Of a DNA stretch of 64,000 nucleotides, positions 1-64,000 are shown one piece after another. Every line of letters begins with the position of its first letter. Within the stretch, counting starts at the first letter, position 1. The position numbers and the translations under genes are program-made. Below the pieces are notes generated by a model, which had not been told where the DNA came from, ran no database searches, and saw nothing but the letters and a program-made list of their open reading frames with translations. This DNA comes from Escallonia rubra (lineage: Eukaryota; Streptophyta; Magnoliopsida; Escalloniales; Escalloniaceae), in assembly GCA_033065855.1 (NCBI GenBank), contig JAVXUO010002562.1, positions 186,001 to 250,000 on the forward strand, written 5' to 3'.

Positions 1-417
1 AATTTGTTAAATTGCCATGTTCTAAATTTGTTTATGTGATTTTTGTTTTGTTTAATGCATTAATACTTATTTATTTTTATTTTGTGTCTCACTCAAAAAA
101 GGCACGCGCTGCGTCTTGCGTCTAGGCTCCAGGGAGCTTTTACGCCTTAGGTGCACTTGCGTCTTTAACAACTATGCACTCAACTTTTATATGGAATTGA
201 CCTGTTTAATTTAGGTGGATATGTCATTTCTCTAAATTCACTAGAGTCTATGATTTATATGAGGTAGCCATTTTTTGGTTTTTGGGACGGCTAGTGTTAC
301 AGAACACTCAAACGAGCACTTTGGCCACTCAATGGACCACATTATCCCCTCACTTCACTATAGGACAATGACTCTAAGAAAAGGTTCCTTGGCAGAATCT
401 TATAAGTCACTCACAAG
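1..417. other. intergenic, no gene seen
   Basis: AT-rich sequence. The reading frames are short and resemble no family I know. Nothing supportable was found before the transposon that starts near 418. Confidence 0.5.
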
Positions 418-1353
418 CAGTGGCGGAGCCATAAACGTTGAGTGGGGTGGGCATTTGATTTTTTTTTTTTTTAAGATTCAACGAGAAAAATATTTCCAAA
501 ACTCATGCCCCAATATGCTTGTCCATGCTTTTACATCAACAAAAATTAAATTTTCATGAAATTAAGTCAACTTTCAAACTAATGGAATGGTAAAATTTGA
601 ATTCCATTGGTTCTGTCTAGATGGCTCAAGTAGAAGCTCAACAAAGAATTATTTGGGTGTTAAAGACCCAATTGCTACTACAGTTAAACATGCAAATTAT
701 AAGTTCCAAACACGGATCTCACCGTGAAAATTGATGTCATGACCTTTGGGTGTTAAAATACAAACAAGGAGTGCACCGTGAAATTGCCACAAGCCAACAA
801 GCAGCACTTCAGCTTGATTCAGGCATCTCAAAAACAAAATAGAAAACCTCTTTCCCTTACAATACCAATCAAGGGAAGCAATTTTTACCCCAAAGCCACC
901 AGACGGGTCTCGACTTTATTGGATCTTACGCATCGTGTAGACTGGCCGGAGGAGGAAGAGAAGAAAACAAGTGAGGCCAGAGGCAGAGAATGCGGTGTAG
1001 TAGTCAGAGCCCAAATGTGGTGTACTCTGTTGCCTTGTAAAATCTAAATTGTGGGGTTAAATACGTTGACTTTATGTGTTTACCTAAACGCAGTTTGAAT
1101 TTTTTTTTTGTGTTTATTTGTATAAGTTTAGCTTTTTAAATGACTAAAAGGACATTTCTTTTAACTTTCGCTAAAAAAATTTTAGATGCTTTAACATGTA
1201 AAATACTTTAAAAACTATCTAATTTAAGTAATGTTAGAATTTTTAAGTGGGCACTTTTATCATTTTGGGTAAAATATACCACATAAGAAGGAAATTTTTT
1301 GAAGGAGCAGGTGGGCATCGGCCCACTGGTGCCACCTATCAGCTCCGCCACTG
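418..1353. mobile_element. non-autonomous TIR element, hAT-like
   Basis: The left end begins CAGTGGCGGAGC and the right end (about 1342-1353) reads GCTCCGCCACTG, an exact 12-bp terminal inverted repeat. The flanking octamers CTCACAAG (410-417) and ATAACAAG (1354-1361) agree at only five of eight positions, so the target duplication is eroded or the ends are slightly off. The interior has no transposase-like frame. The similar CAGGGGCGGATCC end appears in the element at 11986-12588. hAT membership is inferred from the 8-bp flank size and the CAG start. Confidence 0.6.
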
Positions 1354-4300
1354 ATAACAAGTCTCTCATATACGGTGTAAGGTATCATGTATCTGATTCT
1401 TATGTCTTATGATCCTCGTTGAGGCCAATACTTTACTTAATTCACGCATGACCCAGAATCTTCATTTCTAGGTATTGTTAGAAAAATACCAACTTAACCG
1501 GATCAGCTTGATCTGACTCATCCAGCCCGAAGCCCAGAATCTTCATTTCTAGCTATTGACTATTGTTAGGAAAAAAACCAACTACTCAACTGAATCTGTC
1601 TGATTCGAGTGGGCCATCCAGCCAGAGGTTTCGCGAGTCAACTCTTATACTTGGTAGATGGCACCACCCCCGGTGATGCTTCACTCAAAAGGACAGTCAA
1701 ACTTGTATGTATAAGTTATTCGATAAGGTATTATAAGGCTCTTTGTATCAATAACCAGTCATTTCTAGTTGTACGACCACCAGATGCAACCCCATAGCAC
1801 GCCAACGACCATAACGCGCCACTAACAACAAGTTAATCATTGACGGGATATAACTCGAGGTCACGTGTGAATAGGGGGTGGTGGTGTTCAATCTAGGGAG
1901 TGGGCGATTGTTTTGCAATGGTGGTTGCAAATGAGAGGAGTCGGGAAGAGGTGAGAGAGGGGGAGAGATCGGAGGAGGAAGCCCAGGGGTTTGAAGAACC
2001 GGGGGTACCTATGTCTTTAGGTTAAAGCTGCAGAAAAAAAAATAGACATTTGATCAAATTGTCCACCTTCAAATACCTGTGATCTACACGGGCTCTCCAC
2101 AACACTGTCCTTTTTGGACATCATGTGACTTGGGAACTGGGTGATCAGATTAGACTCCAAGGAGTCAGATTCCTCTCTTGGGTATGCTACAGTTGCACCA
2201 CTACGAGTACCCACTGTTCAATTAAGAAAATGGTCAATTTCTGACCAACTCTCATACGCACCTCGGTGGCATCTTCTGAACCTTAATGCTTGATAGACTT
2301 GAAGGGTATCTTTGTGAGACATGATGGGGTCCTTGCTGAACTCGATAAGGTTTCACATTTCACTTTCTTCCGCAACTATGAACATGGAACATGCCATGAG
2401 TAGTACTAGTTCATATCTCCTTCCAGATAATGCAATCATCAAATCAGCCGGGCTCCTTTCTCTGAGAGCTCCTGTCAAAAACAATGGAACATTCTCCAAT
2501 GGACCCAAGTTTGCATTCAATTATCAAACAGTGGGGAGTGTCAAATTTCAGTTCAGGTAGTGAAAGGTGATCAGTGGTTGGCAACACTCCACCAAATCCA
2601 TTCCAGCCAAAGTGTTGGACAAACAATAGCAAACATCGTGCGTGTGATCAAAATCATTCTGGTCAATGATGACACACGTGCACAGGGTTAATGAATAAGG
2701 CAAGGGGGTTTTAGGGAGATGTTCCAAACTGTGGTTTTCTTTGGGTTGGGGCCATCCCCCCTTTGGGAATGTTAGGCTAAAGTTGAACAAAACGCCTTCC
2801 TTTTACTATGAAATGAGAGACCATATATATCTAGTCCCAATCCACCCCCTCCCAAGCCATACTTAACGCGTGCCATATACATTGTCGTTATGGACATGTT
2901 CAGATACTATTAGAAGCAATGAATCTAGTCGTCACAAAGACAAGACGTGAAAATCTATAGTGCGACCGACAGTAGTAAAGATGACGTGGTGTAATGGACG
3001 TGTGCGATCTCATGAGATAGAGGGGCTTTCAGACCATAGGAGGTGAGCGTTTTATTGTACTCTCATCTCATCCATTAGCCGCACCACGTGATATCTAGCT
3101 AATACGGTCATTATGATGTTTTTTTTTTTACTGTGAAACCCTAGTGTTCGCGTGTGAGGAGGAATATATATGTAGAATGATCATACTACAAACCCCTCTT
3201 TGACTCCTGCAACCAAAAGCACTTTCAAAGTGGGATTTCAGTAGTGCACACTTAGGTCCCCCATCAAGACAGAAAGAGGGGCAAAGGCAAAGGCAAAATG
3301 AGTGTGATTTTGACGCGAAACGAGAGGCTTTCATATCATAGATAGAACGCCATGACTTAAGAGTCTCCACATGGGTCCTCAACAACAATGAACTTTGTGG
3401 CTAAGGTAGACAGTGTGGCCCGAGTGCACTCGGGGGTTACTCGACCGAGTTCCAGTACCCCTTTACTCTTTAGTCAAGTGGGTGTCACACAGTCCCACCA
3501 AATTAAAGTTACTGCCCCATTTTTCTCTTCTTTATTCCTCCTCTTTCTTTGTTTAGTGCTAATAAAGGCAAAGGGGGTATGCACTGTGTGTGGTCAATTG
3601 GCTAGAGAGCTAATACAAACGAGTGTCTCTGGTTTGGCGCTTTCACAAAGTAGCCGGCTATTGGTGGCGGTGGGTGGTGGCCTTTCCAAAAGATAGTTAC
3701 CATCCATTTTGCCATAATAATTGATCATGTCTACCTTCAATGTCTTGCTCTGTCTTCTTATAGTCTTTTACATAGTAAATATATATATGTTGATGACAAA
3801 AAATACCTTAACATGTTGGCCTAGATCATGTGCTTCCTCCGGTATCTTATGATTAGTGCACAAAATGACATTTGTTCAAGGATGAGCCACATATATATAT
3901 TTATAGTAATCGCTAAAACTTGTGACAAATGCAGTTCGATGAATAATTTTTTTTTTAGCCGTGTAAATTTTTGGCGTTTTGTGAATCCTTCATAGTTTTT
4001 AAATGAGAGTGGTTATCTTTGAAAAGTATTTTATTGTAAGTATCTCGTTCTCTATGCAACTTGAATTGATCGTTATTTAGTGTTCTATCAATGTTATTAC
4101 ACTTCCGATCTTTACACTTTCAGCGAAATTATTCATATTCTTAGTCACACCATACGAAATATTGCACTTAATATCAAAATGAATATCTTAAAACTAATGG
4201 TAAATTTTTGTTTTAAAATATTTTCCGCCTCCATCCCTGCCCCCAACAAAAAAAAAAAGAAAAAAAAAGAAAAAGAAAATCAACGGCTTCTTCATCATGC

Positions 4301-6000
4301 GGAACGTGAAGATTAGATTCTGGAGATATCATGACACCCTCCTCCTATATGGATGATGGCATCACGCCCATTATATATATATGAGCATGACCATTTTCAT
4401 GGGTTCTACTGTTGCAGGTCTCTGACCATGGAGAACTGATGGAAACCCAAACCCTGTTAATGTTAATGATTTTAACTCGAGTAGCCATTGCCATTGGTGA
4501 TGGCGTGGGATCTCTATATACCTTAAAATATCCGTGGCCATGGACACCCTTGGTCCCATTATCTTTTCTTGTACCGTGTCGTTCATTCGAGGATAAACTT
4601 TGGCGGCAACTCGGGTCATGGGAAGAGCTTAATGATATCTTTGTATAGCGATAAGTGATTATTGATGAGTATGCTTAGTAACTTTTTATCAGTGATGCTA
4701 AAGAAGTACTGATAAGAGTTGCTGCTAAAGATGTCTGTAAAAATATTACTAGCAATATGTATCGATAATTAGTTGTGTATAAGGAATGTAGGCTATTCTT
4801 AAATCTTAATACCTGAATTGCGGACAAAGTCTTTTCACTTATAAGACGACTTCCGTAGTTAAAATGTTATTTGTGTTTCCCTGCCAAACTGTTGCAATTC
4901 AGTATACATACTTCTGTTTTAAAGCATTAGTGAATTACTGTACATAAATATACACTTTTATTCTTTAAACATCATGTTAAGAAGTGTCTAAATGAAATAA
5001 AATTTTGGGACTTAGAGCGTAATTTGGACTTTCTAAAGGTAGTCATTATGTTATTTTATCGTTTCTTTCAAATTTTCCTGATTACTCTAGGCCAAAATGC
5101 ATAAAATGCTTCTTGCTTCGAATTTCAAGGGCACATAATGCATTTTTGACCAAATTTCTCTGACGCAAAAGAATCATGAAAGGATTGTTATCATGTCAAG
5201 TATGCATGATTGTGCTGTATGCATTGATATTCGTAACTGCATCAATTTTTTTTTAATTAATCTAAACATGACGGTACCACCGTCCTATGTTATAGTACGC
5301 TATATAATCTTGTGAATGGTTGGTTGGTACTATATGGTACTAAGGTTTGTTTATCCAACTTGCAACATAACATGCCTTGTTGACCTAACATGGATTAATG
5401 AGCAAGAATATGACCCAATTTAGACTTAGGAAATAGCTGTTTTGACTGATTGTCGCTTCATCCAGCATCAGGGGTCCAAATTCATGCAAAGTAAAAAATT
5501 ATTTATATGCAAGTAGCTGATCATAGATCAAGCAGAGGATGGCTTCCTTTAATTTCCAGCAACCCATTGAAGAGCTCTTTACTATATGTGTCAAATTTCT
5601 CATGCACTCTACGGCATATCCCCCTTTCCCCGGACACCATGCAAAACCATGTTTATAAGAGGATAATTAATAAAATCTTCACTCCCCATCGTCTGGAGAT
5701 TCTTCTATACCGTTAGATTTCGCTCGTTGATTACACCGCCACATCATCGCTATCGCCGTTAAATTGAATTTATTTTCTACTTTATAAGCCTCAAATGTGT
5801 ACTACTACAATGACAATAGAAATGATTTTGTTGCAATAGATGGACGAGCGATCACGGAATCTGGAAATTTCTTGAGAGGGGGACATAATCGAACGTGTCT
5901 AGAAAGGAAAAAGAATGTCTCTAAACAAATCATTGTATTGTTCTTAGTGGTTTACTCGTAACGATAATGACGGATTCGATGTGATCAAACTCTTCATTAT
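1354..6000. other. intergenic, no gene recognised
   Basis: 4.6 kb of AT-rich DNA. Open frames (for example 2321-2560 plus and 2444-2632 minus) are short and have no recognisable domain. A decayed member of the dispersed repeat with AGCGATA and ATTAGTTGT motifs lies near 4640-4790. A purine-rich stretch of A runs lies at about 4249-4280. Confidence 0.4.
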
Positions 6001-6495
6001 TAATCGAAGGAAAACTTAGCTTGGTCAAAACAAAAGAAAGAAAAACAAAACCCATCAGATAAAACCAACGCAATAGTGAAGTTCTAAAAATCTGGAGGGA
6101 GGCCACTGTCCATGCGGAAGAGATCTGACAAGTTAAACATATATATTATCGCTTCCGTTGCTTGTACCACATCATTTCTATACACACTTAATTCAAGTTT
6201 TTTTCATCGTAACTAAAAATAATCTGATATAGAGTAGCTTAATTAGTACATTCGTGAAATTTACATTATAGGAAATTAGTTTCCTTAGGGCAACTTGATC
6301 AAAACAAGAGAGAGAAAAATAAGATACATCAGATAAACCACCATAACAATGAAGTTCTAAAATCTTGAGGGAGGCTATGGCCACCTTTCGTCACAAGATA
6401 GTTTCGTTCATGCGGAAGAGATCTAAGTTGAACATATTATCTCTTCCGTTACTTGTACCAAGTTATACCTATCAACGTTAATTTCAAAAAAATTC
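6001..6495 (+). repeat. diverged tandem duplication of about 200 bp
   Basis: Positions about 6001-6200 and 6290-6495 are two direct, diverged copies. Both run through a GGTCAAAACAA-like or GATCAAAACAA start, AGTGAAGTTCTAAA, a GGAGGGAGGC block, CATGCGGAAGAGATCT and a TTCCGTTRCTTGTACCA block, ending in an AATTCAA or AATTTCAA plus T/A run. The second copy has extra bases between the GGAGGC and CATGCGG blocks. No coding sequence is evident in either. Confidence 0.6.
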
Positions 6496-6508
6496 CATCA
6501 CCCAATAC

Positions 6509-6541
6509 CACCCCCCCCCCCCCCCCACCCACACACACACA
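6509..6541 (+). repeat. poly-C and (CA)n simple repeat
   Basis: A run of about 18 C is followed directly by a short CA/ACCC microsatellite. Such a tract is a likely site of length error in sequencing or assembly. Confidence 0.8.
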
Positions 6542-8110
6542 ACCCAACCCCACCGGACCACACACCCCTCAACTGGCGTAGGAGTTGGGTGTTGGGGCTC
6601 GGGGACTCTTTCCTCCCACCTTCTGTAACAAATTGTTGTTTAATGTTCAAATTGACAGAAATTTTGATTAAATCGTAGTAGGGTTTGCTTGTAGTGCGTG
6701 GGTTGAAATATACTAATTTGTAATGGAAGCACTTGCATCAAGATATGCAACTGTAGGAAGGGTGCCTTAACATTAACCGACACACTGCCCTTGAAATGGT
6801 AGGCAAGAAGGCAAATGGTAATTAGTAAAGTGAATCTCTTGCATATCAAATGATTCACTTGGTTCAACCCTTAACCCAAAATCCCACCAAGATGTGAATA
6901 AAGTTCTCAGTCTTCCCCTCTCTTTTACCCCCAACAAAAGCTTTCAATTGATGATCCCAAATCCACATTAAACCCAACACTCTTCCCGTTAACCATGTGA
7001 TGCGAATGAGTAAGTGGGGCTTTATAGGACTAGTATATTTCCCTAAGCCTTTGCTATTGCATGATTCTAGCGCATGGATCACCAAATTATGCATGTGGGT
7101 TATGCCTTAAGAAGAAAATACCTATGTATTGAACTTTATACATTTATAGGTTTTATGTTATTCTATAAGTAAAATTATTGACTACTACTTTCTGGTGCTA
7201 AAAATGAATGTTTGATTGATCGTCACGTATTCTAGATGTTAGACCACTTTTATCGACCAATTTCATCTCCAACTTGTTAAAGGCCGATTCAATTACACAT
7301 GGGGATTAGTCTCGGTTCTTTTACTTGGTGAGCAGCTTTTAAGTTGGCTATCAGGTTTCAACATGGTATCAGAGATATGTCATGTCTGTTCTCCATGATC
7401 CTTCGGGTGCTACTTCTTTCAGATAGACTTCTTCTCCTCTTGAGCATGCTTTTTGATTAAACACCAGACTTTAACAAAACTAAACAAAGAGGGAGATGAA
7501 GATATGCCGGTCATTTTTAACTTCTTGCCAAGTTATGCTACTCCATATTAGAGTCGAAGACTTGCAGTCCTCTGCCTGCTTATGCTCATAGGAAATGACC
7601 AGCTAACAAGAGAAATCGACGCTTCAAAAACTTCAAAAGGAAAAGCCAAAGAATGATGGATTTGGTTCTCGTTGTAGACCAAAACAGGACTCAGCCAAAA
7701 GGAAGTTCATTAAGTGTGAGCATCCAAACAGACGGGAAAAGTATCTTTTACCAACTATGTATGATTAACATTTAAAGACGTGCAGAAAAATAGAAAATTT
7801 GGTGGAACAAATGACATACTTAGCTTCACCTATCAAAGAGACAATTGCCCGTGGGACTTCATCTTCTCTTAACCCTCTTATCTTCGAGTAACTGGATCGC
7901 ATAAACTTTAATAATTAAAGTAGCCGACGTTTTTTTTTAGAAACTTTCGTTTGAACATATCCTTCTCCGCTAAATAAAGAAAAATGTTGTAAAATCCGAT
8001 ACGTTGAGACAATAGACTCTTTTTCTGCTATTTCCTTAAACAAAACCGGTGAATGCAAGATCGACACGCATTAAGATTGGAATAAACACGAAAATTTGGC
8101 GAGCAAGAAT
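6542..8110. other. intergenic with LTR-retroelement scraps
   Basis: No gene is recognised. At about 7366-7377 the motif TGGTATCAGAG is the usual start of a primer-binding site for initiator tRNA-Met, and the preceding 120 bases resemble LTR 3' ends seen again near 12780-12900. The following sequence to about 7900 is basic and lysine-rich when read forward but broken by stops. It is best read as a decayed LTR element on the plus strand. Confidence 0.35.
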
Positions 8111-8463
8111 ATATTTATAAACTCTCTTTCCTTGTATGTGGTGTGAGATTTTTCCCAACTTTCACTCTCTGTATCTGGTATTTTCCCATTAGAGTATGCC
8201 TAATGCTTTCAACACCCCACGAGCCTCCCCCTCCATTTTCAAACTCCACTTTTATCCTCATCTCCCTGTGCAACTCCCACTCTTCAATTATTTCTATCTC
8301 CTTCCACCCCCTTTGTTCTTTCCTCATTATCCTCTCTCTCTTTCTCTCTCTCTCTACCCATCATTTGCCAACTGGTGAAAACATTTCAAAGAATAAACTT
8401 TTGCATTGAATTTTCCGTCTTTCATCAACAATTCCTTCTTCATTTTGGTGCATCAGCCTCATC

Positions 8464-9882
8464 ATGGCGCTTGAAACTTGGCTGGTTAAGGTAAAGAAGA
8501 CGATATCCGCACCAACCACAAAGCTGGTCTCCAAGAAGCCTGCCCTTGGAGTTTTGGCCTTCGAGATAGCCGGACTCATGTCCAAGCTCCTCCACCTGTG
8601 GCAGTCCCTCTCCGACAAGAACATGATTCGCCTTCGCCACGAGTCCATCTCTCTCCACGGTGTCCACAAGATTGTCTCCAACGACGAAAGCTTTCTCCTT
8701 AGCCTCGCCTGCGCGGAGATGGTGGAAAATCTTCGCCTGCTAGCCAAATCCGTGTCAAGAATAAGCAAGAAATGCGAGCCAACTTCGAACCTACGCTGCT
8801 TCTATCGGTTGCTTGATGAGTTCGCAAACACCGGCCGCGACCCTCATCATTGGGTCATGAGCCCCAAGGAAATGGAGGCCAAGGTCAAGAAGATGGACAG
8901 GTATGTGACAGTTTCTTCCACCCTTTACAGAGAAATGGACGAGCTTTCCGTGTTGGAGCATAACTTGAAGAAGTCAACGCCGTGCAAGGAGAACGAGGTG
9001 TCGGTCAAACAACAGAAGATGGTTGATCTGCAACAGAAGCTTTTGTGGCAACGACAAGAAGTTAAGTACCTAAAAGAAAGGTCTTTGTGGAGTCGAACCA
9101 GGTTCGACTCCATTACCTTGATACTTGCAAGAACAGTTTTTACCGTTCTTGCGAGGATTAAGCTTGTGTTTGGTATTGGTCATGTTCACGGATATCCAAG
9201 CATACTTCCTCGCAGTCTCTCAGCTTCGGCTACTGTCTACCCTTCTGATCACAACCCTAATGCGTGTAACTTTGTCTCGGGTCCATTGGTCATGAAGAGC
9301 TCTAAGCTTCATCAAGATCATCACAACAAGAAGGTGTTCACTCATGGGTTTTTCGAGTTAAACTCCAAGATATTGAAACCGCCGTCGAGCACACTAGGCG
9401 CGGCCGCGCTTGCTCTACACTACGCAAACTTGATCATTGTGATGGAGAAGATGATTAGATCACCTCAGCTAGTGGGCGTTGATGCAAGAGACGATCTTTA
9501 CTCAATGTTACCGAGTAGTATCCGGTTTTCCTTGCGCTCAAGATTGAAAGGGGTAGGGTTTTCGGCCAGTGATCCGGTTCTAGCCGGAGAATGGAGGGAT
9601 GCATTGGGGAAGATTCTGGGGTGGTTGTCACCATTGGCACATAACATGATAAAATGGCAAAGCGAGAGGAGTTTCGAGCAGCAAAACTTGATGCCGAAGA
9701 CGAATGTTCTTCTACTGCAAACTCTATATTTCGCAAATCAGGAGAAGACTGAGGCTGCAATCACAGAGTTGCTCGTAGGTCTGAACTATATCTGGAGGTT
9801 TGAAAGGGAGATGAATGCCAAGGCCTTGTTCGAGTGCACAAATTTCAATGGGTTCTTAAATTTGCCCAATCCGGGTACTTGA
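8464..9882 (+). CDS. DUF3475/DUF668 protein, PSK SIMULATOR-like
   Basis: An uninterrupted 472-residue protein. A DUF3475 region lies at about residues 24-105, starting KKPALGVLAFEIAGLMSKLL. A charged, coiled-coil-prone stretch rich in K, E and Q follows at about 130-205. The DUF668 core lies at about 308-395, including TLGAAALALHYANLII and the SIRFSLRSRLKG block. The family includes Arabidopsis PSI1-3, plasma-membrane-associated proteins that promote growth in phytosulfokine signalling; direct function of this shorter intronless member is unknown. It starts MALET, so the N-terminal glycine used for myristoylation in PSI1 is absent. The ATG at 8464 is chosen because the domain begins soon after it. 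The upstream leader contains a CT-rich tract (about 8332-8358), common in plant 5' UTRs. It is probably the intact left neighbour of a conserved block with DUF688, ACS12-type and RAR1 genes. Confidence 0.9.
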   Translation: MALETWLVKVKKTISAPTTKLVSKKPALGVLAFEIAGLMSKLLHLWQSLSDKNMIRLRHESISLHGVHKIVSNDESFLLSLACAEMVENLRLLAKSVSRISKKCEPTSNLRCFYRLLDEFANTGRDPHHWVMSPKEMEAKVKKMDRYVTVSSTLYREMDELSVLEHNLKKSTPCKENEVSVKQQKMVDLQQKLLWQRQEVKYLKERSLWSRTRFDSITLILARTVFTVLARIKLVFGIGHVHGYPSILPRSLSASATVYPSDHNPNACNFVSGPLVMKSSKLHQDHHNKKVFTHGFFELNSKILKPPSSTLGAAALALHYANLIIVMEKMIRSPQLVGVDARDDLYSMLPSSIRFSLRSRLKGVGFSASDPVLAGEWRDALGKILGWLSPLAHNMIKWQSERSFEQQNLMPKTNVLLLQTLYFANQEKTEAAITELLVGLNYIWRFEREMNAKALFECTNFNGFLNLPNPGT

Positions 9883-11439
9883 GGAAACGCCTCTTCTTCC
9901 TTTCCTTCCATTTTTCTTCTAAGGATTTTTACCTTGGTTCTAATTTTGTTTCCGATCATGTCAAATCATGGTTTACTTTAGAATGAACCCAGCTTCAGAT
10001 CTGTGAGGTTTTGTTTTGCTTCTAATCAAAGTATTGTAATATAGTTTTCATGTAAATGATATGGTTGATACAAGCATGTGAACATCTTCATCTTGTTCTT
10101 TGTGCTCTTGCAAATTGCATCTCTGTGTGTGTGTGAAGATCATTGGATCCGGATTCAGCAGGTTCTGGATTGGGTCAGTTATGAACTAACTTAATAACCA
10201 CCAGTTGGATTAGATTAATATTTTAATTGTGTCAGATAAGGGGATGAATTGGATGACTATTCTATCTTATACGGGGTGTATTTCTTAATTTATGTACAGC
10301 TGCCAAATAGATTTTTTTTATATAAAGTCAAAAAGCCCCTAAAACAGTTGTAGTAAACAATTTTTTTTGTCATCGCCACTACCAGAGCCTTACATTTGGA
10401 GACGAATGTATCTGTAGCGACATAGAAAGGGCGCTAAGACTGATAGCGCTCGTAATATATTTTTTAGCGACACAAAAGGGTCGACAACTGTTAATCACGG
10501 GTTTGCCTTTGAAAAAATGAATAAGAACAAAGTTTAGGACCAAACATGAGGGGTGCCCTTCTCCTGTAGGGGGCATGTCTGTAATTTGCTGTCAACGGGC
10601 CATGCCCGTGTAGTTGGGCTTTGGGCCCTCATTCTATAATTTCGATGTTATGTCTTGGTCAAGTTCAAAGCAGAGCAATACGTTGGCCCAAAAGTGGAAT
10701 TAAGAAGTGGGCCAGATGGTACAAGATTAGCGGACAATTTTGAAAATTTAATTTTAAAATTTTTAAAACCCTGCTTTAAGCTTGAGACACCAAACTCTGC
10801 CTCCTATCCGGATTGTAGATACAGTGACAATTAATAGTCGCTAAAAGTTTATAGCGATTTTTCTCCTAACATTTTCAGCGACAATTATTTGCAACACTTT
10901 TTTAGTGTCATTAAATAAAAACCATTAGAAATATTTAGAAATGATTAATTGTCGCTATATAGGGGGTAGGAAGAAGATTGATCTAACTGGGGTAGCAACC
11001 AAACTTTTTCCATTACCGTATATTCAGGGAAGTTTATCTTTTACGTCACGCTATATATATATCACCGTCTAATAAGAATTTCATTTGTCGAATTCCAACC
11101 ATGCGGAAGGCAAAAACACGAAGAACTAGAGGGAATCATTAATCTTTATGCCGTTTATAACTTGAGACTCCGCGATCTTAGATTAGAAGGCCGCAGAATC
11201 CAAACCCTTGACAATTTCTTAGAACTTAACGAGAAACTTCGACAATTTGCGGGTGACAAAACGGTCTCAAGTTAATCATCGACACAATATTTTGCTGAGC
11301 TTCACAGGGTTAAAATTTGACGACTAAATCCAAAAAAATGGGGATTGGATGAGTGTTGGAGGAAACAAAAAGTTTCACTAAGAGAGGTGGAAGTAATCAT
11401 CTCTTCAGTTCACCAACTCTTGATATTTGGAGATTTGGG
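9883..11439. other. intergenic with dispersed repeat
   Basis: The 3' flank of the DUF668 gene, including a TG run near 10124. No gene was found. From about 10380 to 10990 several AGCGACA and TGTCGCTA motifs occur, described in the repeat entry below. Confidence 0.45.
10812..10970. repeat. dispersed AGCGACAATTA-type repeat
   Basis: This segment contains GTGACAATTAATAGTCGCTA at one end and GATTAATTGTCGCTATATA at the other, with AGCGATTTT and AGCGACAATTA between. Relatives with similar motifs in the same order lie at about 22150-22310, and weaker ones at 4640-4790 and 55590-55720. Copies at 10960 and 22300 also share a following GGGTAGCA block. It looks like a non-autonomous transposon family; exact ends and target duplications were not determined. 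Confidence 0.45.
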
Positions 11440-11985
11440 CTTTGTACAACTGTCCCAGAACAACAAACAGTGTTACCAAGTTTGGCATCTACTCGACATA
11501 ACCAGGTGTGTAGGGGCACTGTGTGGTCATTTATGGGTAGGGCTAGGCAGCATCAAGGCAATAGAGAGTTACCCTGTTCTTTAATAAGTACTGTACTGGG
11601 GAGCAGAAGTCTTGTGACCTTCTTTAGCTTGTCAGGAGGCCTGTTGTGCAGATGCATCCTGGCCACATGATCACTCGTATTCTTTCTCCCTGTATAAATC
11701 AGTTTCCTGCACACAGTCTCGTGACTCCATTACATGCCGAATTAGCTTGTTGGGAATGTTGTGCACATGCGCATTTAATCACATATGATTTGACCAAAAT
11801 CTTGTGCCATGTCTGAACTTGCATGAGAAACAAGTCAGTCTTGAGCAACACTTACGTTAAGGACCCGCTCGAGTTTGAAAGAAAAGTTATCCGTACTGAA
11901 TATTTCATATATTTATGTGCAAATATCTATCCCCTATTCCCTATGCGTTTCACATTCGCATTTTGTCGTTAAAAATTGCATTAAT

Positions 11986-12588
11986 CAGGGACGGAACTCT
12001 CACCTGACGGGAGGAGGCCACGGCACCCCCCAATTTTTGGAATTTCTTTTTTAGTTTTTTATATAAATGATATTCATATTTAAAATATTTACAAAATAAC
12101 ATTATATCGTAAAAGTAATTAATTAGGATTTCATTTTATTATATTTCTAACTCTTTTGTGTCTTCGGCCATCATAGTCTTCTTCTTTCTCATTCTTTTGT
12201 TCCATCTTCATTCTTTCAAATTTTAAATTTTCGGATTACGAAAAAATACGAATGATGAATGTTAGTTTTTTTTTTCTAGTTTAAATTATTGTAAAATGTT
12301 AACTTATACATGCAATATTGTACTCACATAAGTAATGATCACATTAATAATACATATATAGAGTAAGCATTAAGCTTCACTCATGCAAGATTAGTAATTC
12401 GCTGTTAATTCGATCACTTTACTAAGTTAAATAAATCACTATGAATAGTAAATTAAAATGATTCGTAGTCAATTGAATAATTTATTATGCATTTAATGCG
12501 TATTCAAGGAGTGACGCTAATTATAATATGATTAAAAAAATTTACGCCTTTTTGGCCCCCCTCGATTAGATTTCTGGATCCGCCCCTG
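11986..12588. mobile_element. hAT-type non-autonomous element
   Basis: The element begins CAGGGACGGA and ends TCCGCCCCTG, giving matching inverted ends. The flanking octamers are GCATTAAT (11978-11985) and GCGTTAAT (12589-12596), one mismatch apart, the 8-bp target-site duplication size of hAT transposons. There is no coding capacity. The corresponding position in duplicon unit 3 (about 22490-22510) lacks the insert, so it arrived after, or independently of, the duplication. Confidence 0.75.
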
Positions 12589-12739
12589 GCGTTAATGATA
12601 AATCGTAAATCTTTTAACGACAAACGAAGGTGTGAAAAAGCATAACATCATTGTGTGAAAACAGACATTCTCAATATATGTTTGTTTACGATCAAGCTGA
12701 TAAACAGTTGCCTTAACGTGCAATTACTAATTACCTTTC

Positions 12740-13145
12740 TAGATGTCAAGTCTCATATTTCATGCTTCGCTTGAAGGCGGGTATCAAGTCCCACATCGAT
12801 CATACATGGAGTCTGGAGTTTGTTTTTATACTTGGTGGACTTCTCTTACTCTTAAGCAGGCTTTTGGTTTAGATACCAGACTTTAATATGGTATCAGAGC
12901 TAGCTAGATGCATGTCGTCCCATTGAGGTTGCTTTAATGCCACTTTTATCTACTCGACGGGATCACCTATTGTTTCATGCTTCGCATGAAGGTGGGTATC
13001 AAATTCCACATTCCACACTTTACGTGAGGGCGGATGTGTCAAGTCTCATATTGATCATGCACGGGGTTTGGAGTTTGTTCTTATACCTGGTGGGCTTCTC
13101 CTGCTGTTAAGCATGCTTTTGACCTGCACACCAGACTTCAATACT
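12740..13145 (+). mobile_element. LTR 3'-end fragments, two in tandem
   Basis: Two related stretches (about 12740-12900 and 13000-13140) share a CAAGTC-CACATYGATCATRCA segment, a TTATACYTGGTGG segment, an AAGCA/GGCTTTTG segment and CAGACTT. The first ends in ATGGTATCAGAGC (about 12889), a tRNA-Met primer-binding site. Shorter relatives lie downstream of SAP genes at about 19070-19200 and 23730-23840. They are remnants of an LTR retroelement, probably solo LTRs or truncated copies; ends were not resolved. Confidence 0.5.
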
Positions 13146-13362
13146 TGAACCTTCCTTGCTTCATGATATTGCTATAATGAGTAGTAATTTAATAGTATCT
13201 TTTTGCAATAGGAAACAAGGGTCCGAATTAATATGGCAGATGCAATTTTTTGTGTTAGGAGTGTACTAGACCCAAGAGGATTATGAATGTTAGGACCAAT
13301 ATTACCAGTTTATGCATGAATTAGGAAGTAGATATCCGTTAGGATTGGCTATGTCCATGCCT

Positions 13363-13369
13363 TATATAT
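13363..13369 (+). promoter_or_regulatory. TATA box of SAP copy 1
   Basis: TATATAT, 106 bases before the start codon, followed by GGAGACCAAAGCCTTCA. The same arrangement occurs before copy 2 (TATATATA at 18269) and copy 3 (22883), which supports its use as the core promoter and implies a 5' leader of about 80 nucleotides in each gene. Upstream ATG frames near 13312 fall before the TATA box and are not expected to be transcribed. Confidence 0.6.
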
Positions 13370-13474
13370 TGGAGACCAAAGCCTTCAACATCAATCAGAA
13401 GCGCACGAGCAGCTCAACACATATTTTTCTCCTCAAGAAAGCCAAGTTTTCGTCTCTACAAGAAGAGCAGAAAG

Positions 13475-13900
13475 ATGGATCAACAGCTTTGTGCCAAGGG
13501 TTGCGGATTTTTTGGCACACCGGCTAACAACAATCTCTGTTCCAAGTGTTACAAGCAGTACCGCGCAGAAGCCGTACCAAAGGCATGCATGGAAGAAAAC
13601 CCTAGTACTAAAACCAGTGCTACTGTTGTGACTACTGATGATACCTCCAGCTCCATGAAATCCATGGTGTCAAGTGCTGCTGTTGGTGGTGCTTCGAAGG
13701 CGAGGATTCGATGCCAATGCTGTAAGAAGAGGGTCGGAGTGACGGGGGGCTTCGGGTGTCGTTGCGGCGGCGTCTTCTGTGGCATGCACCGGTACCCGGA
13801 AGAACATGTTTGCACTTTTGACTTCAAGTCTACTGGGCGTGCTGTTCTGGCAAAGCAAAATCCAGTTCTTATTGGTGATAAGTTGGAAACTAGGATCTAA
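13475..13900 (+). CDS. A20/AN1 zinc-finger stress-associated protein, copy 1
   Basis: A 141-residue intronless protein. An N-terminal A20 finger (about residues 6-30) has cysteines in CAKGC and CSKC. A serine/threonine-rich linker follows. The C-terminal AN1 finger (about 84-120) shows RCQCC, CRCGG, FCGMH and HRYPEEHVC, giving the full set of Cys and His ligands. The length and the short A20 region resemble the SAP10-type branch of plant stress-associated proteins. Family members respond to abiotic stress and several act as ubiquitin ligases or ubiquitin binders; the role here is inferred from family only. The ATG at 13475 places the A20 finger five residues in, as in relatives. It is one of three tandem paralogues (also 18364 and 22997) sharing promoters and 3' flanks. 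All three keep their zinc ligands and open frames. Confidence 0.93.
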   Translation: MDQQLCAKGCGFFGTPANNNLCSKCYKQYRAEAVPKACMEENPSTKTSATVVTTDDTSSSMKSMVSSAAVGGASKARIRCQCCKKRVGVTGGFGCRCGGVFCGMHRYPEEHVCTFDFKSTGRAVLAKQNPVLIGDKLETRI

Positions 13901-14573
13901 ATGCATTGTTGCTCCTGACCATTTGTGAAGAGTTTATTATTACATCATTCAATAGTGATGTCCTCTTGGGTTTTTCATTACGTTATGGTTGAAAATACAT
14001 AAGATTGGTCTAACATATTCTTGGTGTATTGTTATCAATGGTGACTATCAAGGAAAAATCGATGGATCAGTGATGATTTCAGCTTCTCTCATATTTTGTT
14101 GACTGGCTATTTGCCCCTAAGTTGATCCACTTACTTGGATATTTATATGTTGTTACCAAATCGCATGATCCCTCGTGCAATAAGATCATATCTGCTCGTT
14201 TCGCAACTTTTGACGTGGATTACACATGGAAATTGGGATTGACTCGTATACTTGATGATTGGGATGACCTAATATGCCACTTTCTGCTTAAGGGTAGCCC
14301 GAGGTCTTCTTTGGAGATTTTTCTTTGTTGGGCTGAAACTCCAAGAAGCCATGCATGACTAGACTTACATAGTTGATGTAAGAAAACTAAAGTAGAAATC
14401 CTAAATTTTTGACCAAATATCGTTGGGCAAAAGCAGTAATGAAGTCATACGACATATAATCTGCTAAGGTCCATTAGTGCAATGTCATAGAAACAATTCC
14501 ACCTAAAATTTGAAATCAAAAGAGCAGGTGTGCCTAATCTACAAACACAGAAATCACATAAACATAAGAATTA

Positions 14574-14989
14574 GAGGGTGTTTGAGATTGATTATAGAAT
14601 AGTCAAACCTGATTAAATCCAGATTAAATCAGGTTTGAAGTGTTTGGTAAAAAAAATATAATTGATTAAATTTGCTCCCATGTGCTCAAAACTGATTAAA
14701 TCCATAATCTTCATTTTCTTGGATTAAGATTTAATCAGTTTTGAAGAATCGGGTTTGACCAAGAGAATTACCAAAATATCCTTACATATAAACAAACATT
14801 AAATGCTCCTTTTCAACTTGATAACACTATATGGTAGTTTTACAACACTAAACTTACTTTAATCACTTTTTATCCAAACACTTTCATCAACTTTTAATCT
14901 ATTGTGCTGAAAATGGATTAAAACCGATTTTAAAAACTGATTCTGATTTAATCAAAATTTACTTTTAAGAATCGATCTCAAACGGCATC
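14574..14989. mobile_element. Tourist/PIF-Harbinger-type MITE
   Basis: The left end GAGGGTGTTTGAGATTGATT and the reverse complement of the right end, GATGCCGTTTGAGATCGATT, form an imperfect 20-bp inverted repeat. Both sides carry TTA (14571-14573 and 14990-14992), the target-site duplication typical of Harbinger transposons. The interior is rich in GATTAAAT and ATTTAATC motifs on both arms. It sits inside the left LTR of the surrounding element. Confidence 0.7.
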
Positions 14990-15266
14990 TTAGAACTTTT
15001 ATTGATGATTTGGTTGAGTACAACACACCTATATGCATAGGTGTAGATGATAAACAAGATAAGATTTAAGATAGACTTTCTCAACCTAGCCATCAAGATC
15101 TAAATAATAACAAATTATCGCTTATGGTCCCTATCATGATCCTAGAATCCTCACATAATCTGACATCCGCCCTCTAACACATATTACATATTTAAAATTG
15201 CCATGAGTTTGATTACAATATTAACACAAACACGATAACTCAAATTAAAGACCACCAAGCGTCTTC

Positions 15267-15443
15267 TTTTTTTGGTTATAAAAGTGTGATTAGGGTTTTC
15301 ACACCTCCGAGCCGGGTAGGACCACATGGGCGGCAAAGCTCTCCCTACCAAGCTTTAACGCAGCTGCATTCTCAGGGTTCGAAACCGAGACATCTGGTTA
15401 AGTTAGGACAACCCCTTACCAGTTGACATACGCACTTGGTGAT
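15267..15443 (-). mobile_element. tRNA-derived SINE
   Basis: Read on the minus strand, it starts with a tRNA-like part carrying a B box (reverse of GGGTTCGAAACC at 15375-15386) and ends in a short A-rich tail (the T run near 15267-15273). Direct repeats flank it: AGACCACCAAGCGTCTTC at 15249-15266 and AGACCACCAAGCTTCTTC at 15444-15461, 17 of 18 matching. This target duplication and the pol III box support a SINE rather than a tRNA gene. Confidence 0.75.
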
Positions 15444-15466
15444 AGACCACCAAGCTTCTTCATCCT

Positions 15467-16059
15467 TAGGAGTAAGCACCAAATCATCTAAACCAATCCG
15501 AATCACTCAAACCGAATTGATCCAATCCGAATTGTCCAAAAATCTCAAACGGTTTCGTTTCGCATTTCTCAAACTGACTTCGGTTTGGTTCGATTCACGG
15601 CTCACTTTTTCTAACACCAACCAAAAATCGAACCTAACCGATGTGTGATATATTTATTTATTTTATGTGACACTCGTTGATAACTTTTAGATAGGGGGCA
15701 CTAAACAAATCCAAATAAATAAAACCTTGAAATTTAAAAGAAAATAAAATAATAAGAACAGTTGCAACACAAAGTCTAATGACCAATATCTCTTATATAT
15801 TTACTCTTTCTTTTTCATACATCAATGACAAAGGCATAATTGGAGAACATATAACTTCGACTTTCAATAATATTTAGATACAATAATAAGTACGCAAATG
15901 GACACTTTTTTAATGGTCGAAACCGATCCAAACTGACCAAATCAAATCATTCAAACATATGATATTTGGTTCTATTTAGAAAATTTCAAATCGAGATTTA
16001 ACGGTTCGATTTGCGGTTTGACCCCAAAACTGAGTCAAACCGAAATTTGTTCACCCCTA
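15467..16059. mobile_element. hAT-like element with AACCGAA-rich arms
   Basis: The left end reads TAGGAGTAAGCACC and the right end TTCACCCCTA, loosely inverted. Both arms are dense in AACCGAATT and GGTTCGATT motifs. The flanks are TTCATCCT (15459-15466) and ATCATCCT (from 16060), seven of eight matching. A second member of the same style, with an exact duplication, is at 33101-33711. Confidence 0.55.
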
Positions 16060-16683
16060 ATCATCCTGACAAGGCGTGCAAAGTCCATTATAAAGATCCG
16101 TGACTTCAAACTCCAGTCAACATGTCATTGGAAGTCAAGCCATGCCACATGTTGAAAATCATCCATGTGGATTGAAAGCTCAATTTACGAAAGAGCTTCA
16201 CAGTAGAAAATTAAAAAAAAAAAAGAGGAGGAAAATGTAAATATCAAAGGGCCGAAGGCAGCAAGGCGTATCTTAATCACTACACAGTGCGCCGAGCATC
16301 ACGAAGTACGCCAAAAAAGAGAGACCACGAGAAGTGAGACCTTGGGCCCCTTTTTTTTTTTTAAAAGTAAATCTGGATGGGCACCCATTTAGGTGACCAT
16401 AAATACAAGAGAAGGTGGCCGTGAATAACAAGAGAAAGCATATGTGAGAAGATCTTTCGGCAGATCGACAAACTGAAGGCAATAACCGGAAAGAACAAAA
16501 ATTTTTTTTTTCCCAGAGGAAGTCAATACATATGAAGAATAGAGCATGGAACTTGTTGTGTGTTTGAGGATGCCCCACGACTGAACTTGTTGTGTGTTTG
16601 GGGATGCCAAGACTTTCTAAGTATTTTTGCATGAGGTATTGAATGAATATGCTAAGTGGACAGATCTTAGGTGGTGGTGACAG

Positions 16684-17045
16684 ACGCCGTTTGAGATTGA
16701 TTCTTAAAAATAGATTTTGATTAAATTAGAATCAGTTTCTAAAATCAGCTTCAAACTGATTAAAAGTTGTTGGAAGTGTTTGGATAAAAAGAGATTAAAG
16801 TAGGTTTAGTGTAGCAAGATTACTATATATTGTATTCAAACTGAAATTAAGCATTTAATGGTATTTATATGTAAGGCTATTTTGGTAACTTTCTTGGTCA
16901 AACCAAATTCTCCAAAACTGATTAAATCTTAATCCAAGAAAATGAGGATTATAGATATAATCAGTTTACTTTTTTTTTTTGCCACGCACTTCAAAGCTGA
17001 TTTAATCTAGATTTAATCAGGTTTGACCAATCTAGAATCAAAGTA
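16684..17045. mobile_element. second Harbinger-type MITE, inverted, truncated
   Basis: It begins ACGCCGTTTGAGATTGATTC, the reverse of the right end of the MITE at 14574-14989, and its interior matches that element in opposite orientation, including the AATCAGGTTTGACCAATCTA segment at its right end. The outer terminal sequence expected after about 17035 is missing or diverged, so no target duplication could be defined. Confidence 0.5.
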
Positions 17046-17907
17046 CTGATGATGTGATCTATTCGAATCTAGACAAAAAGAAAGGGAAAAAAAAAAAGTT
17101 TGGCCTGACAAAAGGCTAGAGGCCATCCACCGGAATGCGGAAGGAATTAACCGACTATCAAAAGAGGGATCGTCTTGCTCAGAAAGCAGAATCCATATGC
17201 CAATAAAAGACGAGCCATTTTGTCCATTTATAGGACTGAAAGCATAATGTTAACATGTAAAACAGAAGTGCATAAGCATAATAAAGTTTTGAGCTTGAAG
17301 AGAAGGACTCTTAGAACGAAAAGATAATCAACAGAGTTTAGAAAGAGAACAGTAAAAAAAAAGGGAGAAAAGGATATAGAAAAAGCGAATGAGATCAAAA
17401 TTATATGTTAAAAAGACAATTCATAAGTATGAGAGGTTATAAACTCGTTAGTGGAGGAATAACGAAAAAATAGAGACAACGTATTTGGCAAAGATATTTT
17501 TGGGCCTGAAATTCTATTGGAGATCAAACAGGGGATGTCGAATAATTGTTAGAACAGAAACCTAGAATCTTCAAATCATAGAGTTTATTGCACTTAGATA
17601 AGCAAGAAAAGCTGAAAAGAAAGAAGAAAAAGAAGTATATGTTGGCCAGACGAACGACATGAGGCCGTCCGCCAGATATGCAGAAGCACTCAGAGAACTC
17701 TCAAAATAGGGATCTTTGGCTCTTGATATCGTATGGAAACATAAAAATAGAATTTCATTGATCATTTGTTTGAGTACAACACACACACACACACATATAG
17801 GTTTAGATGAGACTCTATTTCAAGCTATCCACCAAGATCTAAACAATAGGAATATTCACTTCTGGTGATTATCCTATCATGGTCCTAGAATACGAAAATA
17901 CTCAGAC

Positions 17908-18030
17908 ATAAATGGTGTAGTTAGCATGTAAACTAAGACAAACTTCTTATAACCCACTTAATTTTGCTCCCACTACTTATACGCATGGTGCATGCAGGCT
18001 ACTATGACCGAACTGAATAGAAGGTTTTGA
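17908..18030 (+). pseudogene. detached promoter fragment of the DUF688 gene (unit 1)
   Basis: This matches the region just before the start codon of the intact DUF688 gene (about 25925-26044). Both share a GTAAACTAAG segment, ACCCACTT, TTTTGCTCCCACTACTTAT, GCAGGCTACTATGACC and GGTTTTGAT. The ATG itself is lost (the text continues TTTTGATACAAAAAT) and unrelated sequence follows. It is a non-coding relic of the duplication. Confidence 0.65.
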
Positions 18031-18268
18031 TACAAAAATATTGGTATAACGTGAAACTACTTACTGTCTAAAAAATTCCTTAATTTATGATGTTGCTATA
18101 AAGATTGATAATACTATCCTGTTTGTGAGTGGAAACAAGACTCCGAATTTTTTATTTTTTTTATTAGAGTCCTAGACCCAAAAGGATTATGAATGTTAGG
18201 ACCAATATTATCAGTTCATGCACGAATTAGGAACTAGTTATCCTTAAGGATTGGCTGTGTCTATACCT

Positions 18269-18276
18269 TATATATA
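18269..18276 (+). promoter_or_regulatory. TATA box of SAP copy 2
   Basis: TATATATA followed by GGAGACCAAAGCCTTCAGC, 95 bases before the start codon and in the same context as the other two copies. Confidence 0.55.
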
Positions 18277-18363
18277 GGAGACCAAAGCCTTCAGCATCAA
18301 CCACTAGCGTACGAGCAGTTCAACATAAAGCGAAGTTTTCGTCTCTTCAAGAAAAGCAGAAAC

Positions 18364-18762
18364 ATGGATCAACAGCTTTGTGCCAAGGGTTGTGGGTTTT
18401 TTGGCACACCGGCTAACAACAATCTCTGTTCCAAGTGTTACAAGCAGTACCGCGCAGAAGCCGTACCAGAGTCATGCATGGGAGAATACCCTAGCACTAG
18501 AACCAATGCTAGCTCCATGAAATCCATGGTGTCGACTGCTGCTGTTGGTGGTGCCTCGAAGGCGAGGATTCGATGCCAATGCTGTAAGAAGAGGGTCGGA
18601 GTGACGGGGGGATTCAAGTGTCGTTGCGGCGGCATATTCTGTGGCATGCACCGGTACCCGGAAGAACATGTTTGCGCTTTTGACTTCAGGTCTACTGGGC
18701 GTGTTGTTCTGGCAAAGCAAAATCCAGTTGTTATGGCTGATAAGTTGGAAACGAGGATCTAA
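18364..18762 (+). CDS. A20/AN1 zinc-finger stress-associated protein, copy 2
   Basis: A 132-residue intronless paralogue of the gene at 13475. The first 33 residues are identical to copy 1, and the A20 cysteines (CAKGC, CSKC) and AN1 ligands (RCQCC, CRCGG, FCGMH, HRYPEEHVC) are all present. The difference in length comes from the linker, where nine residues rich in Thr, Val and Asp are deleted between the Asn-Ala and Ser-Ser-Met-Lys positions. The gene is flanked by the same promoter and 3' sequence as its copies. Function is inferred from the family: zinc-finger proteins of stress responses with ubiquitin-related activity. The open frame and intact ligands argue that it is functional, though expression cannot be judged here. 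Confidence 0.92.
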   Translation: MDQQLCAKGCGFFGTPANNNLCSKCYKQYRAEAVPESCMGEYPSTRTNASSMKSMVSTAAVGGASKARIRCQCCKKRVGVTGGFKCRCGGIFCGMHRYPEEHVCAFDFRSTGRVVLAKQNPVVMADKLETRI

Positions 18763-19799
18763 AGCAATAGTGCTCCTGATCATGTTGTTTAAGAGTTTAT
18801 TTTTACATCATTCAAAAGTGATATCCTCTTGGCCCTTGGGGGTTTTTCAGTACTTTACGGTGTCATAAGATTGGTCTAACATATTCTTGGTGTATTGTTA
18901 TCAATGGTGACTATCAAGGAAAAATCGATCGATCAATAATGATTTCAGCTTCTCTCATATTTTGTTGACTGACTGTTTGCCTCCAAGTTGATAAATTTAC
19001 TTGGATGTTTGTATGTTGTTACCAAACCGCATGATCCCCCATACGATACGATCCTATCTGGTCGCTTCGCAACTGTTAAAGTTTAACGTTGACTTTATAT
19101 GAAGATTGGGATGGATTGTATACACGATAGATTATTCTTTTTCTTTAAGCATGCTTTTAAGATGAACACTTAGCGCTAATATGGTATTGTATCAGTTCGT
19201 TTTATTCAGATTGATGCTTGAGATGATCTAGTATGCCACTCTTTGAATGAGGGTGGCCCGAGGTTTTCTTGGAGATTTTTCTCCGTTGGGCTAAAACTTC
19301 AGGTAGCCATAAGAAAACTGAAGTAGAAATCCTAAATTTTCTACCAAACACCATTGGGCAAAAGCAGTAAACTACATGAGATGTAAATCATTAAACTCCA
19401 AGTAATAATCAAACTTGAAGTCATACGACATAAAGTTGGCTACCTTTGTGTGCATTGCATTGACACTCCTAAAATAAATAATAACATCTTTGATCTACTT
19501 CACATGATTTTACACTAAAAAACTCACATGCATAAATTCGCAGTGCAAGGAATGTCATTAGTCATTTGGCTGAAGACGGGAATTTAATATGAATAAAAGG
19601 GCGTGGACTCGAAGTATAAGTACGAAAACAAACATAAAAGAAAAAAAGGGTTCTACATCACGAAGTTACACAAGGTGGCTAAAAGAAAGGTCAAAGGATG
19701 CTGATGCTCACAGAAGGCTAAGGTCCAATCGTACAATGTCAGAGAAACAATTCCACCTTAAAATTTGGAATCAAAAGAGCAGGTGAGCCTAATCTACGT

Positions 19800-19971
19800 A
19801 CAGACACAGAAATGGTGCAGTTATCACGTAAACTAAGGCAAACTGTTTCTAACCCACTTTTTTGCTCCCACTACTTATAATGCGTAGTGCAAGCAGGCTA
19901 CCATGACCAATCTGAATTCTAGGTCTTGATTCATAATGGACGAGAAAGAAGTCTCGGGGGATTGTAATAGC
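19800..19971 (+). pseudogene. truncated 5' end of the DUF688 gene (unit 2)
   Basis: It copies the promoter of the intact DUF688 gene and its first dozen codons. The ATG at 19936 starts MDEKEVSGDCNSP and then meets a stop, where the intact gene reads MDEIDVLEDSNRK. Similarity ends near 19971. With the promoter retained it could still give a short non-coding transcript, but this is inference. Confidence 0.7.
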
Positions 19972-20675
19972 CCATGAAGGCCATATGTTGATCGGTTCCA
20001 ATAAGAGTTCAGAGCCATGAAGAGTTATCATGGTTTGATGACTCTGAAGTAGTGAAATTACTTTCTTGTAAGATGGAACTGGGGCTTAAACATAAAAGTG
20101 ATAAAGGCTTCATATCCATTGCCTAATCCTTAAGCAATTGAAAAACTTTTGTCGATCATCAATAGGCTTGCCAAGGGTAGCAAAATCATCTCAAATTTCT
20201 TTGAAAATTATGAGATACTCTGTCATTGTTTTACCGTCATTCTTTTTAATATATAATAAAATGCTGACACAAAGAAAACTCACCTTCTTTGGAATATCAA
20301 GCCCAACGACCAGCCCAGCACTTCTTTTGACAGTTTGCCGGCTATTCACCCACTGAGTAATTTATCCGATCTTCTCTACTTACATAATTGACAGTTTTCC
20401 GTCAATACGTTCTTGCCCGCTGCTCCAGCGGTAGAGATTGTGATGTATTTGCCAGATTTTTTGTAGGTGCCATCAAGGAAGCCCATCATTTCGTGGCTTT
20501 CAATCAAGCCTAGATCTGTGTTTACCACATAAGAAAATTGGTTAGGGTGAGTTTGAGTGGAACAAAGTTTCCAATATTAAGGGAAGAAGGATAAGGATAT
20601 TTGATAGAAGAGACAGCCATGAGAGAGTTGCTTGAACAAATTATTCTAAGGCTAGTATGGCTCGGATACCATATA
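19972..20675 (-). mobile_element. decayed Ty1-copia gag remnant
   Basis: On the minus strand the piece opens with ATGGTATCCGAGCC (about 20661-20674), a primer-binding-site-like motif. It then reads a Met start followed by pieces typical of copia Gag (UBN2-type): a SLNIGNFVPLKLT segment, MMGFLDGTY in another frame, and a TEYLIIFKEI segment followed by ATLGKPIDDRQ. Multiple stops and frame changes break it. It directly abuts the truncated DUF688 5' end, so its insertion, or a rearrangement at it, probably removed the rest of that copy. LTRs were not resolved. Confidence 0.6.
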
Positions 20676-21704
20676 GACCAGCCTTTTTGCCACGTGTATA
20701 ATTTTCTTTTGTTAGAATAGGAGAATAGTATTGATAATTAAAATTAATACACGAGTTTATCTGGACACCTTATGGTGCCTTATATTTTCTATTTCCATCA
20801 TGACATGCCATGATTACTTAATTACATTTACTTCCATACTGCTATGATACAACTAGTTATGAATATTAGAGGACACTACTACTGCAGCACCTTGTGTAAC
20901 GTCCACAACGGACAAAAGACAAAATAGAAAAGTAGATCCCTTCACAGCAACATGTCATGTACTCGGTCTTGGTATACGTTTATACATACATGGCAACCAA
21001 AAGCAGCTAGAGATATGGATTCCTTTAGCTGAACCGCCGAGGCCCTGTCAATTTTATACTGGTGGAAGTCTGATACTATATAACAGAAGTCCTAGATATT
21101 AGGTGCAACGGGTTCAAGAAATCTCCTCATTATCCAATATTTGGGAAAGCAGAATTGATGAACTTAGTCAGCAACTAATTGATATGAAGTAAGTTCTTGT
21201 CTTTTATACCCTAGCAGAAGCTATAAGTAATCCCTTTGCAATTGCAGTCATTTATAGACTATACCCTTTAAGCAATAAAGGCCAACACCGGCTTTTAGTG
21301 TTACTTATTGAAACATACAGCCAGAATTATTGTGAAAGGTTCGAAAGAATCACCTGAACAAGTTAAGGGATTAGAATGGATTGTGATTGGCGGAGTAAAG
21401 TCTTACTTTTCATTTTGCTGAGGTTGTGCTGGGCTCGGCTTTATTTAGGCCATACTTTAAAATGTTTTGAAAGAGACTATGTACCGGTATACATTATACA
21501 ACAGAAGGAATTCAAGAAAGGAAATTTAATCAAAGAGATCTGATGAGTTGGAGTGATTGTTTTTCACATGTTTCGAAGGCTGACTTGCTTGATATGAATC
21601 TGAGTGAACAAATTTCATGCCAACATGTTTGAAATTAAGGTTGACCTGCTTGAATATTTGAATCTGATTGAGCATAGTTCATCCCAGAACTTATGCCCTT
21701 AGGC
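20676..21704. other. intergenic, no gene seen
   Basis: AT-rich sequence between the copia remnant and duplicon unit 3. It may contain the LTR of the copia element, but I could not find its partner. No coding frame was recognised. Confidence 0.4.
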
Positions 21705-22882
21705 TTGTACCGTGTCCCAGAACACCAAGAGTGTTACCAAGTTAGGCATCTACTCGAGATAACCAGATGTGTAGCCGTAGGGGCACTGTGTGGTTAGTTA
21801 TGGCAAGGGCCAGGCAGCATCAAAACAATAGAATCACCCTGTTCTTTGATATTGGAGCAGAAATCTTTTGACCTTCTTTAGCTTGTCAGGTGGCCCTGTT
21901 CTGCAGATGCAGCCTGGCCACATGACTCATATTCTCTCTCCTTGTATACATCAATTTCCTACACACATTCTGGAGAATGTAGTGCGTGCATTCGAGAGGT
22001 GTCGTCGTGACTCCATTATTGCATGTCGAATTAGCTTGTTGGGAAATGGGAATGTTGTGCACATGCACATTCTCGCATGTCTGATCAAAATCCTATGCCT
22101 TGTCTAAACTTGCATATGAAAGAAAATTTTGGCCCTTACTCGGATCGTAAGAAGACACTTATAATTCTGCGTATAACGATACTTAATTTATCGTTAAATA
22201 TTTTTATTGACTTTTAGTAAGTGACGTTGAAAAAATGCTGTTAAGAATTGTGACCGTAAGTTTTAGCAGAAAAGCCGCTGAAAATATTTAGCGACCATTA
22301 GTTGTCGCTATATAAGGAGTTTTAACTATCTTACTATAATCGGGTAGCAGCAAAAAAAATTCCGCATATGGAACAAGTCATTTGTGAGTAACATTGGCAT
22401 TAAGAACACGCTCGAGTTAAAAAGTTGGGTTATTCCGTAATGAAAATTGCATATTTATATGTGGAGATGTCAATTCTTACGCCTTTATATGTTGTAACAA
22501 CAAATTGTAAATATTTTAGCGACAAACAAAGGTGTGAAAAAACATAACATCGTTGTGTGGAAATAGACATTGTCTATGTTTGTTTTACGATCAAGCTCAT
22601 AAACTGTTAGTTTAATATAACTATCTTTCTAGAAACTTCCTTAATGCATGATATTCCTATAATGATTAATAGTTTTGCAGTCAAAATATGATTTGTTATA
22701 GCTGAAACAAGATTAAACGAACCCTAAGTCTATCTTTTTTGTTATAGGAAACAAGACTCCGAATATATGGTGTGTTAAGAGTACTAGACCCAAGAGGATT
22801 ATGAATGTTAGGACCAATATTATCAGTTTATGCATGAATTAGGAACTAGTTATCCGTTAGGATTGGCTATGTCTATGCCTTG

Positions 22883-22892
22883 TATATATATA
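22883..22892 (+). promoter_or_regulatory. TATA box of SAP copy 3
   Basis: TATATATATA followed by GGAGACCAAAGCCTTCAACA, about 114 bases before the start codon. It is two to three bases longer than in the other copies. Confidence 0.55.
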
Positions 22893-22996
22893 GGAGACCA
22901 AAGCCTTCAACATCAATCAGAAGCGCACGAGCAGCTCAACACATATTCTTCTCTTCAAGAAAGCCAAGTTTTCGTCTCTTCAAGAAAAGCAGAAAG

Positions 22997-23419
22997 ATGG
23001 ATCAACACCTTTGTGCCAAGGGTTGCGGATTCTTCAGCACACAGGCTAACAACAATCTCTGTTCCAAGTGTTACAAGCAGTACCACGCAGAAGCCGTACC
23101 AAAGTCATGCATAGAAGAAAACCCTAGTACTAGTACCAATGCTACTGCTGTGAATACTGATGATACCTCCAGCTCCATGAAATCGATGGTGTCAACCGCT
23201 GCTGCTGGTGGTGATTCGAAGGCGAGGATTCGATGCCACTGCTGTAAGAAGAGGGTCCGAGTGGCGGGCTTCGAGTGTCGTTGCGGCGGCATATTCTGTG
23301 CCATGCACCGGTACCCGGAAGAACATGCTTGCACTTTCGACTTCAAGTCTACTGGGCGTGTTGTTCTGGCAAAGCAAAATCCATTATTTGTGGCTGATAA
23401 GTTGGAAACTAGGGTCTAA
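22997..23419 (+). CDS. A20/AN1 zinc-finger stress-associated protein, copy 3
   Basis: A 140-residue intronless paralogue. An in-frame start at 22880 would add 39 residues, but it overlaps the TATA box. The ATG at 22997 is chosen because it aligns with the starts of the other two copies (MDQHLCAKGC here). The A20 finger is intact; residue changes include GFFSTQ for GFFGTP. The AN1 finger keeps its ligands (RCHCC, CRCGG, FCAMH, HRYPEEHAC). Its first loop is one residue shorter (VRVAGFEC against VGVTGGFGC), and the protein ends RV rather than RI. It is the most diverged of the three. The inferred role is the same as for copy 1. Confidence 0.92.
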   Translation: MDQHLCAKGCGFFSTQANNNLCSKCYKQYHAEAVPKSCIEENPSTSTNATAVNTDDTSSSMKSMVSTAAAGGDSKARIRCHCCKKRVRVAGFECRCGGIFCAMHRYPEEHACTFDFKSTGRVVLAKQNPLFVADKLETRV

Positions 23420-24295
23420 AGCAATGTTGCTTCTGATCATGTTGTTAAGAGTTCATTTTTACATCATTCAATGCTGATATTTTCTTGGGTTTTTAACTAG
23501 GCTATGGTGTATATAAGATTGGTCGAGACATGTTAATTGGTTCATTGTTATCAATGGTGACTACTAAGGAAAAATCGGTTGATGAGTAATGACTTCAGCT
23601 TGTCTCATATTTTGTTGGCTGATTATTTGACTAAGTTGATACAATTAAAGACATAACTTTTTATATGTTGTTACCGAACTGCATGATCCCCTGTACGATC
23701 CAAACTGTCAGTTTCGTAACTGTTAAATGTTAATGTCAACTATGTATGAAAATTAGGATAAACTTGTATACGTGTTGAGCTCTTCTGCCTCTTTAAGCAT
23801 ACTTTTGAACTAAACACTGGACTTTAACATGGTATTGCACCTTTCTAAAATCTGTTTTATTCTGCGCTAGGGTGGCCCGATGTTTTCTTTGGAGATTTTT
23901 CTTCTTTGGGCTGAAATTCCGGGAATTAAGCTATAACTATCCTCACATAGTTGATGCAAGAAAACTAAGTTGCAATCCTAAGTTTTCTACCAAACGCCGT
24001 TGGGCAAAAGCAGTAATCTACTAATCTACATGAGAAGTAAATCATTAAACTCTAAGTACGAATGATCAAAGATAAAGTCATACGACTTTAAATCTGCTTC
24101 TTTGTCTGAGTTGCATTGCCAATCCCAAAATAAATAACTTCTATGAACGTGATTGTACGCTAAGAGAGTCACGTACAAAGATTAGCAGTACAAGGAATCT
24201 CATTAGCCATTTGACTAAAGACATGAATTTAATGTCAAGAAAAGGGCGTGGGCTCGAGGAATAAATACGAAAAACAAACGTAAAAAGAAAAAAAG

Positions 24296-25749
24296 GTAAA
24301 TTATACACGGTATTCCTGAGACTTGTCATAAACTACACAAAATGCCTACTAAGTATTTTTATTACTTCCCGTCTCCTGTAGTTTGTCATTGTGTTATACA
24401 TAAGACTAATTTTTGTTAGGGCACCGTGAGAAAAAATTAGGGCAATATTTATTTACTACGATATACCGGGAATGTCCTTGTGTCTTCCTCCTCTTTCTAA
24501 CCACAAAAAGCCCAGCTACCACCGCCACTGAAGCTCGCAATCGCCGCGACGGCCAGCCACTGCCCCCCTACACACACAGAGGAAGAGAGATTCATGGGAG
24601 AAATAAAAAAGATAGAGAGATCGGAGGCAAATAAAGAAAAGAAAAGAAGAAAGACCAAAAGAGAACGAGAAATAGAGGGAGACGAAGAGAGCAGGAAGGG
24701 GGGGAGAGAGAGAGAGAGAGAGCAGATTGGCGGGGCAGTGGCATCCTCCATCGGTGGTGGACGTTGACCAAGGACGATTGGCGAATGGGCAATCTACCCC
24801 GGTGGACGTCTAGACTCGGGGGGTCGTGGGTGGCCGGTGGTGCTGAGCTGTCAATGAGAGGCACGGCAGTGCGGATGGACACCTGGTGGCGATTCTCGAG
24901 CGACGACGATCGTGGGTGGGCCGATCAATGGAGGCCAGATATGGGTGGTCGATTTGTGGCTGTTGGTGGCCCTCGGAGTGTGACAGGCAGTTGGTGGTTG
25001 TGGTGGTCGTGGGTGAGCGGTAGGTGATTAGCTCCGGTGGGAGTTTTGACATTTTCGAGGAAGTGGGGTGTTTAAGGTTTGAAGGGCAAAAGACGGGGGC
25101 GGTGCGGACGTTGGGTTTGTAATGGGCGGTGAGATGGTGGCCGACGGTGAAGTGGGAGAGTTGTAACGGATCTGCTTTCTTGCAGAGAGACAGTGGCCGA
25201 CTGTGTTGGGTTGGTGATGGGACTAGGGGTTGGGTGGTGAATTGTTGGCAGCTGATGGTCGCGCCAGAGGGGTGGGTGGGGCAGTTGGTGGTTGTGCGAT
25301 TGGTGGTTTGGCCGGTTTCATATTAGCAACTGGTTGTCTTCGCAGAAAGGTGGTGACCAGCAGTGGTGGGTCGTGGTGGCTGCAGTTGGTGGCCCGTGGC
25401 GGGCAGTCGGTGTTGCAATCAGAGGGCATTGCTAACGGTGGCGGGTTATGATTGGTGGAAATGGGGGCAGCCGTGTAACACGGCCTATTGCTGCCAACCC
25501 ATTATTAGTTGTACACTGCATTACTGGAAGGTGTTGCCGGCATAGGCTTGGGGGTTGGTTAACAGGGGTGTGTGTGCGGAGGGGGAGGGATAAATTTATT
25601 TGTTTATAAGGGGTATCACAATGTTTTCATTTATTTTATTAACTTTGTTAACTAAAAAACAAAAATGTGTAGCTTAGTGTAATAAAAATACTTAATAAGT
25701 TCAGTGTGTAGTTTATGGCAAACTTCAAGAGTGCCGTGTGTAATTTATC
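24296..25749. mobile_element. GC-rich TIR element inserted in unit 3
   Basis: The left end reads GGTAAATTATACACGG and the reverse complement of the right end reads GATAAATTACACACGG. Similarity extends about 75 bases through CATAAACTACACA and AAGTATTTTTATTAC. The interior (about 24480-25560) is strikingly G- and T-rich on the plus strand, with many TGG and GGTGG motifs and a GA microsatellite near 24704-24721. Open frames are long but low in complexity and match nothing I know. Unit 2 at about 19636-19660 reads straight through this site, and A-rich sequence AAAAAGAAAAAAAGG against AAAAAAACAAAAAAGG flanks the insert. The ends and the foreign-looking core suggest a non-autonomous element that captured other DNA. 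Confidence 0.65.
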
Positions 25750-26044
25750 TAAAAAAACAAAAAAGGTCTGGATCACTAAAGTTACACAAGGTAGACTAAA
25801 AGAAAGGTCAAAGGATGCGGATGCTTACAGAAGGCTAAGGTCCATTCGTACTATGTCAGAGAAGCAATTCCACCTTAAATTTGAACCCAAAAGAGCAGGT
25901 GAGCCTAATCTACAGACACAGAAATGGTGCAGTTAGCATGTAAACTAAGGCAAACCGTTTCTAACCCACTTTTGCTCCCACTACTTATATGCATATTGCA
26001 AGCAGGCTACTATGACCAATCTGAATCCTAGGTTTTGATTCATA

Positions 26045-27165
26045 ATGGACGAGATAGATGTCTTAGAGGATTCTAATAGGAAGCGTATCAAACAACCAGT
26101 TTCTGTCCCATTCCTTTGGGAAGAAAAACCAGGGATACCCAAGAAAAACTGGAAGCCTAGCGCTCCACTGGTTGCTCCATTTGCAGCACCTCCTGTCAAG
26201 CTTGTTGCCTCAGTGCCATTTACGTGGGAGGAAAAACCAGGAAGACCACTTCCTTGCTTCTCACAGCCACCACTAGAGTCGGTACTTCTGCCACCAGCAA
26301 CAACCACCAGTTTCACTTCAACTTCAGTATCCTCTCAAGAGAATAATGACAATTGGGACGGTAGTTTTGGTGGTGGGGGTGGTGACACTGATTATGAACA
26401 AGATGAGATGTTTGAAGTGGGACTTGATGCATGGGAGGTTGAAACAGAGGAGTCCTTTAGCTCGGTGCCCTCTCTCCTAGCTAATCGCCTTGTACCAACC
26501 ATGGCAATTTTTAATGCTGTTCCTGTTCACCAAACTTCCCTGATGGTTTGCAGCAGTGACCAGCTAGAAACCGCATCTTCACCAATTTCTGAAACTGACA
26601 GTACAGGCAGCTATGCAACTGGAACAACAAGCCTAGTCGGAGCGCCTTTCCTGGAGTGTCTGTTTCCCCTGTTATCACCCAAGTCGGGTTTCCTTGACAA
26701 GGTTGGCTGCTCAGAGATTGATAATTCTCGAACTGCAGAAAACGCACAGAGCAGAGACAGCCCAATTAGATATAGTGTGCCGGTAAGAAGGCCGCTAACA
26801 CTTGGAGAGCTGATAATGATGAGCCGGAGAAGAAGTTACCAAAGGAAAGCTGTTCAAATGCACAAGCAAAATCTCTCGATGGTAACTTATAACCTCCCAC
26901 TTCTTTACTATGGCTAGTTAAGTACCAACAACATAAAGTAGTTTATCATTCTGCTTCCAAATATTTCATCACTCCTTTTAAATGATGCTGCTACCACAAA
27001 CTAACACTTTTACACAAGCAAGAAAGATATATACTTGCCTGATCATAACAAACGCAGGAATTGATGAAGAATGGTGCATTAGGATGCTGCACGTTTGGCA
27101 CTGGAATCAAAATTTGGGCATTGCAGAGGAAGTGGAAGCAGCAGCTGCTACTTAAATTGCAGTAG
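26045..27165 (+). CDS. DUF688 family protein
   Basis: Two exons, 26045-26881 and 27058-27165, joined at a GT/AG intron in frame, give 314 residues. Stopping at the first in-frame stop (26917) would yield a shorter protein ending in YYG. The spliced form instead continues with ELMKNGALGCCTFGTG, an ending typical of the family, so I prefer it. Two copies of a VPF-WEEKPG-P motif lie at about residues 21-32 and 57-68, followed by a proline/serine-rich middle and an acidic stretch. Near the C-terminus is RRPLTLGELIMMSRRRSY. The family is plant-specific and its biochemical role is unknown. The gene is convergent with the aminotransferase gene, with only 119 bases between stops. Its promoter and first codons exist twice more upstream (17908 and 19800). 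Confidence 0.85.
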
Positions 27166-27284
27166 GAAGCCTCTAAAATCACCCTTAGTATGTTGTCTCC
27201 ATTCTCCATCAAACAGCTCATGAAGTTACTTTACTTTTCATTCTGGAACACGATTGTGATTTTCATAATGCAAAAAAAATTAAA

Positions 27285-30200
27285 TTAAATGGTCTTACAA
27301 GTTTCAACAACTTTTCGTATCCGTTCTATAACAACAGGAATATCCTTTTCTCTTAATGTAGTGAAACAACACCTAAACCATCCAGGTTCAATGCAGTGGC
27401 AAGCCAACCCTGGAGTTGCATTGATCTTAGCTTTATTTAAGAGCTTATCCCACAGCTCAAGCTCCCCTTTTTCACTGTAAGGGCGGATCAGTCTGCTCAT
27501 ATCAACCCAACAGAATAAACCTCCCGTGCTCTTTATGCATTCAATCCCCAATTGTTTTAAACCTGCCACAAATAAACTATGTATCGTCCTTATTCTTTTT
27601 CTGTTGGTCTGAAGATATTCCTCTACGAACCTTGTATCTGAAAGCATCGCAATTAGAAGCCGCTGGGTTGGGGCTGAAACTGAAGAAAATCTTGTTAACC
27701 TTTTAGAAGCAGCCAGAACATTTTCATTGGAGGAATATACAACACCAATTCTAAAGCCCGGAAGAGAGAAGTCTTTGGACAACCCATATATAATATGAAC
27801 CCTATCTTTGTCAGAATCTTCTGAGTCAAGGATTTCTGCCATGCTTACAAACTCCTCGTTACCAAAGGTTGATCCGGCAAATACTTCATCACATATAATA
27901 TGGATATTCTTCTCTCTAGCAAAATCTAAGAGACTGCAGAGTGTTTCACGGGTCAATATATTTCCAACAGGATTAGAAGGGTTTGTAATCAAAACTCCAC
28001 GGACTTTTTGTCCTCTCTTTCTTGCATGATTATATGCCTGATCAAGAGCAGTGATACTCAAACTGAAGTTATCTGAGCTACGACAATGAACAGGTATCAA
28101 CTCCACCCCTGTTCGCCATCTGATATCCCTATCAAACCTGCAAAATATTTTTTTATCGTACCATCTGCCAAGGAAGCCGTCTACGTGATACGAAAAGGAA
28201 AAATTGGTCCCAGGAAAATTTGAACATCAATATAACAGAAAGCATGGAAAGATTACCCAGGGTAATATGGTGTGGGAACAAGAAGTGCATTTCCGTGGTC
28301 TGCCAGACAAAAGCAGAGTATCTCAACTGCAGGAGTTGCACCAGATGTTAATACTATCTGTGATGGGTTAAAAGATACTGTTCTTCCCATGACCCGAGAC
28401 ATGAAACCTGCCATGGCCTGTATATATGAAACCATACAAAAGCATATCAGAGAAGTATGGTAGTTGATAAGGAGCTGGGGCTAGCAGAGTTTAAGGTTTA
28501 AAGAAAGGTAGAAAATAAGAGTTATGGAAATGATGCTAGATCGTGAAGAGCATGCACAACCACTGTTTGCCACTAGCACGTAAAAACTATAAATAAAGTA
28601 GATTGGAAACATGACCCTCTGGGAGCTCTCCTTAAGCAAATGCAACTGACTAATTACGACGGTATCCTGCATTGACCAGATGCACATAGATGTTTCATGT
28701 ATCCTTCTACTTTCTAATCAGTAGTTACTCCCCTAGTAAGCTTCTGGGAGGCCACACAGGACCCTCAGGAACATAATTTTGGTGAATCTGTTTCCTAAGG
28801 ACGTGCAAGGCTCGAATAACCACAGATCTATCTTTGCCTAGAGCATATCAACAACCCAGTCCGGAACAAGGCATGAATTGACTTATATTCAGACTAAATA
28901 AGCATCCATCTTATATTAACTATTTCCAGAGTCTTCCTGAAATTTAGTCTTGGCCATCACATAGGATCCTGCCCTGAACCTTGTTTCTTTCGTTAGTAGT
29001 CATGTAATTGACCACAAATAGATCCAATCATTACCCAACAAGGGGCAATTCTGAGATGATTCAACCTCTGCAGGATCGTATAGTTTGAAAGGTGAATAAC
29101 TACCTAGGCTACCATATATATTGAGTACAGGACTCAAATCATCTAAGAGAAACTTATTTCAAGGCATACAACCTGATTAACCCCGAGAAAACATCATGGC
29201 AGAATTGTCCGATCCATCTACATCAAAGAACACCAGTTGCGCTTTTGATATAAATGAATCCTTACTAGATAAGCAGAAGATGCTGACATTCACTTTTATA
29301 GTTTTTACTACCTGAATCATCATTATTATCTGACACCTCCAGGTTTTAAACCATCCCATCGATGCATGGGTTATAAACTTATCTGAAGTTAAGATTGCAC
29401 AATCTATCTACACTTAAAAGCGTAGCTTATAGTGAACTGTTACTGAACGCACATCAAGATGTCAGTGGTTCCTTTAGAATTTGTAAAACCTGAACAGTTG
29501 ATATCCAATGATAGGTAGGTTCCAACCATCCCATTCCCGTGCACATGCATCAAGCGTAAAATGTGGACGGGCAATATATGTATGCATACATGTGTTTTCT
29601 TTTCTTTTCAAAAAGCCCATAAAGAAACACCAAAGGAAACATCCCGGGGGTCGATATATTGCAGGAATTTTCCTCACCACATCCTGTCATCCCCTCATTG
29701 TGTATCTGAACATGAAATTTCAAACCAACCTTTTCTTCCAAGAATTTATAGGTGAACAATCTGCTTTAACATGAACAAAATAGGAATCTTAAGAAGGATT
29801 CAACTTAATTAGTTACATGAACTTCACTAAGTTTCTGTTAAGCAGTCCACATTCACTTCAAATGACTACCGATCATAAACACTAAAATTTCTATTATTAG
29901 AACATCAGTATTTCACATTACTGTCAATTACGTACACATTATGGTTGATAAATAGCAGTCTAAAGCTAGAATCCTAACCACAGATATTCATTAAATTAAC
30001 ATACTAATTCAGACATATTACCACTTTCAGCTCCATCAATCCATCAAACGGCTGGTATGTAGCGATACCACTAATACTCAGACCACCTCCGAGTATCGAA
30101 TCGCTCAAATTCTTCGAAAGCCACTCCTCAATCAAATCCAATGACAACTACAACCACCACATTTTACCAAAAAAAAGATATATCAAAATCAAATCGATAA

Positions 30201-30688
30201 ATTGAAAAACAAAATAAGTGAAACATAAAAAGAACCTACGCTTATACCGTATTTTCTGATAATCCGAGCTGAATAATGCCATTCGGATTATTTAACTCGT
30301 CATACCGATCCTCCAAGACCCGGTCCAATCCAACATAATACGGCGAATCGCCCGCTCTGGCGATCGAATCAGCCCTTGATGACACGTGGGCATGGCCGGC
30401 GGACCCACGGAGGGACAGACTAGAGCGCGAAAGAGTACGTGGGAGCTCGGCGACGTTAGCGGCGGAGTTAGACGGCGACGGCGGCGGCGGCGGAGGTTTT
30501 TCCGAAGGAGGCGAACGGTGTCGTTTCAGGTAGAACTGGAGGAAGTAAAACATGGCACAGGGGATTAGTGAGCCCAGAATTAAGCCGCCCCTGCCGTGAA
30601 CTATGCCTTGTAGTGGTACGATGAGCCTCATGCCTGTGGAGGTCTGTTCAGGGCTGTCGGATTCGGTGTCGGAGCGGGTTTGGGTCAT
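27285..30688 (-). CDS. ACS12: ACS10/ACS12-type aminotransferase
   Basis: Four exons in minus order: 30688-30248, 30147-30022, 28417-28257 and 28137-27285, giving 526 residues. The N-terminus carries a hydrophobic segment (about residues 35-54, [19 protein letters not shown]) and a proline run, as in ACS10/ACS12 but not in true ACC synthases. The fold-type I core follows, with [25 protein letters not shown], the substrate/PLP motif [15 protein letters not shown], and the PLP-binding lysine in [11 protein letters not shown] (about residue 364). In Arabidopsis the ACS10/ACS12 proteins act as aspartate/aromatic amino-acid aminotransferases and lack ACC synthase activity; the same is inferred here. 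The symbol ACS12 rests on gene order beside DUF688 and RAR1; ACS10 is the alternative. The second intron (30021-28418) is 1.6 kb. Confidence 0.9.
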
Positions 30689-30939
30689 GTGGGTTGTTGC
30701 CGGAATGTGGCGGCTCCGGCGGCCTGGACGAGGTTAGTCAAATAGTGGTGCGATTGGCAGGGGTGGGGTGACTGGCTGTTGGGGATGGTGAGAAGATGTG
30801 CGTGAATTTTGAGGTGTTGCTTGGCTGATAGGTTTGAGACTGGATTCTCTCGTTGGAATCTCTACTTTATCACCTGGGCGAGGAGAGATGACTAAAATAT
30901 CCTTATGGCACGACTAATTTCGGTAAAGTTGCGAAAGCG
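30689..30939. promoter_or_regulatory. probable promoter region of the ACS12-type gene
   Basis: Short upstream region of the minus-strand aminotransferase gene, bounded on the far side by a truncated LINE that begins near 30940. No TATA box was identified with confidence. The insertion may have cut off more distant promoter sequence. Confidence 0.35.
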
Positions 30940-32350
30940 CTAAAGTTGCATGGAGCGATACTTGTCTGCTTAAACAAGAAGGTGGTCTAGGGATTAAAAG
31001 GTTAGTTGAGCGGAATAGAGCTGCAATATACAAGCATATTTGGGTTCTAGCACGTAAGGAGGATTCTTTGTTGGTAAAGTGGTATCACATATACATCATT
31101 AAACACCAAAACTTATGGACCTTTAAACCTTCTGTGCTATTGTCCTAGATTTGGAGTAAAATTATGAAGCTCAGGAGTAGGCTACGGCAACACGTATGGC
31201 ATATTATAGGGGATGGCAAAAAAAACTTGGTTGTGGTATGACAATTGGATGCCCTATGAAAACCTCAATGCAAAATTAGGAAGTAAAATCATATATGATT
31301 CTAGTTTAAGGAAAGAGAGTAAGGTCAGTGAGATCATAGATGGAAACAGCTGGAAGCTTCCTCGAACTAGATCTCATGCACTCAGAACATGGCAAAATGA
31401 TCTCTCTAGTTTGGAGCCTCAGGTGGACAAAGAAGACCAAGTGATATGGAATTTAACTCAAAACACAAAATTCTCTGTGAACTCTGCATGGCACCAAATC
31501 AGAACCAAAAAAGCTACAGTGCCTTGGTGGAAGCTGATTTGGTTCAGTGGAAATATACCTAAATGTGCAGTTATTTTATGAATCTTGTGCAAAGGTGGAT
31601 TGAGGACCAAAGATAAATTGATAAAACGGAATTCTATAGCCGATGAAAGATGTGTTTTCTGCAATCGAAAGGAGACTGGAAATTACTTATTATGGAAATG
31701 TTCATATACAAGTAGTGTGTGGAAGTTAATCCTGAAAAAGCTACTAATACAGAGTCAATATCATGGAATCAGTTTTTATGCTATGCAGCCAACAAATTTA
31801 GAGGCAAGAGTTTTCATGCAAAGCTTTGCAAATTAAGTGTTGCTGTGACTGTATATATGATATAGTCTGAGAGAAACTTAAGGGTTTTTGAGCAACAACA
31901 CAAGTCCACTGATGCTGTAGTCCTACAGATTCAACAATGGATGCAATGGTGTGTTCATAATTGGAAGAAAGTCTCTGGACATAGTACTAGTAAAAGGCTC
32001 TCCAGTCTCCATTGGTTTGGGCATTCACGAAGGAATCCTAATGTCTTGATTAGATCCGCCTGTAGACCCAAAGAGGCCTTGGAACTGGCCTGCAGTTTTC
32101 GAAAAAGCAGAATAGGGACAAACATTGGGTGGCCTTATAGCAACTTTGATCTCAAACGCTTTCATCCTTGAGAAAGAGAACCAAAAATTTAGGCAAGAAT
32201 CTGGTAGGCCGTCGCTGAGCTGAGCTCTTTATACTGATACTGATTGATCGTCAAAGCTATGAGGAAATGGTGATGTAAAGTAGAGGATGCACTTATCTCT
32301 ATAAATTCCTTGATTTAGTAATACAATTTGATCTTTCACCAAAAAAAAAA
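30940..32350 (+). mobile_element. 5'-truncated LINE (non-LTR retrotransposon)
   Basis: The conceptual protein covers the C-terminal part of a plant LINE ORF2. It starts with a QEGGLGIKRL segment after the reverse-transcriptase core, continues with GDGKKTWLWYDNWMP, and then shows a zinc-binding region (CVFCNRKET followed by LLWKC and a VW pair, about 31650-31715). In-frame stops occur near 31143-31149 and at 31579-31581, where a tryptophan codon probably became TGA, and frameshifts follow after 31836. The element ends in an A run at about 32340-32350. The endonuclease and most of the reverse transcriptase are absent. AAAATATC occurs on both sides (30895 and after the A tail), but the A run makes this duplication uncertain. 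Confidence 0.8.
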
Positions 32351-33100
32351 TATCTTGGTAACGCGTCATTGTCACAACCAACCATTTCTATAAATGGAGG
32401 ATTTTTAGTATTTAGTAATGTACCTTCATTTTTATTTTTCTTGGCCCAAAGGATGATGTATTAAAGCTCCCCCACCTACGAATTTCTCACCTCCCTTGTA
32501 GTCAGCCATGAACCGCTCTCGTGGAGACAGAGCTCGCAGATAAATATGGGCAAACTTGAATGCTAATGCAAAACTTTTTAAAAATGAAAGAGGCCAAACC
32601 TCTCTTTGAACCTTCTTGTTGAGAAAATATACATATTCTACTAGTAATTGCAACATTTTTTCGAAGTCAAAGTCCATCTTAGACATATGGTCTCGACTTG
32701 GCCATTGCCCAGAGCCAAGACAATGTCAAAATATGGTATCAGACTGTGTTTGGGTGGCGAGTCCTCGCTATTTAGCTACAAAGATGACGTGGGAAAAAGA
32801 ATTTCTCGAACGACAAGTCTTTAGAACGGCAAATACTAAAGGTTTATTTAAAATGGCTCGTGCAACAGTTTCCTAAGGCTATGTTTGTCACTGTGCTGAG
32901 GCTAATAACTTGATACAACATTTCCAAATTCCAACCAACGATAAAGGTGACCCTGATAAGTGTTCTTGCGCAATGATGACATAGTAGTGCATATATCTTA
33001 AATCATCATTAACTTTTGAAAACGGGCATAAACTGTAAAGTCGTTGGTAACACGCTTGATGTACAAGCTTTTCCACCATTATGATTAGGTACTACTTCAT
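32351..33100. other. intergenic, no gene seen
   Basis: Sequence between the LINE and a hAT element. Frames of 60-86 residues on both strands show no recognisable domain. Confidence 0.4.
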
Positions 33101-33711
33101 CTCAGGGGTGATGTCGGCTTGGTGGTCAAACTTCAAATCAAATCGTTATCCTTCGATTTAAAAATTTATGAATCGAAATAAATCAAACACCATTGATTTG
33201 AATTGTTCAATTTGATCGATTTAAACGGTTCGATTTAATTAAGTTAGATCGATTTCTGCTCATTTAAAGAAGTTGTTACTTTGCACGTTACTATTGGATC
33301 TACACTAGTTAAAGATTGAACTTATGTTTTTCTTAAATTGCATATAATATTGTTACATTCGGTGTATAAGCGCCCATTGATGTAAGAGAAAGAAAGAGTA
33401 AATATGGAAGATATATTGGTCATCAATTTTTTGTATTATAACTGTTCTCATTATTTTATTTTCTTTTAACTTTCGGGATTTGTTTATCTGAATTTACTTA
33501 ATACCAACTATGAAAAAATTATCAATTAATGTTACCAAAAATAGAGTGACATGTCATAAGTCGGTTCGGTTTAGAATCGGTTTAAAAAATATAAACCGTG
33601 AACCGAACCAAACCAAGGTCAGTTTGAGAAATGTGAAACCGAACTGTTAAGATTTTCGGATGGTTCAATTTGAGTGGTTCGGGTCGGTTTGAATGATTTG
33701 ATACTCACCCT
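33101..33711. mobile_element. hAT-type element with exact 8-bp duplication
   Basis: Flanked by TACTTCAT on both sides (33093-33100 and 33712-33719). The left end contains CAGGGGTGA and the right end TCACCCT. The arms are rich in TCGATTTAA and in GGTTCGGTTT/AACCGAACC motifs. No transposase is encoded. It resembles the element at 15467-16059. Confidence 0.7.
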
Positions 33712-33844
33712 TACTTCATATTATACTGTGAAAATTACTTAGCGTGAAAAATATAATCCTTTTTCAAAGCAACTGGTCTTTATTATAGTGTAATACTTGC
33801 CAAAATAAGGCAATGTTGCTAATTGCCAATGAAGGGGAAATTAG

Positions 33845-34179
33845 GAGTTTTTGTCCTTAATAATCTGTTTTTAAAACTTAATTACCCCATTTTGAACCTT
33901 ATTTACCTGTGTAGCTCCTTTTTTAAAATTGCGGTTTCAAAGTGAGATTTCAAGGGAAGAAAACGTGGTTTGAAACATAGATTTCTTTTGAAATATTGCT
34001 TTCTAACAGAAATTTCATACGTTTTCAAAAGAAATTTATGTTTCAAACCACGTTTTCTTCTCTTGAAATCTCACTTTGAAACCGCGATTTTAAAAAAAGG
34101 ACTACACAGGTAAATAAAGTTCAAAATAGATAATTAAGTAATTAAATTTTATAAACAGATTATTAAGGACAAAAACTCA
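33845..34179. mobile_element. fold-back MULE-type MITE
   Basis: Nearly the whole element is a long inverted repeat. The left arm runs from GAGTTTTTGTCCTTAATAAT and the right arm ends in the complement, ATTAAGGACAAAAACTC. The arms (about 150 bases each) include GGTTTCAAAGTGAGATTTCA and its complement. The identical 9-mer GGAAATTAG flanks it (33836-33844 and 34180-34188), the duplication size of Mutator-like elements. A transcript would form a long hairpin. Confidence 0.8.
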
Positions 34180-34188
34180 GGAAATTAG

Positions 34189-35207
34189 AGTAGCATGTAT
34201 CAAAACAATGAGGTGTCAACTTTCAGTTGACCTTTTCTATTCAAAATTTAAACCTATTAGCTTCACGAATCTTCCTACCAGCATCCTTCACTGTACTACA
34301 GCAAGGGAGCGTCCGAGAATCAATAGGAGCATTTTCTAGATCATTTTATTGTGAACTTGTCTTTCTCTTACCTAACTCTGCTTTTCATTCCCTGTTCTTT
34401 TTGTCACCAATCATTGAATCACATCCAGTTCAACTTATGACACCACCACCATTTCCCGATTGATATCAATTTGGCGCACTCAAAACCAGGTCAACATAAT
34501 TTGTTTAGAGTATCGATAAGACTACATGCTAACTAATATCGTCAAAGCAATTTTAAGCCAAGTACAGCGGTTGATGTAATTAATAGAAGGAAGCGTCTAA
34601 TTTCACGCTCTGTATATTCAGTTTCGCGCCCTCATTTTGTTGCCGAAAAGTAAATTAACTACAAAATATAAACCCTTTAACTACAAATAAGGGTGTAAAA
34701 GAGCATATATATGTGACATGGTGTGAAGATAAACATTACCTTAATATAAGCGCGAACAAAAAGACCATCTATGCGAGAAAGAAAAAATAATAATTTTGAC
34801 GCACTATATACTGCACGCTCTACATAAATAAAATAGTATCGCTAGGTGCGGACAAGATCCGATCTCACCTTAAAAGGACAAATCAATGCCAGATAAGAAG
34901 GGCAATTTAGTCATGAAATAACAACACACATTAACAAACAAAATCTCATAAACCGGGACCCACATATTCAAATCCAGCCTCTCTCGGCGCTATAATAACG
35001 ACCGGTACATAAAGCCGCATCCCCATTCTCTGCCATTTCATATCTTCTCTGTATTTACAGCATCCATCCGAAAAATCCGCTCAATCCCCCATTCCTTCGC
35101 ATTGCGATTAGGGTTTTTGCGATCACAACAAACCCCTGCACTTTCATTGCCTTCACTCTGTTTTCTTCGTTTGAAGCGGAGAAGTTCAATACAACCGGCT
35201 ATTGAAT
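34189..35207. other. intergenic and promoter region of the TPX2-like gene
   Basis: About 1 kb upstream of the TPX2-like start codon. No other gene is recognised. The last 150 bases are pyrimidine-rich and probably form the 5' leader. Confidence 0.4.
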
Positions 35208-38200
35208 ATGGACGAGGAGATGGAGGATTTCGTTGAAGGTGGTTTTTCGCCGCCGGAACTTGATTCGGATTACGAGTTCGATGCCCCCCGCTTCTTCGAT
35301 TTTGCACGGCCTGAATCGGAGGCCGAGGTGCGCGAGGCCGAAGGCTGGTTCGATTCTGCCAAGACTTATCCCCCTTCTCGTAAGCATTTCGTTGTTTAAG
35401 TTCGTTGCATAATCATTTTGTCGCTAAAAGATTGAATCTTCTCGCTGTACGTTTGATCGGACGATACGGGAGTTAGAACTAATCGGAGTGATATTGGGAG
35501 ACTGAATTGTACTCCATTGGTTTCTTAGTTTTGTTTCTTTGACGTTTTGTGAATTACTAGGATGAATTGGAATGTGTAAACTTTGGTTTTATTCACTGCG
35601 GTTGCTCTGGTTTGACTTTCCGACAATTCTTATTTGATGTAAAATTAATGATCGAGTTCATCCTACGTCTAGATGTTTCAAATTCGATACTAGAAGTTCG
35701 AAAAAAAGTCAAAGGAGGCTAAAATGATGAAACGTATATAGTATCTGGAATGAGGCTGTCTTATTTTTGCTATGGGATATTTAATACGATATAGTTGCTC
35801 TACTGTACTGGTATCTATCTGTTTTATTCAGCATGATGAAATGTTTAAAAAGTTATTCTTGAACCTGATGAGTGGAAAATTAAATTGTTGGAGGATAAAC
35901 AAGGCGAAACTCGTTTTAGGTGTAACACATTGCAGTCTTCTAAATTTTGCTCATTTCATAAATCCAAAAGCAGTATTCACTGTGTGAATTTAGTTAATTT
36001 TGTCTTTGGTAAATACAGTACTTGTTAGCAAAGGCATAACTTTGATGTTTATCCTGTGAAGGTTACCTTCAACTTGCCCGTCATCTTTTTATTGTTGCAA
36101 ACTTTGCAGCTTTCATTGTGAAGTTAAATTGGAGCAAAGGCATTCCTTTCGTAGAAGCGGCCACCACTCCAAATTTAGAAGCTGCTGAAAACATTAATGG
36201 TATCAGCAAAAACTCAGAGGCTGGTACTTATCCTCCTGAAGTTCCACTATCAGAAGATAGCAAAGGTACTAATTATTTTACATGTCATATATAGTGATTA
36301 ATTATGCTTCACAAAATGACTGGAGTTGGTGACCCTCGAGTTGTTTTTGAGGGGTCTGTGTTGTTATCCCATGAAATGCATGTTGGCAGAATCTAGTTTT
36401 GCTTGTAGAGCCATGTCAAGTGTACTGCTAATAGTTGCCCTCTTGAAAATGTGACCATATATATTGTCTTTTCTCTAGCAATGATTTGGTTTTATACTTG
36501 AACATTTTCAGGACAAAAATATCCTAATCACGTCGGTCAAGATATTCCGAAAGCTAAAGCGAAGTCCATGGCAAAATCATTCAAACCAAGGAGTGCAACT
36601 TTAATGAAACCTACAGCTAGTCATTTGGCCAAGCAAAACAAAGCACGAGAATTAAAATCCAGCCGATTATGCAGGTCTCAGTTTTTTACCCTGGTCTGCT
36701 AAAGTCCATATTCTTGAACTTTGGTTTCCCTGTTTTTAACCATTGTTTGGCTGAAACCATTGGCTACAAGTTAATGCCTTTGAGGTTTTTTCCTTATATG
36801 TTACTTCACTTCCTCTGATTTATTTTTATTGCAGTTGTTCTTCACTTGATTTGCCCTCTTCCTTGACCCCTGTTGCCCATCTTCTAGGTCGCAGAAGCCA
36901 CAGACAAAAGTTGATGAGAGAAGCTTGCAGAGTCCTCCTGGATTTGAAAACCAAGCTACCAAAAGGCAAAAGCTAGAAAGTGGCTACTTGCGGAAGGTGG
37001 TGCATTTCTTGAATCAGTTATCTTTATTTCATGTTATCACTGATTCTATATACATGTCTTTATTTTATTGAACCTGAGTCTCTCGGAGATATTGCATATT
37101 TAACGTGTAGACCAAGACAAGAAGAGAAAAAAGTGTGCAAAATTTCAATGTTAGAAGCAAGTTTCTTTTCTTGTTTTCGGTTCCCTTGTGTTTCTGAGAC
37201 ACTCTTTATAGATCAAAGAAACTTTTGACCAAGACACCTTGTTTTTATTCAGATTGTAGTGCGGAGTTGGTTTAATATTTTGTCTTTCTGATTTACTTGA
37301 AGATTGTTTCTTTCCACAACTCCTGAGTTTAGGTCAAAGGAACAAGTAGGAATGAAAATAATCTTATGCACAAACTGAAAGGTAGAGGTTAGTAGGCTTG
37401 AATACGAGGCAAGCATGTTTGCTCCTCTACAAAGCTCGTTCGAGATCGTTCATGAGGCAAACTTACCAAGGTTGAACATTCCTTAAGCTCGTCAACTCAT
37501 TGAGCTAGCCTCGATAAGCAAAGACTGGGTTTGGGCTCGTTTGACACTGGTTCAAGAGTAAACAAGTTAAAGCATTCTCTCTATCTAACTTCAAACATTT
37601 GATTAATGACGGGTATGATGAAGCAATTGCTAATATGCAAATCATACCTAGAGGGGGACAAATGAACTTTCAACAACAGGAAGCTTAAATTAATAACCAT
37701 TACCGTCCAAGTCTACCTTTTAGTTGGTTTATTAACTTGCCGTGTATGTAAGAGGGATTTTTCTAGTGAATGTAACTTGCATACAATAGGGAATTGGTCA
37801 AGGAAAATAGGGTATGAGTGAATTTTAGATAAGGAAGAAGGGGAGATGCTCTAAAACCATATTCAACTATTTGGAATTTCTCCAGTAAAACTAGGAGTGG
37901 AGAATGTAATGGAGTTTGAAGTGCATTATACCCGTTACATCTAACCATGAAGATAATGGAGCATAGATGACAGATCCATGATCCTAGTGTGCCTTCTGAA
38001 TACTAATAGCTGAGCTCCATTTAGTTCAAAAGGTGATGTTGCGTGAGATTGCTCTGAGATCACTTGCATTTACCTACAATGTTAGGCCGTCAGTGGCTTG
38101 TTTGAAAAAAGTTAGTGCATCTGAGGACGTTGAAATGGATAAGTCGTTATATGATGAAGACAGGATTAGCGATACTCCATTTGTGGGAAGTCAGGTGTAG

Positions 38201-41200
38201 AATGACCTAGAAGTAACGCGTTGTGGTTTGAGATGTTCGTCCATACGCTGACAAGTAATATGTTGCATAATAGTGACTTGATCCTTGGCCTACGTACGTT
38301 TAGATGACGCATTGAGATTGTACTTAAGGAAATAGTGGACTGAATATAACTGGGATGGATGAGAAGATGGATCAATGTAGTGCCCAGCTGTTGATTTGCG
38401 ACTAACATAATTTTTGGTGAAGATGTGCCTTTGTCTTCTTTCTTTTTCCAGTCACGAGCTTTGCAATTGTGGTGATTTGTTATCTCGACACTGAAATTTT
38501 CTATTCCTGAAAAAAATAGCAATAACCTAGTTACTATCATTTTTCCATCAAATAACTGATAGTGCCCTTTGATGTTGTAACCAGGTGGCTCATCTGAAGC
38601 ACCAAACTATGTTATTACACAAGATAGCTAAAAAGGTATGCCAATTACTTGAGATGTATGAGACAAATTACGTGGTTCAAAATTTAAGTATCTACAGCTT
38701 CTTTCAAGTTAATTCCTAGGTCAATAACTTGGGTAACTAAACGACCATTGAAACTGTGTTTTCACAGGTTGGGACAATCGATCCTAACTCGACGCACTTT
38801 AGAGCTAAGGTTACTATTCCGAAAGAGCCTGATTTGGAAACAGCACAGCGAGCCCAAAGACAAAGGTATATTAACTTCTTGTCAGATTGTTTTGGTGTGT
38901 TCTATTCTACTTGTGGCTGTAGCCGTTGTCTACTAGTAAAAGTTATCTAAGTAGCTGTGGCCATATTCTTTGTATTTGAAGTTTCAGGTCCAAGAATTAT
39001 GGGTTGGGGAAACATGCAAAAGCAAATGTTCATACCTTCAAAGCGCGGCCCTTGAACAGAAAAGTTGGTGCTTATGATCTACAAACATATTTATACTTGG
39101 TTCTTGTGGGAGTTGTCATTCTTCAAGTTGTCAAATCTTATCATGTTTATTTTTTTGTATGCTAAAACACGTCTTTTGGGCTTGGTAGATTCTCGAGGCG
39201 CCTTCATTCCCCTTTCCAAAAAAGAGCACACCGCAATTACCAGAGTTCCATGTACGTAGGCTTAACTTATTCTTCTCTTTACCAAGACTTTCTGCTGAAG
39301 TGTATCACCCACTTTTAGAAAGGATTCAGTTTTCGACGTCGTTTCTGCATCTTAATCTTTTCCTGTCTCAATGCTAAATAGGTCTTTCACTTGAAGACTA
39401 TGGAGAGGGCCATGCAACATTCGTCTGCTAATGTAGGTCATTCTGTTTTATAAATTATGTCTTGTCTCCTGGCGGCTGTAGTCTTTTAAAATCTACAATC
39501 GCATTGCAGGTAGTGAGCACACATAACACTGATCCTATTATGCAGAGTGAAGACACAGGCCTTGAAAGGTTAGGGCACTTGGACTTCTGACTTCTTTCAG
39601 TTTCAGAAGTTGAGTTAAGTTGTTAAAAGCAACCATCTCCATATCTGTATCTTTTTGCAACTTTAAGACAAACTTATGTTCCAGTCCCCATTGCCGCTTT
39701 TTGCAACTTTCTGTATCTCTTATATCTATGAAACCATGTAATTTGCTCTTATTATAAGGTCCAGCACTCCAGCCTCCAATTGATACTTTAGGAAAGGATT
39801 TTGCAGCTGGTTTTCCACACTAAGATTTATGTAGCTCGTATCTGTTTAGATTTTTCTAGTTTAGTCTTACATGATTACAGCTATGTATCCCAGGCCGAAC
39901 TCTGAAGATGTTTTAAAGAAGGAGAAAGCTCGAACACCGAAAAATGTCCAAACTCGCCTTTTTACCAAAAAGGTGGCATAGACACTCAACATTTTTTATA
40001 ACAAATTTTCAACTTTCTATTATCCTGAGATAATGAAGTCATATTGTGTCTGGTACAGATATTTGCACGGAAAGAAGATACCAATTTAATCCGGAACTTC
40101 AAACAAGAAGCCATGGTCCCAACAGTAATTCATTGGCTTTCTATGGTTTTCTTGTTCTAATTTGGCAATTGTATTTCCATTTTCTGTTTTTCTCTTGTAG
40201 TTTATGCCACCGCTTCCCTTCTGCAGGAATGTAAGTTTTTATCAGATAAGAAGTGTTTTGAAAATCCACCAACAGAATTATTTAACAAGGTGAAGTATCA
40301 ATTTCCACCCTTCCCTGCAGAGTGTTGCTAGGAGGAAGTGGCAATGCATGTCATTTTCTACTTCAGCATATTTCTCTGGCTCACATCTTTTATAGTTCTC
40401 TGTTGCACACATGATGAATAAATGTTTTATTTTCTTCCAGCTCTCTTTAAAATCTGAATCCGAGACTGAGACCAAATCTCAGTCAAAGCCGCACCATTGC
40501 GTTAAGGTTAGTTTCTCTTTCTGGATATGTTGAGGTGGAGTTCAAAAATGTTAGTTATGCTTTGGATTCTTATTTTTGCTGTCCTAATGCGCTTTGTTTC
40601 TCTGCCTTTTGATATTCTAGGGCTTGAAGGAAAATGCACCCAGTTCTTTCCAACTTGAATATTGGGTAAAATAGTATGGCGCAACATTTTAATTCTTGAC
40701 TCGTATCTAGCAGTGAGTGGTTCCTAAACTTAAAATGCAGAAGTGTCTTGGGACCACGAACCAATGTGGGAGTGATAGGAGGATCCCTGATGCCGGAAGC
40801 CAGCACAACATCAACAGGTAGTTCCAGCCTCCTTAGATGTTGCCATAAAGAGTAGTAACTGATGTCTAATATGCCAGTTGGGATACGGTTTGATTTTTCC
40901 TGAGTTTCAGATAGTACAAAATGTGGCAGATTTTAACATCGTCTCAATATGTAAATGGTCTTGAATAATCTGTGTAGCTTACTGTGTGGATAATATGCCA
41001 TATCGCTAGTTAGTATCGTGTTTCCTTTGAGAATATCGTGTCAAAGCCGTCGGTTGTGATTCTTGAAAGTATATTAGGGATCAGTGAGATGGAAATTCTT
41101 GATTGGTTTAATCAACAATAAGATTACCACCTCTAATTTTGCCCGAATGCCTTAGGCAACATTACGAATCTTGATATGTTAATTCAGCATAACACCTGAT

Positions 41201-41563
41201 GCAATAGCTTTCACCTGCTTTACTTGCACAACGAAATTATGAAGCTTATACGAAGTTTGGTCCTCAATTACGTACGAGTAACTAGGTGAGATTAAGTTTT
41301 ATGAGGTTAATAAGCTCAGAAAATTTATAGAGCTCTCGACTTGACATGCATTGTTCCTTCATGATTTAGTTAAGAATCATTACTTGTCTTCCTAATATTT
41401 ATTGCACTTTATAGACAAACTTAGTTCAAGTTCTAATGATCTATTATGCAGCTAAATCTGCTATGGACTGTGTACAGTGAATCATTTTATTCTTACGCTT
41501 AATTCTACATCTAAGTCGACCCCATTACTTCTCCTTTCTCACAGGAGCTTGAACATTTACTGA
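35208..41563 (+). CDS. TPX2-like microtubule-associated protein (short form)
   Basis: Seventeen exons join in frame to 470 residues: 35208-35379, 36110-36265, 36512-36674, 36888-36996, 38585-38635, 38768-38865, 38988-39063, 39189-39251, 39382-39432, 39510-39568, 39894-39972, 40059-40124, 40227-40289, 40441-40506, 40621-40665, 40741-40817, 41545-41563. The N-terminus carries the Aurora-binding-type motif YEFDAPRFFDF (about residues 22-32) and then GWFDSAKTYPPS. PRSATLMKPTASHLAKQN lies near residue 140. The importin-binding-type centre has FPFPKKSTPQLPEF and FHLKTMERAMQ (about residues 290-320), and PPTELFNKLSLK follows near 430. Canonical TPX2 is far longer, with a C-terminal TPX2/kinesin-binding region missing here. 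The family activates Aurora kinases and nucleates spindle microtubules. Exon 13 has an alternative upstream acceptor, and the last two exons are the least certain. The gene is convergent with the ERL kinase gene. Confidence 0.85.
36997..38584. other. long intron 4 of the TPX2-like gene
   Basis: A 1.6-kb intron with GT and AG ends. It contains stretches with repeated AAGCTCG, GCTCGTT and AGCTAGCC motifs (about 37430-37550), suggestive of an inserted repeat, but no ends were defined. Frames inside it are not conserved-looking. Confidence 0.4.
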
Positions 41564-42234
41564 GAGAAAGAGAGGAAGGGATGTCTTTTATGTTATTGTA
41601 CATACCTTACCAGCTGCAGACCCCGGTCCATGGACCGAGTGTCATTATTGCTAGAGAGCAACATTGTTTTGTAGGAAATTCTTGGCAAATCATTGAATTG
41701 AAGCCAAAGCTAGTAGCTCCAATCCAGGCTTCATGTAGTCATTTCTTCACTTTGCAATGTATTCATCCAAATGTTAAGCATGGAGGTAAACCTGAGGCAC
41801 AGAATAGCAAATCGAGGCTTCATGTACACTTCATTTATCAGGTCTACCATTTCCAAAATTCTAAACATTTAACATTACTACACGTTGGTCCTGAAATTGA
41901 AGGCCTATTGAGAGGCGTCTATGATAAACATGAAAATACACGGAGGTAAACCTGAGGCACAGAATAGCAAATTACTTGATCTAAGGGGTTGATTGTACCC
42001 TATATATATGGATAAACTGATGCTTGTACAAAAGACTAGAGAATAGATCTCCAGATCTCCCAAAGCCTATGAATGATGTTCATCTAACTTTTTCTTGGAA
42101 CTAAATAAACAAGGCCATCTACCTTTTACATCGTGAAAAGACCACTACCAGAGACAAAATTTGGGATCTCAAGTTCCCCATTGTTTGACCATTTCACCTT
42201 CTATTGATGGATGCAAAAAATAAGAACTCAAGTC
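41564..42234. other. gap between convergent TPX2-like and ERL genes
   Basis: The 3' flanks of two genes meeting tail to tail. A 122-residue plus frame (41581-41949) overlaps here but resembles nothing. The words GGAGGTAAACCTGAGGCACA and AATAGCAAAT occur twice (about 41783 and 41941), a short local duplication. Confidence 0.4.
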
Positions 42235-45200
42235 TTATAGGGCGTTCTTTGATACAAGTTCTCGGAACCTTACAAACCACTGGGCATCAGAGGAATGGTC
42301 TTCTGGCTGGACTCGCAGCTGCTGTGACTTCAGATGAGGCTGTCCTTTCCCTATCACGAACTGTGCATAGTCAATAGTTTTGGGAGGAGCAGCACAGGTT
42401 TTCATTGGTGGAGCTGGAAGCAAGGAGACGAGAACCCTGGTAACTTCGTGCATTGTTGGTCTCTCAGAAGGATGTCGCTTTGTGCATAGCAAGGCAAGTT
42501 GAAAGGTCTTTCGAACATGAGCTAAATCTAGGCATGTGATAGAAACCTCGGGATCAATCGCCTCCATAACTGAATTATTGTCTGTCTTTGCCATTATCTG
42601 AAACATGAAACAAAATCGCATGGTATAAGATGTATGATTACATACGTGGACAACATAACCAGAATCGTCTGTAACTTCTATGCAGTAAGCATTGCTAAGA
42701 AGCATATCTCATCGAAACTTGCATCTAGCAATGACCTGTATGTTTTCCATTATGTTATTTTTTTATCGTAAGGAAATAAGACAACTGAAGAACATCCTAC
42801 AAAGCATCTATGCAAGTGTCAATGTGTTAGTAGATAGCAATGACCTGTATGTTTTCCATTATGTTATTTTTTTATCGTAAGGAAATAAGACAACTGAAGA
42901 ACATCCTACAAAGCATCTATGCAAGTGTCAATGTGTTAGTAGATAAATAATAAGATCCACAACACGACTTGTCTCCTGGCACAAACTTTAATCCTTTAGA
43001 TGCAACGAAATATATACAGTTGGAAAACAATACCATCTGATGCAAGTTGCAGTCATTGTCCACAGCCTTCTTTCCTGTTAGCAGCTCTAGAAGAACGATG
43101 CCAAAACTATAAACATCAGACTTTTCAGTCAACCGAGAGGTCCGGGCATACTCAGGGTCAATGTAGCCAATAGTGCCGAGAACATATGTCGATGCATGGG
43201 TTTTGGCGGTTGGTATGCATTTTGCAATCCCAAAATCAGAGAGATGAGCCTCAAAATCCTCATCCAACAGAATATTTGAGGACTTCACATCCCTGTGTAC
43301 AATCCTAGGGTTGCAATCATGGTGAAGATAAGCAAGCCCTTGGGCAGCCCCAACTGCAATCTTCAGACGCATTTCCCAGTCCAGCTTAACCTTCTTTGAT
43401 GGTCCTAAAATAGAGACAGTAAACAATTCCTCAATATAGTAATATAGTGCAATATATGGAACACATCAAGGATGGTGCTGAACTAAAAGCACAAGTTGGA
43501 CTCAGATATAGGCATAAACTAAGCATGTAAAAACCGCCGAACTAATATTCTCCACAACTGTCAACATAACATGCTTTCCATACTAAGCGAATAGATATCC
43601 AGTTCCATCACAAGGTATCATAACCTAGTAAAATTGCGAATAATTACCATGAAGATCCCAAAGAGAACCATTATAACCAAGTAAAATTACAAATACTTAC
43701 CATGAAGAAGATCCCAAAGAGAACCATTCTCCATGTAGTCATAGAAAAGGAGATTTCCATGGGGGGAGAGTGAGTATCCATGCAAGCTCACAAGGTTTCT
43801 GTGCCTGATGCTGCCTGTTGTCTCAAGCTCAGTCTCAAACTCTTGCAAATTATGTGGATATTGAGTGTATATTCGCTTGATTGCAACTGGTCGGGAATTC
43901 TTCAATACACACTTGTACACTGTGCTTGAAGCACCATAACCTATAATGTACTTTTCACTCAAATTTTCAGTGATTCTCATGATATCTTCATAGGTGTGAA
44001 TGGCCATGTCCATATGAAGAACTACAAGTTTGGGGGGACCTAGATAGAAAAGAAACATGCTGTGAAAACCTGACATAAGCCGATGACATAATGTAATGAT
44101 GTGCCAAGGAAACTGCATACCTGGATTATTCTTGTTGGATCCCTTCATAAATTGCTTTGGTGCATTGGATTTGTAGATAGCAACAATTACCATGGCCAAG
44201 AGTGTGATGAAGCCCAGTGTTGTGCAAACAACTGCAGCTCTGGAAAACATAGCTGCACAGGAACGTAAAGGAGCTCAGGACATCTGAAGAGGGTAGAGAA
44301 AGAGCGACAGGCAAAGAGAGGCATTCCTCATGTAGATACCTTTGGATTTTGGTGCACATGGGTTACAAATTGAGCCTACCCAGTTCCCGCATAACAATGG
44401 ATTTCCTATGAAACTGACAAGATAGTGATTACAAAAGGTCAAGATAGAAAACCAACACTTGCATAATCAAACTTGAGAACCACTAAAGTTTCACCATACC
44501 TATCATGTGAAAACCGAGAAAAGTTTCTGCTAGGAGGTACAACTCCAGAAAAATTGTTGTATGAAACGTTCCTGACAAGTATAACGATCAGAAATTTGGA
44601 AGGTTTCACATTAAGTGGGTAGCAAACAGGGAAGAGAACTCACAGAGTGGCAAGACTAAAACATTTGGTCAATTGATCAGGAATCTGTCCTTCCATATTG
44701 TTGTTATTTAAAATACTGAAACACCATTCCAACAGATAATGCAAGATTTGAGGTGATACTACATCAGTTCTATCTAATAGCAGATAAGTTTGAGTGCGAA
44801 CAGATAATGAACTTACAGAGAGATAATGTTTTGTAACTGGCCCAACTCTTCCGGGATACCACCAGATAGGTGGTTGAATGACATATCACTTCATACAGAA
44901 AAAGATGCAAGTTATTACACGAAATTATTGTTATAAATTGTCAATAATTGACTCGGGTGCAGGTTTCCCTCAATAAAAACATACATAAACTGTATACTCC
45001 TGAGAGTCCCAAACTCAACAGGTACTGGCCCATCAAGATGATTGGAACTCAAATTCCTGTTTGAAATAGGTACAACAGCTTTGAGTTAAAATGCTAGGGA
45101 GTTTAAGAAGCAGCAAGGGAATCGTGCAAATGGGGTATTATAAGAGTGCGCATCCCTTACAGTGTAAGAAGGTGCTCAAGATCTCCGATGGTAACAGGCA

Positions 45201-48200
45201 CATGTCCTGAGAAGTCATTGCCAGATAGATCCCTAAAACAAACAAGAGCATTGTTAGAGTAGGTAAGCTAGAAGCATAAAACTAAACAACAAAAATTCAG
45301 AAACTTACAGCGTATCAAGATTTACGATTCGCCCCAACTCAACAGGTATGCTGCCTTTAAACTTGTTTGACGAAAGATTCCTGACAGGACAAGTAGAAGT
45401 TATATCAACACGTATCCAAGAGATAGTTGGAACCGATTCACAACCACAAATTGCTTCCTGAATTAGCTTCAGTACAGAAAAGAACATACAGGTATGTCAG
45501 GCTCTCTAGATTGCGGAAACTCAAAGGGATAGATCCACTTAAGCTGTTACCATGCACATTGCTGGAAAAATATCAAAAATAGGGAGTAATTGAAATGAAT
45601 CTAAGGAAGCTTTGTAGGACAAACATACGTAAAACGATGCCACTAAAACAGGATGTCTTACAATTGATTCAACGCAGTGCAAGAGCTGATGTTTTCAGGA
45701 ATTGGCCCTGCCAGATTGTTGTTCGCAAGATTCCTAAGAAGGACAACAAAACATACTAAGGATACAGATGTTCAAGATGTTCAAGGGGTACAAGGGAAAA
45801 CAATGAAGACTCACAGTTCAAAAAGCTGCTCTAGTTTCCCAAGTTCAGCTGGAATGCCACCAACTAGTTGATTATTGTTTAGTTGCCTGCATATTAGTTA
45901 GGCTCGTCAACTGAATCAAAATAGACGATACTTGAAAACAAATAGTTATGTCTTGGGATATATCTCACAGATAGCTAAGCTTTGACATGTTGCCAAGTTC
46001 TGGTGGAATGGGGCCCGTAAGTTTGTTTCCATGTAGGTACCTGGTGTAGCAGATCAATGTGAGACTAAGAAAATTGAACAATTATTTATGTATTTACTAA
46101 TCCACCAGATTACTAGCTTACAATTTTCCGGTGTAAGACAAATTGCCAAGAATAGGTGGAATCGGTCCAACTAGTTGATTCTCGCTCAAATCCCTGGAGA
46201 CCAAAAGAAATAGCATGGCATTGGTTCTGAGGTCTTACACACCATAACAACGTTGCAAAAGGTGAGGTTTTTACAAATAAAATCGTGAAAAAACTTGATT
46301 ACTTACAAAACAGCGAGGGCTTGCATCAAACCTATCACTTCAGGAATCTTTCCAGTTAGCCTGTTTCCTTGAAGAGACCTGGCCAAATAAAAGACAATCA
46401 TAAATCCTGCCATTTAGACACAGGAGTGCATTTCTAGAAGAATTAAGCACTCGGGACAAATCAAATCTACTATATACTTCTGAAGTTAATTGAACTAGAC
46501 AATGTAAGAGTTCATATTCAAGTAAGAATTACTCCAATCAAATTGGGAGTCGAACTTACAAAGTTGCCACCTGTAGAAATCCAATATTGTATGGAATTAT
46601 CCCACTGATCTGATTGTATGAGATGTCCCTGAATACATAGACAGCACAAGTATATAAGCAGTGAACAAAATACGAAACAACCATTTTTAACAGTTACCAC
46701 AAGACGAACTTACAATATCTCGAAGCTAGTACAGTTACCAATGTTTTCCGGGATTGGTCCAGTTAGCTTATTACCTCTGACATCACTGAAAGAGTTGCAA
46801 AGAAACTTTAACGTCACAAAATAAAATAAAAGCTCGCGGTAGAGTAGAAAAGAGCACAAACAAAAACCATAAACAAAGAGCCCAAGACATACAAATACCA
46901 CAGGCCAGTCAACTGGCACATATCAGGGGACAGTGTTCCAGTAAGTGAATTCCCACGTAAGCCGCTGAAAAATGATTCCAACCAGGGAAATCCAATTAGC
47001 AAACGAATAGAAAGGATCTGTAAGCGCAGACGATGAAAAATCAGAACTTACAGATACTGTAAGACCTCGTTCCAGTATATTAATCTCGGTATCTCACCCG
47101 TGAGCTGGTTTTGGGCAAGATCACTGAACAAGGGAAGATGCAGCAGTCAAATTTATTAGTAAGCACAAGCTACATTATTGGACAAAAACCAAGAGCGTGA
47201 ACTGTAGATGCAGATGTAGGAAGGACTTTATTGTACTCGAATGACCAAAAGTGTTGAACCTTTCACGACACATTAGCAATTGTATAGAAACCAAACAGGT
47301 AAAAGGACTCACATGGTCTTAAGGTTTGGAATCTGCGTCAAAGTTGAAGGGATGGGACCACTCAACTGGTTGTTCTTCAAATTCCTGCAATCAACAGGAT
47401 TTTTTAAATCCTCTAGTCAATAGAAACAAATACTTCCCGAATCAAATGCTAATTGCAGGATATCTTACAATAACTCAAGCTGCTTAAGCTTGGATATGGA
47501 AAAGGGTATGTCTCCATACAGCAGATTATCAGATAGATCCCTGGAATATACAGAGCGACCATCGTGTCAACCAATTACGTTCAACAGGTAGTAAAACAGG
47601 AATGTTATTTTGGCAAGTGTAATCATCAAAGGATAAAGGGTCAAAATCTCACAGCAGTACAAGGGAAACACAGCTGCCTATTTCATCTGGAATTTGACCA
47701 GTCAATTTGTTGCCCTGCAGGTCTCTGCCATTTTTTAGGAACACACTATTATTTGCAGGAAATGAAGGGTCTCATAAAGATGTCAAGAAAAGCAAGTCAA
47801 GTACGGATATACGAAGGATAAAGCTCTCAAATTGTTGCCCTGCAGGTCTCTGCCTTTTATTGAGAAACGCACTGTTAAAGACTAAGGCAAAGGGTTAAGA
47901 ACATACATCGACTGCAGATTCCTCAAGTCACCAATGCCTGGTGAAATTTCTCCAGCCAGGTTCAAGTTGGACAAATTCCTTAAATCAAACCAAATGCAAA
48001 AATAAAATCAGACCAAGCATATCTAACAAAAAAGAGAATTGTAAAATAGTACATAACAAATGGCGCACCAAAGTAAGAGGGCTTACAGGGAAACAACAGA
48101 TATGCTGACATTGTCACAGAAGACACCACGCCAGGAGCAGAAATCGGCATTGTGAACATCATCCCAGTCCAGCAACACATTAGCTACGTTGCTAAACGAA

Positions 48201-49023
48201 GCTTTAATGGACATCAAAGCTTTTCCTGTACATTTGGAAAGCGTCAGGTTGTAATCAAGCAGTCCATCGATAAAAAAACCAGATAAATCATTGTTTAAGA
48301 AGAAAGCCCCACTACAGTTTAATATTCCCAATAAAATAATCACCAGACATGAAAAGTTCCCTTCACCAAATCATTACCAGGGTCAATTAGTGTTTAAGGC
48401 CTTAATTTTCTTACTTGAAGATATGGGGGGGAAAGATGTGTAAAACGGGATTATTCAGGAGAGAAAACTCAAAATTTTCAAAAATGTAACCCTTTCTGCC
48501 CCGTTTGAAGTTTCCAAATTAATAAAAAAACTAGGCTTTACATCAGGATTCAGGAAGTACAAAGTGCTACTTCTAGAGAAGCTTAGCGTTCATTTGAGAG
48601 TTGCAGTACAAGATTTCCTAGTTCTTAACCCCATTGTCTAAGAAACCAAGTAGCACAATCCTTATAAGAAGAAGATTACCACAACAAATACTGAGTTCAA
48701 GAAACATTAGCCCATTTTTTGCTACTGAACAAAAACCAACTTCCCCAAAACGGCAAAGAAATTACTGGAAAAATCCAGAGCGAGAAATAGCAAAAACCCA
48801 GTGTCTCAATAACCAGAAAGAAAAGCTCACAGGCCAAACCCAAAAACAGGGGAAACACGAAAGTGTCACTAAAAAGCCATCTTTAGCGACAAACTTATGA
48901 CCATGTATATATACCTTCATCATTAAGCGGTGAAACAAGAGGAAACAGAATCACAACCACTGCCATTACACAACACAAGACGACGCCCTTTTTCCTCCTC
49001 TTCACCGCCAGTGTCTCCGCCAT
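42235..49023 (-). CDS. ERL1: ERECTA-family LRR receptor kinase (ERL1/ERL2-like)
   Basis: 27 exons, 987 residues. Minus order: 49023-48915, 48225-48087, 47978-47907, 47724-47653, 47540-47469, 47384-47313, 47123-47052, 46964-46893, 46785-46714, 46628-46560, 46378-46307, 46193-46122, 46040-45969, 45886-45815, 45733-45662, 45561-45490, 45380-45309, 45232-45161, 45056-44985, 44888-44817, 44715-44644, 44571-44500, 44413-44340, 44252-44121, 44039-43701, 43404-43034, 42597-42235. Signal peptide, [20 protein letters not shown] cap, then about 20 LRRs encoded mostly by 72-bp exons (residues 83-562). One transmembrane helix (about 592-612). Kinase with [10 protein letters not shown] (about 664), [13 protein letters not shown] (about 780) and DFG, so probably active. 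It ends in [15 protein letters not shown]. The family perceives EPF/EPFL peptides to control stomatal spacing and organ growth. ERL1 against ERL2 is not decided. Introns carry three small duplications. Confidence 0.95.
42727..42944 (+). repeat. perfect 109-bp tandem duplication in ERL intron 26
   Basis: Two adjacent units (42727-42835 and 42836-42944), each starting AGCAATGACCTGTATG and ending GTGTTAGTAGAT, look identical base for base. They lie between exons 26 and 27 and do not reach either splice site. This is either a very recent duplication or an assembly artefact. Confidence 0.9.
43637..43728 (+). repeat. duplicated 3' end and donor site of ERL exon 25
   Basis: The block 43678-43728 (ACCAAGTAAAATTAC, then TACTTACCATGAAGAAGATC and CCAAAGAGAACCATT) spans the exon 25 donor. 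A diverged copy lies at about 43624-43672 (ACCTAGTAAAATTGC, then TAATTACCATGAAGATC, then CCAAAGAGAACCATT). On the minus strand the copy gives a decoy donor, ATG|GTAATT, about 49 bases into the intron, and lacks three bases of the exon sequence. Confidence 0.75.
47700..47880 (+). repeat. duplicated acceptor and 5' part of ERL exon 4
   Basis: GTTGCCCTGCAGGTCTCTGCC, the complement of the exon 4 acceptor and first exon bases, occurs at about 47709-47729 (true site) and again at about 47832-47852 inside intron 3. Similarity extends outward (TCAAWTTGTTGC on one side, AGRAACRCACT on the other). On the minus strand this gives a second AGGCAG|AGACCTGCAGG acceptor upstream of the real one, followed by about 20 exon-like bases and then intron sequence. 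Confidence 0.75.
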
Positions 49024-50712
49024 TATCACTCAGTACCGGGTCAGTAGGAACTCAGGAAGCAGCTACAGAGTGCAAGATAAGAGAAAAATGTCTGAAGAAA
49101 ATGAGTGTAGCATGGTTTCTCTCACATGGATGATGACAAGGTAGAGAGAGAATGAAGAGCAGGCGTTTGGCGTGAACTGTAAGGCAGAGAGTGAATATGG
49201 GGAGAGTGTAAATGTATGGCAGTGTAAATGAGGAGAGAGAACGGTGGGACAGACAGACGAAGAAGAGAGAGATGTTGTTTGGACACAGGAGATAAGACTG
49301 TTCTAAGTTTTTTATTAAAAATATAGATAAGATATTATTATTGACGCTCTCATGCCTTCGCTTTCGCTCTCTCCCGGCTTTCTTTCAATTTTGTATGATC
49401 AAAGACGTCTCAATTCTATCGGCTGACCCTCATATTTCAGTCATAAAAAATGTCTCAATTTTATCTGCTAATAATGGTCCTAATTTTCACTTTTATCAGA
49501 GTTTCATCGGTTAAACAAGTGATAAGTTCAGGAATTTCGAAAAAAATGAAGTTGAAAATTGTAATCACGCAAACAAAAGGATGAATTGCTATTTGAGCTC
49601 CGTTTTTTATCCATTATATATTTTTATCGCTAAAAACTTTATTGATGATGTTTTGTATGTGCATAAGTTAGCGCTAAAAGTGAAGCGCAAATGATTAAAG
49701 TACAACGTTAAATCAATTTTATCAAAATTGAGAATATATGTACTAGTTATTAAGCCAAAACTTGATTTGGTGTTACATAACTATTAATTTACAATGATAA
49801 CAACTGTCATTCCAAAAAAAAAAAATTAAAGTGACACAAAATAAAAATCTTAATTGATAAGTAACTACATATAAAATTATGTTTAGTTTTCACAAATTAA
49901 AAATCAGTAAAAAATAGAGTTAAAGTAAAATTTAAAAGTCAAGTTTAATATAATAATATTTTATTAACTTATTTTTCAAGTAATTTAAGACTCATTTTAT
50001 TGAATATAACAATAAATACATATTTTTTTTATAACATAAATTGTACCATGGAGATTCGTGTGTGTGTATATATATATATATATATTAAATGGTATCCAAA
50101 CGGAGCCTCAGCTAGAGAGAGAAAGAGAGAAAGGACAGTCGTACTGATCTGAATAGAGAGAGAGGCTGGAAACGGCGGTGAAGCGACGTTAGTGAAAAGA
50201 AGGTCGGGGGTGGCTGCAGCGGCCGTCAGCCGTACTCCACCTTTCCCGAAGTGGTCACGGTTCGTAGACAGCCATAATACCCGACTCTTTGCACTCCGCC
50301 ACGCTCAGTCCTTGGGCGTGAGGTGATCGTGCGGTTGGTGGTTGTTTTGATGGGGTTTGAGTTCGAGGCGCGAGTGGGCAGGGGCCGTGGTACTCCACTG
50401 CGGTACAGAGAAGGGATCAGAAGCCATGGGTTGGGTGGCGTTGGAGGAAAAGCTATTTCCACTCCACTTTTACTTTACCTGCTTCGTGTCGGTTTATCTT
50501 TTGTCTTGTTTGATTCATAAAGTTTGTCTTCGTGACCAAATAATAATAATAATATAATCCTACTACTAGTCTACTACTACTATGGAGTAATATTATATAT
50601 ATATTTATTTATTTATTTATTTATATGTACTGTAATAGAGAACAATATAGTGCAGGACCACGTAATAGTTTTGTTACTGCTCGTACAATATATGGTTCAA
50701 CAAGTAAATATG
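49024..50712. other. ERL upstream region and AT-rich intergenic DNA
   Basis: About 49024-49310 is the ERL promoter and leader side, rich in AGAGAG motifs. 49320-50070 is very AT-rich with no gene. An (AT)n run lies at about 50069-50086 and a tandem TTTA/ATTT run near 50607-50625. A GC-richer stretch at 50100-50520 has frames of 65-78 residues on both strands, none recognisable. Confidence 0.4.
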
Positions 50713-50984
50713 CCGACAAAACAAGGTTGGTTCAGCGGTTCCTAAGATTTTAATTCAGGTTTCTCACTTGGGTTCGAATCCTGCCCGTCGCACTTGTTGG
50801 TGGCAAACTTACGTTCTCGCGCCCCCATGTGCTCCACACACGGTTCCTTGTGCGCTTCGGCCCCGACATAGGTGCGGGAATCGAGGGCTCAGATTTATGT
50901 GACGGCCTTGTAGGTCCCCGAGGAGCAATATACTTCCTGCCGATTGGATAGCCTTACGGTCCAACCTTTTTTAAACCAAAAAAA
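50713..50984 (+). mobile_element. tRNA-derived SINE
   Basis: The body starts with a tRNA-like region containing a pol III B box, GGGTTCGAATCC, at about 50770-50781. It ends in an A-rich tail (ACCAAAAAAA) at about 50976-50984. Direct repeats flank it: GGTTCAACAAGTAAATATG (50694-50712) and GGTTCAGCAAGTAAATATG (50985-51003), one mismatch in 19. No tRNA acceptor stem can be formed, so it is not a tRNA gene. Confidence 0.85.
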
Positions 50985-51003
50985 GGTTCAGCAAGTAAAT
51001 ATG

Positions 51004-54000
51004 GCATAATTTTGAACCTATTGAGTTTTGGATGTATATATATACGAGTCACTATCCGCGTGCAAAAATAAAGTTGATAAAATTATTTTTGTTTAAAAAA
51101 TCAAGTATAAGTATTTATTATAACATTCGATAAAATGAATCCTAAATTATAGAAAAATAAGTTAGTTATGCATATGGCAAAATAAGTTAGCAAAATGCTA
51201 TCATCATATCAAACTTAAATTTAATTTTAACTACAGTTTTTTAATGAATTAAAATGGTTAAAACCAAAAACATGTGCAAAGATAAAATTATCGAAATGGT
51301 AATTTTGTAATATCAAGTTTGGGTTTTATAATTTATTTTAAGTATTTTTTAAATGAAGTTTAAATTATGAAAACCAAACATGCCTTTATATGTAGTTATT
51401 TAGCATTTAATATTTGTATTTTGTGTCATTTTAAAAAAAATCACTTGAAATACCACTTGTCACCAACTACCTATCTAGAATAGTAACACCAAAAGAAGTT
51501 TTGTCTTTATATATAGCATATATATAGATATAGATAATCATCTATACACGCGTGTCAATCCAGGATAAAAAATATCATATGCGTTCTTTGATGACGAGAA
51601 GAAATACAAACGATTTTATCTTTTTTTTTAAATAAAAAGATGAGTCTATCCCTCTGTTTGTCTTCAATTTTTCTTTCTCCGTCTTCAATTTTTTTAACAG
51701 AATCGCCCCACCCCAGGTCTCCCCCCGCCCCTGCTAATCTCTTTCTCTCAGTCTTCATCCACCGCCAACCACCAGCCTCACCCACAGCCCCACAACCACC
51801 GACTCGAAAATGCATCCCACCGACTCGAAAATGAATCTTGTCACTTTTACATGTAGTTTTGCACGAGTTACTCGTAAATGGAGGTAAAGCTAATATCGAC
51901 CCTACATGAATCAACCGAGTGGCGCTTATACTGGCTATCGTATATACCCTGGTAGTCATAGAATCGAACTAATCTTTTTTCCATTATGATCACTTATGCC
52001 TCAAGGTTCACTTAAAAGTTGTAGTCGAACTTTTTCCACGTATACAATATGTTCTTTTTTGCAGCATGTCTGCTCTTACGGCTTTATGGATAACAAATTA
52101 TCATTAAAAGTTATGTTCGTTATTATCAAAATTAACGGTGACTTACGTCACTGAGAAGCATTTTGCGATAGTTTTCTATCATAACAGATGTACTTACACA
52201 CATGATCCCGATTCCATATTAAACTATTATGTGCTCCGTAAGTAGGGTAAACTCTCAAATAGCATAGACATTTCTGTATAACCGCGATGCTAGTGAAATC
52301 TTCGCAGTATTGACAAAAGAAAATATTTGTACTTCAAAGAAAAGCAGAAGGGCCAAGAAAATCTAATAACAGTACTTGGGAATCACAGTCAAGTTCCTTA
52401 TGTTATGTAATAATTGGGAATGGAATGGCTATGATGTAATACCCCAACCTGAATTTGTTTTTACAGCCATTCTGATGAAGAGGGAAAGGCTTGGTGGGTC
52501 GTATGCTTGGTTTTTAAGACTGCTAAAGCCTAAGCATGCAAAAGAACCTCAGCAGAGTTCTCAAGAAATTCTGAGAACCTTCCCATTTCCATGCAAACGC
52601 ATCTCTGTTATCACGTTAAGCCATTGAAGGCAACTATAGAAAGAGGTCAGTAGACTGAGAAACATCCTTGAAGGACCAAACAAGTACGAGAACAAGCAGT
52701 CCAGGTCAAAGATCATCTATGATGGACGAAATCGAAGATAATGATAGTGTCACAGTATTGAACAAAGATCATCTCAGCTGAATCTAGACGTGTGATCTTT
52801 GTTCGGCCGGTAAAACCAAGGGTGATTTGTGAGCCACGACAGTTAATTCGATTTGGAAATATTTATTAGTGCAAGAGTGCGTCTTGAACATCTACATAAT
52901 GTGTATTTTTGGGGTAAAAACGTTAGCGGACGCACGATTAAAATTGTTAGAAACTCAAATAAAGCGACCATAAGGACGATTTCCATAAAAAGGCTAGTGT
53001 AATAAAAATCCGGAAGCAAAGCAAATAATTTAGCAGGTTTGTTGTTGGTATAAAGCTGGTTTTGTTCCCTCAAGCAAAGCAAATAATTGATAGGCCCTTT
53101 CTCTTTTTTTTGGGGGGGATTGGGATATGTGACCCCAGCCATTGGATTTTTTATTTAAATGGTTGGAAATGATTTTGGGTTTTTGTTTCTCAAGCACACG
53201 CTGGAGAGAGGCTTTGCAGTTTACAGGGGTTAGACAAGACTGTTGCTGCCGGCAAATGAACGACATTACTCTTGTTCCAACTTTGCCAACCAAAGTTCTG
53301 CTATATTTAACTCACTTGGGATTCGGAGATAAAAGGGACTCTTTCTCCAGTAGAAGCAGAAAAAAGATATAAATTTTAAAATAAATGATGATTATAAGTT
53401 ACTTAGACGTTAGAACTCAAAAGTATAGAGCAAAAATAATTGAGAGTGGGAGGGTTACTCGTTTTCAACAAATGATTTCCCGACGTAGGGTCTGTTTGAA
53501 ATCATTTTAAGTTTTGGTTTTATGTTTCTAAAAAAATAAAAAAAATTAAAACCAGTTTAGTTTTCATTTTTTACAAAAATAAATGGGTGTTTGATTACCC
53601 TCATTTTTTATTTTGAGTGTTTTATTACCCAGTTTTTTATTTTGAGTTTTTTCTTTGGTGATAATTGCGGGGAGATCTCAAAACAAAAACCAAAATTAGA
53701 AACTCAAAACTCTAAAATTAGAATTTTCAAAAACAGTCATATTTTAGAAACTGATTTTCAAAACTAAATGAGAAGTACGAGTCATCCGGATTATCTCCTT
53801 CACAAAAAATTGTCAAGCTATTATACAAGTACGAGTCATCCAGATTAGATCTGTATCCTTTGTTGAAATGTGGAAAGTTCAATTAACTTGTAATTTTCAT
53901 TTTATCTAGAAAACTTTAGGTAAAGAGAATTTTATAGCCTTTGCATTAAATGAGACAGTTGGAAGATCAAAAGTTGTACCCTAAAAGTGTCAAAGGTAAT

Positions 54001-56164
54001 TATATAAATAGGTGTCATGTATGGTGTTGAGTTAAGTCGCTAAAGATGGTCATATATGGCCGTTAAGAGTGTCTTCCCCTCTCTCCCCGTATCCACGTAT
54101 CTTGCATTACGATTTTTCATCAATAGACTAAATTCTAACATCCTAAATGTATTTTATTAATGATTTTTAACTGTAAAATTGCTACAGCAGATATATTATA
54201 TTGTATATAACATATGTACAGTATAGGATATAATCTGGGTCATGATATGGCTTCTATAAAACTAAGATAGCACATATCAAGTGGGAACACCATTTTCAGA
54301 GTCTAGAAGCTCGTCATAATTCTCAAACGCCAACTCAGTCAAGTTGAAGCCAAACTTGAAGCATGTCTGCAACTGATAAGTTCATAGTCTGCATGCCTAG
54401 TCAAACTTCTGAGTCGAGACAAAAATTCCTTGAGACCACAAAATTTTCACCAAAAGGGTATCAATGCACAAGTTTGCAATTTGAACCTCAACAATCCACC
54501 AAAAAAAACAACCACTCCCACACATTTCAAAATTAACCCAGTTGCATCAAACCGTGATAATAAATGGAAGAACATGTTGGGCAAGTGAAAAGAAGGCAAA
54601 GGAATCACTGCCCCTATGCGGCCATGCACACAGTTATTGCGAAGTAAATGAAAAAGTAACAAAATGGACTGGAAAAGTCGACGAGAGTTCCCCATACATG
54701 CATGAGTGAATCCCAGAAGCCCCAAATCACTAGAAACACATCCGAATCCCCTTTTCAGAGATTTTTCACCAGCCGAGGCATCATCTACTCTGATGAAAGT
54801 CATGCAAAAATCGCACCCACGTGGCGCCCTAAAAAGCAAGAGCCAGAGCTGAGGCTGAGGCTAAGGCTAGGGCTGAGCTAGGACGACAGCGACCGGCGGC
54901 TCACCCGCCGGTAATCCGCCGTCAGCAGCTGTGCAAGTAGAGGCGTGACCCCAGTAGGTGTGTCAGGTCGGGGTCAGTAGAGAGACAAGGCATTGAATGT
55001 GTAGATTGGGGTCTTTGAAAAAGATAGTCTTCGTGTGACTTCGCTTTCTACAATTGTACTCTTCGGTTTTCGTTGCGTTGCCTTCGTTCGTTCCACACCA
55101 CTTGCAGCACCTCCGTCCCATCTCCCTTCCCCAACCAAATACTACTGCGTAAAAGTTTCCTTGTTTTTAATTAATTAATTAAAGTAATAATGTTGTCCTC
55201 TCCACTGCTACGTATATTCTCGGGATTCCAAGTTCCAATACCTTCTTCACCTTGAAACCATTTTTTATTTTATTGGGTTGAACTTGTTTCAATGTCAATA
55301 ATCCCAATTGGATCGATCTCAAAGTACTTGGTTGAAGATTCATACGTCGCCAAAATGAAAAACTAGACTTTTGGCAACAAATTAAGGTACCTGTTTATTT
55401 TAGAAGATTGTTACTTTTACATTAAATGTATATTTTTTTATCATCGTGCCTCATTTAAATAGTCAATTTATAGTGAATTACTTTAGTCATCGTTTTCTTT
55501 ATTTTTTGAACCCTTTGTCCAGCCTTCTACTATTAAACTTTTTTTTTTTTGTAATTAGGATTGTTAGAAGAACCTCAAACTCTCCCATATAGCGAGAAAT
55601 ACGATTCTAAGTACGCAAAATTGCTTTTCACTAAGTGACGGTAAAAACATGATGTTAGAAATTACTACTAAAAATAGTATTAACAAAACTTAGTTACAAC
55701 TAATTGTTATTATATAGAGGCTCGAAGGGCATCTTTACTATCAGAGCTGCGTCGAAAATCTTTCTTTTGCTCTTCGCTGAAAAAAAAGACTGAGATCCTT
55801 TGCTTTACAATACTTCTGTCACAATAAAAGTTATTTTTAAATACATTTTAGTAACGAAATATTGTCATTTTAAATTTTAATAACAAAAATGAATACTAAA
55901 ACCACGATTCTTATCCCAAAAATACACCATGGCAATTGAAAAGACAGTGGTCAACGGTCAAAGAGAGGAACATATGGTATTATGGTATAAACAGTATAAA
56001 CTGTTAGGAGGGAATTTTCACCTAGCAAGGCAAATAATCACTGGGTTGGGGGGGGGATGGGGACCTACAAGCCTTTTACAGTTGAAGGAAATTTAAAGAT
56101 GAGGAGAGAGTGTGATTATACCCCCAGCATAGGACTCGTGAAGCTATCTGTTAATAATTCTACA
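51004..56164. other. intergenic, no gene recognised
   Basis: 5.2 kb of mainly AT-rich DNA. Frames at 51555-51959 (minus), 52376-52627 (plus) and 54447-54839 (minus) show no family features. 53460-53780 has the GGGTCTGTTTGAAA start and AAAACTCAAAA motifs common in hAT-type MITEs, but no right end was found. A GC-rich patch at 54830-54990 includes a GAGGCT hexamer run and CACCCACGTGGC (a G-box core CACGTG, near 54817), which could mark an untranslated exon or promoter. A faint AGCGACA-family relic lies near 55590-55720. Confidence 0.4.
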
Positions 56165-56238
56165 CCCTAGTGGAGTATATTAATTTGTCTCTTTGTTTAT
56201 AATTAAAACATCAACACTCGTCACTACAACATTTTTTC

Positions 56239-56239
<1 letters not shown>

Positions 56240-56273
<34 letters not shown>
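56240..56273 (+). repeat. (AT)n microsatellite
   Basis: About 16 AT repeats, inside the left part of the outer TIR element. Confidence 0.85.
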
Positions 56274-56275
<2 letters not shown>

Positions 56276-56324
56276 TCTCCTCTCATATATTTTCATAATT
56301 ATAAATGCTTTGCTTTATTTTATA

Positions 56325-57040
56325 GAGTTAATTACGCCATTGACCATTGAACTTATAGGCAAAATTTTTTTTGACCACTGGACATCAAATTGTGTCAAAA
56401 TGACCACTGATCTTTTAATTTTGTCCAAATAAGGTTATTCCGTTGAATTGAGAGAGAAGATTGAGACTCCGACGCCGATGCAATACAATCGGCATCATCG
56501 CGAGGTTATTCTTGACAGGCTTACGTGGAGTACTCAATTTGAAAACTTTTTGGCCACAAAGTGGACTGCAGCCAAGAGGTTTGGCCTTGAAGGTTGTGAG
56601 ACCTTGATTCCTGGCATGAAATAGATGTTTGATCGGTCGACAGATCTTGGGGTTGAGACCATTGGAATGTCTTACAGAGGAAGATTGAATGTTCTGGGTA
56701 ATGTTGTTAGGAAGCCACTACGCCAGATCTTTAGTGAGTTCAGCGGTGGCACAAAGCCTGTGGATGAAGTTGGGCTATACACAGGAACATGCGACGATGA
56801 AGGAGACGATAGAAGAGAGACCATCGGAATTTGCACAGAGAGAGAGAGAAATTTATTGAGGGACGGATTTGCCCCTAAATTAAATGACTTAACGGACTTA
56901 GATTTGACGGAATCTAACAGAGTGACTTAATTGAGCACAATTGAAGAGTCCAGTGGTCACTTTGACACAAATTGATATCCAGTTGTCAAAATGAAATTTG
57001 CCTAATCTAATAGTTCAATGGTCAATGGCGTAATTAACTC
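56325..57040. mobile_element. MULE-like element with captured gene fragment (Pack-MULE)
   Basis: Long terminal inverted repeats: left 56325-56410 begins GAGTTAATTACGCCATTGAC, and right 56950-57040 is its complement, ending GTCAATGGCGTAATTAACTC. The arms match over about 85-90 bases with scattered differences, including CAAATTGTGTCAAARTGACC. TTATTTTATA (56315-56324) and TTATTTTTATA (57041-57051) flank the element and fit a Mutator-size duplication with one base of slippage. Between the arms lies a fragment of 2-oxoglutarate dehydrogenase E1 and no transposase, the definition of a Pack-MULE. Confidence 0.75.
56453..56790 (+). pseudogene. 2-oxoglutarate dehydrogenase E1 fragment
   Basis: The translation matches the conserved start of the thiamine-diphosphate-dependent E1 domain of plant mitochondrial OGDH: WSTQFENFLATKWTAAKRFG, GCETLIPGMK, then RGRLNVLGNVVRKPLRQIF, SEFSGGTKPVDEVGLYTGT. 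About 110 residues of the roughly 1000-residue enzyme remain. A TAG at 56622-56624 replaces the glutamate codon after GMK, two residues are missing before GMSYRGRL, and similarity ends near 56790. A frame from 56625 to 56930 fuses the second half to element sequence. It is a captured fragment, not a working enzyme. Confidence 0.88.
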
Positions 57041-57336
57041 TTATTTTTATATATAATAATCTAGTATCTTCATTATGGATTGTAATCTTTTTTATTATAA
57101 AGAATAAGTTTTAGTGACGAGGTGGAAGAAGGCAGTGGCATCTACTCCCAATATGCAACTGTTCCAAAATTGGGAGATACCCTAGCAGCGCTACATACTT
57201 GAATCATGAGACGAATTTGTTTTCTATTTTGAATTTTGTTGTCAAACGATTTGGATGTAAGATGACTTTGGAGCTTTTCATTGGTAAATAAAGGACATCT
57301 TATCAACAACAACCAAAAAATGTTGTAGTGACGAGT

Positions 57337-57492
57337 GTTGACGTTTTAATTATAAACAAAGAGGCAAATTAATATACTCCACTAGGGAGTAGGGAGTGAA
57401 AATTATCTATTTCTGTTGACGTTTTAATTATAAACAAAGAGACAAATTAATATACTCCACTAGGGAGTAGGGAGTGAAAATTATCTATTTCT
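57337..57492 (+). repeat. 78-bp tandem duplication
   Basis: Two adjacent 78-bp units (57337-57414, 57415-57492), each starting GTTGACGTTTTAATTATAAA and ending ATTATCTATTTCT. They differ at one seen position (GAGGCAAA against GAGACAAA). The units include the right end of the outer TIR element and 27 flanking bases. Confidence 0.9.
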
Positions 57493-59046
57493 TCTATATT
57501 GGGATTTAATTATTTAAAGCAATATATCATATAGGGTTTATCTTGTGCTTCCTCTGCTTTATTGATTTTTTTTTTCATTTGATATTTATATGTTCTCTTA
57601 TTATATATTCAGTAAATATAAAAGTTAAACTCTACAGATTGTTCTTACGCTAGCTTTACTCGTTGAACGATATATATATATTTGCTTTACAGAAAAAGCT
57701 AATTTCACCTATTTATGTGCTTTTTCACCCTCTTTATATATAGTTGCAAAAAAGTTTTTCGTGACAATTTTAAAGCTTCTAGAGAGGAACAAGGTAGAAA
57801 AGCATATGTAGGCTTTATAGCCCAAGACCAGGTCGGAGTACTTAATGACTACCCAATTTGCTTAATGTTGAGGCTCTTGGCCCATCGTGTCGTCCTTTTA
57901 TTCTTTTTTATTTTTGGTCCAATATATTTGTCTTTTATAGATGCACTGTTTTTTACTCTCTAATGGAGTATTAATTTATTCTTCTTTTTATTACTAAAAG
58001 ATCAACACCTATTACTAAAATAATAATATACTCTTAACGATAAGAAAGAGGTAGAGATAACATTTCCGTATCTTGTTTATATAGTGCTTGCACCATAAGT
58101 TTGTGACATTAATCGCATACAATCTTTTGTGCCATCGCAAGGAGAATGTAACGGCTTGTCCGAGTCTCTTCTTATGATAGCGGTTTACAAGTTAAACTCT
58201 CCATGTCGAAAGCATAGCTGTGTACGAGGGAAGTATCTTTGGTGAAGACATAAAGATTAAAGAGAGCCATACACGTTGCTAACCGCGTCATATCTTTACT
58301 CGATCCCTCGATTTTTCCTAGTTACTTGCGTTAGAGGGTATATTCTTGATGAAATGTCTTGGCGACATACCAAGCAATCAAGATTAGTAGGTCAAGGAAG
58401 TGGTCATTCGTCTGATTATGTAACTCAAGTGACATTTATTTTGTTTGGACGACGTGGAATATCCTCGGACCAACTTGCACGTCAGTCGAGACGAAATCCT
58501 CACCCACGGTGATCTTAAGGACACAATTAGGAAACTTTACTGCATAAGGCACTAAAGTCTAATATTGAGTTAATTACTTCTTTTTGTTATGAAATGAGTG
58601 ATCTAATTCAAAAATAAAATAAAAAATCGCAACCCCTCCTAACACGATGAAAATTTCATGAAGAAAAAAAGAATCAAATCCAGCTTTAAGTACGTGCCAG
58701 AAGGGATTGCAAATTTCAAAATCTTTAGGTTCAGATTCTTCACCAGTCAATATGATCTGCGCGACCGAAAGTTCCACGATGCGATTACCATCGTCTAGAC
58801 AAAGTCGAACAAAATAATAACCAAAGTTTAGGACAAAAGCCTCGGAAAGTTTTCACAATTTCACAGCTTAAACAACAAGATGAGTGTCTTGATGATGACC
58901 CGTTCCTTTCTTGCACTAATGGAGAAGTCTAAATTTAGTCCAAGTATACCAAATAGCTCCGGACAATACAAGACAGTCCCAACCAACACAGAACAACATG
59001 AAGAGTCAAAAAGAAAACACTTCTCATCCTTGCTGCTTTGTGCTAG
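57493..59046. other. intergenic, no gene recognised
   Basis: AT-rich sequence downstream of RAR1. Near 57958-58030 a TAATGGAGTATTAATTTATT block resembles the arm of the outer TIR element at 56165. Frames of 67-82 residues show no domain. Confidence 0.4.
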
Positions 59047-62000
59047 TTATGACACCGGGTCCGCGCTGTGCCATCCCTTGGTGCATGGCGGTATGCTCAT
59101 AAACTCGTCGAATTCCTTAACATGAACGTCGCAACATTTCCACTGTAAGCTCAGAAGATAAGAAAACGTAAATGTTACGAACCAATAGAATCTCCATGAG
59201 TAAAGAAAATGACAGCAGATGCAGCATCCGAATAATTATGAAACATATAGAGCTCACCCCTCTTATCCGATCGTGAAAGATAGCAGGCCCAGGATGGTAA
59301 TTGCAAGCGGTGTCATGATTATCCTTTTCTTTAAAAGTTTTGCCACACCCTTTATTTTTGCAAATTTGGGGCTCGTTTATATTAACTATTCTCTTTACTG
59401 GAGTTGGAAGTGCTCCCTGCAGATCAGTATTGCTTTCCACAGGTACTGGACTTGATACTTTCGTGTTCGTGTCACTAGCTTGTGAACCTGTAACACAGTA
59501 ACCATTTTTAGCCTATACTAACCAGAGAAATAAACTGCATGATAAAAGACATGCCAATAAGAAGATTACCATGATCTGAGCAAAAGAATCCCTGAAGGCA
59601 CCTAGAGCAACCATCTTTTGATGATGAATTTGTTGCAGGAGCTGTTGCAGGGCTTGGTTTCTTCGCTGCAGGGGTTGCCTTTGTCAGGAGTGGTTTCTCA
59701 AGGGTGTGTATACCTGTCTTGCATCTTAAAATTCCAAAGAAAACTCAGTCAGTGAAATAGACATATTGATACAGAAGTAGTTGCTGATAATTTTGCCATC
59801 AAAGTGGCTACTAGTACAGTCAAGGAAGAGTAATCATAAGCTTATCTACCACTTCCTTTGCATAAAGTGCAGTATTTTTTAAAAGCTTATTTAACTTTAA
59901 ATAAATTGTGGTCAAAAGCCTGCAGCCTCACTATCAAATCTTCATCTCAGAAGAGCGTTCTAATTAAGTATATGGCACCATGCAAGCAATCAATGGACCT
60001 TCCAAGTTAAACACCAATTAGACCAAAAATCTCCTAACAGCAATAAATTGCGTAACAGGATATGTACCATGCTTAATTTATCAATTAGCCGTAGGGTAGC
60101 AACATGAGCAACAAGGAAAACTTTATATTAATAAGCCTATTAACTATGGAATATCGCAAAAATGTGATGGGTGCATCAGTTCTGGATGCTTCCACTTGGA
60201 TATCTCAGATCCATCTATTTAGAGTGTCAACCCTTACTTGGCAAAGGCAGGATTCGGGTCAGTACATCAGTATTTCATCCTTCTCCTCGACCAATGAAAA
60301 TAGAACAGCTATTTATGGCAAACCGAGCACGAAAAAGACCCTTAACCTCGGCTTCTTAGCTAAAGTAACAATAACGGCACATTCGCCTTCAAGACAGCAA
60401 TGCTCCTCCAATAAACAGAAGGAGATCTTGCTTTAACGACCTTGAACTGGAAACATAACAAGGCGGCTATCTCTTTTTCAAGCATAATGGTCTCCTTGCA
60501 TCTTTTCTGAGGATTGGGTGAGCACCTAAAGAGCGGAAATTCATCAAAGCTGTTGCCTATCTATGATGCATAAGTAGACAGGAATATCCCTGGAGAAAAT
60601 TCTCGACTCACGCTGTTCAAATCTAATATTTTCAATTTGTTTTAATTCATCTCAAAGGGTGAAGTCTGAACCAATAAAGAGATGTCTTGGAAATTTGATC
60701 AGATTTAATATCATCATTGCTAGACGACTAAGATTTGCTCAAAAGGAAAATCGCAAAGAAGTCTGAACCAAGAATGAGGTGTCTTCAGAAATTGGATCAA
60801 GTAATACTACACAGAACAGAAAAGTTAAGCAGAAATTTATCAATAAACTCGAGGCAGAATGCTACATCAATATAAGAAATATATTCTTTGGTTTGTAAAA
60901 ATATCGTGGCTCTGAGTTTGGCACTTCAAGCTAACAGCCTAACACAATCGGGATTCACTTCCTTTCTGCAAGTGAGCAGTGAGTTCCTCTGTGTGTGTGT
61001 GTCTGAGAGAGAGCGAGACAGAATAATACTTAGCATTCACTTAGTCACTGCAGGCCTCGGAGGAAGGGAGGGACCATTATACTCGGAAGTGATCAAGATA
61101 TCCCATGAAAAATAAACGACTCCAACAAAATACCTTACAAAAATGTAAATAGAATCATGCAAATGCAACCAAAGATGATCACAATGGAATTCAAATTACA
61201 GAGCCATATGCAAGGTGTAGTAAACTACTCACAATGTTTAACCTATAATAGCAGAAGAGGATTCCAAAATCAGGTGGTCATAAATTCTTCTTTCACTTAA
61301 AATGAACATTTTGTAAGAGAAATAATGCATACCCTGGAATATTTAGAAACTCGCTAAAATCATGACTTCTTTTCTTGCAACAACTCCACTCTTTCATTCC
61401 GTCATGAAATATAGGCTGGAAAGTTCAATTTTCAAAATTAAGTGACGAGGATATCATACTAACAGCATAAGCAATATAAAGGAAACTCTTTGAAGTACCA
61501 AATATAACTGTAGTACTTACTCCCTGATAAAAAAAGAACACCCAACCGGTGAGCCAGGCCCATAAATGCAAACAAAAACTGCGTTAGTAAATTGTCAAGG
61601 AAATTGTTCACATGTCCAAATGATGTTAAAATGCATAGCATGTACCATTGTTTTATTTTTTTATTTGGTACCTCCATATACACAAAAAAACATGTGATAC
61701 CATTGCAGCATCCATGAATTACTACTAAGTAACTCAACTATGTATCACAGAAAACCAATATCTAAAGTCATGCAAAGCGCAACATGTGTTGGAATAACGC
61801 GACTGAAACAATTAGCTCTATTTCAAATGAGACAACAAAAATTACAGAAACATGAAGCAAAACTTGCGAGGAAGTGACTAGAGACAAGGAAAACTAAAAG
61901 TGATGCAACCTGAAAACAATTTTCTCGAAGCGGCTATATATAAATGCACCACCACCCACAATAACCTGTACTTTCTTCCTTCAAACTTATATGTGAATTT

Positions 62001-63580
62001 CATTCAACTTATATAATGACTGAATCACCAAAGATGCGATGTTGCCAACTACACAGGAAGCTGAAAACATTCGTATGAGAAATATTCTCAGAAAAAAGAT
62101 CGACACAATTTGGAATGAAGGCAGTCAACTCCTGTCGTAAGTAATAGAAGTTGGTAATGCATACCTTCAGGGGCTTCATCTAAAACTCCTTACAAAGAAA
62201 TCAACAAGCAAAATCACTTTCCAGCTTATTCTAGCACCTAAATCTTGTCCTCAAACAACTACAATATTTGTGTCGCATCAGCTTAGGATATCTACGTAAT
62301 CTTGATAAGGTCTGGCTTGTTCCAAGTCCATAAGGTCTCTAAAGTTAGTTACCTTGCGAATAGTCAAGACTTATTCTTTGTACCAACACAAAATTGAGCA
62401 GCTATAATTTATTATTTGCTGGTGGTAGGTATCTTCATGGATACGAAGGCCTATTAGTGGTAGTACTATAACTAGCTCACACTGCTTCTCTTAGAGTCAC
62501 GTGGTATCAGAACTTCTTCAGTCTGCTATGCACATCATGTCCAACGCATAAGTTGCCTTCTTCTCCGCCATTTGACATGTCTGACCGTCAGAAAGATCTG
62601 ATGCCAGATGACGCAAACAGAAGTACTGTCGTCTCCGTTCTCATCCCTAATCAATTGTTTTTATGAACTGCCCCTGTAAATATATTGTATGCCCCAGCTC
62701 CAAGAACCATTCTTGCGAAGAAACAACAGAAACTTCACCTATCATCTCTATGAACAAAAAGCTTAGGCGATTCAAAGATTTTGATAATTGGGCTCGAATA
62801 CCAGAAGTTGGAATAAAGGTACAAGCAGAATTATTGTTCCGTGACCTATAATACATAGTTACTGACAGATGAAAGGTACAAATCTATAGCTATTGTGTCA
62901 ACAAATCAGCAAATCATCACCCAATAAAGGAATCTCTTGAAGGTGAGAGCCTTCTGATACAAAATAGTAAGTCCGAGAACAAGACACACCCATATCAACA
63001 CATTGATCATATACCACTACGAACCACAACATTGATATGAACCTTTTACCAAATTAGTTAGAAATTTGTTAAGATACTCCAACATCAGAGACATCCTAAT
63101 AAACAAAACCAATCCGATTATTCCACAAACTAACAATGTAACAACTCGATAAAGGTAATCGGTATCAAAAGGGAATAATAAACTACTGTTGAATACTAAA
63201 AAAAGGAAAAATGAAACTTTGAACTCTCTAAGCGTGCCAAATTTTGCAGCTAATCAAGCTTCTCAATCAGCTTCCGTTTCTAATAATTTTGGGTTCAGTC
63301 AGTCTCCTACTGAAACGGGCGGGCGCGCGCACAAACACAAGAATAAAAGTGTTCCGGGGGTGAACTATGCTATGTTAGTGCGTAAAGGATGATTGATTTG
63401 TCTTCAATAAAGCATGAGATCTAACAAATACGAGCAGTAAAGATAAAGAATAGCCAAGAAACAGTAAAGTACAGCAGTAAAAGAACAAACCGATTCATGG
63501 TAAGTGCAAGAGCCTTCTGCGTTATCGTCCTCCGTGAAAGTACCGTTGCACCCGATCCTTTGGCATTGAAGCTTCGCCAT
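59047..63580 (-). CDS. RAR1: RAR1, CHORD-domain co-chaperone
   Basis: Five exons in minus order: 63580-63491, 61415-61333, 59724-59570, 59487-59258, 59142-59047, giving 217 residues. CHORD-I occupies about residues 6-67 ([28 protein letters not shown], then CKTG-HT). A plant-type CCCH box follows ([16 protein letters not shown], about 98-113). CHORD-II lies at about 151-213 ([40 protein letters not shown]). In plants RAR1 binds SGT1 and HSP90 and stabilises NLR immune receptors. All zinc ligands expected of both CHORDs are visible. The start is [11 protein letters not shown]; an upstream TTG in frame was disregarded. Compared with many homologues, one glycine is missing at the exon 1/2 junction (YHES|PIFHDG), which may reflect the true splice site or a species difference. 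Introns 1 (2.1 kb) and 2 (1.6 kb) are long. Confidence 0.95.
59725..61332. other. RAR1 intron 2
   Basis: GT-AG intron of 1.6 kb. It holds a 110-residue plus frame (60104-60436) without recognisable features and a short TG/GA-rich microsatellite near 60990-61015. No separate gene is supported. Confidence 0.5.
61416..63490. other. RAR1 intron 1
   Basis: GT-AG intron of 2.1 kb. A CACGTGGTATCAGAACTTCT stretch near 62499 resembles an LTR primer-binding-site region, hinting at a decayed retroelement. A 67-residue frame at 63189-63392 is low in complexity and unsupported. Confidence 0.4.
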
Positions 63581-64000
63581 CTTCAAAAATCACTCTCTTT
63601 GTATATGTGTATGTTTATATCGATCGACAGTGATAGTAAGAGACCCTTTGCAGAGACTGTTGAATTATGTGTAGTTTATATAAAGAGAGCAAAGCAGTGG
63701 TTAAATCTTCAAAGCAGAGCAAAGTCTTGTTCCATACAAAGTAAGGGTTTTTCAGGAATCTGTGTTGACTGCCCCGTCTTTTTGCCTTTTCTAGTTACTT
63801 CTCAAAATTTCACCTAAATCTTACCTTATACTAATTTAATGTGCACGTTTGGGTGCCATAGTTGTAACGATAAGATCATATAAACAATGGTGTAATTGTA
63901 CATTTTTAAAAACTTGACCGGCTATTCTTTTTAAATATCTCTTCAACTCAAATTGCCTAATCTTTCTTAAAAAAAATTTAACTTTGTTAAAACATTATTT
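63581..64000. promoter_or_regulatory. RAR1 leader and upstream region
   Basis: 420 bases upstream of the RAR1 start to the window end. No other gene is seen; a clear TATA box could not be assigned. Confidence 0.35.

Follow-up and report, generated by a model that had tools for sequence, protein, structure and literature searches.

A Pack-MULE carrying a fragment of a 2-oxoglutarate dehydrogenase E1 gene in Escallonia rubra, and a possible order of captures in its family

The window analyzed here, a stretch of 64,000 bases from contig JAVXUO010002562.1 of the Escallonia rubra assembly GCA_033065855.1, contains a short element with terminal inverted repeats (TIRs), flanked by a target-site duplication (TSD) and enclosing a piece of a 2-oxoglutarate dehydrogenase (OGDH) E1 gene. 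Its features are as follows.

56315-56324, no strand: left TSD, TTATTTTATA, from flank comparison
56325-57040: whole element, 716 bases
56325-56439, + strand: left TIR, about 115 bases, from arm alignment; 86.7% identical over 128 bases to the TIR of the transposase-bearing element L071
56448-56452, no strand: TTGAG, a 5-base microhomology at the internal-deletion junction; 783 bases absent relative to the fuller copy L058
56448-56794, + strand: captured OGDH E1 fragment, sense to the + strand, 95.5% identical to the OGDH gene on contig C1233
56622-56624, + strand: in-frame TAG, a G-to-T change private to the window copy among 13 OGDH fragments
56625-56930, + strand: 101-residue frame joining OGDH to element sequence, its OGDH part without sign of selection
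56659-56667 (approximate place), + strand: 6-base (two-residue) deletion
56795-56919, + strand: 3′ subterminal element sequence, common to family members without OGDH
56920-57040, − strand: right TIR, about 121 bases, from arm alignment
57041-57051, no strand: right TSD, TTATTTTTATA, with one extra T, from flank comparison

The inverted ends had been predicted from the letters of the window, but the length of 85-90 bases given for them was too short. In a global alignment the arms, of about 115 and 121 bases, were identical in 96 of 121 columns with 6 gap positions, and BLAST aligned them at 83% over 109/115 bases; the alignment thus runs over more than 100 bases, not the 40 or so that would speak against a transposon. 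The 22-base tip of the TIR was found at only two places in the window, the two arms, and at none in 100 shuffles. The flanks agreed at 6 of 9 positions when compared without gaps and differ by one inserted T, which bears out the predicted duplication of Mutator size with one-base slippage. Target duplications of 9 bases are typical of Pack-MULEs.

On either side of the element lies a 78-base sequence, forming an inverted pair with 96% identity (56160-56237 and 57315-57392), and a nearly identical direct copy lies at 57414-57492 (99% over 79 bases); this sequence was not found elsewhere in the genome among the matches listed. Perhaps a local duplication-inversion took place around the insertion. 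A dispersed repeat some 200 bases long occupies 57113-57326; 38 more places in the genome match it at 70-84% identity (40 of 44 candidates scored), and it adjoins CACTA/TAGTG motifs that we take to resemble CACTA ends. A search with the right flank revealed no empty site: the first 72 bases of the right flank matched nowhere else (40 of 44 candidates scored), and only the dispersed repeat further out did so.

The OGDH fragment spans element positions 124-470, that is, 347 bases or about 116 codons, close to the 110 codons first estimated. The TAG, the two-residue deletion and the 101-residue chimeric frame were all found as described; this frame is the longest in the 716 bases, and the element has no transposase of its own, again as predicted. 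Pfam assigned no family at E 0.01 to the two short OGDH frames of the window, and the fragment is named because of its match to the frame on C1233, which reaches the E1_dh family (PF00676) at 1.5e-48. Comparison of the piece with the genome gave 16 matches (16 of 16 candidates scored). Thirteen are fragments in 12 elements, one of which, on C1461, holds two, and the remaining three lie outside elements on C1233, C2814 and C2688. The stop-to-stop frames on C1233 and C2814 are 547 and 532 residues long, and the latter matches E1_dh at 3.6e-49. The 642-base stretch captured in L058 is 97.7% identical to C1233, compared with 86% over 636 bases to C2814, and on this identity the putative donor is the OGDH gene on C1233. 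Around each of these three loci outside elements, the 10 kb that we read held no TIR match. Alignment of the window fragment to the gene, proposed as a check of introns and divergence, yielded the divergence but was uninformative about introns: the captured piece lies inside a single open frame of C1233 and therefore does not distinguish capture from DNA from capture from RNA. The third OGDH-like stretch (C2688:14696-14851, in L023) has a 140-residue frame and groups with the C2814 gene in the tree.

A search of the assembly (566 Mb, 3222 contigs) for other copies of the TIR, also proposed at the outset, found the 28-base probe with at most 3 mismatches at 331 places (170 forward, 161 reverse), and the reversed control at none. 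We read 37 copies (L024-L060), picked by similarity to the window copy and so not a random sample of the 331 places; we placed their boundaries manually, guided by the BLAST ends, and those of L024, L029 and L030 may be wrong. Perfect 9-base TSDs flank 23 of the copies and 6 more match at 8 of 9 bases, while the remaining 8, the window copy among them, have neither. When flanks were paired across different copies, only 1 of 1332 pairs matched perfectly. Four fuller copies, L056-L059, have a common structure in different flanks, with a perfect TSD in three and 8 of 9 bases in L056. These are independent insertions of one structure, and the family has been mobile.

The same ends occur on elements with transposase sequence. 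L071, the relative whose TIR resembles that of the window copy, is 5340 bases long, has 122-base TIRs that are 99.2% identical and the TSD AAATTGATT, and contains a 606-residue frame matching DBD_Tnp_Mut (PF03108) at 1.1e-9 and the MULE transposase domain (PF10551) at 2.3e-9. The latter match stops at the end of the frame, at profile positions 2-78 of 99, and an intron or a break may follow. On the opposite strand, L071 217-807 encodes a GRF zinc finger (PF06839, 2e-07) in a frame of 197 residues. In a search with the L071 protein (72 of 1569 candidates scored), matches fell inside 18 TIR pairs among the 100 places listed, 15 of which are 5.2-5.4 kb; the genome therefore holds a putative source of transposase that has these ends. 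Two of these TIR pairs, C922:1157760-1163099 and C1378:462822-468161, are each 5340 bases apart, and their transposase frames have a rounded identity of 100% (bit scores 1429.6 and 1426.6), which suggests recent movement. The original reading as a Pack-MULE was right, since closely similar ends occur on elements coding both Mutator-type domains and perfect 9-base TSDs flank most of the copies read.

The window copy can be compared with L056-L059, which are 1444-1500 bases long, have the same two ends and carry approximately 630-642 bases of OGDH. Between the counterparts of element positions 1-128 and 124-716 they contain several hundred extra bases. The left part of L058 reads ...CCGTTGAATTGAG and its right part ...AATTGGTTGAG; in the window copy, the two are fused at the TTGAG common to both, with the loss of 783 bases relative to L058. 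Because of this fusion and the larger OGDH piece in L056-L059, the 716-base element is not the full capturing form but an internal-deletion product of copies of 1444-1500 bases.

The seams of the OGDH piece recur among the copies. The right edge lies at nearly the same donor base in 13 of 13 fragments in 12 elements, at different genomic places and within the same TIRs, and the left edge is common to five elements. L032, which contains no OGDH, shares the left sequence as far as the OGDH seam, and its right side reads CGGCGACGATGAAGGAGGCG, compared with ACAGGCGATG in the donor; there is therefore a 5-base match, GGCGA, at the right seam. L032 may be the pre-capture form or a form that lost OGDH. 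The tree of OGDH sequences was star-like; good support went to 2 of its 13 inner branches, and C1233 branches from the same polytomy as the element fragments. By itself it supports a single origin of the 13 fragments weakly (56/0), and it is because the seams are shared that we assign them one origin. Independent OGDH captures were rejected, as the fuller copies have the same edges.

Further gene pieces lie around these seams. A PADRE-like piece lies directly to the right of OGDH in L031, L024-L028 and L030, and L024-L028 and L030 have a second one before OGDH. Pfam recognized PADRE only weakly, at 0.0015 and with 19.4 bits where the cut-off is 29.6; the candidate donor is on C923, with 98% identity over 54 residues. 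A 3-ketoacyl-CoA synthase (KCS) piece (PF08392 at 2.9e-74) is present in 14 of the 37 copies, with PADRE-like sequence on both sides in all 14. Its candidate donor is within a KCS array on C1721, where several KCS matches stand in a row (C1721:87232-123304). The match at 87232 is 100% identical over 181 residues to the KCS copy in L048 and is the likely donor, judged by this similarity. L029, L048 and L054, which have no long OGDH piece, retain a 40-base match spanning the OGDH seam. For the 5′ segment, two candidate sources were considered: L073, which itself matches family TIR sequence, and L074, whose match covers only about 135 bases. In L027 (C1461), element positions 1-2100 contain the block of OGDH and PADRE-like sequence twice in tandem.

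The nesting of these pieces suggests that OGDH was captured first, then a PADRE-like piece beside it, then a KCS piece inside the PADRE-like sequence. A G-to-C change at fragment position 418 agrees with this order: it was found in all 8 OGDH fragments from elements bearing PADRE-like sequence and in none of the 5 OGDH-only copies, the window copy included. Identity to the donors runs against the order, being 94.9-97.7% for OGDH, mostly 92-96% for PADRE-like pieces (extremes 71.7-98%) and 96.2-97.1% for KCS in the three copies with 580 bases, although unequal rates in the donors could account for this. Four-gamete conflicts at 20 of 136 site pairs may reflect exchange between copies or repeated mutation. 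We offer only tentatively, as a reading just short of an even chance, that one Pack-MULE lineage may hold a layered record, with OGDH first, PADRE-like sequence at its right seam, KCS within that, and patches perhaps exchanged between copies.

Substitutions in the OGDH fragments were polarized relative to C1233 with C2814 as the outgroup, and the neutral expectation was random placement on the same base and context. Thirteen of 99 distinct differences were left out, where C2814 shared the state of the element or differed from both sequences. The 86 distinct derived changes comprised 69 replacement, 11 silent and 6 stop changes, close to the expected 65.8, 15.7 and 4.3, so there is no hint of purifying selection on the OGDH frame. 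At least one in-frame stop by substitution was found in 7 of 13 fragments. C-to-T and G-to-A changes in the element OGDH were more frequent at CG or CHG sites (26/81) than at CHH sites (17/174; p = 2e-5), and in the elements the excess held separately at CG (9/29, p = 0.004) and CHG sites (17/52, p = 2e-4). As a control, we compared the two OGDH genes in both directions, and a CG excess was present (32/168 versus 84/1041, p = 5e-5) but no CHG excess (27/274, p = 0.33). Of the two, then, only the CHG excess sets the elements apart in this comparison. An excess at CHG is the pattern expected of transposon-type methylation, and its presence here fits DNA methylation of the elements.

Could the family act on the OGDH gene? 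Of the exact 21-mers of the window copy, 175 also occur in the C1233 frame and 2 in that of C2814; for the 37 copies together the counts are 554 and 66. Thus small RNA from the window copy could in principle match an OGDH gene. The OGDH-bearing family might then be a source of small RNAs acting in trans on C1233 and weakly on C2814, with a regulatory effect. Small RNAs can guide methylation, to which the CHG excess points, and passages of a 2026 review treat captured pieces in maize as siRNA reservoirs (PMC13317346). However, any recent capture yields common 21-mers, and the C1233 gene retains its long open frame; we consider such regulation improbable. Far less probable still is a selected chimeric peptide from the fusion of OGDH with element sequence, the other product raised in the original prediction. 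Although its frame is open in the window copy and the fuller copy L059 reads through the same join, in L057 and L058 it has a different end beyond OGDH, and the substitution counts and in-frame stops described above give selection no support, so a selected peptide is unlikely. That an ordinary OGDH pseudogene came by chance to lie between two inverted repeats, for which the single stop and small deletion might speak, can be dismissed because the recurrent edges are common to separate insertions; nor is there a larger pseudogene around the fragment, as OGDH similarity ends within the element here and likewise in the 11 further elements with OGDH that we read. In itself, the window copy is most likely without function.

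With high confidence, we therefore read the element as a non-autonomous Mutator-like element, a Pack-MULE, whose lineage would have gained OGDH from the C1233 gene, been spread by the transposase of relatives and later undergone an internal deletion. In the proposed history, an internal gap in an ancestral element of the TIR family would have been filled from the OGDH gene now on C1233, with template switching at short matches; the recurrence of the seams in independent insertions and the GGCGA match on the right argue for the switching, and gap repair is the presumed setting. The product would then have been spread by the transposase of relatives with the same ends, which exist in the genome and whose activity and role in moving it we presume. 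A deletion between two TTGAG sites took about 783 internal bases from one copy, either before it inserted at its site in the window or afterwards, and other copies of the lineage gained a PADRE-like piece and a KCS piece, probably in the order given by nesting. The copies now decay; purifying selection does not hold them back, and their excess of transitions at CHG sites fits DNA methylation.

Pack-MULEs of rice were reportedly described by Jiang et al. in 2004. Those of rice and other plants resemble the present family in their long TIRs, 9-base TSDs, lack of transposase, host gene pieces and many copies; the features tested here match this known kind, and the window copy alone is ordinary. 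In contrast, the TIR family and the donors OGDH E1, PADRE-like and KCS were not met in the literature searched, and the relative order of captures is readable here. For rice, the review cited above counts over 3000 Pack-MULEs, which carry parts of more than 1000 genes (PMC13317346). Captures from several genes are also reported in passages on Pack-TYPE elements with several donor loci (PMC8903248) and on chimeric MULE-derived genes (PMC4858842), which likewise join more than one locus per element; compared with those passages alone, the difference is that a piece nested in an earlier capture gives an order. Gap filling guided by microhomology is a published model (PMC8277862), and, in the passages of that paper on gap-filling and fork-switching models, the Pack-TIRs of animals share short microhomology at capture junctions and multicopy spread by transposition, whereas the present family is Mutator-like, from a plant, and its mechanism is read from the seams only. 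In the open-licence literature, no paper was found that couples Pack-MULE with oxoglutarate, or Mutator-like elements and gene fragments with 2-oxoglutarate dehydrogenase. Among the matches listed there, those for sequential-capture wording did not use the term Pack-MULE, and those for ketoacyl-CoA synthase did not contain that name.

That Mutator-like elements capture genes is well known, but the individual steps can seldom be seen. One genome here holds a possible pre-capture copy, copies with a single and with later captures, candidate donors and relatives with transposase, which opens the gap-filling model to a test at each seam. The readable capture order of the family is the part worth keeping. 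If the layered record is true, repeated capture near one seam would point to a gap-repair step that favours one break region, and sequence would record the order in which the captures took place.
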